A program made the position numbers and the translations under genes. Below, in pieces: positions 1 through 52,147 of a DNA stretch of 52,147 bases. The stretch lies in assembly GCA_021413735.1 (NCBI GenBank), contig JAIOPV010000014.1, positions 1 to 52,147 on the forward strand. The letters are read 5' to 3'. The notes under the pieces are model-generated. The model saw only the letters and a program-made list of their open reading frames with translations, was not told the DNA's origin and did not search any database. How positions within the stretch are numbered: the first letter of the stretch is position 1; each line of letters begins with the position of its first letter. The stretch is from Planctomycetota bacterium. Its GTDB lineage: Bacteria; Planctomycetota; Planctomycetia; Gemmatales; Gemmataceae.

Positions 1-20
1 CCCGCAAGGGGAGAGGGCAA
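1..20. repeat. Partial copy of the 131 bp 'B' palindromic element
   Basis: The first 20 bases of the window match the terminal hairpin arm of the repeat found complete at 16836-16966 and 49045-49176 (ends in GGGGAGAGGGCAA). The rest lies outside the window. The copy directly abuts the first gene, and its purine-rich end may serve as that gene's ribosome binding site. Confidence 0.7.
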
Positions 21-26
21 GAAATC

Positions 27-596
27 GTGGTGCTGTTCGCGCTGGAACGCGAGGCGGCACCGTTTCGCAAACTCGCCCGCGGCTTGCCGCGGGTTTCCAT
101 TTCTGTCAGCGGAGTGGGGCACGCCAACGCCCGAGAAGCCGCTTCGCGGCTTCTCAACGAGTCACCTAATCTCGTGATCGCAGCGGGATTCTGTGGCGCT
201 CTCGTGCCGACGCTGCGGGTCGGTGACATCGTCACGTCGCCGCGAATCTTCACAGCAACGCACCTTATCAGCACGCCCGAGGAAAAGCGACGGCTCGCGT
301 CGCTTCACGGTGTTGATGCGGTCGATATGGAATCGTCTGCGATTGCTGCCGTGTGTGCCGAGCGTGGCGTGGCGTTCAGTGCCGTGCGGGCCGTGTCGGA
401 CACCGTTGACACCGCGTTGTCACCGGAGTTGGTGCGATTGCTGTCGGGCGGAAATGTGTCGCCGTGGAAGGCGATGCGGGCGCTCGTGCGAAAGCCCACG
501 TTGTTGTGGGAGTTTCGGAGGTTGGCCCGCGACACGAAGCTTGCGTCGCGGACCCTCGCGGCTGAATTGATGCGAATCGTCACACCACCAAATTGA
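27..596 (+). CDS. Nucleoside phosphorylase / MTA-SAH nucleosidase-like protein
   Basis: This 189-residue protein belongs to the PNP_UDP_1 phosphorylase superfamily, which cleaves N-glycosidic bonds of nucleosides. Family-like features are the N-terminal [11 protein letters not shown], the glycine-rich strand VSGVGHANA, the turn [10 protein letters not shown], the nucleoside-binding VDMESSAIA at about residue 96, and the catalytic-type SDTVD near residue 124. It is shorter than typical MTA/SAH nucleosidases (about 230 residues), and the substrate cannot be told from sequence. The start is a GTG with purine-rich DNA upstream that belongs to a repeat element. The frame stays open to the left edge, so an earlier start cannot be excluded. 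Its 3' end overlaps the convergent leuS by 17 bases. Confidence 0.8.
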
Positions 597-3186
597 CCAT
601 CTTCTTCGACTTCACGATGGCCTTCTTCACGGGCTTCCCCCCAAGCGCTTCTTTCACCTTCTCGTCGGCCATCGCCGCGGCTTCGAGGGCGTCGTCGCTG
701 ATCTCGGCGTCCACCTTCAGCACCGACTTCAGCTTGCCGTTCACCTGCACCGGAATCTCGATGGAGTCGGCCTTCGCGAGCGCCGGATCGAACTGCGGCC
801 ACGGCTCGTAAGCCAGCGTGTTCGTGTGCCCCAACGCTGCCCACAACTCCTCGGCGATGTGCGGCGCGAACGGTGCCAGCAACAGCACGAACGGGTCCAG
901 CACCGAGCGCGGCTTCACTTCCAGCTTCGTCATGTGGTTGACGAACTCCATCATGGTCGAGATCGCCGTGTTGAACCGCAGCAGCTCGGTGTCTTCGCCG
1001 ACCTTCTGGATGGTGTGGTGCAGCACCCGCAGCGTCTCGCGATCCGGCGGCACATCGCGAATCGACGGATGCAGCATGACGGGTTCGGCAATGTCATCGA
1101 CGATCAGCCGCCACGCCCGCCCCAGGAACTTATACACACCCGCGATGGATGCCGTGTTCCACGGTTTCACAGCTTCCAGTGGCCCCATGAACATCTCGTA
1201 GAGTCGCAGACTATCAGCTCCGTATTCCTTCACAACATCGTCGGGGTTCACGACGTTGCCGCGAGCCTTCGACATCTTCTCGTTGTTCTCGCCCAAGATC
1301 ATGCCCTGGTTTACCAGTCGCTGGAATGGTTCCGTACACGGCAGATAGCCGCGGTCGAAGAGCACCTTGTGCCAGAAACGCGAGTACAGCAGGTGCAGCA
1401 CAGCGTGTTCCGCGCCGCCGATGTACATATCCACTGGCAACCAGTGCTTCAGCTTCGCGGGATCGGCGAACGCCTTGTCGTTGTGCGGGTCGATGTACCG
1501 CAGGAAGTACCAGCACGAACCCGCCCACTGCGGCATCGTGTTCGTTTCGCGTTTGTACTTCTTGCCGTCGATGGTCACGTTCACCCAGTCGGTCGCCTTC
1601 GACAGCGGACCCTCAGGCGTGCCGGTCGGCTTGAAGTCGGCCAGCTCAGGCGGGATCAATGGCAGATCCTTCAGCGTCAGCGGCACGATCTCGCCGTCAG
1701 GCCCGTGCAGCACCGGGAACGGCTCGCCCCAGTAGCGTTGCCGACTGAATAGCCAGTCACGCAGTTTGTAGTTCACTCGCCGCGTGCCGATCTTGCGCTC
1801 TTCCAGATGCGCGATGATCTTCGCCTTCGCCTCGGCTGTGGGCAGCCCGTCCAGAATGCCGGAATTGATCGCGACGCCTTCCTCGCAATACGGCTCCTTC
1901 AGCTCGGTCACCGTGCTGCCGGTTTTCTGCAACCAGTCGTTGGTGGGTTGCACGACCGGCACGATCGGCAGCTTGAATTGCGTGGCGAACTCGAAGTCGC
2001 GTTCGTCGTGGGCGGGCACGGCCATGATCGCACCGGTGCCGTAAGTCGCCAGCACATAGTCCGCGATCCAGATGGGAACCTTCTCGCCGTTCACCGGGTT
2101 CACCGCGAACGCACCCGTGAACACGCCCGTCTTCGTCTTCGACAGTTCCGTGCGCTCGAAGTCGCTCTTTCGCGATGCTCCCTCCTGATACGCCTTCACC
2201 GCAGCCTTCTGCTCGGGCGTCGTGATCTTCTCGACCAGTGCGTGCTCCGGCGACAGCACCATGTAAGTCGCGCCGAACAGCGTGTCGGGCCGCGTGGTGA
2301 AAACGCGAATGCGTGTAAGCAAGTGGCCGGGGATTCCATCTCCTGATCGACCGGTCAGCGCCGGGTCGTTGTAGATGAAGTCGACCTCCGCGCCTTCGCT
2401 CTTGCCGATCCAGTTGCGTTGCATCAACTTGATCGACTCCGACCAATCCAGCGGAGCCAGATCGTCCAACAGTCGCTCGGCATACGCCGTGATCCGCATC
2501 AGCCACTGACGCAGTGGGCGACGTTCGACGGGGTGCCCACCGCGTTCGCTCTTCCCATCGATCACTTCTTCGTTCGCCAACACCGTACCCAAGTAGGGGC
2601 ACCAGTTCACAGGCACTTCCGCCTGATACGCCAGCCGATGATTGTCCTGATACTTGCGAACCGCTGCGAAGCCGCAAGCGGCTACATCGGGTGGGATCGG
2701 CAGCTCGTTGATTGGGCGACCCTTCTTCTGAACGGGGTCGTACCATGTGTCGAAGATCGTCAGGAAGATCCACTGCGTCCACTTGAAGTAGTTCGGATCG
2801 GTGGTGTCAACTTCGCGGTCCCAGTCGTAAGAGAAACCCAACGATTTGATCTGACGGCGGAACGTCTTGATGTTCTCTTGCGTCGTAATCCGTGGGTGAA
2901 CGTTCTTCTCGACGGCGTACTGCTCGGCCGGCAGCCCGTAAGCGTCCCAGCCCATCGGGTGCAGGACGTGGAAGCCTCGCATTCGCTTGTAGCGAGACAG
3001 GATATCGGTTGCGGTGTAGCCTTCGGGGTGGCCGACGTGCAAGCCTGCTCCGCTCGGATACGGGAACATGTCGAGGATGTACGCCTTCGGCTTGCCGGAA
3101 TCGGTGTCTGGCGTGCGGAACGTCTTGTTCGTTTCCCAGAACTGTTGCCAGCGCCGTTCGACATCGGCGGGGTTGTAACTCGGCAT
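580..3186 (-). CDS. leuS: Leucine--tRNA ligase
   Basis: Cytoplasmic class I aminoacyl-tRNA synthetase that charges tRNA-Leu with leucine. It has 868 residues, the normal bacterial length. The HIGH signature is HVGH at residues 50-53, within [15 protein letters not shown]. The KMSKS loop appears as KMSKA near residue 637 ([18 protein letters not shown]). The editing domain (CP1) lies between them, with [12 protein letters not shown] and the conserved [11 protein letters not shown]. The C-terminal part carries the anticodon-binding region ([10 protein letters not shown]) and the terminal domain. The ATG start is preceded by AAGG on the coding strand. No damage is visible. It converges with the upstream phosphorylase-like gene and diverges from the exchanger gene. 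Confidence 0.98.
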
Positions 3187-3369
3187 GGCAGTGAGCCTTC
3201 TGTGTCTTGTGGTGCGCGTGGTGCGCTCGGGAGCCTCGCCCGATTCCTCGAAGACTCGGAATAGGCTCGTCGCTTTGGCTTATGTTAGTGGCGAATGGCC
3301 GTCCACAAACGGACACGCGGACAAGCCTGCGGTTCGTGGCTGAAGCACGCTTCACCGGAAACGATTGAT

Positions 3370-4329
3370 ATGTCTCAGCACGCCCTCCTGTTCACGCTCG
3401 GATTCTCGCTGCTCGCGGTTGGTGCCGTGCTGCTGGGCTCTGGCGTCGGCCAACTCGCTCGCCGTTTCGGTGTGAGCCCGTGGGTGGTTGGGCTGGTGGT
3501 CGTTCCCCTCGCGGCAGCGGCTCCCACTTTCGCGGTCACTGTGAACACAGCGATTCAGCAGCGAGACAACTTCACTCTCGGAATGATCCTCGGCAGCACC
3601 GTCGTGAACATCGGATTCGCCCTCGGATCTGCAGCACTGCTGCGTCCGTTCGTCGGGTCATCGAAACTCGTCACGGCTTCGATCTCGACCCTGCTGGTGG
3701 CCGTGTTGCTGTTCTGGTTCGTGTGCCGAGATGAGGTCGTGTCGCGAATCGACGCTGTGATCCTGCTCGTGGGGTTCGTGGGTGCCGTGGCGTATCTGGT
3801 GTGGGTTGCACGCGAAGAATCCTCAGAAGCGAAGGCACCGTTCGCGGAATGGAACTTCCGACGAAGGCCCGCGTGGATCACCGCACCCGTGGCGATTCTC
3901 GGCATCGCGGCGTTGGTTGGCGGGGCGATCTATGTGGTGCCGGAAGCGGTGGAACTAACGCGAATGCAACCCAAAAACACGACGCATCTGTTCGGATCGC
4001 TCGCGGTGGTGCTGGCGTCATCGCTCGCGTTGCTGTGGGTGACCGAGTCCGCGGCACGCAACGGTCATGGCGACCTCGCAATCGGAACGGTTGTCGGCGC
4101 GAGCCTGTGCAATCTGCTGTTGTTGCCCGCTGTTGCTGCGTTGATCGCACCATTTGCCGTCCCGAACGTCACGCTCATGAACGATATTCCGGCAACAGCG
4201 GTCATCACGTTCTTGCTGCTGGTTCCGTTCCTGAACGGATTGCAAGTCTCGCGTTCCGAAGGGTTGGTGTTGCTCACCGCTGCCGTGGGCTACGTAGTTT
4301 GGCAGATTCGGCGAACAACCCCCGGTTAA
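3370..4329 (+). CDS. Sodium/calcium exchanger-family membrane protein with degenerate alpha repeats
   Basis: A 319-residue polytopic membrane protein of the Ca2+/cation antiporter (CaCA) superfamily, with about ten hydrophobic segments in two halves. The two alpha repeats are recognisable from GMILGSTVVNIGFALG in the first half and DLAIGTVVGASLCNLLLL in the second. The family normally binds cations through a glutamate in a G-S/T-S-x-P-E motif in each repeat. Here the equivalent positions read AAAAPTFAV and SSLALLWV, so both glutamates are missing. Ion transport activity is therefore doubtful, or the ion or mechanism differs. I chose ATG 3370 because the protein family begins there; the frame is open upstream to 3295. 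The ribosome site is weak. Confidence 0.8.
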   Translation: MSQHALLFTLGFSLLAVGAVLLGSGVGQLARRFGVSPWVVGLVVVPLAAAAPTFAVTVNTAIQQRDNFTLGMILGSTVVNIGFALGSAALLRPFVGSSKLVTASISTLLVAVLLFWFVCRDEVVSRIDAVILLVGFVGAVAYLVWVAREESSEAKAPFAEWNFRRRPAWITAPVAILGIAALVGGAIYVVPEAVELTRMQPKNTTHLFGSLAVVLASSLALLWVTESAARNGHGDLAIGTVVGASLCNLLLLPAVAALIAPFAVPNVTLMNDIPATAVITFLLLVPFLNGLQVSRSEGLVLLTAAVGYVVWQIRRTTPG

Positions 4330-4462
4330 TCCAGAGGCCGACGCGAAACGAGATTTGTTCAGCGCTTGCGAGTGAACCCTCTGCCGAGTAAACTGTAATC
4401 ACGTCGCAGGCTGTAAGCGACGCTCCCGCCTGGTTTCTCCTTCCTGCCGAAGTTCGCACCAC

Positions 4463-6880
4463 ATGCATAACCTCCGCTTCAACCCATGTTGGGTCGCTGC
4501 GTTTGCCGCCGTCCTTGGCGCGAACAGTGCATCGGCTGCGATCACGTGTTCCGTCGCGAAAGTCGAACTGCCAGACGCCTTCGCTGGTCAGCAACTCCTC
4601 GTTTCCGACACTGGCAAGGACGTTACCCGCGTCGCGACCTACGCCAGCAGTAACCCCGCCGTCGCGAAAGTCGATGCGAAGGGCTACGTCAACGCAGCAG
4701 GCGACGGCACCGCAAACGTCCGCATCACGCACAATGGCAGCACGCTCGAAATTCCCGTGACCGTGAAAGGATTCGGGCAGGGTCGGCGTGTGGACTTCCG
4801 CACGGAAGTGATGCCGTTGTTGAGCAAGCACGGCTGCAACGCCGGCGGTTGCCACGGCAAAGCATCCGGGCAGAACGGCTTCAAGCTGTCGTTGTTCGGG
4901 TTCGACACCGACTTCGACTACGCTGCGATCACTCGCGAAGCTCGTGGTCGGCGACTGTTCCCAGCGAACCCCGATCAGTCGCTGTTCCTTCAGAAAGCGG
5001 CTGGCACCGCACCCCACGGCGGCGGCAAGCGACTATCGCCCGAGCACACCGACTACCTCATCATCAAGCAGTGGATGGTGGCCGGCACGCCCGCTTCGGC
5101 TCCCGAAGTTCCAAAGGTTGTGAAGCTCCGCGTGACGCCAACCGATGCCGTGTTGCAGCCGAAGCAACTTCAACAACTGGCCGTGATCGCCGAATACTCG
5201 GACGGCTCCATCCGCGACGTGACCCGCCAATCAGAGTTCTTCAGCAATCTGGAACCCGTTGCGACCGTCGATGCGGATGCGCTCGTGAAGGCTGGTGTCG
5301 AGAGCGGCGAAGCCGCGGTGATGGCTCGGCACATGGGCTACGTCGCCGTGTTCAAGGGCATCGTGCCGCACGGCCCGCAACTCACCGCCATTCCCGAATT
5401 CCAGCCGATCAACAAGATCGACGAGTTGGCACTGGCGAAGTGGAAGAAACTCGGCCTGCGACCCAGCGGCGTCTGCGACGACGCGACGTTCATTCGTCGG
5501 CTCACGGTCGATCTGTGCGGGAGACTGCCGACCGCCGCGGAAGCAAAGGCGTTCCTCGAAGACAAGGCTGCCGACAAGCGAGCGAAGCTGATCGACAAGC
5601 TGCTCGACTCGGCGGACTACCCGGCGTACTTCGCGATGAAGTGGGGTGCGATTCTTCGCAATTCGCAGCTCGCCGGGGCGGATCAGGCAGCGGTCGCGTT
5701 CCACCACTGGCTCAAGGATCAAATCGCCCGCAATCGCCCGTATGACGAGTTCGTGCGTGGCATCGTGGCGGCGGCGGGCGAATGGCAAGACGCTCCAGCC
5801 GTGAACTGGCTGTGGCAGAATCGCGACGACCAACTTCACCAGGTGACGGCGGATGTCGCCCAGATTTTCCTCGGCACGCGGCTTCAGTGTGCGAAGTGCC
5901 ACCATCACCCGTATGAACGCTGGGGCCAGGCCGACTACTACGGCTTCGCCGGGTTCTTCACGCGGCTCGGTCGCAAGAACTTCGGCCAGCCGCCACCGTA
6001 TTACGCGAGTGCAACACCTACCACCGGCGAGAAGGACCCCACGACCGGCAAGACGCCGGAACCGAAGTTCCTCGACGGTCCGCTTGGCAAGTTCACGGCA
6101 GACGAAGACCCGCGTCACGGCCTCGTCGATTGGATGGTGAAGCCCGAGAACCCGTTCTTCTCGCAATCGCTGGCGAACCGCCTGTGGGGTCACTTCATGG
6201 GCCGCGGACTGGTGGATCAGGTTGACGACCTGCGTGAAACGAACCCGCCGTCGAACCCGGAACTGCTCGACTTCATGGCGAAGGACTTCGTGCAGCACAA
6301 GTTCGACGTGAAGCACACGATTCGCTTGATTCTGAACAGCCGTGTGTATCAACTGAGTGCGGAACCGACCGACCACAACCGCCACGATCGCCAGAACTTC
6401 GCCCGCTACTACGCTCGCCGGATGCCCGCGGAAGTGTTCCTCGACGCCGTGAACTCGACCTGCGGCACCAAGGGTGGCTTTAGCGGTGTGAGCGCGAACG
6501 CACGGGCCATCGACTTGCCGCACGAGGGCTTCGGCTCGTACTTCCTCGATACGTTCGACCGCCCAAAGCGAGTGAGCGTCTGCGAGTGCGAACGCTCGAC
6601 CAGTGCAACGCTGGGGCAAGTGCTGTTGCTGGCGAACTCGGAGGAGATCGAGAACAAGATCGCCGACGGCAACGGTCGCATCGCGAAGATGTTCAAGGAC
6701 AAGAAGCCAAGTGCCGCGATGATCGAGGAACTGTATCTGACGGCACTCTCGCGACAGCCGACCGCCACGGAGCAGAAGCGCCTGACGGAGTACATCGACA
6801 ACGCGACCGACAAGCAACGTGCTGCCGAGGATGCGTTGTGGGCCCTGCTGAACACCCGCGAGTTTATGTTCAATCACTAA
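4463..6880 (+). CDS. Secreted BIG2/cytochrome-like/DUF1549/DUF1553 protein
   Basis: An 805-residue exported protein starting with a signal peptide (hydrophobic stretch to about residue 25, ending ANSASA). Visible domains in order: a BIG2-like Ig fold at 27-103; a planctomycete cytochrome-c-like segment with the spaced motif CNAGGCH at about 124-130; a second BIG2-like fold at about 218-300; DUF1549 (PSCyt2) at about 320-530 with a CAKCHHH heme-type motif near 476; and DUF1553 (PSD1) at about 550-795. The families are typical of Planctomycetes, and their biochemical role is not established. The CxxCH motif suggests covalent heme attachment outside the cytoplasm. The first motif, C-x4-CH, would be an atypical heme site. 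It heads a run with the WD40-like gene 25 bp downstream and the DUF1501 gene after that. Confidence 0.92.
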   Translation: MHNLRFNPCWVAAFAAVLGANSASAAITCSVAKVELPDAFAGQQLLVSDTGKDVTRVATYASSNPAVAKVDAKGYVNAAGDGTANVRITHNGSTLEIPVTVKGFGQGRRVDFRTEVMPLLSKHGCNAGGCHGKASGQNGFKLSLFGFDTDFDYAAITREARGRRLFPANPDQSLFLQKAAGTAPHGGGKRLSPEHTDYLIIKQWMVAGTPASAPEVPKVVKLRVTPTDAVLQPKQLQQLAVIAEYSDGSIRDVTRQSEFFSNLEPVATVDADALVKAGVESGEAAVMARHMGYVAVFKGIVPHGPQLTAIPEFQPINKIDELALAKWKKLGLRPSGVCDDATFIRRLTVDLCGRLPTAAEAKAFLEDKAADKRAKLIDKLLDSADYPAYFAMKWGAILRNSQLAGADQAAVAFHHWLKDQIARNRPYDEFVRGIVAAAGEWQDAPAVNWLWQNRDDQLHQVTADVAQIFLGTRLQCAKCHHHPYERWGQADYYGFAGFFTRLGRKNFGQPPPYYASATPTTGEKDPTTGKTPEPKFLDGPLGKFTADEDPRHGLVDWMVKPENPFFSQSLANRLWGHFMGRGLVDQVDDLRETNPPSNPELLDFMAKDFVQHKFDVKHTIRLILNSRVYQLSAEPTDHNRHDRQNFARYYARRMPAEVFLDAVNSTCGTKGGFSGVSANARAIDLPHEGFGSYFLDTFDRPKRVSVCECERSTSATLGQVLLLANSEEIENKIADGNGRIAKMFKDKKPSAAMIEELYLTALSRQPTATEQKRLTEYIDNATDKQRAAEDALWALLNTREFMFNH

Positions 6881-6905
6881 TGGATTTGCCGCTTGCGGAG
6901 GGCCA

Positions 6906-7922
6906 GTGTACACGATCAAGACCTCGTTCAAGCGGCTGGAAAGTGTCGCGTTCGCGACCGACGGACGACTGGCTGTGTTGGGGGGTGGTGGGAGTTCAAT
7001 GCCATCCCCGCTCGTAGACACCGATTGGCAGAGTCGAATCGCCGCGTTGGCTCCGTTGTCTGGCGCGGGTTGGAATTGTGAGGTGTGGTCGCTCCCGCCT
7101 AACCCTGCGAAAGTCTGGCGTGATTGGGATGGCGAACCTTACGCATTTGGGTTGGCGTTCGATCCGCGAACGGGCCACCTGATGCACGGCGACGCAAAAG
7201 AGGGGTTACTGGCGACCAACCCCACAGACCGACTTGGGCTGGAAGTACCGGGCGGTCCACTCAGGGTTTTCGCGATTTCGCCGAGCGGAGACCGGCTGGT
7301 TTGTGGGTGTGAGTTGTGGAATGGACGGACACCGAAACAGAGCGTCGCTGCCCAACTGGTGAGTTTCACACGGGGAGGAAAGCAGAAACACTGGACGCGG
7401 TGTGCGGCTTTGGAAGGGGACGGGTTCGTGTTTTCGGAGGTTGCGTTCTTCGCAAACGGAAAGCGGTTCGCGTCCATTGAGTGGTCGAAGCGAAAACAAG
7501 GCCGCGAGTACCACGTAGGTGATGTGCCGACGCTCCGAGTTCACGACTCGAAAAGCCTCGACGAACTGGACGAAACGACGTGCCAGGAGCCGGCGAAAGA
7601 TCTCGTGGTGTGCGACGCGAGTCTTGTGGTTCGCGGCGAGAAATCGTTCCGGGTGTGGGATGCCGACGAACTGGCCGCCGACCCAGTGGAAGTGAAGACG
7701 GGGCGGGCCGCACTCAGTGCAATCGCCGCCGACACGCGTGGGCGGTTCGTGCTAACGGCCACAGGCGATTCAGTCAGCGTGCGGGATTCTAACTCGTGGT
7801 CGGCGACGAAGACCTACGAGTGGGCGAGTGGGAAAATCACCTGCCTTGCGGTCAGCCCCGATGGGTTGCTCGCGGCAGCAGGAACCGCCACCGGCAAAGT
7901 CATCGTTTGGGACGCCGAGTAA
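6906..7922 (+). CDS. WD40/beta-propeller-like protein
   Basis: A 338-residue protein of short beta-rich repeats of the WD40 type. Repeat ends such as IVWDAE at the C-terminus, FRVWDADELAAD and VSVRDSNSW, and the phrases LAVSPDGLLAAAGTATGKV and FAISPSGDRLVCG, are characteristic. No signal peptide or catalytic motif is visible, so a scaffold or sensor role is an inference. The start is GTG at 6906, preceded by GGAGGG about 5 bases upstream, which decides the start. It sits 25 bp after the cytochrome/DUF1549 gene and 16 bp before the DUF1501 gene, so the three are almost certainly co-transcribed. Confidence 0.85.
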   Translation: MYTIKTSFKRLESVAFATDGRLAVLGGGGSSMPSPLVDTDWQSRIAALAPLSGAGWNCEVWSLPPNPAKVWRDWDGEPYAFGLAFDPRTGHLMHGDAKEGLLATNPTDRLGLEVPGGPLRVFAISPSGDRLVCGCELWNGRTPKQSVAAQLVSFTRGGKQKHWTRCAALEGDGFVFSEVAFFANGKRFASIEWSKRKQGREYHVGDVPTLRVHDSKSLDELDETTCQEPAKDLVVCDASLVVRGEKSFRVWDADELAADPVEVKTGRAALSAIAADTRGRFVLTATGDSVSVRDSNSWSATKTYEWASGKITCLAVSPDGLLAAAGTATGKVIVWDAE

Positions 7923-7938
7923 TTTCGAGGAGTTCTCC

Positions 7939-9240
7939 ATGTTCGATCTCAACCTGAACCGCCGGGCCATGCTCAAGGTCGGTGCCCTCAGCCTTGGCGG
8001 GCTTACACTGCCGGGGTTGCTCGCGGCACGAGCCAAGGCTGGGCAGTCGTCGCTCAGCAACAAGAAGTCGGTCATTCTGATCTGGCAGGCAGGCGGGCCG
8101 TCGCACATCGACATGTACGACCTCAAGCCGAACGCCCCGGCCGAGGTTCGCGGCGAATTCAAGCCGATCAACACGAACGTGACCGGCATCCAGATCGGCG
8201 AACTGCTGCCGCAACAGGCGAAGATTTTCGACAAGCTCTCGGTCGTGCGGTCGGCGTTTCACACGAACGCCGGGCACGGCATGGGTTCGCAGTGGATGCA
8301 GACCGGCTACCACGCCACCATCGAAGTGAACGACAACATTTACCCCTCGACCGGCTCCGTCGTCGCGAAGCTGAAAGGCCCGAACGACCCCGGCTTGCCT
8401 GCGTATGTGAACCTGCCGCGAAAGGCTCCGTTCGGCAACGCCGCGTACCTCGGGGCATCGTTCAACCCGTTCACGCCGGACGCCAACCCGAACGAGGCAA
8501 CGTTCCAGGTTCGCAATCTGAAGATGCCCGGTCGCGTGAGTGCCGACCGTCTGGAGAACCGCAAGAAGCTCGTGAGCGACATCGACAACATGCGTCGCGA
8601 CCTCGATACGAAGGGCGACATCAGCGGGCTCGACACCTTCTACCGCGACGCGATGGAAATGGTGACGAACACGAAGGCTCAGCAGGCGTTCGACGTGAAC
8701 AAGGAAGCGGCGAAGCTCCGCGACCGTTACGGCCGCAACGACCTGGGGCAGTGCTGCTTGCTGGCACGTCGGCTGGTGGAATCGGGCGTGACCTTCGTGA
8801 CGATTCAGGCGGGCGGCGGTTGGGACACACACAGCAACAACTTCACGGAACTGAAGAAGAAGCTGCTACCGCAGTTCGACACGGGTGTGTCGGCGCTGGT
8901 GCAAGACCTGTGCGACCGCGGCTTGCAGGATGACGTGCTGGTGATGGCGATGGGTGAGTTCGGTCGCACGCCGAAGATCAACAAGGATGCGGGCCGCGAT
9001 CACTGGCCCGGCGCGATGAGCATTCTATACGCGGGCGGCGGCTTGAAGATGGGGCAGGCGATCGGCACGACGAACGCGTTGGCGGAGTATCCGAACTCGA
9101 AGCCGTACACGCCGGGTTGCGTGCTGAGCACGATGTATCACGTGCTGGGCATCGACCACAAGCACACGTTCTACGATGACGGCAAACGCCCGATGCCAGT
9201 GCTGGCCGAGGGCGAACCGATCCGCGAACTCGTGGGGTGA
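7939..9240 (+). CDS. DUF1501 (sulfatase-fold-like) protein with Tat leader
   Basis: A 433-residue DUF1501 protein. The leader has twin arginines (NRRAMLKVGALSLGG) followed by a hydrophobic stretch, indicating Tat export. Family landmarks are WQAGGPSHIDMYDLKP, an LLPQQAKIFDKL segment, LARRLVESGVTFV, VMAMGEFGRTPKIN and GRDHWPGAMS. The fold resembles alkaline phosphatase/sulfatase enzymes, but the natural substrate is unknown. The start at ATG 7939 has GAGGAG eight bases upstream; an earlier in-frame start at 7828 would overlap the WD40 gene and lacks support. DUF1501 genes commonly follow DUF1549/DUF1553 genes in Planctomycetes, as here and twice more in this window. Confidence 0.93.
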   Translation: MFDLNLNRRAMLKVGALSLGGLTLPGLLAARAKAGQSSLSNKKSVILIWQAGGPSHIDMYDLKPNAPAEVRGEFKPINTNVTGIQIGELLPQQAKIFDKLSVVRSAFHTNAGHGMGSQWMQTGYHATIEVNDNIYPSTGSVVAKLKGPNDPGLPAYVNLPRKAPFGNAAYLGASFNPFTPDANPNEATFQVRNLKMPGRVSADRLENRKKLVSDIDNMRRDLDTKGDISGLDTFYRDAMEMVTNTKAQQAFDVNKEAAKLRDRYGRNDLGQCCLLARRLVESGVTFVTIQAGGGWDTHSNNFTELKKKLLPQFDTGVSALVQDLCDRGLQDDVLVMAMGEFGRTPKINKDAGRDHWPGAMSILYAGGGLKMGQAIGTTNALAEYPNSKPYTPGCVLSTMYHVLGIDHKHTFYDDGKRPMPVLAEGEPIRELVG

Positions 9241-9260
9241 GGCCGTCCGAAAATGTTTGG

Positions 9261-9372
9261 TTTGTAGCCGCGGATGCGGCGACCGAGTGTAGCCAGGGGT
9301 GCAGCGAGCGAAGCGAGCAAACCCCTGGAACCGTGCCCCACCAACCACCCAGCCCCGGAGGGGCGACAGAAC
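9261..9372. repeat. Left inverted arm of the Y1 element
   Basis: The 69 bp at 9261-9329 is an exact reverse complement of 9890-9958. The 23 bp at 9350-9372 is an exact reverse complement of 9847-9869. The 20 bp between the two blocks differs from its partner. Confidence 0.95.
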
Positions 9373-9385
9373 AAACCGGTGTCCT

Positions 9386-9838
9386 ATGCCGCAGACGTAC
9401 ACCTGCCTGCATTACCACCTCGTGTTCAGTACCAAGCACCGGCTCCCGAGGATCACGCCTGAGATTCAACCGCGTCTGTGGGAATACCTCGGAGGCGTCA
9501 TCCGTGGCCTGGGTGGAAAGCCGATTCAGGTTGGCGGCGTGGAAGATCACGTTCACCTGCTCGTAACGTTGCGGCAAGAAGCGGCCCTGAAGGACGTGTT
9601 GCGCGATCTTAAGTCTGGTTCATCTGGGTGGGTTCACGACATATTCCCGAACGTCACCGATTTCTGGTGGCAATCGGGTTACGGGGCGTTCACGGTGAGC
9701 CATTCCAACATTGAGGCTGTGAAGACGTACATTCAGAACCAAGCCAGGCACCACAATAAGCAATCGTTTCAGGACGAGTTGCGGGAGTTGTTCCGCAAAC
9801 ACGGCATCGAGTTCGACGAGAAGTATCTGTGGGATTGA
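9386..9838 (+). CDS. IS200-like Y1 transposase (RAYT/TnpA type)
   Basis: A 150-residue HUH endonuclease of the Y1 transposase family, which cuts and rejoins single-stranded DNA at hairpins. The HUH pair is visible in EDHVHLLV near residues 54-59, and the nucleophile is probably the tyrosine in VKTYIQNQARHH at about residue 115. Length and motifs are complete, so the enzyme is probably active. The ATG at 9386 begins the conserved domain (MPQTYTCLHYHLVFSTKHR). It lies inside nearly mirror-image arms rich in hairpins, its likely DNA substrates. The same TGTC-hairpin pattern recurs at 15175-15385 and 42681-42915. Confidence 0.93.
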   Translation: MPQTYTCLHYHLVFSTKHRLPRITPEIQPRLWEYLGGVIRGLGGKPIQVGGVEDHVHLLVTLRQEAALKDVLRDLKSGSSGWVHDIFPNVTDFWWQSGYGAFTVSHSNIEAVKTYIQNQARHHNKQSFQDELRELFRKHGIEFDEKYLWD

Positions 9839-9846
9839 GCGTGTTG

Positions 9847-9958
9847 GTTCTGTCGCCCCTCCGGGGCTGCGATTTTTATTGGCACACGGTCCAGGGGTTT
9901 GCTCGCTTCGCTCGCTGCACCCCTGGCTACACTCGGTCGCCGCATCCGCGGCTACAAA
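9847..9958. repeat. Right inverted arm of the Y1 element
   Basis: Mirror partner of 9261-9372. It contains TGTC at 9851-9854 directly followed by the hairpin GCCCCTCCGGGGC, the layout expected of a Y1 transposase recognition hairpin, and a longer imperfect hairpin at about 9891-9926. Confidence 0.95.
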
Positions 9959-9973
9959 AGACACGGTCACCTC

Positions 9974-12070
9974 ATGCGTCTTCTCTCCCTCGTTGCGGTT
10001 CTGGTCCTCGCTTCCAGCGCTCGGGCGGATTTGCCGTCGCCACGGTTTGATCGCATCACCCCGCTTGGCGCGGCGGCGGGGTCGTCGGTCGAAGTTGAAG
10101 TCGCGGCTGGTGATGCCGAAGATGCCACCAAGTTACTGTTCGATCATCCCGGCATCACCGCAACACACATCAAGGATCGGAAGTTCAAGGTCACCGTCGC
10201 GGCGGATGTACCTCCGGGTACCTACGATGCCCGCCTCGTCGCGAAGCTCGGCATCACCAACCCGCGACTGTTCGCCGTGTCGAAGGGACTCACCGAAGTC
10301 GCCGAGACGCCGCCGAAAGATCCCGCCATCGGACAAGTCGTGAGCGTGAACAGCGTCATAAACGGCAGCTCGCGGCAGGGTATCGAGTCGGTGTTTCGCT
10401 TCACGGCGAAGAAAGGGCAGCGCATCGTCGCGGAGTGCTTCGCACAACGGCTCGACTCGCAGCTCGACGCCACGATGACGCTCACCGACTCCGACGGCAA
10501 GCAACTCGCCTCCAACGGCGACTACGCAGGCAAAGACCCGCTCGTCGATTTCGTCGCGCCGAAGGATGGTGATTACCTCGTCATCATGAACGATCTCTCG
10601 TTCCGTGGCGGCTTCCCATACAGACTCGTCATCACGGATCAGCCGCACGTCGAGAATGTGTTCCCACGAGTTGTACAAGCTGGCAAGAAAGCCGATCTCA
10701 CGGTCTACGGGCGAAACCTCGGCAGCAGCGCGAAGCCGTCGCCGTGGGTGGTCACCGATGTGCCATTGGATGCGATCACGGAAGCGGTCACGCCTCCCGA
10801 CGACATCCTGAAGCACGGCAGTTATCGCTTCACCGATCACCCCACGGGGCACAGCGTTCTGCCCACCGCAGCCACCTGCACACTCAACGGTTTCCAGTAT
10901 CGCGGTGTTCCGCTGCTCGTCAGTGACAGCCCGGTGACACTCGAACAGGAACCGAACGACGACCCGCTGAAACCACAGAGGATCGACCTACCCGCGGTGG
11001 TGTCCGGTCGCTTCGACAAGGAACGCGACGCCGACTGGTACGAGTTCGAGGTCCCCGAGAACGGAGCGTACAGCTTCGACGTGTACTGCGAACGCATCGC
11101 GGGCCGGGCCGACCCGTATCTCGTGGTCTTGGATGAGAAGGATGGTCGCGTCGGCGAACTCGACGACTTCGGCATTCGCATGAACGCCTTCGATGGCCAC
11201 GTGCGTGATGTCAGCGGCAGCATCAACCTCGCCGCGAAGAAGAAGTACCGCGTGCTGGTACAGGATCGCTACCGTCGCGGCGGGGCACGCTATCAGTATG
11301 TGCTCGTCATTCGTAAGCCGGTGCCGGACTTCTTCCCAGCAGTAATTCATCACCAGAACCCAGGTCCCGGCGGCACCACGCTGCGAAAGGGCGGGGCGGT
11401 GTACATGGATGTGATGATCCACAACACGGGCGGCTTCGGAGGCATGGTCACGATCACAGCGGAAGGACTGCCGAAGGGCGTGCAGATGTCGCCAGCCATC
11501 ATCAACAACGACACCCGCGGCGTGATCGTGCTGACAGCCGACAAGGACGCTGCGGAGTTCGTCGGGCCAATCAAACTCACCGCGACCGCCAAACGTGGCG
11601 ACGAAACCATCACACGAGAAGTGCGGCCATATACCCGCGTCTGGAACAGCAACGACCTGAATTCCAGCCGACCGACACGCGAGTTGGTCATTGCCGTGAG
11701 CGGAGAGAACACGCCGTTCGCGCTGATGCCTGCCGTCGAGAAGATCGAGATCGAAGCCGGCAAGAAAGCGGATGTCGTCATCGAGTGCGAACGGCTGTGG
11801 CCAGAGTTCAAAGGGGCGGTCACGCTAATTCCGCTGTCGTTCCCCAACCCGATCAAGATGAACACCGCGAGCATCGGCGAAGGCAAGAACGAAGCAACCG
11901 TGACGCTGGAAGTGCAGGCGAACGCGCGTCCGGGCGAGTATACCCTCTCCATCACGGGACAGGGACAAGTGCCATACGCGAAAGATGCGAAGGCCGCCAA
12001 GGCGAACACGCTCGTACCGCTGCCGTCGCGACCGATCACAATCGTTGTGCTGCCCGCACCCAAGAAGTAA
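9974..12070 (+). CDS. Secreted PPC-domain (pre-peptidase C-terminal) protein
   Basis: A 698-residue exported protein with a cleavable signal peptide ([18 protein letters not shown]). It contains at least two bacterial pre-peptidase C-terminal-like beta-sandwiches, at about residues 125-220 ([18 protein letters not shown] ... GDYLVIMND) and 330-445 ([20 protein letters not shown]). Further beta-rich Ig-like segments run to the C-terminus. No protease or other catalytic domain is seen, so it is probably a structural or binding protein at the cell surface. ATG 9974 lies 15 bp after the right arm of the Y1 element. The gene is in line with the flanking DUF1501 and cytochrome genes and was probably adjacent to the DUF1501 gene before the element inserted. 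Confidence 0.85.
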
Positions 12071-12127
12071 GATAGTGCGTTCGAGTTGGAACGCTCCCTC
12101 CGGTCGCGGCTACGCGAGAGCCCCATC

Positions 12128-15100
12128 ATGTTCACACGAATTGGGTTGGTTGTCGTGGCGTTTGCGATCTCGCCGCCGTTGCAGGCCGCACCACCCGAAC
12201 CGGCACGCAAGATCGACTTCAACCGCGATGTGCGGCCGATCCTTTCCGATAACTGCTTCCACTGCCACGGGCCCGACGAAAAGACCCGCAAGGCGAAGCT
12301 GCGCCTCGACACCAAGGAAGGCATTCAGGACGCGAAGGCCGACGTGCTCGCTCGCGTCTCATCAAAGGATCCGCACGAACTGATGCCACCCGCCAAGAGC
12401 GGCAAGCAGCTCACGGCCGCACAAATCGACACGCTGAAAGCCTGGGTTTCGCAGGGGGCGACGTGGTCATCGCACTGGGCGTTCACCGCACCCGTTCGGC
12501 CCAAGCCCACGATCTGGCGTGACTCGGGCCACAACAACTGGCTGCGGAACCCCATCGACAACTTCATCATGGACGGCTTCGACCGCGAGGGATTGGAGCC
12601 GTCGCCGGAAGCCGACAAGATCACGCTGTTGCGGCGTGTGACGCTCGACCTCACGGGGGTGCCGCCAACGCCAGAGGAAGTCGATGCGTTCCTGAAGGAC
12701 ACGTCGCCGAAGGCTTACGAAACAGTGGTTGATCGGTTGCTGGCATCGCCGCGATTTGGCGAACGCATGGCGTGGCGTTGGCTCGAAGCGGCCCGCTACT
12801 CCGACACCAACGGCTACCAGACCGACGCTGGCCGCGATATGTGGCGCTGGCGAGATTGGGTGATCGAAGCGTACAACCGGAACCTGCCGTTCGATCAGTT
12901 CACGATCGAGCAGATCGCGGGCGACTTGCTGCCGAAGCCGACGCTCGATCAACGCATCGCGACCGGCTTCAACCGCAACCACCGTGGGAATTCCGAAGGC
13001 GGCATCGTGCCTGAAGAGTATGCCGTCGAGTATGTCGCCGATCGCGTCGAGACGACCGCAACGGTGTGGCTCGGTCTCACGTTCACTTGCTGCCGCTGCC
13101 ACGATCACAAGTTCGACCCCATCTCGCAGCGCGAGTTCTATCAGCTATTCGCGTACTTCAACAACGTGCCGGAGAAGGGCCGCGCCGTGAAGTTCGGCAA
13201 CTCGCCGCCGTTCATCAAGGCCCCGACGCGGGAGGAGGAAAAGGCACTCGCTGAGTTCGACGCGAGGGTGCGGGAAGCTGAGAAGCGGGTCGCGGAGGTA
13301 CAGGACTTGGTGCCGAAAGCACAAGCAGAGTGGGAGAAGGCAGCCGACCCAACGAAGCTGGAAGAGTGGTGGCCGAGACAACGCGGCAGTCACGCCGTTG
13401 TCGCGCTCGGCAAGGCCACGGAGTTTGACGGGAAGCATCTCGTGGATGCGGGCGACCTCGGCAATGGCGGGTTCGATGACCCCTTCACGCTGGCGTGCCG
13501 CATCAAGCCGCGCACAGCGAACGGAGCGATTCTTTCCCGCACGCCCGAGAAACCACAGGCCGACGGCTACAGCGTCCATCTCGTGAACGGAAAGGTGCAG
13601 GTTCACCTCACGAAACGCTGGCTCGACGACGCATTGCGGGTCGAGACGCTAGAGGCTCTGCCGTTGAACCAATGGTCGCACATCGCCGTGACCTATGATG
13701 CCTCACGGTCCGCTGCCGGCACCATAGTCTACATCGACGGCGTCGAGGCCAAGACCCGCGTTCTGCTGGACGAACTCAATCAGTCGTTCGACACCAAAGA
13801 ACCCTTCCGCATCGGCTCGGGCGGCGGCCCGGACAGTCGCTTCAACGGCACAATCGACGACGTGTGGATTTACAATGTCGCGCTCGAACCTGCTGAAGTC
13901 CGGCTCGTCGCGGTGGCGGAATCGGTTGCCGCCATCCTGCGGAAGCCCGCAGCGAAGCGCACGGCACCCGAGGCAGATAAACTGCGAGCGTACTTCATTG
14001 ACATCGCCGCTCCAGGTGACATCCGCAAGGCGTATGATGCACTCCGGCTGTATCACAACGAGCGACGAAATTACTGGTCAGGAATTCAGACTGTGATGGT
14101 CATGGAGGAGATGCCGACGACGCGAGATGCCCACATCCTGATTCGCGGCGAGTACGACAAGAAAGGTCCGAAGGTGCAGCCTGGCGTGCCAGCGGCGCTG
14201 TCGCCGTTGCCGAAGGACGTGCCGAACAATCGACTCGGCTTCGCGAAATGGCTCGCATCCAAAGAGAACCCGCTGACGGCTCGCGTCGCGGTGAATCGCG
14301 CCTGGCAGATGCACTTCGGCGTCGGGCTTGTGAAGACCGCCGAAGACTTCGGCACGCAGGGAGCCTTCCCGACGCATCCCAAACTGCTCGACTGGCTCGC
14401 GGTCGAGTTCGCCACCGATTGGGACGTGAAGCGGTTGCACAAGCTCATCGTGATGTCCGCGACGTATCGGCAAGCTTCACGCATCACAAAGGAATCGCTG
14501 GTCCGAGACCCCGAGAACAAACTGCTGTCACGCTTCCCGCGGCTGCGGCTGTCGGCCGAGATGCTGCGAGATCAGGCGCTGTTCGCGAGTGGATTGCTGG
14601 TCGAGAAGCAAGGCGGTCCGAGCGTGAAGCCGTACCAACCGGCGGGCTTGTGGAAGGAGCTTTCCGGGGCCGACGACTACAAGCCCGAGCACGGCGAGAA
14701 GCTGTATCGACGCAGCCTTTACACGTACTGGAAGCGAACGTCGCCGCCGCCGGCGCTCGCAGCGTTCGATGCGTCGGGCCGCGAGACATGCTGGGTTCGC
14801 GAGAACCGCACCAACACGCCACTGCAAGCGCTCACGCTGCTGAACGAAACCGCGTTCGTGGAAGCGGCCCGAATGCTCGCTCAACGTGTGATGCTCGAAG
14901 CAAAGGAACCCGATGATCGGCTCACGCTGGCGTTCCGTCGAGTAACCGGGCGACGACCGACTTCGCGAGAGCTGGGAGTGCTTCGCAAGAGCCTCGACTT
15001 CCAGATTGCAGAGTTCCGGGCGAATCCGAAGGCTGCCGCGAAGTTGCTGGCGATTGGCGAATCGAAGCCCGATCGGAAGCTGGATTCGGTCGAACTCGCC

Positions 15101-15160
15101 GCATACTCGGCGGTGTGTAATCTGCTGCTGAACCTCGACGAAGTCGTCACGAAGGAGTGA
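12128..15160 (+). CDS. PSCyt1-DUF1549-LamG-DUF1553 secreted cytochrome-like protein
   Basis: A 1010-residue exported protein with a signal peptide (hydrophobic to about residue 21). Domains: a planctomycete cytochrome c (PSCyt1) with CFHCHGPDE at about 42-50; DUF1549 (PSCyt2) at about 140-345 with a second heme-type motif, [11 protein letters not shown], near 320-330; a short coiled segment; a LamG/concanavalin-like jelly roll at about 420-600 ([11 protein letters not shown]); and DUF1553 (PSD1) at about 700-1000. Two CxxCH motifs suggest a diheme protein outside the cytoplasm. LamG suggests carbohydrate or glycoprotein binding. ATG 12128 begins the signal peptide. The gene lies 57 bp after the PPC gene, in the same run. 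Confidence 0.93.
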
Positions 15161-15174
15161 CCCCGGCTGATGCG

Positions 15175-15385
15175 GTTTTCACCCCGAAGGGGTGGGACAA
15201 CATAGCCCAGGGCAAGACGAAGGCGCCGCCCTGGGTTGCGGACCAACAACCAACTGCACCCTGAAGGGGTGCGACACAGACCGACTCGCTGTGTTTGTCG
15301 CACCCCTTCAGGGTGCAAATCATTGACCACGCGGACCCGGGGCGTTGCCCCGGGCTAAGTTGTCCCACCCCTTCGGGGTGAAAAC
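15175..15385. repeat. TGTC-hairpin palindromic array (family D, copy 1)
   Basis: About 211 bp between a cytochrome gene and a DUF1501 gene. The outer arms 15175-15200 and 15360-15385 are a perfect 26 bp inverted repeat, and inner arms 15255-15276 and 15296-15317 are a perfect 22 bp inverted repeat. Four short hairpins (CACCCCGAAGGGGTG type) each lie beside TGTC/GACA, at 15196-15199, 15273-15276, 15296-15299 and 15361-15364. A further CCCGGG-type stem occurs at about 15335-15356. Confidence 0.9.
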
Positions 15386-15424
15386 AAATGGAACCGGTGG
15401 ACACAACTCAACCGAGCATTTCCG

Positions 15425-16831
15425 ATGAACACGCACCCACGTCGAGAATTCCTCACACGCTCAGCTGTCGGGCTTGGTGCCCTCGCGTCGTTGTTCGGCG
15501 AAGGGCAAGCCCTCGAATCGGCACCGATGCCGCGCCCGCGACCCACCGCCAAGCGCGTCATCTACCTATTCCAGTCGGGTGCCCCGTCGCAGCTCGATCT
15601 GTTCGACTACAAGCCAGGGTTGAAGGATCGCTTCGCCGCAGACTTGCCCGATTCCATTCGCAAAGGTCAACGACTCACCGGCATGACCGCGACGCAGGAA
15701 TCGTTCCCGATCGCGCCGAGCAAGTACGCGTTCAAGCAGCACGGCAAGAGCGGGGCGTGGGTCAGCTCGCTGATGCCACACACGGCGGGCGTCGTCGATG
15801 ATCTCTGTTTCGTGAAGTCGGTTCACACGGAAGCGATCAACCACGACCCCGCGATCACGTTCTGCCAGACGGGAGCGCAACTCGCGGGGCGGCCGAGCAT
15901 CGGGGCGTGGGTCACTTATGGCCTCGGCAGCATGAGCAAAGACCTGCCGGCATTCGTGGTGCTCGTGTCGCAAGGGTCGGGCAACCCCGCCGACCAACCA
16001 CTGTACGACCGCCTCTGGGGAAGCGGCTTCTTGCCGTCGAGTTATCAGGGCGTGAAGTTCCGTTCGCAGGGCGACCCCGTGCTATTCCTCAAGAACCCGG
16101 ATGGCGTCAGCGATGATGGCCGGTGTCGCGTACTCGATGACCTCGCCAAGCTCAACAAGATGCGACAAGACGACACCGGTGACCCCGAAACGGAGACGCG
16201 AATTCAGCAGTACGAGATGGCGTTCCGGATGCAGTCGTCTGTGCCCGAACTCACCGATCTCTCGAAGGAAGACGCGAAGACGTTCGAGCTGTACGGCGAA
16301 GATGCTCGCAAACCTGGCACCTTCGCGGCGAACTGTCTGCTCGCTCGTCGGCTGGCGGAACGCGGCACTCGGTTCATTCAACTGTTCCATCGCGGCTGGG
16401 ATCAGCACACGAACTTGCCGAAGCAGATCGAGGGGCAGTGTCGCGACACCGACAGGGCGAGCGCGGCACTCATCACCGATCTGAAACGACGCGGCTTGCT
16501 CGAAGACACGCTCGTCGTGTGGGGCGGTGAGTTCGGTCGCACGGTGTACTGTCAGGGGAAGCTCACCGCCGAGGATTACGGCCGCGATCACCACCCGCGT
16601 TGTTTCACGGTGTGGATGGCGGGCGGCGGCGTGAAGCCCGGCATCACCTACGGCGAAACTGACGACTTCAGTTACAACATCGCCAAGGATCCCGTCGAAG
16701 TTCACGACCTGAACGCGACGCTGCTGCATTGTCTGGGCATCGACCACACCCGCCTGACGTATCGCTATCAGGGTCGCGATTTCCGCCTCACCGATGTTCA
16801 TGGCAACATCGTGAAGGGCATTCTGACGTGA
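15425..16831 (+). CDS. DUF1501 protein with Tat leader
   Basis: A 468-residue DUF1501 protein. The leader [19 protein letters not shown] is a good Tat signal. Landmarks are [64 protein letters not shown] and [19 protein letters not shown]. It belongs to the subfamily that pairs with PSCyt1/DUF1549/DUF1553 proteins such as the gene just upstream. The substrate is unknown. The gap to the previous gene is filled by the family D repeat. Confidence 0.94.
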
Positions 16832-16835
16832 TTTC

Positions 16836-16966
16836 GCCCTCTCTCCTTGCGGGAGAGGGCAGCGAGGCTTTGCGAGCGGGTGAGGGGTGAACTTTCCGAG
16901 ATGTTGAGGCTTAACCCCTCACCCGGCCGCGAAGCGCGGCTACCCTCTCCCGCAAGGGGAGAGGGC
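16836..16966. repeat. 131 bp palindromic element (family B, copy 1)
   Basis: Both ends carry the CCCTCTCC(C)CTTGCGGGAGAGGG-type hairpin in opposite orientation. Inside are two different short stems (GCGAGGCTTTGCGAGC and GGCCGCGAAGCGCGGC) and GGTGAGGGG/CCCCTCACC arms around a variable 25 bp centre. It is an inverted copy of 49045-49176. It lies between the DUF1501 and kelch genes. Confidence 0.9.
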
Positions 16967-17001
16967 AAGACAAAACACGAAACGCACGTCCCGAGGTTCC
17001 C

Positions 17002-19128
17002 GTGCTGCCGCTCCTCACCATCGCACTGCTGACGCCTGCCGCTGATCCAACTCCGCTCGCGGAACAGCCCCTCAATATCTGGGTGAAACGCTCGCCATTG
17101 GCGGGTGGTCCACCGTCGCCGGGTTCAGGCTACGAAGGCTCACTCGCCTGGGATTCCAAGCACTTGCGAGTCATTCGCTGGGCTGGTCACAACCAGGGCG
17201 GTGGCGGCGAACAGAACGCCGAGACGTGGACATTCGATCCCGTTACCGCGAAGTGGGAACTCAAGGAACCGAACACGTCGCCGCCGGGAGCGTGCTGCAA
17301 TCAGCAGAATCTGTTCGACACCGATCAGGGCCGGTTCCTCCGCTTCCCGGCGTTCAGCGGCAGTCACGGCTGGCACTGGTTTCGCGAGAACTACCTCAGC
17401 AACAGCACCGTGTGGAACTACGATCTCGCAACGAACACCTGGCGCGACCGCAGACCCGTGCCGACGCCGCGAGTGTCGCCGTTGCGGTGCGCGAGCTGGG
17501 ACAGCGATCATCAGGTTGCGGTGATCTTCGGCGGCGAAGGCAGTCGCGAGGGTACGCAGGTTTACGATCCGTACACGAACACCTGGCACCGAATGAAGCC
17601 AAAGGACGAGCCTGACCCACGCAGCGGCGGCAACATGACCTACGACCCCGTGAACAAGCTGCACGTCATGTTCGGTACGCAGTTCGACATTGACCTCGCA
17701 ACGTGGACCTATGACCTTCGCAAGAACACCTGGACCGCTCACAAACCGATGCTGGGTCCGCCAACCGACCGCAACGACCCCGTGCTCGCCTACGACGCGG
17801 CCAGCAAGCGAGTGATCGCTATGGTTCGGATACTCGACCGATTCGAGGGCAAGGAGGTTGTCGCGGGGCACGTCGAAACGTGGGCGTTCGACGCGGCGAA
17901 AATCACCTGGACGAAGCTGGACCCGAAGCGCGAGCCCGACGGCTGGAGTAACCGATCGCGTGTCATGATCGCGATGCCGGAGTTGAACGCGCTGCTGCTG
18001 GAGTCGGTGATCAACCCGTCACAGAAGGTGAAGGGCGTGGACCGCGAGCAACAAATGTGGACGTATCGCAGCGGTCAAGTGAAGCTCCCTCTGGTGCCAA
18101 CACCAGTAAACGTGCGGGTACGGACCGAGAAGGACGAGGCAATCGTGGAATGGGACCCAACGCCAGGATTGGATTACGTCGTCCACAACGGCACCGGCAG
18201 CACGCCGTGGACGGTTCAGTACAGGGCGGCCTCGTTGATGAGCCCAGGGACGAGCACATTCCGTCAGAAGTTCGACCCAAAGACTGGCATTCCTTACTTC
18301 CGAGTACAGGCGCACCGCAAAGCAGACGCGAGTGAGAACTCGCTCATCGTGCGGGCTCAGCCGCGAGTTGCTGACGATCTCGTTGCGTCGGTGATCTCGG
18401 CGAAGGAAGTGCGGCTCGCGTGGAAGCCGGTGCCCGACGCCGTGGGGTATCACGTCGAACGTGCTCCGGTCGAGGTGTTCACCGAAGATCAGATCACGCG
18501 GTTGAAGAAGGACACGGAACCGCTCGCGGAACCGAGCGTCGGCGGCATCAAAGCCATCGGCACATTCGAGCGCATCACGAAGGAGGCCGTGAAGGCCGTG
18601 ACGTTCACCGACACCGGCATCGACCTGACGAAGCTCACGAAAGTCGACGGCGAGGGCACGTTCACGCATCGCTTCGGCAAGGAACAACTCGATGACGCGG
18701 GGAAGGCGTACCGCTTCGGTGTATACGCGTATCGGGTGCGTGCGGTGAACTCGCTCGGTATTGAGGGCGGCCCGTCTGCGTGGGCGCCGACGATTCCGTC
18801 TGGCGTGCAGCATGTCTTCGCCAAGGAAGACGACACGAAGTGCCAAGTGAAATGGACCGCGAACCCGGAGGCAGGCATCAAGGGCTATCGCGTTTACCGG
18901 ATGGATGGGCCGAAGATCAACGGTGCCGGGCAGAAAGTCGTGCGAGTCACCGCTGACCCGACGAACGAGCTGAAGTGGACGGACGAGACGAAGGGGACCG
19001 ACACGAAACGCTACTGGATCGTGGCCGTGGATGCGTTGGGGCAAGAAGGGATTCCGTCGGCTCCGGCGTGGGGTTGGCGGCAGTATCGCAAAGTGTACGA
19101 GACGTTCAGCGGCGAATGGCACCAGTAA
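17002..19128 (+). CDS. Kelch-like beta-propeller with fibronectin type III-like domains
   Basis: A 708-residue protein with a short hydrophobic N-terminus (MLPLLTIALLTPAA), probably a secretion signal. Residues 30-350 hold kelch-type blades with repeated patterns such as TWTFDPVTAKWE, WNYDLATNTW, VYDPYTNTWHRM and TWTYDLRKNTW. From about 365 to the end come three FN3-like beta-sandwiches (VRLAWKPVPDAVGYHVER, AYRVRAVNSLGIEGGPSAW, IKGYRVYRMDG). No catalytic residues are recognisable, so adhesion or scaffolding outside the cell is inferred. The GTG at 17002 has CCGAGG nearby; an alternative start is not obvious. It ends the long plus-strand run and is followed by a strong hairpin terminator. Confidence 0.82.
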   Translation: MLPLLTIALLTPAADPTPLAEQPLNIWVKRSPLAGGPPSPGSGYEGSLAWDSKHLRVIRWAGHNQGGGGEQNAETWTFDPVTAKWELKEPNTSPPGACCNQQNLFDTDQGRFLRFPAFSGSHGWHWFRENYLSNSTVWNYDLATNTWRDRRPVPTPRVSPLRCASWDSDHQVAVIFGGEGSREGTQVYDPYTNTWHRMKPKDEPDPRSGGNMTYDPVNKLHVMFGTQFDIDLATWTYDLRKNTWTAHKPMLGPPTDRNDPVLAYDAASKRVIAMVRILDRFEGKEVVAGHVETWAFDAAKITWTKLDPKREPDGWSNRSRVMIAMPELNALLLESVINPSQKVKGVDREQQMWTYRSGQVKLPLVPTPVNVRVRTEKDEAIVEWDPTPGLDYVVHNGTGSTPWTVQYRAASLMSPGTSTFRQKFDPKTGIPYFRVQAHRKADASENSLIVRAQPRVADDLVASVISAKEVRLAWKPVPDAVGYHVERAPVEVFTEDQITRLKKDTEPLAEPSVGGIKAIGTFERITKEAVKAVTFTDTGIDLTKLTKVDGEGTFTHRFGKEQLDDAGKAYRFGVYAYRVRAVNSLGIEGGPSAWAPTIPSGVQHVFAKEDDTKCQVKWTANPEAGIKGYRVYRMDGPKINGAGQKVVRVTADPTNELKWTDETKGTDTKRYWIVAVDALGQEGIPSAPAWGWRQYRKVYETFSGEWHQ

Positions 19129-19132
19129 ACGC

Positions 19133-19164
19133 CGAGAGCGTGAACCACAGGGTTCACGCTCTCG
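19133..19164. terminator. Bidirectional hairpin terminator
   Basis: A perfect 14 bp stem (CGAGAGCGTGAACC and its complement) with an ACAG loop, between the convergent kelch and HEAT-repeat genes. It starts 4 bases after the kelch stop codon. Confidence 0.8.
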
Positions 19165-19180
19165 TCATTTCAAGCCGTCA

Positions 19181-20128
19181 TCATTTTTCCCAGAACATGG
19201 CCGTTTCGATTGCCACGTCGAACCACGTCGGCTCCGGCGCGATCACGACCCCAGCCTGTACCACTTCTTTCCACGTTGCCGGATCGGCGGGCAGCTTCTT
19301 CCCAGTCAGGTGAACAAGCCCTTGGTGGCTGCGGCCAATCATCGCCGTGTCTTTCTTGGTGGACTCGGCTTGCAGCACTTCGGCGAGAGCCACAACCGCC
19401 TCGGGCTGTCGGCACTTGCCCAAACCCCGCACGGCCGCCAACCTCACATCGCGATCCTCGTTGCCGTCAATCGCGACATCCGCACCAGCAACACCCGCAA
19501 TCGTCGCCAGGAACTTCGCGGCCTCGGGGCGGTTCGTTTTGCCAAGACTGTCGGCAACCCGACAGCGAATCGCCGACACCCATTCCGGCGGATAACCCGT
19601 CGGCCCCTGCTTCATGTCGAACGTTTCGACCGGCCCACCACGACGAGTCGCGGGGTTGCCTCCGCCATGCAACCCCGCCTGAATCACGCCCAAATCGTTG
19701 GGTTTCGGCGGAATGGGGTCGCCCGGCTTGCGACCGTGCGCGTTCTGGTAAGCCGACATCAGAACGCTCATCGCACGCATATCCTCGAACCGAGAAAGCG
19801 CCCCGATCGCTTCCATCCGCATCACCGGGCTGGCGTCCGTCACCGCCGCCTTCTCCAGAACCGCGAGAACGGCATCTTGATCTTCTTGCGTGCCGCCGTT
19901 GCGAATCGGTTCCTTGATTCGGCGCATGGCCGCCGCCCGCTCGTCACCATCGCGTAGCGGATCTTCTAACAACACCGCGATGGGATCTTCGGGCGTTATC
20001 ATCCGCTTGATCTGCGGACCGGGATGTTGACGGAAGCGTCGGCTCGAGATCGTGTCCCACGTTCCGGCGCATCCCACGTGAATGAGTGATGCACTGGCCA
20101 ACCACGCAAGCAGCATCGGTCGGAACAC
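19181..20128 (-). CDS. HEAT-repeat protein, probable lipoprotein
   Basis: A 315-residue protein. The N-terminus (FRPMLLAWLASASLIHVGCAG) is hydrophobic with a cysteine near residue 21, so lipid attachment is possible, although HVGC is a poor lipobox. The body has HEAT/armadillo-like helices: ASPVMRMEAIGALSRFED, VRLAAVRGLGKCRQPEAV and IRCRVADSLGKTNRPEAA. These usually mediate protein-protein contacts; no enzyme motif is seen. The GTG start at 20128 is supported by GGAGGG seven bases upstream on the coding strand. It converges with the kelch gene across a hairpin terminator. Confidence 0.8.
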   Translation of the reverse strand: MFRPMLLAWLASASLIHVGCAGTWDTISSRRFRQHPGPQIKRMITPEDPIAVLLEDPLRDGDERAAAMRRIKEPIRNGGTQEDQDAVLAVLEKAAVTDASPVMRMEAIGALSRFEDMRAMSVLMSAYQNAHGRKPGDPIPPKPNDLGVIQAGLHGGGNPATRRGGPVETFDMKQGPTGYPPEWVSAIRCRVADSLGKTNRPEAAKFLATIAGVAGADVAIDGNEDRDVRLAAVRGLGKCRQPEAVVALAEVLQAESTKKDTAMIGRSHQGLVHLTGKKLPADPATWKEVVQAGVVIAPEPTWFDVAIETAMFWEK

Positions 20129-20304
20129 ACGCCGCCCTCCGATTCACCACGCAGCGCAGCAAAGCGTGCAACGCGGGAACATCCAAAAGCCATTCGGGGA
20201 CGCGGGAATAGCGAAGTCGCCAGAAATGATCAACGCGAGATTTCGCGATTTGGCGAGCGGGGCGGCAGAAGCCGGCGAAAGTCCTCGCTCGCCAAGAATC
20301 CAAC

Positions 20305-21822
20305 TCAATTCCGACCAGAAGCCAGCATTCGCGTCACCATGTCGGTGAAGAATCCATTGCTCTGGTTCGGCTCCGTCACTTCCTGACCGCTCTCACGCCA
20401 GAAGCACTTCAACGCCACCTGAGCGCAACGTTCCTGGAATTGTGCCGGCGTCTCTTGCAAGTCCGGGAACTTCTCGACGAACTCGACCATCTCCATGTGC
20501 TCCTTCTCGTACACACCCAAGATGCGAGTCGCCATCCGCTTCTTGTCGGCCACTTCCATGTAGGTCAGTTCAACGGCTTTGTCGATGCGTCCAGGCCGCG
20601 TGCTGATGAACTCCGTTGCACCGTCTGGCAACTTCCGTGGCAACCCGAGAGCGGGGTCGATCTTCGTGAGGTCGTTCGTGGTGATGATGGTGAAGATGCC
20701 ATCCGCACGCTCGACGCCATCAAGACAGTTCAGCAAGCAATCGAACGTCAGCGGTGCCAGCGGGCCACGACCACTCTTGTCGCGGTCGTTGTCGCCGTCG
20801 CGCTTCTCGGGCACCATCATCGAGAACATATTGTGACGGCGAACGATGTTCTCGCGGCCGTGGAACACGTTGTCGATGTCTTCGATGAGCGCGATGCAGG
20901 GCGTGTTCGTCTGCATCTCGGTCCACGCCTTCATGAACTCGTGATTGCCCATCTCCGCGAGGTTGTAGACGTAAATCGGCATGTTCAGGTCTTCGGCGAA
21001 AGCGCGAGCCAGTGCGGTCTTGCCCGTTCCAGGAGGGCCGTACAACAGCCAGCCACGTTTCCAGGCGATGCCCTTGTCGAGATACCATTCCTTGCTCTTC
21101 CGCCAGAGTTCGATCTCTTTGATGAGATCCTTCACTCGCTGCGGGAAGATCAGGTTGTCGAGCGCTTTGCCGTTGTTGGTGCGAGCCTTACCGAGTTGCT
21201 CCGGCGTGTGCGCGAGCAGCCGATAATTGCCCTGCTGATACCACGCCATGCCGTCGTTGCCACCGCCGTATTCGTTGTTCTCACCGCGAGCCGGAACGTG
21301 GTGAATGCAGAATCGGTTCTTCGTCGCCGTCTGCTGGTCTTCGACCGCCCACGAGATGTTGTTTCGCGCTGTACACGCCTCGCGAAGAATCTCCTCGACA
21401 TCGAGCGTTCCGCGAACGAACGTGATCGTCGAAAAGATCTTCATGCCGCTGCCGGAACTATCGTTGTTGCCCTTTCCGCTCGCCGCCTTGTTCTCGACCT
21501 GATTCGCGAACAGAAACGGGAACCAGCCGTTCCACAGGATCAGGAGGCGATTGCCGAACACTTCATACGGCACAAGCCCGTAGCGGCCGTCACGCTGGTA
21601 TTCCCAGCTCGCGCCGTACATCTTGTCGTAGTTGCGGGAGCGCCGATACTTCGCGATGAGATGCGCGACCATCGCATCGTGCCCCGCTTCGGTGGGGATT
21701 TCGACTCGCTGAATGAACATGCCGACGCATCGCCAGGCAACGCCTTTGATCTTCGTCCACATCGTGGCGAGGACGCCAAGGGCCGCACCGCCAGCGAGCA
21801 TTCCAAGAACGGTATCTTGCAT
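20305..21822 (-). CDS. BCS1-like AAA+ ATPase
   Basis: A 505-residue AAA+ ATPase. The N-terminus has one hydrophobic segment (MLAGGAALGVLATMW), probably a membrane anchor. A BCS1-type N-domain follows, including WFPFLFANQ and KIFSTITFVRGTLD. The AAA module has Walker A GPPGTGKTALARAF near residue 260, Walker B CIALIEDIDNVF near 310, sensor-1 FTIITTNDLTKIDPAL, and arginine-finger RPGRIDKAVELTY. Mitochondrial BCS1 translocates a folded Rieske protein; bacterial homologues are poorly characterised, so a protein remodelling role is an inference. ATG 21822 has GGGAGAAA upstream; an alternative GTG at 21864 would add 14 residues. Confidence 0.88.
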   Translation of the reverse strand: MQDTVLGMLAGGAALGVLATMWTKIKGVAWRCVGMFIQRVEIPTEAGHDAMVAHLIAKYRRSRNYDKMYGASWEYQRDGRYGLVPYEVFGNRLLILWNGWFPFLFANQVENKAASGKGNNDSSGSGMKIFSTITFVRGTLDVEEILREACTARNNISWAVEDQQTATKNRFCIHHVPARGENNEYGGGNDGMAWYQQGNYRLLAHTPEQLGKARTNNGKALDNLIFPQRVKDLIKEIELWRKSKEWYLDKGIAWKRGWLLYGPPGTGKTALARAFAEDLNMPIYVYNLAEMGNHEFMKAWTEMQTNTPCIALIEDIDNVFHGRENIVRRHNMFSMMVPEKRDGDNDRDKSGRGPLAPLTFDCLLNCLDGVERADGIFTIITTNDLTKIDPALGLPRKLPDGATEFISTRPGRIDKAVELTYMEVADKKRMATRILGVYEKEHMEMVEFVEKFPDLQETPAQFQERCAQVALKCFWRESGQEVTEPNQSNGFFTDMVTRMLASGRN

Positions 21823-22024
21823 TTGCGGGTTTCTCCCGGTGGGTTTGGGGAACTTGATAAACACGTTCCGCCTCCCGATTCCGACACGCAGGATGTCGGT
21901 TGGGTTCGGTGGATGGATGGTAGCGGCAGAATGGTCCTCGCCGCGATGACGGTAGAGCCTGCAAAAGTCACGAGCCGCGAGAATGGGAAATATTCCCTGG
22001 AAATGCGAACGCGAGATGGAACGT

Positions 22025-22075
22025 TTAGCGGTGTCGCCAACGGCGGCACCGTAGTCCCGTTGGGACCACCGCTAA
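22025..22075. terminator. Imperfect inverted repeat, possible terminator
   Basis: TTAGCGGTG pairs with CACCGCTAA, and CCAACGG pairs with CCGTTGG, with small bulges, around a 10-15 base loop. It lies 29 bp past the stop of the beta-lactamase-like gene and before the AAA gene on the minus strand. No T-run follows. Confidence 0.45.
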
Positions 22076-22103
22076 CCGTGTGAATCCGCACACCGCTTCA
22101 ACC

Positions 22104-23393
22104 TCAATACTTCTCGAATAAATCGACATCCGGCCACTTTTTCACAGCGTCCGCAGCTTCGTGCATCGGGCCGTCGATCAGGCTTGCCGGCTGCTCGCCC
22201 TTCGGGTTGCAATCCGTGTTGAAGAGAACCGCCCAACTTAGCCCATCGGAGCGGCGAACAAGCAGTGTGGATGTGCCCGAGATGAGGCCATTGTGCCAGG
22301 TCGTGAACTTGTCCTTGCCCACGGGGCGAACCGACCAACCGCAACCGTAGTAGACTTCCAACGGCTTGCCCTTCGCGTCGTGCCCCGCGAGGCCGTCGGG
22401 CCGTGCCACCGTTACCTTGATCGCCTGCTCCGAGATGGGCGACTTCTTTCCGCCGTCGAGAACTGTCGCGAACCGCAGCAGATCGATCGGCGATGAAACC
22501 CACCCGCCGTGAGCCTCGAAGCCCTCGACGTTCTCGGCACCGTCCGGGAATGGCACTTTCTGATGCATTCGCGGCGGATACAGACAGTCGCCCTTGAGCT
22601 TCTTGCCGTCGTAGTAGTGAACCTCTCCGGGTGCGCGATCTTCCGGCAATCCTCGCCCGAGGTGCATCGCCGCAGCCCCCAACGGCTTGAGGATGGTCGC
22701 GCGAATCCACGGAGCATACTTCTGCCCGGTGACCGCCTCGATGACACGACCCAAGACGAGATACCCCACATTGGAGTAGACCATCTTGGCGCCGGGGTCG
22801 AAGTCGAGCGGGTGGCCCATCATGTACCGCACGACATCGTCGGCCATCGGAGCGTGCTTGATCTTCAGGGTGGCCATGACATCGAGCGGAATGCCGATGG
22901 CGTCGAAGCCGCCTTTCTTGTCGCGATCCCATCCGGCGGTGTGGTGCAGGCAATGGCGAACGGTGATCTTGTTCCAGCGTTGATCGAACTTCGCGCCGGG
23001 AAACGGAGTCGCGTCTTGCTTCACGTATTTCAGTACATGGTCGTCGAGTTTCAGTTTGCCGTTGTCCATGAGATGCAGGATGCCGGCAGACGTGATCGGC
23101 TTCGAGATGCTGGCGAGCCTGAACGAAGACGTCGGCTCGACGGGCGTGTTCTTCTCGACGTTGGCGTGACCGAAGCCGCGAGCGTAGACGAGTTTCCCGT
23201 TGCGGGTGACAGCAACGCCAGCACCGGGAACGCTGTTCGCCGTGAGGAATTTCGTGAACAGATCGTCGAACGGCGACAACGCGGGGTTGTGCGGTCCGGT
23301 GACAGGAACATCGGCCGCACTGGCGTGCGGGGGGTGTAAACCCCCTGTTACAGTGGCAACAGCAGACGCCATGAACGTGCGACGTGTGTGCAT
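22104..23393 (-). CDS. Serine hydrolase, class C beta-lactamase-like
   Basis: A 429-residue exported serine hydrolase of the beta-lactamase/CubicO family (peptidase, esterase or beta-lactam hydrolase; substrate unknown). The leader MHTRRTFMASAVATVTGG has twin arginines and suggests Tat export. The catalytic SxxK is SISK near residues 95-98 (FRLASISKPITSAG), the second motif is YSN near 205 (MVYSNVGYLVLG), and the third motif is HNG near 366 (TTWHNGLISGTST), where KTG/HTG is usual. Length and motifs are complete. The ATG follows AAGGAGG at ideal spacing. A 20 bp palindrome separates it from the upstream nitrilase gene on the same strand. Confidence 0.92.
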   Translation of the reverse strand: MHTRRTFMASAVATVTGGLHPPHASAADVPVTGPHNPALSPFDDLFTKFLTANSVPGAGVAVTRNGKLVYARGFGHANVEKNTPVEPTSSFRLASISKPITSAGILHLMDNGKLKLDDHVLKYVKQDATPFPGAKFDQRWNKITVRHCLHHTAGWDRDKKGGFDAIGIPLDVMATLKIKHAPMADDVVRYMMGHPLDFDPGAKMVYSNVGYLVLGRVIEAVTGQKYAPWIRATILKPLGAAAMHLGRGLPEDRAPGEVHYYDGKKLKGDCLYPPRMHQKVPFPDGAENVEGFEAHGGWVSSPIDLLRFATVLDGGKKSPISEQAIKVTVARPDGLAGHDAKGKPLEVYYGCGWSVRPVGKDKFTTWHNGLISGTSTLLVRRSDGLSWAVLFNTDCNPKGEQPASLIDGPMHEAADAVKKWPDVDLFEKY

Positions 23394-23414
23394 GGGATAT
23401 CCTCCTTGGTTTTC

Positions 23415-23465
23415 GCCGCTTGCGGCGTAGCGCTCTCAAAGTGCCAGCGCTACGCCGCAAGCGGC
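23415..23465. repeat. Palindromic element family A, copy 1
   Basis: A perfect 20 bp inverted repeat (arms 23415-23434 and 23446-23465, core GCCGCTTGCGGCGTAGCGCT) with an 11 bp loop, between the nitrilase stop and the serine hydrolase start. The same core occurs at 26321-26374, 31045-31097 and 39292-39338. Confidence 0.92.
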
Positions 23466-23477
23466 AAAACAGAACCT

Positions 23478-24308
23478 TCACTTCGAGGGTTGGGCCGCTT
23501 CGAGCAGGTACTTCGAGAACTCGCGAGCGCTCCACATCGACCGACCCACGCCCCATCCTTTGTCGTTCACCACAGGGTCGATGTCCACGAAAATGAAGTC
23601 TTCCCGCAGCCGACGACTCCGCACCAACATCTCGCCGAAAGGGTCCATCACATAACTGTCGCCGTAGCCGACGCCGTCGTAACTCAGACCCGATTCCTTG
23701 CCGATCACGACGTTGTTGCCACGAACGAACCACACGTCATTCTCGACCGCTCGTGCGGTGTGATCGGCACGCACATGCTGGAAGTGCCCGATCAACCCCT
23801 TCGCGCCGATGTAGTTGAAGTGCGGTGCGAAAATGATGCGTGCCCCCTTCAGGGCGAGAATACGTGTCGGCTCGATGTACCCGCCATCCGAACAGATGAT
23901 GACGCCGAACTTCACGCCGTCCCGCTCGAACACAGGGAACTCACGCCCCTGCTTGTGAAATGGCATGTACGCGGAACACTTGCTGTACGTCCCGAGAATG
24001 TGCCCCTTTTGCACCACGACCGCCGTGTTGTACAGGTCTTTGCCGCGTGTCTCGTTGAAGCCGACGATGTACGTTGCCTCGAACTTGCTGGTCTTGTCGA
24101 GCAACTTCATCATCTGTGGCGAGTCCATCGCGAACGCCGACTTCCGCACGACTTCTTCCTTGTCCGGATAGCCGGTCAGAAAGCACTCCGGGAACGACAC
24201 GATCTCGACACGATCCTTGTCGGCACGTTCGAGCCCAGCGACGACTTTCGCCAGATTCGCGTCGAAGTCGCCGGTTTTCGATTCGAGTTGGCAGTGTCCG
24301 ATTCGCAT
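23478..24308 (-). CDS. Carbon-nitrogen hydrolase (nitrilase superfamily)
   Basis: A 276-residue cytoplasmic amidohydrolase of the nitrilase superfamily, which hydrolyses amide or nitrile C-N bonds. The catalytic triad is visible: Glu near residue 41 (SFPECFLTGYP), Lys near 109 (LGTYSKCSAYMP) and Cys near 138 (VIICSDGGYIEPTR). No glutamine-amidotransferase or NAD synthetase domain is attached, so it is a stand-alone member; the substrate is undetermined. ATG 24308 begins the conserved domain (MRIGHCQLES), with CGGAAG upstream; the longer open frame to 24539 would run into the promoter of the divergent gene. It diverges from the DUF1549/DUF1553 gene, 96 bp away. Confidence 0.92.
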   Translation of the reverse strand: MRIGHCQLESKTGDFDANLAKVVAGLERADKDRVEIVSFPECFLTGYPDKEEVVRKSAFAMDSPQMMKLLDKTSKFEATYIVGFNETRGKDLYNTAVVVQKGHILGTYSKCSAYMPFHKQGREFPVFERDGVKFGVIICSDGGYIEPTRILALKGARIIFAPHFNYIGAKGLIGHFQHVRADHTARAVENDVWFVRGNNVVIGKESGLSYDGVGYGDSYVMDPFGEMLVRSRRLREDFIFVDIDPVVNDKGWGVGRSMWSAREFSKYLLEAAQPSK

Positions 24309-24404
24309 GATGTGCTTCCGTTGGGTGTGGCGTTGGAATTGCTGTGTGATATCCTCAGGTTCACGCGGAACGCGGTCAACAACCTTCCGACGGACACGTT
24401 TCAT

Positions 24405-26312
24405 ATGAACAAGTGGTTCGGTGCGTTTCTCCTCCTCGCGATCGTGTCGCCACTCAACGCTCAACCCGCGAAGGACGGCAAGACGGACTTCGCGCACGAC
24501 GTGGTGCCCATCCTGAAAGCGAAGTGCGCGAAGTGTCACACCAACGGCACCTACAAGGGGGCTGTTTCGTTCGACACGCGGGAAACGTTGCTGAAGTCAA
24601 AGGCTGCGGTTCCTGGCAAGTCGGCGGAAAGCGAACTCCTCAAGCGAGTGACGACCACCGACAAGGAGCTGCGGATGCCGCCGCAAGGTGATGCCCTCAG
24701 CGAGAAAGAAATCAGCGTGCTGCGGAAGTGGATCGACGACGGGTTGCCGTGGGAGCAGGGGTTCACGTTCAAGCCCGCAACGTATGTCGCTCCGCTGAAG
24801 CCTCGAAAAGTCACGCTGCCTGCCGCGAAGCCCGGCCGCGAACATCCCATCGACCGCATCATCGACGCATATTTCGCCACCAACAAGGTGACGGCACCGC
24901 AACCACTTGATGATGCCGCATTCGCACGCCGAGTGTACTTCGACTTGATCGGGTTGCCGCCGGCCGCGTCGGAACTGGAAGCATTCCTCGCTGACAAGGA
25001 TGCCGGGAAACGCACCAAGTTGATCCGCAAATTGCTGGCGGAAGACCGCAGCTACACCGATCACTGGCTGGCGTTCTGGAACGACATGCTCCGCAACGAA
25101 TACAAGGGCACCGGCTACATCGACGGCGGCCGCAAGCAGATCACCGCATGGCTGTATCAGGCGTTGCTCACGAACATGCCCTACGACAAGTTCACCCGCG
25201 AACTCATCAGCCCGACGCCGGACTCGGAAGGCTTCGCACGCGGCATCAAGTGGCGTGGTGCGGTGAATGCCAGCCAGATTGTCGAGTTGCAGTTCTCGCA
25301 GAACATCGGGCAGGTGTTCTTCGGGGCGAACCTGAAATGTGCCTCGTGCCACGACAGCTTCATCGACTCGTGGAAACTCGACGACGCATACGGCCTCGCG
25401 GCTGTGATCGCGGACAAACCGCTGGAGATCCACCGCTGCGACAAACCCATCGGCAAGACGGCCACCACGAAGTTCCTGTTCCCCGAGTTGGGCAGCATCG
25501 ACGCGGCTCTGCCCAAGCCGAAACGATTGGAACAACTCGCGGCGTTGGTGACGCACCCGGAGAACGGCCGCTTTACTCGCACGATCGCGAATCGCATCTG
25601 GGATCGACTGATGGGTCGCGGCATCGTGTTCCCCGTTGATGTGATGGGCAACAAGCCGTGGAACGCGGACTTGCTCGATTACCTCGCGGTGTACTTCGCG
25701 GAGACTGGCTACGACCTGAAGAAGCTCATGGAGCACATCACGACATCACAGGCTTATCAGTCGAAGGCGGTGCCGCTGGAGAAGGAACTGGCGGGCGATG
25801 CGTATGTTTTCCGCGGGCCGGAGTTGAAGCGACTCAGCGCCGAGCAGTTCGTGGATGCGATCTGGATGCTGACGAACACCGCACCAACAAAGCCTGCCGC
25901 TGTCGCCGCGATTCCCGCTTTCCCCGATTCGACGCCAGAAGAACGCCGCTTCGTCCGAGCAACTTTGGTCCATTGCGATGACCTGATGCGTTCGCTGGGT
26001 CGGCCGAACCGCGAACAGGTGGTGACGACACGCCCCGATCAGTTGACGACGCTGCAAGCGCTCGACTTGGCGAACGGTCAGACGCTCACGACGACGCTGT
26101 CTCGCGGCGCCGCGAACATTCTGAAGGCGAGCCCGAAAGCGACCGCCGACGAACTAGCTGAGAGACTGTTCGTGCGTGCGTTGTCCCGCAAACCGACGGC
26201 CCCTGAGTTGGCTGCGGCGAAGGGGTTGCTGGGCGACAAACCCACGCCCGATAGCGTCGCAGACTTGTTGTGGGCGGTCGTGATGTTGCCCGAATTCCAG
26301 TTGGTAAGGTGA
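24405..26312 (+). CDS. PSCyt1-DUF1549-DUF1553 secreted cytochrome-like protein
   Basis: A 635-residue exported protein with a signal peptide (MNKWFGAFLLLAIVSPLNA). It has the PSCyt1 motif CAKCHTNGTYKG at about residue 40, a second CxxCH motif (CASCHDSFIDSW) near 313 inside DUF1549, and a C-terminal DUF1553 ending DLLWAVVMLPEFQ. It is the compact version of the family, with no BIG2 or LamG insert. ATG 24405 begins the signal peptide. It is followed 86 bp later by a DUF1501 gene, with a family A palindrome between them. Two CxxCH motifs suggest heme binding, but the reaction is unknown. Confidence 0.93.
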   Translation: MNKWFGAFLLLAIVSPLNAQPAKDGKTDFAHDVVPILKAKCAKCHTNGTYKGAVSFDTRETLLKSKAAVPGKSAESELLKRVTTTDKELRMPPQGDALSEKEISVLRKWIDDGLPWEQGFTFKPATYVAPLKPRKVTLPAAKPGREHPIDRIIDAYFATNKVTAPQPLDDAAFARRVYFDLIGLPPAASELEAFLADKDAGKRTKLIRKLLAEDRSYTDHWLAFWNDMLRNEYKGTGYIDGGRKQITAWLYQALLTNMPYDKFTRELISPTPDSEGFARGIKWRGAVNASQIVELQFSQNIGQVFFGANLKCASCHDSFIDSWKLDDAYGLAAVIADKPLEIHRCDKPIGKTATTKFLFPELGSIDAALPKPKRLEQLAALVTHPENGRFTRTIANRIWDRLMGRGIVFPVDVMGNKPWNADLLDYLAVYFAETGYDLKKLMEHITTSQAYQSKAVPLEKELAGDAYVFRGPELKRLSAEQFVDAIWMLTNTAPTKPAAVAAIPAFPDSTPEERRFVRATLVHCDDLMRSLGRPNREQVVTTRPDQLTTLQALDLANGQTLTTTLSRGAANILKASPKATADELAERLFVRALSRKPTAPELAAAKGLLGDKPTPDSVADLLWAVVMLPEFQLVR

Positions 26313-26320
26313 TTTTGGTA

Positions 26321-26374
26321 TTTCGCCGCTTGCGGCGTAGCGACAACCAGAGCGCTACGCCGCAAGCGGCGAAA
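26321..26374. repeat. Palindromic element family A, copy 2
   Basis: A perfect 22 bp inverted repeat (26321-26342 and 26353-26374) with a 10 bp loop, starting 9 bp after the stop of the cytochrome gene and within the likely operon. Confidence 0.92.
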
Positions 26375-26398
26375 CCCAAGCGAAATGCGAGAACCACC

Positions 26399-27832
26399 AT
26401 GATTCATCGTGAAATGTCGCGGCGTGAGTTCGTCCAGGGCATGACTGCCGCCGGGCTTGCCACCGTCGCCATGGGCGAACCGCGAGCACACGCCAACGAT
26501 CCCGTCGTGCATCCGAAGCCGACCGCCGACACGTGCATCCTGCTGTGGATGGCCGGCGGCATGGGTGCCCCCGATACCTTCGACCCGAAACGCTACACGC
26601 CGTTCGAGGTGGGGGTGCCCGTCGACAAGATCCTCTCGACGTTCCCAGCGATCGATACAGTCGTCGATAACATCAAGCTCACCGAGGGGCTGGAGAACGT
26701 CGCGAAGGTCATGGATCGCGGAACGCTCATCCGGTCGCACGTCGTCGCGGACCTCGGCAACATCCTGCACTCGCGGCATCAGTACCACTGGCACACGGGC
26801 TATGTGCCGCCGCAAACGGTCGCGTGTCCGCACATCGGGTCGTGGCTCGCAAGGGTTCTCGGGCCACGCAACCCGGCGATCCCGCCGTTCATCAACATCG
26901 GACAGCGACTCGAAGGGCACGGCGAATCGGAGGAACTGAAAGCGTTCACCACGGGCGGCTTCTTCGGCACCGAGTTCGGGCCGTTCAACTTGCCGTTCCC
27001 CGATGACGCCGTGAACAGCGTGCGACCGCCGAAGGGCATGACGCCGGAACGCTTCGCCTCGCGACACGACAAGTTCAAGGAACTGTTGAAGAGCAGCCCT
27101 GTCGGCGAGATGGCGTCGGACCACCACCATGAGTCGATGCTGCGATCCATTGAGAACGCCCACCGACTGCTGACGAGCAAGGAACGCGATGCGTTCGACC
27201 TCACGAAAGAGCCGCGTGCGAGTTACGACAAGTACAACACCGGCCGCTTCGGGCTCGGATGCCTGCTGGCACGACGCCTGGCGGAATCGGGGGCACGGTT
27301 CATCGAAGTGACGACCGAGTATGTGCCGTTCCTTCACTGGGACACGCACGAGAACGGCCACGCGACCTACGCCCGCATGAAGAAGGAGATCGACCGACCG
27401 ATCGCCCAACTCATTCTCGACCTCGAAGCGAAGGGCATGCTCGATCGCACGCTGGTTGTGCTGGCGAGCGAGTTCAGCCGCGACATGATGATCGAGGGCA
27501 TCCCCGGCAGCACAGCCCGTGACCAATCGCGAGCCAAAACCGACGTGCTGAAGCTGCCGATTCACTACGGGCTGCACAGGCACTTCACCGGGTCGGGCTC
27601 GGTGCTGATGTTCGGCGGTGGCATCAAGAAGGGGTTCCTCTACGGCGAAACGGCTGCCGAGCGACCGCTCATCACGACGAAGAATCCGGTGAGCATTCGC
27701 GACCTGCACGCGACGATTTTCAGTGCGATGGGCGTGTCGCCGAAGACGGCATTCGACGTCGAGAAGCGACCGTTCTACGCCACCGACGACGGCAAGGGCG
27801 TGCCAGTCGCCGAGCTGTTCGCGAAGAAGTAG
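26399..27832 (+). CDS. DUF1501 protein with Tat leader
   Basis: A 477-residue DUF1501 protein. The leader SRREFVQGMTAAGLATVA is a Tat signal. Landmarks are [47 protein letters not shown] and MFGGGIKKGFLYGETAAE. It is a more divergent member than the two upstream. The ATG at 26399 is preceded by a GAGAACC-type site. It is paired with the cytochrome gene upstream, and 26 bp separate it from the peptidase-glycosidase fusion. Confidence 0.92.
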   Translation: MIHREMSRREFVQGMTAAGLATVAMGEPRAHANDPVVHPKPTADTCILLWMAGGMGAPDTFDPKRYTPFEVGVPVDKILSTFPAIDTVVDNIKLTEGLENVAKVMDRGTLIRSHVVADLGNILHSRHQYHWHTGYVPPQTVACPHIGSWLARVLGPRNPAIPPFINIGQRLEGHGESEELKAFTTGGFFGTEFGPFNLPFPDDAVNSVRPPKGMTPERFASRHDKFKELLKSSPVGEMASDHHHESMLRSIENAHRLLTSKERDAFDLTKEPRASYDKYNTGRFGLGCLLARRLAESGARFIEVTTEYVPFLHWDTHENGHATYARMKKEIDRPIAQLILDLEAKGMLDRTLVVLASEFSRDMMIEGIPGSTARDQSRAKTDVLKLPIHYGLHRHFTGSGSVLMFGGGIKKGFLYGETAAERPLITTKNPVSIRDLHATIFSAMGVSPKTAFDVEKRPFYATDDGKGVPVAELFAKK

Positions 27833-27858
27833 ACTCGCACAATTCCCCGAGGTTGGAC

Positions 27859-30800
27859 ATGCGCCGACTCCGCAGAAGACCCCTCCCCAACCCCTCCCCT
27901 AAGGGGAGAGGGGCTAAAACCAAAGCCAGTTCTTGCTCCCCCTTCCTTCTGAGGGAAGGGGGTTGGGGGGTTAGGTTGCTTCTCGCCTTTCTTGCGTTGA
28001 TCGCGGCACAGCCGGCATTCGCGGCTGATCCCGTGTTCAAGCCCGCCGACATCTTCGACCTCGAATTCGCCAGTGACCCGCAAATCTCGCCTGACGGAAC
28101 GCGTGTCTCATTCGTTCGCAACTCGTTCGACGTGATGCGCGACCGTGCCCGCTCTCGGCTGTGGGTCGTGAACGCCGACGGCGGTGACCTTCGGCCGCTA
28201 TGCGACGGTGCAGGCAACGAGTCGTCGCCGCGTTGGTCGCCGGACGGGAAACGTGTCGCGTACATCTCGGATGCCAGCGGCAAGCCGCAGCTTCATTGCC
28301 TCTGGCTGGGCACTCGCGAGACGGCGAAACTCACGAGCCTTACGACAGCACCCACGGTGCCGGTGTGGTCGCCCGACGGCAAACAGATCGCGTTCGCGGC
28401 TTTCGTGGAACGTGTCGAGAAGCCGTACATCGAGATGCCCGCGAAGCCTGCCGGTGCAGAGTGGGCACCAGCTGCGAAGATGACCCGCGACACCACCTTC
28501 CGCCACGATGGGCTCGGTTACCTGAAGGCCGGCAATCGGCACGTGTTCGTGGTGTCGGCAGATGGCGGCGCAGCACGGCAAGTTACCACGGGGCCGCACG
28601 ACTATTGTGGGGCACGGTTCACGAAGCCCGAGCCGCCGGTGTGGTGTCCCGAAGGCAAGTCGCTAATCGTGTCGGCGTTTCGCAGGAAGGATGCAGGCGA
28701 CGATCCTTACGGTTCCGAACTGTTCGAGGTCGCGCTTGCCGACGGATCGCTGAGCCAATTCACCACTCGCACCGGTCCCGATCACAGCCCGACAATTTCC
28801 CCTGACGGCAAGCAGATCGCGTTCCTCGGTTTCGACGATAAGCGTGTCGCACATCAGCAAACGAAGCTGTACGTCATGAACCGCGACGGCAGCAACCAGC
28901 GACTCCTGAGCGAAAAGCTCGACCGCGAAGTCACGCACCCGCAGTGGGCCGCAGACAATCGCGGCGTGGTCGTGCAGTACCCGGAACACGGCGACATCAA
29001 GGTCGCGTTCGTCGATCTCGATGGGAAGGTGTCGGTGGTCGCGGAGAAGGTCGGCGGCGGCGATCTCGGTCGGCCGTACTCCTCCGGCAGTTACTCTGTG
29101 AGCAACGACGGTGCGGTCGCCTTCACGCTCGGAAGCTCGGATCGTCCTGCGGAAGTGGGACTCCGCACGCGAGCGAGCACGGCTGCGAAACGCCTCACGA
29201 CGTTGAACGAAAACCTGCTCGGGCATCGCACGCTTGGCGTCACGGAAGAGGTGTGGTTCCCCGCAGCCGACGGCAAGAAAATCCAGGCGTGGATGGTGAA
29301 GCCGCCGAACTTCGACCCGAAGAAGAAGTACCCGCTGATCCTCGAAATTCACGGCGGCCCGTATGCCGACTACGGACCCACGTTCGCCAGCGAAATCCAG
29401 CTCTACGCGGCAGCGGGCTACGTCGTCGTGTTCGTGAATCCACGCGGCAGCACCGGCTACGGCGAAACGTTCGCACAGCTTATCAACGGCACATACCCTG
29501 GCCCCGATTACGACGATCTGATGGGTGCCGTGGATGTCGTCGTGAAGAAGGGGTTCATCGACCCGCAAAGTCTCTTCGTCACGGGGGGCAGCGGCGGCGG
29601 CATCCTCACGGCGTGGATCGTCGGTAAGACGGATCGCTTCCGCGCTGCGGTGTCGTGCAAGCCGGCGATCAACTGGCAAAGCTTCGTGCTGACGGCCGAC
29701 ATTCCGGGCTTCTTCGCGAATTACTGGCTCTCGGCGATGCCGTGGGACAAGCCCGACGAGGCCATGAAGCGGTCGCCGTTGTCGCTGGTCGGCAAGGTGA
29801 AGACGCCGACGATGCTGCTGACCGGCGAGCAAGACCACCGCACGCCGATCTCGGAATCGGAGCAGTTCTACGCGGCCCTCAAGCTGCGTGGCATCGACAC
29901 GGCCCTCGTGCGATTCCCCGAAGCGTCGCACGCCATCGTGGACCGCCCGAGCCGCATGATCGCGAAGACGCTCTACATTCTCAAGTGGTTTGAGACATAC
30001 GCCAAGCCGAAGGGGATGCCGCGTGTCAGCGTGTCGCCCGACAAGAAGGGGTTCGTGCTGGAAGCGTCCGAGAAGAAGTTCGTGCCGTGGGGCTTCAACT
30101 ACGACCATGACGAAAAGGGCCGTCTGCTTGAGGACTACTGGGAAACGGAGTGGCCGAAGGTTGAGCGTGCGTTCCGCGACATGAAGAAGCTGGGCGCGAA
30201 CGTGGTTCGCGTTCACCTGCAACTCGGCAAGTTCATGGACACCGCCGAGAAGCGCAACGCGAAGGCTCTCGATCATCTGAAGAAGCTGCTCGCGCTCGCC
30301 GAGATTGAAGGGCTGTACCTCGATCTCACGGGGCTCGGGTGTTACCACAAGGCCGACGTGCCCGCGTGGTACGACAAGCTCTCGGAGCAAGATCGCTGGA
30401 ACACGCAGGCTCGTTTCTGGGAAGCGGTCGCGTCCGTGTGCGCGAGCAGTCCGGCCGTATTCTGCTACGACCTGATGAACGAGCCTGTGGTGCCCGCCGG
30501 GAAACGCAAGGATGCCGACTGGCTCGGGCCAGCGTTCGGCGGCAAGCACTTCGTGCAGGTTATCTCGCTCGACCAGAAAGACCGCCCGCGGCCCGAGATC
30601 GCGGCGCAGTGGATTCGCCATCTGAGCACGGCGATTCGCAAAGTCGACAAGCGACATCTCATCACGGTGGGGCTTGTCGATTGGAGCCTGGACCGCAAGG
30701 GGCTGACGTCTGGGTTCGTGCCGGACAAGATCATCGACGATCTCGATTTCGTGTGCGTTCACCTCTACCCGGAGAAGGGCAAACTCGAAGAAGCGATGAA

Positions 30801-31038
30801 GACGCTCGAAGGGTTCTCGCTCGGCAAGCCCGTCGTAATCGAGGAGACGTTCCCGTTGAAGTGTTCGATGGCGGAGTTCGGCGAGTTCGTCAAGAGTTCG
30901 CGGAAGCACGCTTGCGGTTGGGTCGGCTTCTACTGGGGCACGCCGCCCGAAGAATTGCGACAATCGAAGACGATCGGGGACGCCATTCAGTTGGGGTGGT
31001 TGGAGTTCTTCGAGAAGAACGCCAAGGCCGAGGAATAG
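27859..31038 (+). CDS. Fusion of prolyl-oligopeptidase-type S9 peptidase and GH5-like glycoside hydrolase
   Basis: A 1059-residue exported protein. After an interrupted signal peptide (hydrophobic RLLLAFLALIAAQPAFA at about 38-55) comes a WD40-like propeller of peptidase S9 (about 60-430), then the alpha/beta hydrolase domain with Ser in GGSGGG near 577, Asp in GEQDHRTP near 657 and His in SHAIV near 690. From about 715 a TIM-barrel-like domain resembles GH5, with the putative acid/base in YDLMNEPV near 874 and nucleophile in VIEETFPL near 994. A protease and a glycosidase in one chain suggests attack on glycoprotein or mixed polymers. The N-terminal region, residues about 6-38, is encoded by an inserted palindromic element. 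ATG 27859 is chosen; TTG 27853 is possible. GAGG lies upstream. Confidence 0.88.
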   Translation: MRRLRRRPLPNPSPKGRGAKTKASSCSPFLLREGGWGVRLLLAFLALIAAQPAFAADPVFKPADIFDLEFASDPQISPDGTRVSFVRNSFDVMRDRARSRLWVVNADGGDLRPLCDGAGNESSPRWSPDGKRVAYISDASGKPQLHCLWLGTRETAKLTSLTTAPTVPVWSPDGKQIAFAAFVERVEKPYIEMPAKPAGAEWAPAAKMTRDTTFRHDGLGYLKAGNRHVFVVSADGGAARQVTTGPHDYCGARFTKPEPPVWCPEGKSLIVSAFRRKDAGDDPYGSELFEVALADGSLSQFTTRTGPDHSPTISPDGKQIAFLGFDDKRVAHQQTKLYVMNRDGSNQRLLSEKLDREVTHPQWAADNRGVVVQYPEHGDIKVAFVDLDGKVSVVAEKVGGGDLGRPYSSGSYSVSNDGAVAFTLGSSDRPAEVGLRTRASTAAKRLTTLNENLLGHRTLGVTEEVWFPAADGKKIQAWMVKPPNFDPKKKYPLILEIHGGPYADYGPTFASEIQLYAAAGYVVVFVNPRGSTGYGETFAQLINGTYPGPDYDDLMGAVDVVVKKGFIDPQSLFVTGGSGGGILTAWIVGKTDRFRAAVSCKPAINWQSFVLTADIPGFFANYWLSAMPWDKPDEAMKRSPLSLVGKVKTPTMLLTGEQDHRTPISESEQFYAALKLRGIDTALVRFPEASHAIVDRPSRMIAKTLYILKWFETYAKPKGMPRVSVSPDKKGFVLEASEKKFVPWGFNYDHDEKGRLLEDYWETEWPKVERAFRDMKKLGANVVRVHLQLGKFMDTAEKRNAKALDHLKKLLALAEIEGLYLDLTGLGCYHKADVPAWYDKLSEQDRWNTQARFWEAVASVCASSPAVFCYDLMNEPVVPAGKRKDADWLGPAFGGKHFVQVISLDQKDRPRPEIAAQWIRHLSTAIRKVDKRHLITVGLVDWSLDRKGLTSGFVPDKIIDDLDFVCVHLYPEKGKLEEAMKTLEGFSLGKPVVIEETFPLKCSMAEFGEFVKSSRKHACGWVGFYWGTPPEELRQSKTIGDAIQLGWLEFFEKNAKAEE
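27874..27981 (+). repeat. In-frame palindromic element family C, copy 1
   Basis: Begins AGAAGACCCCTCC and ends near GGTTAGGTTGCTT, with two inner hairpins (CCCCTCCCCTAAGGGGAGAGGGG and CCCCCTTCC/GGGAAGGGGG). It lies inside the signal-peptide coding region of the S9-GH5 gene and is translated without a stop. It aligns closely with 40531-40628. Confidence 0.9.
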
Positions 31039-31044
31039 ATTTGA

Positions 31045-31097
31045 TTCGCCGCTTGCGGCGTAGCACGAGCGCAATGTGCAACGCCGCAAGCGGCGAA
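31045..31097. repeat. Palindromic element family A, copy 3
   Basis: A perfect 17 bp inverted repeat (31045-31061 and 31081-31097) with a 19 bp loop, just past the S9-GH5 stop codon. It could end that transcript. Confidence 0.9.
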
Positions 31098-31118
31098 ACC
31101 AACCGGTACATTGACTTC

Positions 31119-31128
31119 GTGGTAAAAT
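31119..31128 (+). promoter_or_regulatory. Possible -10 promoter element
   Basis: GTGGTAAAAT, 23 bases before the first bpX-operon start. Similar GTGGTAnnAT boxes precede two other genes (36534-36543 and 44711-44720). No convincing -35 is seen. Confidence 0.3.
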
Positions 31129-31151
31129 GGGTGGAACTACGGATCACCCAG

Positions 31152-31766
31152 ATGCCCACATTCCAAGACTGGCTCAAACGCCTTCTGACTCATGGCGAAT
31201 CCGTACAGGACACTCCACCTTCCCCCATTACCGGAAGTGCTGCCGAGGAATCATTGCTGCGTGCCGCGTTCATTACGCACTCGCTCGATATTGCAGGGCC
31301 AGCGTTGACGTTCGATGCTGCTGCCGCCTGTGGCGCGGCAAAGGTGCTGGCTCAGGCGTGCTGGTTCCTCGTCGGAGGAACCGATGAACGTGTCACGCTT
31401 TCGCTGACGAGCGAGCAATCGCCGGCCGCTCACTTGTCTGCCGATGTCACCCTCCGGTTCCTTCGGGCAGTCTATCGCCGGGCTCGCTTCCGTGAACCCG
31501 ACGGCGAGTTGACACGTCAACTCGATGCGCTGCTGCGGGCGTGGCCACTCTCGGGCGTGCTGGCTGATCTCGATGGCTCGCCAACCACAACACCCGAGTT
31601 CGGCAACCACCCCGGATTGCAACTGCTCTACGCGGAACGACTGGCTGGCACGGGGCGTGCGGGTTGGGTGCCTGTATCGGGATCGGCGAGAGAGTACGCC
31701 GAGCGAGTCCATCAAGAATTGGGGAAGCCGTTGCCGGCGCTGCCGACCGAGGAAGCACATGCCTGA
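31152..31766 (+). CDS. bpX-type accessory protein of a MoxR system (bpX4-like, tentative)
   Basis: A 204-residue cytoplasmic protein, mostly helical, with no signal peptide. I do not recognise catalytic residues. The segment LLRAWPLSGVLADLDG followed by HPGLQLLYAERLA resembles bpX domains that accompany MoxR ATPases in planctomycete ternary systems; the assignment to bpX4 is from memory of the family and is tentative. It overlaps the MoxR gene by 8 bases (ATG of MoxR inside its end), so the genes are translationally coupled. The start ATG 31152 lacks a clear Shine-Dalgarno; GTG 31131 in the same frame is an alternative. Confidence 0.7.
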   Translation: MPTFQDWLKRLLTHGESVQDTPPSPITGSAAEESLLRAAFITHSLDIAGPALTFDAAAACGAAKVLAQACWFLVGGTDERVTLSLTSEQSPAAHLSADVTLRFLRAVYRRARFREPDGELTRQLDALLRAWPLSGVLADLDGSPTTTPEFGNHPGLQLLYAERLAGTGRAGWVPVSGSAREYAERVHQELGKPLPALPTEEAHA

Positions 31767-32895
31767 TTCGCCTGCCGATCGCCTGCGCCGCCACGCCACG
31801 GAACAACTCAAGACCCGATTCGTCGGTCGCGATGAAGTGATCGACCTGATCGCTCTCGCCGTGGTTGCCGGCGAGCATCTGTTTCTTTACGGCCCACCGG
31901 GAACCGCAAAGTCGCTGCTCGTGCGAGACTTCGCTGGTGCGGTGCGGTGTCGATACTTCGAGTACCTGCTGACGCGATTCTCGGAGCCGAACGAACTCTT
32001 CGGGCCGGTCGATCTCGCCAAACTGCGTGAAGGCGTCGTTGCCACAGTGACCACGGGAATGCTGCCCGAAGCCGAGTTCGCGTTCCTCGATGAACTCTTC
32101 AACGCGAACAGCGCCATCCTCAACAACCTCCTCACGGTGCTGAACGAACGGGTCTATCGACGTGGTTCGGAAACGCATCGGCTTCCGCTCCTCAGCGTGT
32201 TCGCGGCGTCGAACCATCTTCCCGAAGACGACGCCCTTCAAGCTCTCTTCGACCGCTTCCTGCTACGATGCAAAGTGGATTCGCTATCGCCGACGCAGTT
32301 GCCTGGGTTACTCGCGGCTGGTTGGGCCATCGAACGCAACGGCAAACCACACACAGAAATAACCGACGCACCCACTGCCGACGATCTGCGAGAACTGACA
32401 CGCCTGGCGAAGGATGTCAATCTTGCCGGCGTGCTGGAACCTTACGCAGATGCGGTGACGAAGGTGCGTGATCTGGGCGTCGGCTTGTCGGATCGTCGGG
32501 CGGTGAAGGTGCTGAAGCTGATCGCAGCGTCGGCAGTGATGTGCGGGCGAACTGCTGCGAATCCCTCGGATCTGTGGGTTCTCCGCTATGTGTGGGACCG
32601 TGCGGAACAGATCGGACCGCTGGGTACGCTCGTGTCGGGTATTCTGGAACGCACACCCGATGCAGCCGTGCCGCACCCGCGAGCACGACGCCCCGAAGCT
32701 GTCGACCCCGAAACGCTCGCGGCGGAACTGGAAGTTGCAGAGCGTGAACTGAAGTCGGGGCTGAAGTTGGTCGAACTCGCTCGGCTTCGCGAGCGAGTTC
32801 AGGCGGTTGCCGACCGTGCCGCGTGGGTGACGGATGTTGCGGGTCGCGGTCATCTCCTGAAGAAGACCGCCGGGTTGCTGGAGAAGCTCGGATGA
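31759..32895 (+). CDS. MoxR-family AAA+ ATPase (RavA-like)
   Basis: A 378-residue cytoplasmic AAA+ ATPase of the MoxR/RavA group, chaperone-like motors that usually work with von Willebrand A proteins. Walker A is GPPGTAKSLLVRDF at about 45-58, Walker B is EFAFLDELFNANSAIL near 110, sensor-1 is SVFAASNHLPEDDALQALFDRFLLR, and the C-terminal lid and LARA-like helical region run to the end. The ATG is preceded by GAGGAAG within the end of the upstream gene. It ends in an ATGA overlap with the bpX6-like gene. No vWA partner follows in this window. Confidence 0.93.
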   Translation: MPDSPADRLRRHATEQLKTRFVGRDEVIDLIALAVVAGEHLFLYGPPGTAKSLLVRDFAGAVRCRYFEYLLTRFSEPNELFGPVDLAKLREGVVATVTTGMLPEAEFAFLDELFNANSAILNNLLTVLNERVYRRGSETHRLPLLSVFAASNHLPEDDALQALFDRFLLRCKVDSLSPTQLPGLLAAGWAIERNGKPHTEITDAPTADDLRELTRLAKDVNLAGVLEPYADAVTKVRDLGVGLSDRRAVKVLKLIAASAVMCGRTAANPSDLWVLRYVWDRAEQIGPLGTLVSGILERTPDAAVPHPRARRPEAVDPETLAAELEVAERELKSGLKLVELARLRERVQAVADRAAWVTDVAGRGHLLKKTAGLLEKLG

Positions 32896-33767
32896 CCAAA
32901 GGCAACCCCACCCCCAACCCCAATCAGACTCCCCCTTCCTTTTTAGGGAAGGGGGTTGGGGGGTTAGGTTCTGGAAACGCTAACCCCTCCCCAACCCCTC
33001 CCCTAAGAGGAGAGGGGCTTCAAACCAAGACCGGGTTAGGTTCTTGCACTGATCGTTGGCGTGAAGTTGTCGCCGCTCGCATTCCCGCAACGTGCCTCGA
33101 CGCGCTCGGACCTGTGCGAAACGTCGATGGCGTGCGGATTCATCCGGTCGGCGAAACCGCGTGGGTGTGCTGGCCTGTCGGCCGTGCGGATGTCGTGCGG
33201 TGCTTGTTGCCGGTGCCGGGCGTGGTGCTGTTCCAACGCCGACGCGGTGCCTGGTTTAAGTTCGGGAGTCGGCTTCCTTCGTCCGATGTGCCGCCAGATG
33301 GCGAGGGGCATCCGCTGACAGCGATGTTGGTTCCCGCGAAGTTCGGAGCAGCCGCGCCGCCGACCGCTCTTCTCGTGCCCAAGGTGGTGAGTGTTCAGCG
33401 TGGGGGCGAACCAAAGCCCGCGAGCGCGTTGGTTTGCACCGTGAGGGAATTGCAGAAATGGGCCGACGTCGCGACGACAGCCGAACTCGCGGCCGTGCGT
33501 GCGGTTCGTTCGGGCGAGCGTGTTGTGCTGATGGGTTCGCGTTTGCCTGCGGTTCCCGGTGCGGTTCGCTTCTGGGGCAAGGATGTGCTGGTGCCGGTGG
33601 GCTTTCGACCCGATCCCGAACTGTCGGCGGTGGCGTTGCGGCTTGCGTGCGGTGTCGCCGAGAATGAACTGCTATTGCTCGACGAATCCGGTGCGGAGGT
33701 GATCCCTTGTCGCGTATTCGAGGCGTTATCCCGAGCAAGCATCCGACTGACAGTGCGGGACGCCTGA
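32892..33767 (+). CDS. bpX6-like protein with an inserted repeat-encoded N-terminus
   Basis: A 291-residue protein. From about residue 50 it is beta-rich with tryptophan and arginine residues typical of bpX6 domains (AWVCWPVGRADVVRCLLPVPGVVLF, RFWGKDVLVPVGFRPDP); this assignment is probable but from memory. It is coupled to MoxR by an ATGA overlap, so it belongs to the same system. Residues about 4-47 (NPTPNPNQTPPSFLGKG and on) are encoded by a palindromic repeat at 32902-33046, so its natural start may have been different before the insertion. Nothing suggests an enzyme. Next on this strand are only a 33-codon ORF and non-coding DNA. Confidence 0.75.
   Translation: MTKGNPTPNPNQTPPSFLGKGVGGLGSGNANPSPTPPLRGEGLQTKTGLGSCTDRWREVVAARIPATCLDALGPVRNVDGVRIHPVGETAWVCWPVGRADVVRCLLPVPGVVLFQRRRGAWFKFGSRLPSSDVPPDGEGHPLTAMLVPAKFGAAAPPTALLVPKVVSVQRGGEPKPASALVCTVRELQKWADVATTAELAAVRAVRSGERVVLMGSRLPAVPGAVRFWGKDVLVPVGFRPDPELSAVALRLACGVAENELLLLDESGAEVIPCRVFEALSRASIRLTVRDA
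32902..33046 (+). repeat. In-frame palindromic element family C, copy 2 (double)
   Basis: Contains a right-half unit (CCCCCTTCC...GGGAAGGGGG...GGTTAGGTTCT) followed by a left-half unit (TAACCCCTCCCCAACCCC...GAGAGGGG) and ends GGGTTAGGTTCTT. It lies in frame in the 5' part of the bpX6-like gene. The order of halves is swapped relative to copies 1 and 3. Confidence 0.85.
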
Positions 33768-33808
33768 ACGCACTCGAATGTCGCGATTGCGGTGAACATT
33801 TCAGCTGA
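33707..33808 (+). CDS. 33-residue ORF with perfect Shine-Dalgarno and half zinc ribbon
   Basis: GGAGGTGATC (33695-33704) sits ideally before a TTG at 33707, inside the 3' end of the bpX6-like gene in another frame. The ORF encodes SRIRGVIPSKHPTD and ends LECRDCGEHFS, so a single CxxC pair is present where a zinc ribbon would need two. It could be the start of a downstream gene of the MoxR system that was truncated, or a coincidence. No extended homology is recognised beyond it. Confidence 0.35.
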   Translation: MSRIRGVIPSKHPTDSAGRLNALECRDCGEHFS

Positions 33809-33940
33809 TATGACGGGTTCGAGCGAACAAATGATCCGGAACTGCGAGGCTGAACCGGCAACGACACGATTCTCGGCGGCAAGCCCGACCTCGCACTGGC
33901 ATCCCGCCTCAACCCTCATGCCGTGTCGGTGGCCGAACTC

Positions 33941-36256
33941 TTACCCTGTGAACACTCCAAGGATGTTCGAGAACTCCAAGGGCGATTGCAGGATGCTGCT
34001 CGAATTGAGATCCACGTATCCAATAGCCCCGGCGGAGTTCTGCTGATCGCGATTGAGTGACCACATCGACAATCGCCCGATCCCCTTGGACTGTGCCCAT
34101 GCGAGCAGTTCGCGGGCCTCCTGTTGGTCGAACACTTCCGTCTGCACGTCGTTGACTCCAATCATCGGGGTAACGCCGATCATCTGCCAGCGTTGGGCCT
34201 CCGTGGTGGTGCTGCCGAACACCTGCGTCAACTGCGTGAACAGGCTGTTGCCGGCCTGGATCGCATAGTCTCCCATGTGACCCGATGGGTTTGGAGCTGC
34301 GGAGTCGCCATAGTCCATCGCCATCACATTCACCACTCCAACATGCACTCCAAATTGTTTCGCGGACTGCAACACGTAGAGTCCATCAGCCGTCAAACCG
34401 GTCGGCAACACCGGCAATGTGAAGCTGACATTCAGTTCCTTTGAGGCTGCTGCCATCTCGGTTTGGAGATTGGCAATCGCCTGCGAACGGCGGTCAATGG
34501 ACGCTTTGTCCGCGACCGCTGCACCCTCAATGTCGAAGTCAATGTGTGTCAACCCATACGCCTGGACAACAGAGCGGTAGGCAGCAGTCAATGCGTTCAC
34601 GTCCGTGATTTTCTGGGCCAACTCCAATCCAGACGCTCCACCGAACGACACCACCACATCGCCCCCCAACGCTCGAAGCGACGCAATCTGCGACTGCATC
34701 TTGAGGTCAAACTCGGTGCCGCTGACTGCGTATTCCGAGTACCCGCCCCAGGCTGGGAGGTTTTGCGAGTCCGATGTGATGAACGCGAGCGTGAAGTATT
34801 TCACACCCGTGGTGCGAGCCGTGGCGACGAAATCGTATGTGGGCCACAGAGTCGCATCGACGTATGGGGCGAACACATGGGCTGGCCAGGACGACGGCGT
34901 GGTGGTGGTTGCGGAGATGGTGACTGTCACGCTTCCGGAGGCTGTGCCTCCACGACCATCGGAGATGCTGTACGTAAAGGTGTCCAACCCGGTGTACCCA
35001 GTGGTGGGCGTATAGGTGATGGTGCCGTCGGTGTTTCGCACGACAGTTCCGTGTGCTGCCGTTCCGACAGCGGTCACGCTGATTGGATCGCCGTCCGGGT
35101 CGGTGTCGTTGGCCAGAACAGAAACGCGTGCCGCGGTGCTCGGATCGGTGTGGACCGCGTCGTTCACGGCGACCGGAGGCCGATTCGCTGGCGGTGGCGG
35201 TGGCGAGAGAGGACCGCCATTAGTGGCGAGTACCAAGTTCGTCGCTGTGATCCCACCTGGACTCGTCGTGAACCCGATTGACGCTGTGCCGCCCGCTGGG
35301 ATCGTGCTGTTCCAGTCTGCTGGAGCGACAACATAGCTCGTTCCGGTGTGGCTCAGAACCTTGCCATTCCACAACGATCCAATGAGGCCGGGCAGGTCGA
35401 ACGACAGCGTCCAATTTGAAATGGGACTCGTGCCAGAATTGTGAATCGTAATCTGTCCGGTAAGCCCACTACCCCAATCATTGAGGACCTGGAACGAGAG
35501 GTCGCCGTTGCTTGAGATGTCATCGTTTTGGATGGTGCCGGTTGCGGTCGAACGGCCAAGGGTCGCGCCACTGGGCGTCGATAAGCCGAGCGTGAATGAC
35601 TCGTCTGGTTCCACATCGGTGTCGCCGATCACGGCCACGCTTACGGTCTTCGTCGTTTCGCCTGGAGCGAATGTCACCGTACCGAGGATAGAGGAGTAAT
35701 CGGAGCTGGCCTTCGCGGTGCCGTCCGCCGTGGCGTACTTCACGGTGATCGGTGTGGTCGAGGCTGTGGAGAGCGTGATTGCGAACACAGCGCCGGTCGT
35801 GCCGGTGTTTCCTTCGCGGACCGACACGTCCGCCACGGAGACGGTCGGAAGCGCTGGCGGAGGCGGCGACGTGCCATCCAATGGAATGCCGTTGAGTGCG
35901 AACCCCGACGCGGTTGACGGACCGGATGCCACGAACCCGAACGTCACCATGCCGCCAGCAGGGATGACCGTGTTCCATCCCGCGTTGGAAACCTGATACT
36001 GCGTGCCGGTGTGACTCACCACCTTCGCATCCCACAACGACGAGATCGAAGCGGGGAGCGTGAATGAGAGGGCGTTGAACGGCACCGCGGCCGAACCTTT
36101 GTTCGTCAGTCTCACCTCGGCTTGAAATCCACTCGTCCAATCCTGGGTGACAGCATAAGCGGCCTGCACCCCAGCGGGCACAACTCGCTCTTCGAGTGAA
36201 TCGACGGACAGGCGGGCACGGACCCCAGTGTTGGAGCCGCTGCGAGAATTGGACAT
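33941..36256 (-). CDS. Modular GH18 chitinase-like protein with CBM2 and Calx-beta domains
   Basis: A 771-residue surface or secreted protein. The N-terminus has no classical signal but carries LSVDSLEERVVPA at about 16-28, the kind of motif found at the start of many large planctomycete surface proteins. Domains in order: CBM2-like binding module (about 30-130), Calx-beta repeat (about 140-245, VSVREGNTGTTGAVF), second CBM2-like module (about 250-350), cadherin-like domain (about 360-455, VLANDTDPDGDPISV), and a GH18 chitinase barrel (about 460-765). The catalytic DxDxE is in THIDFDIEG near residue 570. It should bind polysaccharide and cut chitin-like beta-1,4-GlcNAc chains. ATG 36256 has GGAGG nine bases upstream; an earlier start at 36367 lacks support. 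Confidence 0.9.
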   Translation of the reverse strand: MSNSRSGSNTGVRARLSVDSLEERVVPAGVQAAYAVTQDWTSGFQAEVRLTNKGSAAVPFNALSFTLPASISSLWDAKVVSHTGTQYQVSNAGWNTVIPAGGMVTFGFVASGPSTASGFALNGIPLDGTSPPPPALPTVSVADVSVREGNTGTTGAVFAITLSTASTTPITVKYATADGTAKASSDYSSILGTVTFAPGETTKTVSVAVIGDTDVEPDESFTLGLSTPSGATLGRSTATGTIQNDDISSNGDLSFQVLNDWGSGLTGQITIHNSGTSPISNWTLSFDLPGLIGSLWNGKVLSHTGTSYVVAPADWNSTIPAGGTASIGFTTSPGGITATNLVLATNGGPLSPPPPPANRPPVAVNDAVHTDPSTAARVSVLANDTDPDGDPISVTAVGTAAHGTVVRNTDGTITYTPTTGYTGLDTFTYSISDGRGGTASGSVTVTISATTTTPSSWPAHVFAPYVDATLWPTYDFVATARTTGVKYFTLAFITSDSQNLPAWGGYSEYAVSGTEFDLKMQSQIASLRALGGDVVVSFGGASGLELAQKITDVNALTAAYRSVVQAYGLTHIDFDIEGAAVADKASIDRRSQAIANLQTEMAAASKELNVSFTLPVLPTGLTADGLYVLQSAKQFGVHVGVVNVMAMDYGDSAAPNPSGHMGDYAIQAGNSLFTQLTQVFGSTTTEAQRWQMIGVTPMIGVNDVQTEVFDQQEARELLAWAQSKGIGRLSMWSLNRDQQNSAGAIGYVDLNSSSILQSPLEFSNILGVFTG

Positions 36257-36588
36257 CGAACAAGCCTCCACGATAGCTGCACGCGGAACATCGCCGGCCA
36301 CGACAACTCGGGCAGCGGTTCGCCACGGCATGTTCAGACGAAAGACATGAACACCGACGAAACCCACGGGCCCAGGTTAGCGGGCATCTTGGCAGGAATG
36401 TTACGCACGAGAACGACAAACCGTGTGGCCGACGAGCAAAATTCCGCACCTTCGGGATGGGACTGAATTGGCAGGCCGTATGCTGAATCTCAAACCCGCG
36501 CAATGGGTGCTCGCTATCTCGGCCCGATGCCCTGTGGTAGCATCGGAACACTTTTCGTGGTCAGTCACCCAGCAAAGGGCACTCATAC
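36257..36588. other. 332 bp divergent intergenic region
   Basis: It separates the chitinase and cyanophycinase-like genes and must hold both promoters. I see GTGGTAGCAT at 36534-36543 facing the cyanophycinase-like gene and no repeat element. An in-frame upstream extension of the chitinase (to 36367) occupies part of it but looks non-coding. Confidence 0.6.
36534..36543 (+). promoter_or_regulatory. Possible -10 promoter element
   Basis: GTGGTAGCAT, 45 bases upstream of the cyanophycinase-like gene; it matches the form of the boxes at 31119 and 44711. A -35 box is not clear. Confidence 0.3.
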
Positions 36589-38184
36589 ATGATTCGTCAC
36601 ACGTTCCGCTTCGCATCGCGGCTACGCCTCGTCGGTTTATTCGCGTTGCTCGTGCCGGTCGTCGCGTCGGCACAGACGCCGGCGATCGACCCGCTCGGGC
36701 TTCCGGGGCCGCTCCTCATCGCCTGCGAAGGCGACATCCCCAACGATGCACGCGATGCGTTCTTCGCCCTCGCCGGCAAAGACAAAGCCAAGATCGTCGT
36801 CATTCCCACGGCCGCGAAAAACGCCGACGACAAATCCATCACCAAAATGGTGCAGTCGTGGAAAGACATGAAACCGAAATCGGTCACGGTGCTGCACACA
36901 CGCATGAAGAAAGAAGCCGACGACCCCGATTTCGTGAAAGCACTAACTGAAGCTACCGGAGTCTGGCTCGCCAATGGCAACCCGGATACCTTGCTCGAAG
37001 CGTATCGCGGCACACTGGTCGAGAAGGAACTGAAGAAGCTGCACGAACGCGGCACGATCATCGGCGGGTCGCTCGGCGGCATGATGGCCCTCACCGATCT
37101 GCACATCGACGCTGACGCTCCCAAAACTGCAGCAGGCTTGGGATTCCTTAACGGCTTCATCCTCGATGGCGGAACGCGAATCAAAAGCACCATCGCGGCG
37201 AACCCCGCATACGTCGGCTTCGCATTCCCCGAAAACTCGGCGCTCATCATTCAGGGTCGGCTTGCACGCGCGTTTGGCGAAGGCAGCATGACCATCAGCG
37301 TGTCGAAGGGTGCCGGCAAGCCAGCCGCGAACGACACATACAAGGCTGGTGCGCTGATCGACCTCGTGCAGTTGCGTCGTGCTGCTGCGAACCGTGCCGC
37401 GAAGGTGCCGTTCCCGCCAGCGAAGCCGCCGGAAGCGGTCGTTCCCAAGGGAACGCTCATGATTATCGGCGGTGGAGGCTCCACGCCCGAGATGTGGGAA
37501 CGGTTCATCAAGGCGAGCGGCGGGCCAGACGCACTCATCGTCGTGATTCCCACGGCACTCGAAGACCCGCTGCCGGCGACCGTTGGCGAGGAATCCATCC
37601 TCAAAAAGTTCGGGGCGAAGAACATCAAGTCGCTACACACGCGTGACCCGAAAGAGGCAAACGATCCGAAGTTCTCGGAGATCCTCACGAAGGCGGGCGG
37701 CGTGTGGTTTGGTGGCGGGCGGCAGTGGCGATTCGTGGACGCCTACGGCGGCACGAAGACCGAGGAGCGGATTCACGAAGTGTTGGCACGCGGCGGCGCG
37801 ATCGGCGGCAGTTCAGCCGGCGCGAGCATTCAGAGCGAGTACATGCCGCGAGGGCATCCGCTCGGGAACACGGTGATGGCAGCCGAGGGGTATGAGAAGG
37901 GCTTCGGGTTCTTGCCAGGTTGTGCGGTCGATCAGCACTTCTTCGCACGCAAGCGAACAGGCGACATGACCGGGCTGATGAAGAAGTACCCGCAGTATCT
38001 GGGCATCGGTCTGGACGAAGCGACGGCCATCGTGGTGACCGGCAGCACCGCCGAGGTGATTGGTAAGAGCAAGGTCGCGTTCTACGACACGACGAAGAAG
38101 CGGGAAGCCGATGAGGCGGATTACGATGAGTTGAAGCCCGGCGACAAGTACGATTTGAAGAAGCGCGTGAAGATCGAGAAGTGA
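36589..38184 (+). CDS. Exported protein with two tandem cyanophycinase-like (peptidase S51) domains
   Basis: A 531-residue protein with a signal peptide (RLVGLFALLVPVVASA). Two halves, about 40-265 and 280-520, align with each other and with peptidase S51/cyanophycinase, a serine hydrolase that cuts cyanophycin-type peptides. The second half keeps the nucleophile loop GGSSAGASIQSEYM near residue 405, the histidine motif CAVDQHFFARKR near 445, and DEATAIVV. The first half has GGSLGGMMAL but DGGTRIKS in place of DQHF, so its histidine is gone and it is probably inactive. A duplication followed by decay of one catalytic site is inferred. It is transcribed away from the chitinase and converges on dapA across a long stem. 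Confidence 0.88.
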   Translation: MIRHTFRFASRLRLVGLFALLVPVVASAQTPAIDPLGLPGPLLIACEGDIPNDARDAFFALAGKDKAKIVVIPTAAKNADDKSITKMVQSWKDMKPKSVTVLHTRMKKEADDPDFVKALTEATGVWLANGNPDTLLEAYRGTLVEKELKKLHERGTIIGGSLGGMMALTDLHIDADAPKTAAGLGFLNGFILDGGTRIKSTIAANPAYVGFAFPENSALIIQGRLARAFGEGSMTISVSKGAGKPAANDTYKAGALIDLVQLRRAAANRAAKVPFPPAKPPEAVVPKGTLMIIGGGGSTPEMWERFIKASGGPDALIVVIPTALEDPLPATVGEESILKKFGAKNIKSLHTRDPKEANDPKFSEILTKAGGVWFGGGRQWRFVDAYGGTKTEERIHEVLARGGAIGGSSAGASIQSEYMPRGHPLGNTVMAAEGYEKGFGFLPGCAVDQHFFARKRTGDMTGLMKKYPQYLGIGLDEATAIVVTGSTAEVIGKSKVAFYDTTKKREADEADYDELKPGDKYDLKKRVKIEK

Positions 38185-38202
38185 AGATTTCGCAGATGAA
38201 AG

Positions 38203-38269
38203 GCTGCATGAAGAGGATCAGACAGAATCCGTACTTGGAAATCAATTTGTCTGTTCCTCTTCATGCAGC
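38203..38269. terminator. Long-stem inverted repeat between convergent genes
   Basis: Arms 38203-38224 and 38248-38269 (22 bp, one mismatch) with a 23-base loop. It lies between the ends of the cyanophycinase-like gene and dapA and could terminate both transcripts, although no T-run follows. Unlike most repeats here it is AT-richer and does not resemble the other families. Confidence 0.65.
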
Positions 38270-38273
38270 GGCA

Positions 38274-39173
38274 TCACGCCTTGAGCAACCCGTAGTTCAC
38301 CAGCGTCTGGCGGACCTTCGCTTCACCGGTCGCATCCAGCGGGTACATCGGCAGACGCATCTCGCCATTGCCGCGGCCAAGCAGTTTCATCGCGGCCTTC
38401 AACGGAATCGGATTCGTCGAGACGCTCAGCATATCGCGGCACAGCGGGAACAGCTTGCGATGCCACGTCAACGCTTCCTCGAACTTCCCTGCGGCGAACG
38501 CCTTCACCAGCGCCATCATGTCGCGAGGCACAATGTTTCCCACGACCGACACGACACCCTTGCCGCCGATGCTCATGAGCGGAAGCGTCAGGCTGTCGTC
38601 GCCGCTGAGGATGGTCAGGTCGCTGAGCGCTGCTGTTTGGCTGGCCTGATCGAGCGAGCCGGTTGCCTCTTTCACGGCCACGACGGTCGGGTACTTCTCG
38701 GCGATGCGAGCGAGCGTTTCTGGAAGGATGTTCGACCCCGTGCGGCCTGGGATGTTGTAGACGACGATGGGCAGATCGGTGGCTTCCGCGACAGCGCCGA
38801 AGTGGCGGAAGTAGCCTTCTTGCGATGGCTTGTTGTAGTACGGTCCGACTTGCAGGGTGCCGTTGGCGCCGGCCTTCTTGGCGGCCTTCGTCATGCGAAT
38901 CGCTTCGGATGTGCTGTTCGATCCGGTGCCGGCCATGATCTTGGTGCGGCCGCGTGCCTTCTCGCAGACGAACGCGACGACACGCTCGTTTTCTTCGTGC
39001 GTGAGCGTGGGCGATTCGCCGGTGGTGCCGCACGGCGCAAGGGCGTCGGTGCCTTCCTGGCAGTGCCACTCGACGAGTTTCCCGAGGTCATCCCAATCGA
39101 CTTCGCCGTTCTTGAATGGGGTGACGATAGCGACGGTGACGCCGGCGAACATTTCGCCTCGGGTAGCTGGCAT
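38274..39173 (-). CDS. dapA: 4-hydroxy-tetrahydrodipicolinate synthase
   Basis: A 299-residue cytoplasmic aldolase that condenses pyruvate with aspartate semialdehyde, the first step of the lysine/diaminopimelate branch needed for lysine and peptidoglycan precursors. Signatures: the pyruvate-site [18 protein letters not shown] at about 42-58, the tyrosine in [10 protein letters not shown] near 138, and the Schiff-base lysine in [14 protein letters not shown] near 166. Length is normal. The ATG start has only a weak upstream site. It is an isolated gene here, with a palindrome upstream and a long stem downstream. Confidence 0.95.
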
Positions 39174-39291
39174 GACAGGACTCGCGTTCGGGAAACTGGA
39201 CAGAAGGGAAGGTTACAGACGACCGAAGGGAATACAAGTAGGATGGAACGCTCTTACGGTGTGAACGCCTCAGTTCCGTGGAGAACACGGG

Positions 39292-39338
39292 GCGAAGCCG
39301 CAAGCGGCTCAAATGTTGTAAGCCGCTTGCGGCTTCGC
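39292..39338. repeat. Palindromic element family A, copy 4
   Basis: A perfect 18 bp inverted repeat (39292-39309 and 39321-39338) with the core GCCGCAAGCGGC and an 11 bp loop, between the dapA start and the end of a small membrane-protein gene. Confidence 0.9.
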
Positions 39339-39351
39339 ACTGTGCGCTGGA

Positions 39352-39675
39352 TCACGGTTCCAGGTCGTCATCGCCGCGGGTGCGGCTTGTCGGCGTCGCG
39401 ACGGGTTCACGCTTCGTTCGCACAACCGGCGTTGAAGGCAACTCCAGAGGAAGCACAGCCGGGGCTTCGTGAGGCTCGGGAATTGGGTCAGGTTTCGCGT
39501 CGGCCACAAGTGCAACGGACATCTTTTCGACAGGCTTCGCGATTGCGGACTTCTGCACCGAGCTGGGTACGTTCGCGGCTGTCTGGGGATGCGGATGCCG
39601 ATTCGCCGACAACACCGCCACGGCAATCACGCCGACTACTCCAACGAATAATCCGAGTTTCGCGTCGTTTGGCAT
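39352..39675 (-). CDS. Small single-pass membrane protein
   Basis: A 107-residue protein not recognised as a known family. Residues 7-24 (LGLFVGVVGVIAVAVLSA) form one transmembrane segment; the remainder is proline-rich and charged (KPDPIPEPHEAP, ending RGDDDLEP), probably an extended periplasmic tail. The ATG is preceded by GGGGGAAGG at good spacing on the coding strand, and codon use resembles the neighbours, so it is probably real. It diverges from the DcuC-like carrier gene. A linker or regulatory role is only a guess. Confidence 0.7.
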   Translation of the reverse strand: MPNDAKLGLFVGVVGVIAVAVLSANRHPHPQTAANVPSSVQKSAIAKPVEKMSVALVADAKPDPIPEPHEAPAVLPLELPSTPVVRTKREPVATPTSRTRGDDDLEP

Positions 39676-39874
39676 TGGCCTTCCCCCGCTCGCAATGATT
39701 CACTCTACTATTCCCGAGAAATCACTCCCAGATGGTTGACATCAATCGGGTTCGCGAAAAACTCTCAGCCGATTGGCCGGCTGTGTCGGAGAATACGCCT
39801 TCCTGATTCAAGCGAAGCGTTCCCCCCAACCGCCACACTCGGTGCTGCGGGCCAACTCGACAAACGAGGCGCAC

Positions 39875-41323
39875 ATGGAGTTTGCAGGGTTTGCGGCACT
39901 GACGGTCATCGTCCTCGCGGTCTGGATGGTCGTGAAGGGTTGGGATGTACGGCTCGTGCTGCTCGTGTCGTCGCTGCTCATTGCTGCGGGCGCGAGCGTG
40001 TCAGCCCAACCCGGACACCAACACGACGCGGTTGCGGGAGTGCTGCGAACCTTCCTCGCGACGTTCTCGAACGAGAAGTTCGTGGTGCCGATCTGCTCGG
40101 CGATGGGCTTCGCTTACGTGTTGCGACACACCGGTTGCGAACGGCATCTCGTGCTGCTGCTCGTGAAGCCGTTGCGATATGTCCGATGGTTGCTCGTGCC
40201 CGGCGTGCTGCTCGTCGGCTTCCTCGTGAACATCCCCGTCATCAGTCAGACGAGTACGGCTGTGTGCATCGGGCCGGTGATTGTGCCATTGATGCGGGCC
40301 GCACGCTACTCGATGGCGACGATCGGGGCGTGTCTGTTGCTCGGTGCGTCGGTGGGTGGGGAGCTGCTGAACCCCGGTGCGCCCGAGTTGCTCACGGTCG
40401 CTGCGGCAACGGGTGTTTCGACGATCGAGCAGACGCACAGGTACATTCCAAAGTTGGTGTTTACGCAACTCGCGGTGTCGATGCTGGTGTTCTGGGTCAT
40501 GAGCATCTGGTGGGAACGCAAGGCCAACTCAGAAGACCCCTCCCCCAACCCCCTCCCCCAAGGGGAGAGGGGGCAAAATCCGGCTCCCCCTTCCTTCTTA
40601 GGGAAGGGGGATGGGGGGTTAGGTTCTTCCGAACCACCCGAACGCATCAATCTGCTGAAGGCGTTCGTGCCGTTGGTGCCGCTCATGTTGCTGTTCGCGT
40701 CCGGGATGCCCGAAGGCTACAAGCTGTTCGACATCCCCGACGAGTGGGTGATTCTTCCCAAAGACGGCAAACGCGACACAGCCTACAGTTCGCGGCTCAT
40801 CGGGCTGGCCATGCTCGTTGGCGTGCTCGCAGCCGCAGCGGTCACGCCGTCGAAGTCGCGAGACTGCGTGAAGCAATTCTTCGACGGTGCCGGCTATGGC
40901 TTCGCGAATGTGGTGAGCCTCATCGTCATCGCGACGTGCTTTGGGAACGCCATCGAAGCGGCGGGGTTGGCGAAAGCGCTCGGCCTGCTCATTACGGGAA
41001 CGCCGGAGTTGATGCAACCGTTGGCAGGCTTCGTGCCACTGAGTTTCGCGACGATCAGCGGTTCGGGAATGGCCAGCACGCAAAGTCTGTACGGCTTCTT
41101 CTATCAACCGGCGCTTGACCTCAAGCTCGATCCCGTGGACGTGGGAGCGTTGGTTTCGCTGGGAAGTGCGGCGGGTCGAACGATGTCGCCAGTCGCGGCT
41201 GTGACGTTGATGTGCGGCACGCTGACCGGCACGAATCCGTTCACGCTGGCGAAGCGGGTCGCGGTGCCGCTGCTCGTGGGAATGATCGTCGTCGTGGTCT
41301 TGCGAATCGCTGGAGTGTTGTAG
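39875..41323 (+). CDS. DcuC-like C4-dicarboxylate/anion carrier with in-frame repeat insertion
   Basis: A 482-residue inner-membrane carrier with about 11 hydrophobic segments. The pattern (VVPICSAMGFAYVLRHTG, NIPVISQTSTAVCIGPVIVPL, GASVGGELLNPGAPELLTVAA, SFATISGSGMASTQSLYGFF) fits the DcuC/ion-transporter superfamily that exchanges or exports C4-dicarboxylates; the substrate is not certain. Between two membrane segments, residues about 219-250 (PSPNPLPQGERGQNPAPP and on) come from a palindromic repeat at 40531-40628. The frame is unbroken across it, and the insertion sits in a loop. ATG 39875 has ACGAGG upstream. The gene is divergent from a small membrane protein. Confidence 0.85.
   Translation: MEFAGFAALTVIVLAVWMVVKGWDVRLVLLVSSLLIAAGASVSAQPGHQHDAVAGVLRTFLATFSNEKFVVPICSAMGFAYVLRHTGCERHLVLLLVKPLRYVRWLLVPGVLLVGFLVNIPVISQTSTAVCIGPVIVPLMRAARYSMATIGACLLLGASVGGELLNPGAPELLTVAAATGVSTIEQTHRYIPKLVFTQLAVSMLVFWVMSIWWERKANSEDPSPNPLPQGERGQNPAPPSFLGKGDGGLGSSEPPERINLLKAFVPLVPLMLLFASGMPEGYKLFDIPDEWVILPKDGKRDTAYSSRLIGLAMLVGVLAAAAVTPSKSRDCVKQFFDGAGYGFANVVSLIVIATCFGNAIEAAGLAKALGLLITGTPELMQPLAGFVPLSFATISGSGMASTQSLYGFFYQPALDLKLDPVDVGALVSLGSAAGRTMSPVAAVTLMCGTLTGTNPFTLAKRVAVPLLVGMIVVVVLRIAGVL
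40531..40628 (+). repeat. In-frame palindromic element family C, copy 3
   Basis: Begins AGAAGACCCC and ends GGTTAGGTTCTT, 98 bp, with inner hairpins CCCCCTCCC/GGGGAGAGGGGG and CCCCCTTCC/GGGAAGGGGG. It is fully within the DcuC-like coding region and open in the frame used. Copy 1 shares both ends and both inner hairpins but is read in a different frame. Confidence 0.92.
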
Positions 41324-41398
41324 TGACTACAACACTCACGCACGACCAGGAATTTTTTGCTGTGCCGCGAGCCTCGCGGCATCTACCATCGCTGCATT

Positions 41399-42649
41399 AT
41401 GAAAATCACCCGCATCGAAACGATCTTCCTACCCGAGTATCCGTCGTTCCTGTTCGTCGCGGTTCACACCGACACAGGACTCGTCGGCTACTCGGATACC
41501 TGCTACATGCCCGACGCGGTCGCGGGCTTCATCCATGGCTTCGCCGCGCCGATGCTCATCGGGCACGATCCGCTCGCCATCGAACTCCACTGGCGACGCC
41601 TGTACGAAGTCATCGCTCACATCGTCGGTAAGGGTGCCGAGCTGCGAGGGCTTTCGGCCATCGACGTGTGCCTGTGGGATATCTTCGGCCAGGCGACCGG
41701 GATGCCGATCTGGCAGCTTCTTGGCGGTGCGTGTCGCGATCGCATTCGCACTTACAACACCTGTGGCGGACCAGGCTACGGCAAGGCAACCAAGGGCGGG
41801 CTGGGCTACGGCACCGAGAGCGCCAGCGGCAAATACGAAGACCTCGCGGCGTTCATGGAACGACCCGGCGAACTCGCCCTCGATTTGCTTTCCGAAGGCT
41901 ACACGGCCATGAAGCTGTGGCCGTTCGACTATGTCGCTCATTACCCCGGCGGCTGGGACAACTGGCGAAACTTCCGCGGTATGTTCGACCCCAACATCCG
42001 CTCGCTCGGCGGTCACGACATCAACGCCGCGGACATGAACCGCGCACTGGAGCCGTTCCGTCAGATTCGCAAAGCGGTCGGCGACAAGATGGAGATCATG
42101 CTCGAAGGCCACGGGCTGTGGTCGCTGCCAGCGGCTCTGAAGATTGCTCGCGCAATGGAAGAGTTCCGCCCAGCGTGGCTCGAAGACCTCATGCGAGCCG
42201 ATGATGTGCAGGCACTCGCGGAACTGCGTCGTGGGACAACGTGCCCGATTCTGGCGAGCGAATACCTCGCGACTCGCTACGAGTATCGACCGTTGTTGGA
42301 GGCACAGGCGGCGGACATCGTGATGATCGACCCGACGTGGGCTGGCGGCATCACGGAGAGCAAGAAGGTATGCGCGATGGCAGAGGCGTACAAGCGACCC
42401 GTGGCGATGCACGATTGCACGGGCCCGTTCACTCTGTACGCGGGCATTCATCTGGCGATCAACGCCCCGAACGCGATCTATCAGGAATCGGTGCGTGCAT
42501 ATCTTCGCGTGAACTACCCGGAACTGGTGACGGACTTACCGGTGATCGAGAAGGGGCACATCCTGGCGCCGACGAAACCCGGCATCGGCACGACGATGTT
42601 GCCAGATGTGCGCAAACGAGACGGAGCTGTCGTGCGTGAATCTCGGTGA
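41399..42649 (+). CDS. Enolase-superfamily enzyme (mandelate racemase/muconate lactonizing type)
   Basis: A 416-residue cytoplasmic enzyme of the enolase superfamily, which abstracts the alpha-proton of carboxylic acids. The N-terminal capping domain is MKITRIETIFLPEYPSFL. The barrel shows ITYxN-like RTYNTCGGPGYG, a putative base lysine in TAMKLWPFD, metal-ligand acidic residues in EIMLEGHGLW and AWLEDLM and PILASEY, and the histidine base of the mandelate racemase subgroup in VAMHDCTGPFTL. The first metal ligand position reads E-G-H, which is less usual. Substrate unknown; sugar-acid dehydration is common in the subgroup. The gene follows the carrier after 75 bp, and the carrier may bring its substrate. 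Confidence 0.9.
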   Translation: MKITRIETIFLPEYPSFLFVAVHTDTGLVGYSDTCYMPDAVAGFIHGFAAPMLIGHDPLAIELHWRRLYEVIAHIVGKGAELRGLSAIDVCLWDIFGQATGMPIWQLLGGACRDRIRTYNTCGGPGYGKATKGGLGYGTESASGKYEDLAAFMERPGELALDLLSEGYTAMKLWPFDYVAHYPGGWDNWRNFRGMFDPNIRSLGGHDINAADMNRALEPFRQIRKAVGDKMEIMLEGHGLWSLPAALKIARAMEEFRPAWLEDLMRADDVQALAELRRGTTCPILASEYLATRYEYRPLLEAQAADIVMIDPTWAGGITESKKVCAMAEAYKRPVAMHDCTGPFTLYAGIHLAINAPNAIYQESVRAYLRVNYPELVTDLPVIEKGHILAPTKPGIGTTMLPDVRKRDGAVVRESR

Positions 42650-42680
42650 ACACACTCCGGAGGAGTGCCCCTTGTCTTTT

Positions 42681-42915
42681 GTCTTCGCCCTGAAGGGGCG
42701 GGACAACAGAGCCCGGGGCAAGCCGAAGGCGACGCCCCGGGAACAGCACAAACCCAATGATCCACCCTGAAAGGGTGGGATAAGTGCCGTCGCCCATCTG
42801 CAAACATGTGTCGCACCCTTTCAGGGTGCCTGCGTTTTGGTGGTTGGTCCCGGGGTTGCGACAGCTTCGCAGTCTTGCCCGGGCTCTGTTGTCCCGGCCC
42901 TTCGGGGCAAAGACA
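42681..42915. repeat. TGTC-hairpin palindromic array (family D, copy 2)
   Basis: Arms 42681-42717 and 42879-42915 are a 37 bp near-perfect inverted repeat sharing GGGACAACAGAGCCC-type sequence. Hairpins beside GACA/TGTC occur at 42702-42705, 42809-42812 and 42890-42893. The layout matches 15175-15385. The rest of the 42650-42961 gap shows no gene. Confidence 0.9.
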
Positions 42916-42961
42916 TGACCCCTCTCTCTTCACCACCAACCCACACACTTCAACACCGGCA

Positions 42962-43216
42962 TCAGTCACCTTTTGCCTTGAGTCTCAGAAGCGAATCTTG
43001 AACCAGTCCCTTCGCGTCGATCAGCACCGCGAGCAGTGGTGCAAGATCGGGCGGTGGCGTTCGTCGCTCCCCTGGACCGAGGCGGTAATACACCATGTGC
43101 TGATTCAACGCGACCATCGTGTCGGTGAGTTGATCGAGGACCAGCGCCAGATTGCCAGCGTCGTGCCCCATCTGGAAGCGATAATCGTCGAGGCGCTCGC
43201 TGTCGGAGTCGGTCAT
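42962..43216 (-). CDS. Small conserved-looking protein linked to cysE
   Basis: An 84-residue, mostly helical cytoplasmic protein of no recognised family (MTDSDSERLDDYRFQMGHDA ... LLRLKAKGD). It is amphipathic with many Leu, Asp and Gln, and may be a four-helix-like or coiled protein. The ATG has CGGAGAGA at good spacing on the coding strand, and it lies 24 bp downstream of cysE on the same strand, so co-expression with cysE is likely. Function unknown. Confidence 0.72.
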   Translation of the reverse strand: MTDSDSERLDDYRFQMGHDAGNLALVLDQLTDTMVALNQHMVYYRLGPGERRTPPPDLAPLLAVLIDAKGLVQDSLLRLKAKGD

Positions 43217-43240
43217 GTTCTCTCCGGGCGAGTTGGTCGG

Positions 43241-44188
43241 TCAAATGTCATACGTCAGCGAGTCGTGAACCGGTTTCGCGCCACGTAGACGCAACCGCGG
43301 CTTCTCCAGAATCACCGTCGTATCGGGTGGCACGCTCTCGGTCAACCAGACGTTCGAGCCGATCACAGCCCGTTCGCCCAGCACCGTTTGCCCACCGAGG
43401 ATCGTCGCGTTAGCGTACACAACCACGCCATCCTTCAAGGTTGGGTGCCGCTTGTAACTGCCCTTCAGCAACTCGCCGTCGTCGTCCTTCGTGAAGCTCA
43501 ACGCGCCGAGCGTCACGCCCTGATAGAGCTTCACGCCGACACCGATGTCGCACGTCTCACCAATGACGACGCCAGTCCCGTGGTCGATGAAGAAGCCCGG
43601 CCCGATTCTTGCGCCGGGGTGAATATCAATGCCCGTCTTCGAGTGTGCGAACTCGGTCATCATGCGGGGAATGAACGGTACGCCGAGGGTGTAAAGTTCG
43701 TGGGCGACGCGGTAGGTCGTGATCGCTTCCAACCCCGGATAGCTGAAGATGATCTCGTGGTGCGTGCGGGCCGCCGGATCGCCACGAAACGCGGCTTCGA
43801 CGTCCTGTTCGAGCACTTTCCGCACGTCGGGCAGCCGACGGAGTAGTTCCACGGCTTTCGGCTGAGCGATTTTTTCGCAGTCGATATGAGGCGATTCCTG
43901 GCACAACTCGTGCCGCAGTGCTCGGGCGATTTGGTTGGTGAGCTTGTCGTGCAGCGCGTCGATCAGGCTTCCGACGTAGTAGCCAATGTTGCCGATGTGG
44001 AGGTTCTGACGGCGACCGTAGCCAGGATACAGCACTTCGTAGAGATCGGAAACGATCTCCGCGACCGCATCTCGGCTCGGGAGGGCTTCGTGCGCGAGGT
44101 GATTCAGCCGACTGCATTCGGTGTACGTCTCCACCAGCAGGTCGGTGATCGTCGGCAACTCCTCCTTGAGGCGAATATCCGTGGCCAT
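43241..44188 (-). CDS. cysE: Serine O-acetyltransferase (CysE)
   Basis: A 315-residue enzyme that acetylates serine to O-acetylserine, the first committed step of cysteine synthesis. The N-terminal helical region (about 1-180) is followed by a left-handed beta-helix of hexapeptide repeats from about 200: [35 protein letters not shown] and [14 protein letters not shown]; the catalytic-type DHGTG histidine is visible. The long N-terminal region resembles the EpsC/SatA type. The ATG start has TGGAGTC upstream. It runs with the small downstream gene. Confidence 0.94.
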
Positions 44189-44495
44189 GAAGACTCCAGG
44201 AAAGAACCTGCGCTGTCTGTAGAAGATGGTACGGCTGCGGGAGTCCGAACGTCAACGAGCCTGGGAATATCTCGAAGTGTCGCAACGCGCGGCACTGGGG
44301 CTGGTGATTTGCCCGCGAGGGCAGCATCCCTGGTGGCGACTCCAGCGGGTCGCGCGATCAACTGCTCGCTGTTACATCGCGTGAATTGCTGGAATTACAA
44401 GTGTTTTCGTCACATGGCGTGGCCGAGATGAGATTTTCTGGGAGCTTTGGCACCGAGGCTGCTATTACCTCAGTCGGCGAGCCTGAAACGAGTCG

Positions 44496-44604
44496 GTTGG
44501 TTGAGTGGAGGGGAGAGGCCACTCAAACAACATCTCAAATCTTGCTCTGCTAACTTCGACTATCCGAGTGCGTTGGCAGAGGGGAGAGGCTGCCAACCAC
44601 TCGG
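44496..44604 (+). ncRNA. Candidate structured RNA: two hairpins with identical purine loops
   Basis: Hairpin 1 (44496-44531) has a 13 bp stem with one mismatch around the loop AGGGGAGAGG. Hairpin 2 (44564-44604) has a 15 bp stem with a single bulged base and different stem sequence around exactly the same loop. The loops start 71 bases apart. Different stems with a fixed loop suggest selection for RNA structure. The RNA could be a leader of the DUF4058 gene or an independent RNA; on the other strand the loops would be CCTCTCCCCT, an anti-Shine-Dalgarno-like sequence. Orientation is uncertain. Confidence 0.5.
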
Positions 44605-44710
44605 GTAGTTGTATTTTGCGCTGTCACATCAACAGATCGCACTGCCTACTTTGTCAGATCGCGGTCACGAAAAGCCCCGCCAACGCACATTAGTCGTTCC
44701 CGCCGTCGTG

Positions 44711-44720
44711 GTGGTACAAT
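44711..44720 (+). promoter_or_regulatory. Possible -10 promoter element
   Basis: GTGGTACAAT, 19 bases before the DUF4058 start; close to a TATAAT-type -10 with an upstream TG-like extension. No clear -35. The short distance leaves a leader of about 12 bases. Confidence 0.35.
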
Positions 44721-44739
44721 CCCACGAGGAGGATCAACC

Positions 44740-45504
44740 ATGCCGTCGCCATTTCCCGGAATGAACCCGTATCTGGAACGCGCGACCGCGTGGGATTCGT
44801 TCCACCCCGAATTTATCGTGCATGCAAAATTGCACATTGCAGCCCAACTCAGACCTGAGTACGTGGTGCGGATCGAGAACCGCGTCTACATCCATGAACC
44901 GCATGCGGAGAGCCGATTCCTCGGTCGCACAGACGCCGGGATTGTTCGTCCACCGAGTACAAACGCCGGAGAAACTGCCACACTCGCCGCCCCGGCGCGA
45001 GTGCGGATCCTCGATTCTGTCGATGTCCAGCGAGTGGGCTATCTCACAATTCGCGACCGGGATGGGAACGACCTCATCACGGTCATCGAACTGCTCAGCC
45101 CCGCAAACAAGTACGCAGGTCCGGACCGAGAACAGTATCTCGGGAAGCGAAATGAGCTGCTGCGATTTCGCGCGCACTTCGTCGAAATCGACCTTCTCCG
45201 AGGTGGTCCGAGAATGCCCCCGGCTGAACTCCCGACGTGCGATTATTGTGCGATTGTGAGCCGGATGGAGGAACGGCCTGAAGCTGGAGTCTGGCCTTGG
45301 CGGCTCCGCGACACGATGCCCGTACTCCCGATCCCCCTTCGGGCTCCGGACCGTGATGTTACCCTCGATTTCAAAGCCGTCATTGATCGCCTTTACGACG
45401 AGGGACGGTACGCCAACTACATCTACTCAGGACCGCCCGAACCGCGTTTAGCTCCCGATGACATGACATGGGCGGCGCAGTTCCTCCCGCCCGCGAACTC
45501 GTAA
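44740..45504 (+). CDS. DUF4058 family protein
   Basis: A 254-residue cytoplasmic protein that starts with the family hallmark MPSPFPGMNPYLE and continues with PEFIVHAKLHIAAQLRPEYVVR, VTVIELLSPANK and a C-terminal LPIPLRAPDRDVTLDF. DUF4058 has no established function; it is common in Cyanobacteria and Planctomycetes. The conserved ITVIELLSPANK segment looks PD-(D/E)xK-nuclease-like, but that is only a suggestion. GAGGAGG at ideal spacing fixes the start. Twin hairpins lie upstream. Confidence 0.9.
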   Translation: MPSPFPGMNPYLERATAWDSFHPEFIVHAKLHIAAQLRPEYVVRIENRVYIHEPHAESRFLGRTDAGIVRPPSTNAGETATLAAPARVRILDSVDVQRVGYLTIRDRDGNDLITVIELLSPANKYAGPDREQYLGKRNELLRFRAHFVEIDLLRGGPRMPPAELPTCDYCAIVSRMEERPEAGVWPWRLRDTMPVLPIPLRAPDRDVTLDFKAVIDRLYDEGRYANYIYSGPPEPRLAPDDMTWAAQFLPPANS

Positions 45505-45539
45505 ACTGTCGCCAACGTTCCCATCTCCGGAGCACTCCT

Positions 45540-46913
45540 ATGCCCGCGACGGCCACCCGCACACTCGCTGAACGCTACACCGCCGAGTTCCCTGGCTCGA
45601 AGACGCGATTCGAGCTGGCGAAGCAAATCTTCCCCACGGGCGTCACGCACGACACCCGCATGATGGACCCGTTCCCTGTCTACATCACGCACGCCAAAGG
45701 GGCGTACAAGTGGGATGTCGACGGTCACCGGCTCATCGACTACTTCGTCGGCCACGGATCGCACATCCTCGGCCACTGCCCCGATGACGTCGTGAAGGCC
45801 GTACAGGATCAGATGGCCAAAGGCACGCACCCCGGCGCTTGCCACGATCTCGAAATCGAATGGGGGCAGCTCGTTCAGAAGTTGGTGCCCAGCGCCGAGC
45901 GTGTGCGGTTCACCGGCAGCGGCACCGAAGCGACGCTCATGGCACTGCGGCTGTGTCGGCTGTTCACGGGCAAGCCGAAGTTCCTTCGCTTCCAGGGTCA
46001 CTTCCACGGCTGGCACGATTACGTCACCGTGTCGGCCGATCCGCCGTATGAAGCGACCACCGTGCCTGGCGTGCCGGATGCCGTCGCGGGTCAGTGCGTC
46101 GCGGTGCCGCCGAACGATCTGAATGCCGTGGAAGCTGCCCTCAAGAGCGACGCCCAAATCGGAGCGGTGATCCTCGAACCCACTGGTGGTCACTGGGGAG
46201 CGGTGCCGATTCGCGGAGCGTTCCTGAAGGGACTTCGTGAACTCTGCACCAAGTACGACAAGCTGCTGATCTTCGACGAGGTCATTACGGGATTCCGCGT
46301 GTCGCCGGGCGGAGCGCAGAGTTATTACGGCGTGAAGCCTGACCTCACGACGATGGCGAAGATTCTGGCTGGTGGCTTGCCTGGCGGTTGCGTCGCGGGT
46401 CGTGCCGACGTGCTGGCGTACATCGAACCGCGTGCTGGCAAGCCGAAGATGAAGCACCCCGGTACGTACAACGCGAACCCGCTCTCAGCGGCAGCCGGCG
46501 TCGCGGTGTTGAAGCACATCGCGACCGGTGAACCGTGCAACTTGGCGAACGCGGCCGGTCGATTGCTGCGGAACGAGCTGAACGACTTGTTCGAGGCGCG
46601 GAACTGGCCGTGGATCGCTTACGGCGACTTCTCGATGGTGCGAGTGGTGCCGAACTACACCGGTGAGCGCCCGACGGCGTGCGAAGACATCAACCACAGT
46701 TTCGTGCCGTTCGGCGGCGACGTGAACTTGTTGGATGGCCCGAAGAACATGAAGTTAGTGTTCGCGTTGCGTCAGGCGATGTTCCTGAATGGCGTCGATT
46801 GGTGGGGCCTGGCTGGTATGACGAGTTGCGAGCACAACAACGGCGTGATCCTCGCAACGGTGAAGGCGTTCGAGGTGGCGGTTGAAGCTGCGATGGCTGA
46901 GGGCTTGGTGTGA
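45540..46913 (+). CDS. Class III PLP aminotransferase, glutamate-1-semialdehyde aminomutase-like
   Basis: A 457-residue PLP-dependent fold-type I enzyme of aminotransferase class III. Features: YKWDVDGHRLIDYFVGHGSH near the N-terminus, the cofactor-binding FTGSGTEATLMALR near 125, LIFDEVITGFRVSPGG near 245, and the PLP lysine in TMAKILAGGLPGG near 275. It resembles glutamate-1-semialdehyde 2,1-aminomutase (HemL), but the typical HemL N-terminus is altered (IFPTGVTHDTRMM), so another amine donor or mutase substrate is possible. ATG 45540 has GGAG upstream. Its stop overlaps the pabB start by GTGA. Confidence 0.86.
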   Translation: MPATATRTLAERYTAEFPGSKTRFELAKQIFPTGVTHDTRMMDPFPVYITHAKGAYKWDVDGHRLIDYFVGHGSHILGHCPDDVVKAVQDQMAKGTHPGACHDLEIEWGQLVQKLVPSAERVRFTGSGTEATLMALRLCRLFTGKPKFLRFQGHFHGWHDYVTVSADPPYEATTVPGVPDAVAGQCVAVPPNDLNAVEAALKSDAQIGAVILEPTGGHWGAVPIRGAFLKGLRELCTKYDKLLIFDEVITGFRVSPGGAQSYYGVKPDLTTMAKILAGGLPGGCVAGRADVLAYIEPRAGKPKMKHPGTYNANPLSAAAGVAVLKHIATGEPCNLANAAGRLLRNELNDLFEARNWPWIAYGDFSMVRVVPNYTGERPTACEDINHSFVPFGGDVNLLDGPKNMKLVFALRQAMFLNGVDWWGLAGMTSCEHNNGVILATVKAFEVAVEAAMAEGLV

Positions 46914-48433
46914 GTTCTCGCCCGTATACTTCCTACATGGATGCGGGTGAGCCACTTCAGTTCGACGCGATTCCGGTGCCGACACCGCCAGGGGGGCCGC
47001 TCGCCGTCGAGCTGGTGCCGGCTCCGGAGCCGTGGGAAGTCGCGCGTCGGCTCGCACATCTGCCGCACTTGCTGTTCCTCGACTCCTCCGAAAAGCACAC
47101 CGACCGTGGCCGCTACTCTTATGTCGGGGCGGATGTTTCAATCGCATTTCGCCGTGCTACGAGGGGGCACCGACACAAACGACATTTCCTTGAACTACTC
47201 GCGGAAGACATCGCACCCTTCCGACACGATTCGCTCCCAGGGCTGCCTCCCTTCCAGGGTGGATTGGGTTGCACGTTCTGGTACGAACTCGGTCGAGCCA
47301 TTGAAGTGCTCCCTGAACCCAGGTGCGATGAATTCGGGAGTTGTGAGTGGGCTGCGAGCATCTACGATTGGGTCATTTCGTTCGACCACCACACGCACAG
47401 AGCCTGGATAATTTCGACCGGTTGTGGAAGGGGACGTGAGCCACAAGAGCGGCCTGAGTTTGCTAAGGTTCGATTGGCCAGAGTCATCGATACACTGCGG
47501 ACGGGTGTGAAACCCTTGCTTCCACTCCCTGAACCTCAATTCCCCAGACAACGACATCTGCGTAGTTCAGAACTTTCGCCGCAGTTTCCGTTGCCGAACT
47601 TTCCGTGTGTCACGAGCAACTTCGACCGCGCCGGCTACGAAGCGGCGGTGCGGCGAGTCGTCGAGTACATCCACGCTGGCGACGCCTTCCAGGTGAATCT
47701 GTCGCAGCGACTCCTCGCGCCGCTTCGCGAACACCCCCTCGAACTCTACGGACGACTTCGCACGCTCAACCCAGCTCCGTTCTCTGCGTACTTCGACCTC
47801 GGCGACTTCCAGATTCTCAGTGCGTCGCCGGAACGATTCTTGCGAGTGCATCCCGATGGCGAAGTCGAAACGCGACCCATCAAGGGAACCCGTCCACGTG
47901 GACGCACGCTTGAAGAAGACGCCGAGTTGATTCGCGATCTCGCGAACAGTCCGAAGGATCGTGCCGAGAATGTGATGATCGTCGATCTGCTCCGCAACGA
48001 CATCGGCAAGGTCTGCGAATACGGCTCCGTGCGGGTGCCGCGAGTGTGCGAAGTCGAAACGTTCCGCTTCGTGCATCATCTGGTGTCCGAAGTGCGTGGC
48101 AAACTGCGGCAGGGCGTCGGGCCGCTCGATTTGCTCGCGGCGGCGTTCCCGGGTGGCTCGGTGACGGGAGCGCCGAAAGTGCGTGCAATGGAGATCATCG
48201 CGGAACTGGAACCGACCGCACGCGGACCATATTGCGGATGTCTTGGCTGGATCGGGTTCGACGGAGCAATGGATACGAATATCCTGATCCGAACGTTCAC
48301 TGCGGGTCGCGGCTGGGTGCAGTTTCCCGTGGGCGGCGGTATCGTGGCCGACAGCGATCCCGCCCGCGAGTACGAGGAAACGCTACACAAGGCTGCAGGG
48401 TTGCTGCGAGCGTTGAACTACACACGCCCATGA
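46910..48433 (+). CDS. pabB: Aminodeoxychorismate synthase component I
   Basis: A 507-residue enzyme that converts chorismate with ammonia to 4-amino-4-deoxychorismate, precursor of 4-aminobenzoate for folate and for tetrahydromethanopterin. The C-terminal chorismate-binding domain (about 240-505) has the PabB-type lysine motif TRPIKGTRPRG (TrpE enzymes have PIAGT), RAENVMIVDLLRNDIG, and the ending GGGIVADSDPAREYEET. The N-terminal half carries the PabB/TrpE-like fold with GLGCTFWYELGRAIE. The start is GTG 46910, overlapping the aminotransferase stop by four bases (translational coupling); ATG 46937 is an alternative. The amidotransferase partner PabA is not in the window. Confidence 0.93.
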   Translation: MSSRPYTSYMDAGEPLQFDAIPVPTPPGGPLAVELVPAPEPWEVARRLAHLPHLLFLDSSEKHTDRGRYSYVGADVSIAFRRATRGHRHKRHFLELLAEDIAPFRHDSLPGLPPFQGGLGCTFWYELGRAIEVLPEPRCDEFGSCEWAASIYDWVISFDHHTHRAWIISTGCGRGREPQERPEFAKVRLARVIDTLRTGVKPLLPLPEPQFPRQRHLRSSELSPQFPLPNFPCVTSNFDRAGYEAAVRRVVEYIHAGDAFQVNLSQRLLAPLREHPLELYGRLRTLNPAPFSAYFDLGDFQILSASPERFLRVHPDGEVETRPIKGTRPRGRTLEEDAELIRDLANSPKDRAENVMIVDLLRNDIGKVCEYGSVRVPRVCEVETFRFVHHLVSEVRGKLRQGVGPLDLLAAAFPGGSVTGAPKVRAMEIIAELEPTARGPYCGCLGWIGFDGAMDTNILIRTFTAGRGWVQFPVGGGIVADSDPAREYEETLHKAAGLLRALNYTRP

Positions 48434-48458
48434 ACGCTCTCCTGGGCCGGGATCACAC

Positions 48459-49028
48459 ATGATTCTCGAAGGTCTCGTTACCACCGTGAACGCCGACGGC
48501 TCGCCGCACCTCACACCGATGGGGCCGCGAATCGCCGATGGCTTCACGCGGTTCACACTGCGGCCGTTTCCGTCGTCGACGACCTACCGCAATCTCGTGC
48601 GTCATCCGCAGGGGGTGCTGCACGTCACCGACGATGCGCTGCTGCTCGCGAAAGCCGCCATCGGAGCCATCGACGTGTTTCCGAAGGTGCGACCGCCGGA
48701 GCGTATCAGCGGGTTCGTGCTGGCCGATTCGTGCCGACATTTCGAGTTCGTGGTGCAGTCGATGGACACGACGGGCGAACGCATGAGCATCGAGGCCACG
48801 GTGGTTCACACGGCGACAACGCGGGACTTCTTCGGGTTCAACCGAGCGAAGCACGCCGTTGTGGAAGCGTCCATTCTTGCGACGCGATTGCACATTCTGC
48901 CGTTGGCGGAGGTTGTTGCCGATTTCAAGAAACTCCGCGTGATCGTGGGCAAGACCGGCGGACCAGCCGAACACGCCGCGATGGATTTGCTCGAAGCGAA
49001 GCTCCGCGAAGCGGAGGCGAAACGATGA
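48459..49028 (+). CDS. DUF447 family protein of C1/H4MPT clusters
   Basis: A 189-residue protein of the DUF447 family (MILEGLVTTVNADGSPHLTPMGPRI), with a split-barrel flavin-binding-like fold predicted from the N-terminal pattern. DUF447 genes co-occur with tetrahydromethanopterin-dependent C1 metabolism genes in Planctomycetes and archaea, which matches the neighbours pabB and beta-RFAP synthase. The exact reaction is unknown. The ATG is the first good start after pabB, 26 bp downstream. A 132 bp repeat follows. Confidence 0.88.
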   Translation: MILEGLVTTVNADGSPHLTPMGPRIADGFTRFTLRPFPSSTTYRNLVRHPQGVLHVTDDALLLAKAAIGAIDVFPKVRPPERISGFVLADSCRHFEFVVQSMDTTGERMSIEATVVHTATTRDFFGFNRAKHAVVEASILATRLHILPLAEVVADFKKLRVIVGKTGGPAEHAAMDLLEAKLREAEAKR

Positions 49029-49044
49029 CCGGTGCTGTGTTTTT

Positions 49045-49176
49045 GCCCTCTCCCCTTGCGGGAGAGGGTGGCCGCGCTTCGCGGCCGGGTGAGGGGGCAA
49101 GCCTCAACGGTTGCAGCGCTTTTACCCCTCACCCGCTCGCAAAGCCTCGCTGCCCTCTCCCGCAAGGGGAGAGGGC
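49045..49176. repeat. 132 bp palindromic element (family B, copy 2)
   Basis: An inverted copy of 16836-16966: the terminal hairpins CCCTCTCCCCTTGCGGGAGAGGG and inner stems (GGCCGCGCTTCGCGGCC on one side, GCTCGCAAAGCCTCGC on the other) match in reverse order; only the centre differs. It separates the DUF447 gene from the beta-RFAP synthase remnant. Confidence 0.92.
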
Positions 49177-49206
49177 AAACCCGTCCGTCATCGGGGAGGC
49201 GAAACG

Positions 49207-50030
49207 ATGACTCGCGTCATCGCCCCGAGTCGGCTGCACTTCGGGTTATTCCGTGTCCCGCCGCACGGCGAACACCAACCGGGCGAACGCCTCTTCGGTG
49301 GCGTCGGCCTCATGATCGACTCGCCGGGCGTCGTGGTCACTGCGGAACGAGGCGAGTCATGGCGATTCGAGGGAATGCTCGCGAGCCGGGCGCAAGAATT
49401 CGCGATGCGATTCACGCAATCGCTTCGATGGGCGAATCGCACACCGATTCACGCACGCTGGCGAGTCGCGTGCGGCGTGGGGAACGCTCTGCCATTGGGG
49501 TTCACGGTTTCGACCGCGGCGGCTTGATCGTCGATGCCGGGAAGGAACCCGGTGAAGAAGTGTCGCCGTTGCTGGCACACGTCCGACTGCCGCACGAATG
49601 GCGAGTGGTCGTGTTCTCGCCGCCCGCAAGCGCTGAGTGGCACGGACACCGCGAACGGGCAGCGTTCGCTACAGCAAGCGGTGGCGATCCTGATGCGCTG
49701 CGTCGGCTCGCGGAAACAGCTATCGTTCCCACGGCTCGGGCGGGCGACTTGAACGCATTCGGCGATGCGATCTATGAGTTCAACCGACGGGCCGGCGAGC
49801 CGTTCGCGGTAACTCAGGGCGGGGCATACGCATCTGGGGCCATCACGGAGTTGATCGCGGAACTGCGGCAATCCGGCATCCGTGGCGTCGGGCAAAGTTC
49901 GTGGGGGCCGACGGTGTTCGCCATTGTGTCGGACAGTGACACCGCGTTGTCACTGGTTCTGCGATTTGGTCAGCGATTTCCGGTCGGTGTGGCGAAAATT
50001 AGCGAGGGGAATCGCGTCGAGAATCGGTAA
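49207..50030 (+). pseudogene. Broken beta-ribofuranosylaminobenzene 5'-phosphate synthase
   Basis: Beta-RFAP synthase (GHMP-kinase fold) joins 4-aminobenzoate to PRPP in methanopterin synthesis. The start MTRVIAPSRLHFGLFRVP and FGGVGLMIDSPG are intact from ATG 49207 (GGGGAGG upstream). The 5' part uses one frame up to about 49460, where WRVACG ends, and the 3' part (RRGERSAIGVHGFDRGG to SSWGPTVFAIV) continues in another frame. The expected GLGxGTQ ATP/phosphate-binding segment and about 40-50 residues are missing at the junction. This looks like a small deletion that also shifted the frame. A sequencing error alone would not explain the lost segment. The original gene would be about 330 codons. 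Confidence 0.8.
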
Positions 50031-50052
50031 CGCCACCCCGCTGCGGCGGGCG

Positions 50053-51627
50053 CTAAACGTATTGGTTGTGTTCCGCGAGCCACGTTGCCATGTCTTGTGT
50101 GATCTTCCCACTGTTATCCATTCGCGGCACCTTTGCCTGAATATCCAGGGCCGTTCGACGAGCCTTCATCCACTCCGTAAACCCGCCGGGCTTCACCGCT
50201 CGCACTTCAGGTATCAACATCGCCAAATCGCCGACGCGGTGGGGGCCGTAGTCCTCGTTGATCCGCGATAGCTCCTCGTCGATTGCCTTCGCGAATTGCT
50301 TCAAGTCGGGAACCCGATCAGCGAATTCCACCAGGTACAGATGGTGCCCCGGCATCGACGAATCCGACGGGAACACCGGGCCGACGTGGAAATCGAGCGA
50401 AAACACGCCGCATTCCTGGCTCGCAAACGCGATCGCTTTCTCGACTTCCTCGCTGATGAGGTGCTCGCCAAACGCCGAGAGGAAATACTTCGTGCGGCCG
50501 GTGAAGCGGATCAGTGGTGGGGTTCGTCGCTCGAACGCGACCGTGTCGCCGACAAGATACGACCACACACCCGCACACGATGTCATGACGACGGCATACT
50601 GCACGCCGAGTTCCACGTTCGCCAATGTGTGCCGAGCCGGGCGGTCTTTGCCCAGATCCTCGACCGGCACAAACTCGAAGAACACATCGTGATCCGGCAC
50701 CACACGCAGCATTCCATACCGCGGATCTTCGGTCGCGACGAAGCCTTCCGACGCCGGGTAAACTTCGCAGAACTTTACCTGATCGCTGCCCATCTCCCTC
50801 GTGAACATATCGCGGTAGGCGTCGAACTTCGTGCCGCCGTGAACCACGAGCCGCAGGTCAGGCCACACTTCCGAGAGCGTCTTCTTCCCCGTCACTTGCT
50901 TCACGCAATCGAACAGTCGCTGCATCCACGCCGGGATGCCGCTGATTGCCGTGATCGGTTCGTTCGCGCTCAGTTCCGCGAACTTCGTCATCTTCTCCTT
51001 CCAGTCGGAAATCTTCGTGTACTCGAACGGCGGGAACACATACGGACGCAGCAACTCCAACAACTCACGAGCGGCGATGCCGCTCAAGTCGCCAGCGAGA
51101 CTGCCGTCGGGTTGCTTTCGCAGTTCGGTGCTACCGCCGAGGAAGAAGAACTTGCCGTTGAACAGCTTCGCTTCGGGATATGCGTGCCTGAACAGTGCGA
51201 TCGTCGTGAAGGCGGTCTTCTTGTTAGACCGCAGCATCTCGTGCGACACGGGAATGTACTTCGTTGCGCCAGACGTGGTGCCACTCGACAACGCGTAATA
51301 CGGAATCTTCCCCGGCCAGGTAATGTTGTCGAGCCGTGGGTAAGCGTCCTTCCAGTAGTTGTTCCAGAAGAACTCGTACTCGCGGACGGGAACGCGAGCC
51401 TGATAGTCAGCGAGCGAATAGATGCGTGAGAAGTCGTGATCGCGACCGAACTTCGTGTGCCTTGCCCGGCGAACGAGCGACATCAGCGTGTCGTGCTGAA
51501 CCTGCCCGGCGTTCATGTGATCGAGCGCGACGGTGCGGTTGTGAGCGTACCGCAACAGCACCGAATCGGCGACCTTACGAACCCATTGGCGGCCCGTCAG
51601 CGGAGCCAGGAACGCAGTGCTTGGCAC
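50053..51627 (-). CDS. GH3 auxin-responsive-promoter family acyl-adenylating protein
   Basis: A 524-residue enzyme of the GH3 family (ANL-type adenylation), which activates a carboxylic acid with ATP and couples it to an amine or other acceptor; bacterial substrates are unknown. The ATP motif is SSGTTSGATKYIPVS near residue 100. Others are EVYPASEGFVATED, SYLVGDTVAF and FTGRTKYFLSAFGEHL, with a C-terminal domain ending ITQDMATWLAEHNQYV. The start is GTG 51627 with TTGGAGATT upstream; a longer frame to 51693 is not supported. It is the last complete gene before the methyltransferase fragment on the same strand, separated from it by a 33 bp perfect inverted repeat. Confidence 0.9.
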   Translation of the reverse strand: MPSTAFLAPLTGRQWVRKVADSVLLRYAHNRTVALDHMNAGQVQHDTLMSLVRRARHTKFGRDHDFSRIYSLADYQARVPVREYEFFWNNYWKDAYPRLDNITWPGKIPYYALSSGTTSGATKYIPVSHEMLRSNKKTAFTTIALFRHAYPEAKLFNGKFFFLGGSTELRKQPDGSLAGDLSGIAARELLELLRPYVFPPFEYTKISDWKEKMTKFAELSANEPITAISGIPAWMQRLFDCVKQVTGKKTLSEVWPDLRLVVHGGTKFDAYRDMFTREMGSDQVKFCEVYPASEGFVATEDPRYGMLRVVPDHDVFFEFVPVEDLGKDRPARHTLANVELGVQYAVVMTSCAGVWSYLVGDTVAFERRTPPLIRFTGRTKYFLSAFGEHLISEEVEKAIAFASQECGVFSLDFHVGPVFPSDSSMPGHHLYLVEFADRVPDLKQFAKAIDEELSRINEDYGPHRVGDLAMLIPEVRAVKPGGFTEWMKARRTALDIQAKVPRMDNSGKITQDMATWLAEHNQYV

Positions 51628-51644
51628 GGGGAATCTCCAAGACG

Positions 51645-51675
51645 ACGAAGCCCACCCGATTGGACGGGTGGGCTT
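51645..51675 (-). promoter_or_regulatory. Short perfect stem upstream of the GH3-family gene
   Basis: AAGCCCACCCG pairs exactly with CGGGTGGGCTT (11 bp) around a six-base loop. It is close upstream of the GH3-family start and may shape its leader or be a remnant of a repeat. Confidence 0.45.
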
Positions 51676-51709
51676 GCAGTTATCGCATAGCATTCAGCGA
51701 AGGAGAATC

Positions 51710-51791
51710 CTTTGCGATCCACGGGGTTGACCCCCGTGGTGTGGCATGGGAAGACAAAACACCACGGGGGTCAACCCCGTGGATCGCAAAG
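51710..51791. repeat. Perfect 33 bp inverted repeat
   Basis: Arms 51710-51742 and 51759-51791 are exact reverse complements, with a 16-base centre. It contains nested GACCCCC/GGGGGTC and CCACGGGG-type stems. It lies between the methyltransferase stop and the GH3-family gene and could terminate the upstream transcript. Confidence 0.92.
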
Positions 51792-51800
51792 CCCCAAATC

Positions 51801-52147
51801 TCACTTCACGGGAGCCACGGAGTTGCGGAAGCCACGACACAGATACACGCCGCCCGGTGGCAGGTTCCACGGCACGAACCGAAACTTCACGTCGTCGAAG
51901 TAGCGGGCGTACATCTTGTAATAGACCAACGGCATCACGGTCAGTTGCCGAAAGGTGCCGGTTGGTGACAGGGCACGCGCCGACGTTTCGAGAACCGAGT
52001 TCCGCAGTTCCTTCGGGAACGACGGCAACGGCAACCCCGACAGAACGTGATCCACTTCCGGCAACCCACGCTCAGCGAGATACTTGTCGAACTGTGTCGC
52101 GTCGCCTTGAATCACGTCCAGATTCGGTACGTCTCGGAAACGATCCT
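51801..52147 (-). CDS. Phospholipid N-methyltransferase-like protein (5' end cut off)
   Basis: The 3' part of an SAM-dependent methyltransferase; the frame is open to the window edge, so the N-terminus (including the glycine-rich SAM loop) is missing. Visible parts are the acidic strand NLDVIQGDATQFDKYL, DHVLSGLPLPSFPKEL, typical of phosphatidylethanolamine N-methyltransferase (PmtA) type enzymes and relatives, and the C-terminal PLVYYKMYARYFDDV and LPPGGVYLCRG. Role in phosphatidylcholine synthesis is inferred from this resemblance. It is followed by a perfect inverted repeat. Confidence 0.8.
   Translation of the reverse strand, partial: DRFRDVPNLDVIQGDATQFDKYLAERGLPEVDHVLSGLPLPSFPKELRNSVLETSARALSPTGTFRQLTVMPLVYYKMYARYFDDVKFRFVPWNLPPGGVYLCRGFRNSVAPVK

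Follow-up and report, generated by a model that had tools for sequence, protein, structure and literature searches.

Palindromic repeats that sit in frame within protein genes are best known from reduced intracellular bacteria such as Rickettsia and Wolbachia, in which their tolerance could be attributed to weak selection. REPs, for their part, are mostly extragenic, and NCBIfam contains models for the Rickettsia palindromic elements (RPEs). The portions of the literature drawn on here describe RPEs as palindromic, ~100-150 bp long, and present in frame in conserved genes as well as in intergenic DNA (PMC3767692, PMC2229807, PMC10969869). Different RPE groups are reported at the same loci of orthologues, with insertion hotspots as one of two proposed readings (PMC3767692), and the product of an RPE-bearing guanylate kinase is reported to be made and active (PMC2229807). 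In-frame palindromic insertions are also on record as the Wolbachia palindromic elements and the coding palindromes of Methanocaldococcus jannaschii (cited in PMC2996958), while the ERIC and Correia/NEMIS MITEs are small inverted-repeat elements with open frames and in-frame fusions to host genes (PMC2229807). For Planctomycetes, the portion drawn on covers GTAG/CGTC repeats, mentions the Rickettsia elements as background and terms REPs extragenic (PMC3733652). Literature searches for coding palindromes in Planctomycetes listed no paper describing them, in agreement with the initial annotation of this locus, whose author knew of none. In-frame palindromic repeats are already known, then; the occurrence in Planctomycetes, the two-hairpin design, the use of both orientations and the re-used slots are what differ in the case reported here.

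The window, by which we mean the whole 52,147-nt stretch of Gemmataceae DNA under analysis, holds three copies of a palindromic element. We favor, at a probability of roughly 0.8, the reading that this is a small non-autonomous mobile element of REPIN/MITE type whose surviving gene insertions are read in frame at tolerant sites. The copies and their hosts are as follows.

27859 to 31038, forward strand: S9 peptidase with a C-terminal GH5-like part, host of copy 1; ATG 27859 is the presumed start, TTG 27976 an alternative
27874 to 27981, forward strand: element copy 1, probably the n-region of a signal peptide, from sequence and translation; sense frame FLLREGGWGVR
32892 to 33767, forward strand: bpX2-domain protein, host of copy 2; its ATG overlaps the stop of the preceding gene
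32902 to 33046, forward strand: element copy 2, with its halves reversed (right unit, then left unit), near the N-terminus, from sequence and translation
39872 to 41323, forward strand: DcuC-family carrier, host of copy 3, from profile matches and orthologues; start uncertain, frame open from 39773
40531 to 40628, forward strand: element copy 3, in which short terminal inverted repeats enclose a left hairpin, a spacer and a right hairpin; from sequence, translation, the genome-wide family and predicted folds
40549 to 40572, forward strand: left inner hairpin of copy 3, a predicted DNA fold
40585 to 40611, forward strand: right inner hairpin of copy 3, a predicted DNA fold

Copy 3 (AGAAGACCCC...GGTTAGGTTCTT) is the 98 bp element with matching ends and two inner hairpins that had first been noticed, and its predicted fold is an outer stem with two hairpins. 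Folds of the element barely beat dinucleotide shuffles (z -1.2 to -2.8 across the strands and copies folded); these z-scores and the frame-openness shuffle test given below are weak, and neither is used as proof. The stop-free translation of copy 3 is SEDPSPNPLPQGERGQNPAPPSFLGKGDGGLGSS, and it occupies residues 220-253 of a DcuC-family carrier (Pfam PF03606; NCBIfam DcuC_1), flanked by hydrophobic stretches at 192-214 and 258-280. Its placement in a loop between membrane segments, with the frame unbroken, had been proposed from the letters and is borne out by translation, profile match, hydropathy plot and alignments; a three-sequence structure prediction (mean pLDDT 34) was set aside. Among relatives, the DcuC orthologues of genomes G022 and G016 are 77% identical to the host over the best segment. 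The loop has no recognizable element in G016 and several other relatives; in G019, G010, G009, G017, G024 and G012 it holds peptides resembling the element, in one or the other orientation.

The initial annotation had also placed closely related copies in frame inside two unrelated genes. This is so for copy 2, where the bpX2 domain begins at residue 62, ahead of the gene caller's chosen start, and no in-frame ATG, GTG or TTG was read between copy and domain. For copy 1 it is likely, given a start of the S9 peptidase at ATG 27859; the gene caller starts this host at TTG 27976, close to where the element ends. Copy 1 is indeed read in another frame (FLLREGGWGVR) than copies 2 and 3. In the window's other strong inverted repeats (those of at least 30 nt listed), the arms fall in the gaps between predicted genes. 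One weak pair at 74%, I11, lies in two genes and looks like chance.

Across the genome, a 9.8-Mb draft in 293 contigs, a pattern built on the 26-base right unit has 59 matches at up to 3 mismatches, and its reversed control has 0. Matches 37 and 42 share their flanks with one mismatch and lie on overlapping contig ends; they are probably one copy, giving 58 in the genome. The count of 59 is a lower bound, because a 26-base pattern with 3 mismatches cannot detect degraded copies. A left-half pattern occurs at 51 places, some of them away from any listed right unit (e.g. C16, C57, C230), and its built-in control is uninformative because the pattern reads the same backwards. Both halves, each on its own strand, start with AGAACC, which leads through CCCCAACCCC into a hairpin; the element thus pairs two related units in inverted orientation. 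The consensus terminal inverted repeats are GAAGAACC.../...GGTTCTTC, with ends AAGA/CTTC, and past the outermost 3-4 nt no position exceeds 0.3 bit in the 46 full-length copies. The best copies are 98% identical to the window copy, which suggests recent spread. That nothing mobile is present, and that a low-complexity loop has simply expanded or the assembly is at fault, is scarcely credible: the sequence is G/C-rich and of low complexity and the assembly is a draft, but closely similar bipartite copies turn up in either orientation at dozens of sites unrelated to one another, and G010 and G012, which are near-closed at 1 and 3 contigs, have copies too.

At 1 mismatch, the unit pattern is found in 19 of 95 genomes of the family, comprising 12 of the 19 genomes of the genus, this one included, and 7 in other genera. 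It is found in 0 of 391 other sampled genomes of the phylum, a list that holds no other members of the family or order. One genome of another genus in the family (G088) has 220 unit matches, against 55 in the genome studied here at the same setting.

The gene context of these copies was read with a gene caller based on a simple codon-usage model, trained on the fetched stretches and blind to the element, which assigns a coding fraction of 0.88. By this caller 35 of the 59 matches lie within genes without loss of frame on either side, 16 in sense and 19 in antisense orientation. A hand check adds nine in-frame matches (0, 1, 7, 8, 12, 22, 37, 42, 43), which lie at a gene terminus or in an open frame that the caller had split. 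The 15 matches left are intergenic or unclear, and one of them (L053) may cut a gene's end short. The earlier statement that all copies are inside genes therefore holds for the window, where copy 27874 is likely genic, and not for the genome. Two further genomes of the genus give a similar picture, with most of the sampled clusters in frame within genes: 28 of 38 clusters in G012 and 27 of 41 in G010 (37 stretches in each case, among the matches listed). Nevertheless, the in-gene share is 59% by the caller, or 75% with hand calls, versus a coding fraction of 0.88 for the same stretches, and it is also below the coding fraction in G012 (0.86) and G010 (0.85). Genes are thus not favored over intergenic DNA.

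For comparison, a second family of palindromic doublets present in the window was used as a control. This family (CCCTCTCCCCTTGCGGGAGAGGG, mostly inverted pairs ~105 nt apart, in the window at 16837-16965 and 49046-49175) has 47 clusters, of which 42 were examined (2 from the window, 40 fetched). With the same caller, 7 of the 42 are inside genes and 35 between them, so that the two families differ clearly in their genic share (35/58 vs 7/42, Fisher p = 1.3e-5). The further claim of the initial annotation, that other repeat families stay between genes, describes the window's strong repeats well but fails genome-wide for this family. Its seven genic copies (L288, L297, L308, L313, L319, L322, L325) are in frame as PSPLAGEG...PPSPARGEG, and the phenomenon therefore goes beyond one family. 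By eye, hosts of the second family look like QueA (L313), RNase R (L308) and a P-type ATPase (L319).

The element's right unit is stop-free in four of its six orientation/phase classes, and both orientations are used, which extends the earlier observation that it is open in at least two frames. Units within genes fall into sense classes s2 and s0 and antisense classes a1 and a0 as follows: 16 s2, 12 a1, 8 a0 and 1 s0 in the genome studied here; 14, 17, 2 and 0 in G012; and 16, 19, 1 and 0 in G010. The two stop-bearing classes are empty because the gene call itself requires this, and since 199 of 2000 shuffles have at least four open frames, openness by itself is unremarkable. The length between the conserved ends is divisible by three in 43 of 46 full-length copies, which are not independent of one another. 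This holds for 26 of 29 gene-spanning copies and also for 12 of 12 assigned by the caller to intergenic DNA, so that length is a family trait and not proof of selection. The common peptides are Pro- and Gly-rich (NPSPTPP...PPSFLGKGVGGLGSS and EPNPPTPFPKKEGG), and annotators would do well to treat them as repeat DNA rather than domains. Both inspected readings of class s0 (FLLREGGWGVR; window copy 27874 and L064) adjoin a hydrophobic segment. As this open class is rarely used and is found in such a setting, what the peptide contains seems to count along with the open frame.

The element could instead be removed before or during translation, by intron-like excision or by ribosomal bypass at a strong hairpin, and stable RNA-level hairpins are indeed predicted. 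Removal needs no open frame, however, while gene-spanning copies carry no stop in the frame of the host (a property partly built into the gene call) and nearly all have a length of 3n when complete; an Rfam scan of the window gave no family reaching its gathering score. We regard removal as very improbable.

The hosts are diverse. Pfam was scanned with 37 host proteins (the 35 gene-spanning cases and two from the window), two of which have no match. Those with matches include MnmG/GidA, a PurA-like adenylosuccinate synthetase, MutL, TilS (also by NCBIfam), a polyprenyl synthetase, the Lnt N-terminal domain, a P-type ATPase, a methyltransferase, amine oxidases, helicases and mannosyltransferase-like membrane proteins, and six hosts in this genome are DUF1549/DUF1553 proteins. 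The genes serving tRNA modification and the synthesis of isoprenoids and coenzyme A are expected to be needed. Solved homologues were compared for five hosts. The insert is missing from the homologue of MnmG (2zxh, between residues 151 and 154), of TilS (3a2k, between residues 153 and 160), of the farnesyl-diphosphate-synthase-like host (7my6, between residues 172 and 177) and of the PPCDC-type host (1qzu, between residues 65 and 71). In the chalcone-synthase-like host, two matched stretches flank the insert together with some unaligned residues, which is consistent with absence from the homologue. Closer at hand, G016, which by DcuC and MnmG identity is the nearest relative, has no insert in DcuC, MnmG or the PurA-like gene, the three genes compared; here orthologues do lack the peptide. 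With most sampled copies of G012 and G010 in frame within genes, neither of the refuting outcomes named in the initial annotation was observed. A DNA alignment of the empty MnmG site leaves the insertion ends unfixed. The MnmG loop carries unrelated inverted-repeat peptides instead of the element in G022, G024, G026 and G019.

The same loop is filled by unrelated inverted-repeat peptides at loci L126, L127, L128, L129 and L131, and in the nearest relative it holds a 14-nt perfect palindrome, AGCCGCTAGCGGCT.

To compare sites between genomes, hosts were paired by reciprocal best match at a minimum of 50% identity (39 hosts in the genome studied here, 27 in G012, 26 in G010), and sites were called the same when the units lay within 60 alignment columns. 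All 11 pairs with G012 share the site, eight in the same orientation and three in the opposite one, as do all five pairs with G010. Combined, 14 of 14 hosts with a sampled occupied orthologue share the site: eight in the same orientation (at one of these, L050, the halves come in the other order), five in the opposite orientation (TilS, ThiF-like, DcuC and two mannosyltransferase-like proteins) and one mixed. Spacers at the shared sites vary in length and sequence in the alignments, and some hosts carry an extra copy elsewhere (e.g. L197). Between G010 and G012, nine pairs were found and two dropped (L256/L222 and L258/L213, where the 95 and 73 residues aligned are mainly element); the remaining seven of seven agree in place and orientation. 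Elements are thus inherited between close species, whereas at greater distance the slot is kept and its content has often changed.

These shared sites bear on a possible, if somewhat doubtful, alternative: that the insertions are ancestral to the genus and that gene conversion, inversion or re-insertion later altered the resident element where it stood. This departs from the mobile-element reading solely in how slots become shared. About 0.14 shared hosts would be expected by chance (a rough figure for 39 and 27 hosts drawn from an estimated ~7,500 genes), and the complete agreement of sites in the 14 hosts is far above this; moreover, the constant orientation between G010 and G012 is what descent would give, and the slots are often composite. 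Set against ancestry are the opposite or mixed orientations at six of the 14 sites with their divergent spacers, the three genes that are empty in G016, and the site in DUF1553 proteins, which is filled in distant paralogues whose orthologues or tree neighbors are empty.

At several G010 loci (L225, L229, L246, L247, L253), pieces of a third in-frame repeat family, such as PTPPSPLPEGKGE and SPFPSGRGDGGVGSS, are nested in or beside the element in the same slot.

The DUF1549/DUF1553 family is very large in this genome, with 107 matches to PF07587 (PSD1 domain), some genes having two. All six element copies in these proteins lie at profile position 60-67. On a tree of 41 sequences (30 of the matches listed and 11 element bearers), the element label needs seven changes, at least six of them by supported branches, as gains or losses at one site. 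In two orthologue pairs (L195/L165 and L209/L163) one member is filled and the other empty; ~2-4 host codons are replaced, and no target-site duplication was seen in either pair. Unlike copies at other sites, those in DUF1553 proteins occupy one and the same position in sense orientation in 11 of 11 sequences, a bias that could come from target preference, from conversion between paralogues or from selection on the peptide.

This last point would fit a useful peptide, that is, a flexible linker or regulatory loop kept by selection rather than merely tolerated, as would the scant use of the open s0 class (1/37 units in this genome, 0/33 in G012, 0/36 in G010) with both inspected readings beside a hydrophobic segment. 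We consider this unlikely. Five slots, in TilS, the ThiF-like protein, DcuC and two mannosyltransferase-like proteins, take both orientations and so different peptides, the MnmG slot takes unrelated repeats, and many of the relatives compared have nothing there.

Under the mobile-element reading, the element would consist of two C/G-rich hairpins, inverted relative to each other, with AGAACC...GGTTCT as short terminal repeats, and would have spread in some Gemmataceae by inserting into genes as well as intergenic DNA. We infer such movement because near-identical copies are dispersed and empty sites exist. With a right unit that is stop-free in most classes and a length nearly always of 3n, insertions in frame would be possible. 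Those landing in an open class within a tolerant loop or near a terminus would then be translated as a Pro/Gly-rich linker of ~30 residues and survive, and other insertions into genes would presumably be purged by selection. Tolerated sites could become slots that are refilled, sometimes by a copy in the opposite orientation or by another repeat family. Judged from the open frame, translation would occur in the cell; functional proteins would probably gain a 30-residue loop from the element in frame, with a presumably near-neutral effect on the host protein.

Mobilization would occur in trans, by a putative enzyme. RAYT (PF01797) was considered as a linked mobilizer; this genome has 11 matches, with more in the genus. 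An element half was found in the flanks of 0 of 39 loci at up to 4 edits, for part of the PF01797 matches, and since 30 control loci also gave 0, the scan shows absence rather than depletion. G010 has no PF01797 match at E 0.001 despite its 49 unit matches. On these two counts, RAYT was rejected as the linked mobilizer.

Set beside the published descriptions, the element appears, with good confidence, to work like an RPE, the likeness being one of the way of working. Like an RPE it is a many-copy palindrome (59 matches; ~98 bp with its ends, close to the lower limit of RPE lengths), in frame in unrelated genes (37 hosts scanned) and absent from orthologues, as judged from three genes in G016, solved homologues for five hosts and two filled/empty pairs. 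The resemblance to RPEs put forward in the initial annotation accordingly stands for this mode, in frame in many hosts, and is not a claim of descent. Unlike RPEs, the element belongs to another phylum and has two separate G/C-rich hairpins, and it occurs in both orientations and four frame classes, with opposite orientations at one site and re-used slots. Seven hosts compared with NCBIfam (E 0.1) gave no RPE-named model among the matches listed (for MnmG, 25 of 45). Going by the portions of text that cite them, the Wolbachia and M. jannaschii palindromes are likewise in frame in protein genes. Two inverted hairpin units, a shared 5' head (AGAACC) and many copies, some of them clustered, recall a REPIN, although the element ends have no GTAG or CGTC tag (by eye, on the consensus) and, unlike in REP/RAYT systems, no RAYT gene is flanked by the element in the 39 loci. 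The terminal inverted repeats are those of a MITE, and open frames fused to host genes are shared with ERIC and Correia elements, from whose descriptions the element differs in the missing target-site duplication in the two filled/empty pairs.

A broader reading, to which we give slightly less than even odds, is that protein loops of Gemmataceae are long-lived docking slots for many palindromic families, filled and refilled in either direction at matching codon positions of orthologues and paralogues, and so a steady source of new protein sequence. If this were true, in-frame repeat turnover would be such a source and no mere curiosity. Here the element lies in genomes of 5-12 Mb, within genes for tRNA modification, isoprenoid and coenzyme A synthesis, a setting distinct from that of the reduced intracellular bacteria. 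Slots filled in opposite orientations would serve as natural replicates, indicating which loops can take 30 extra residues of foreign origin, and whether what counts is the peptide or just its open frame.

Elsewhere in the window, a Y1-transposase gene (PF01797 match at 9401-9742) lies within 9261-9958, flanked by 116-nt inverted repeats that are 88% complementary, and this stretch is possibly a self-contained mobile element.
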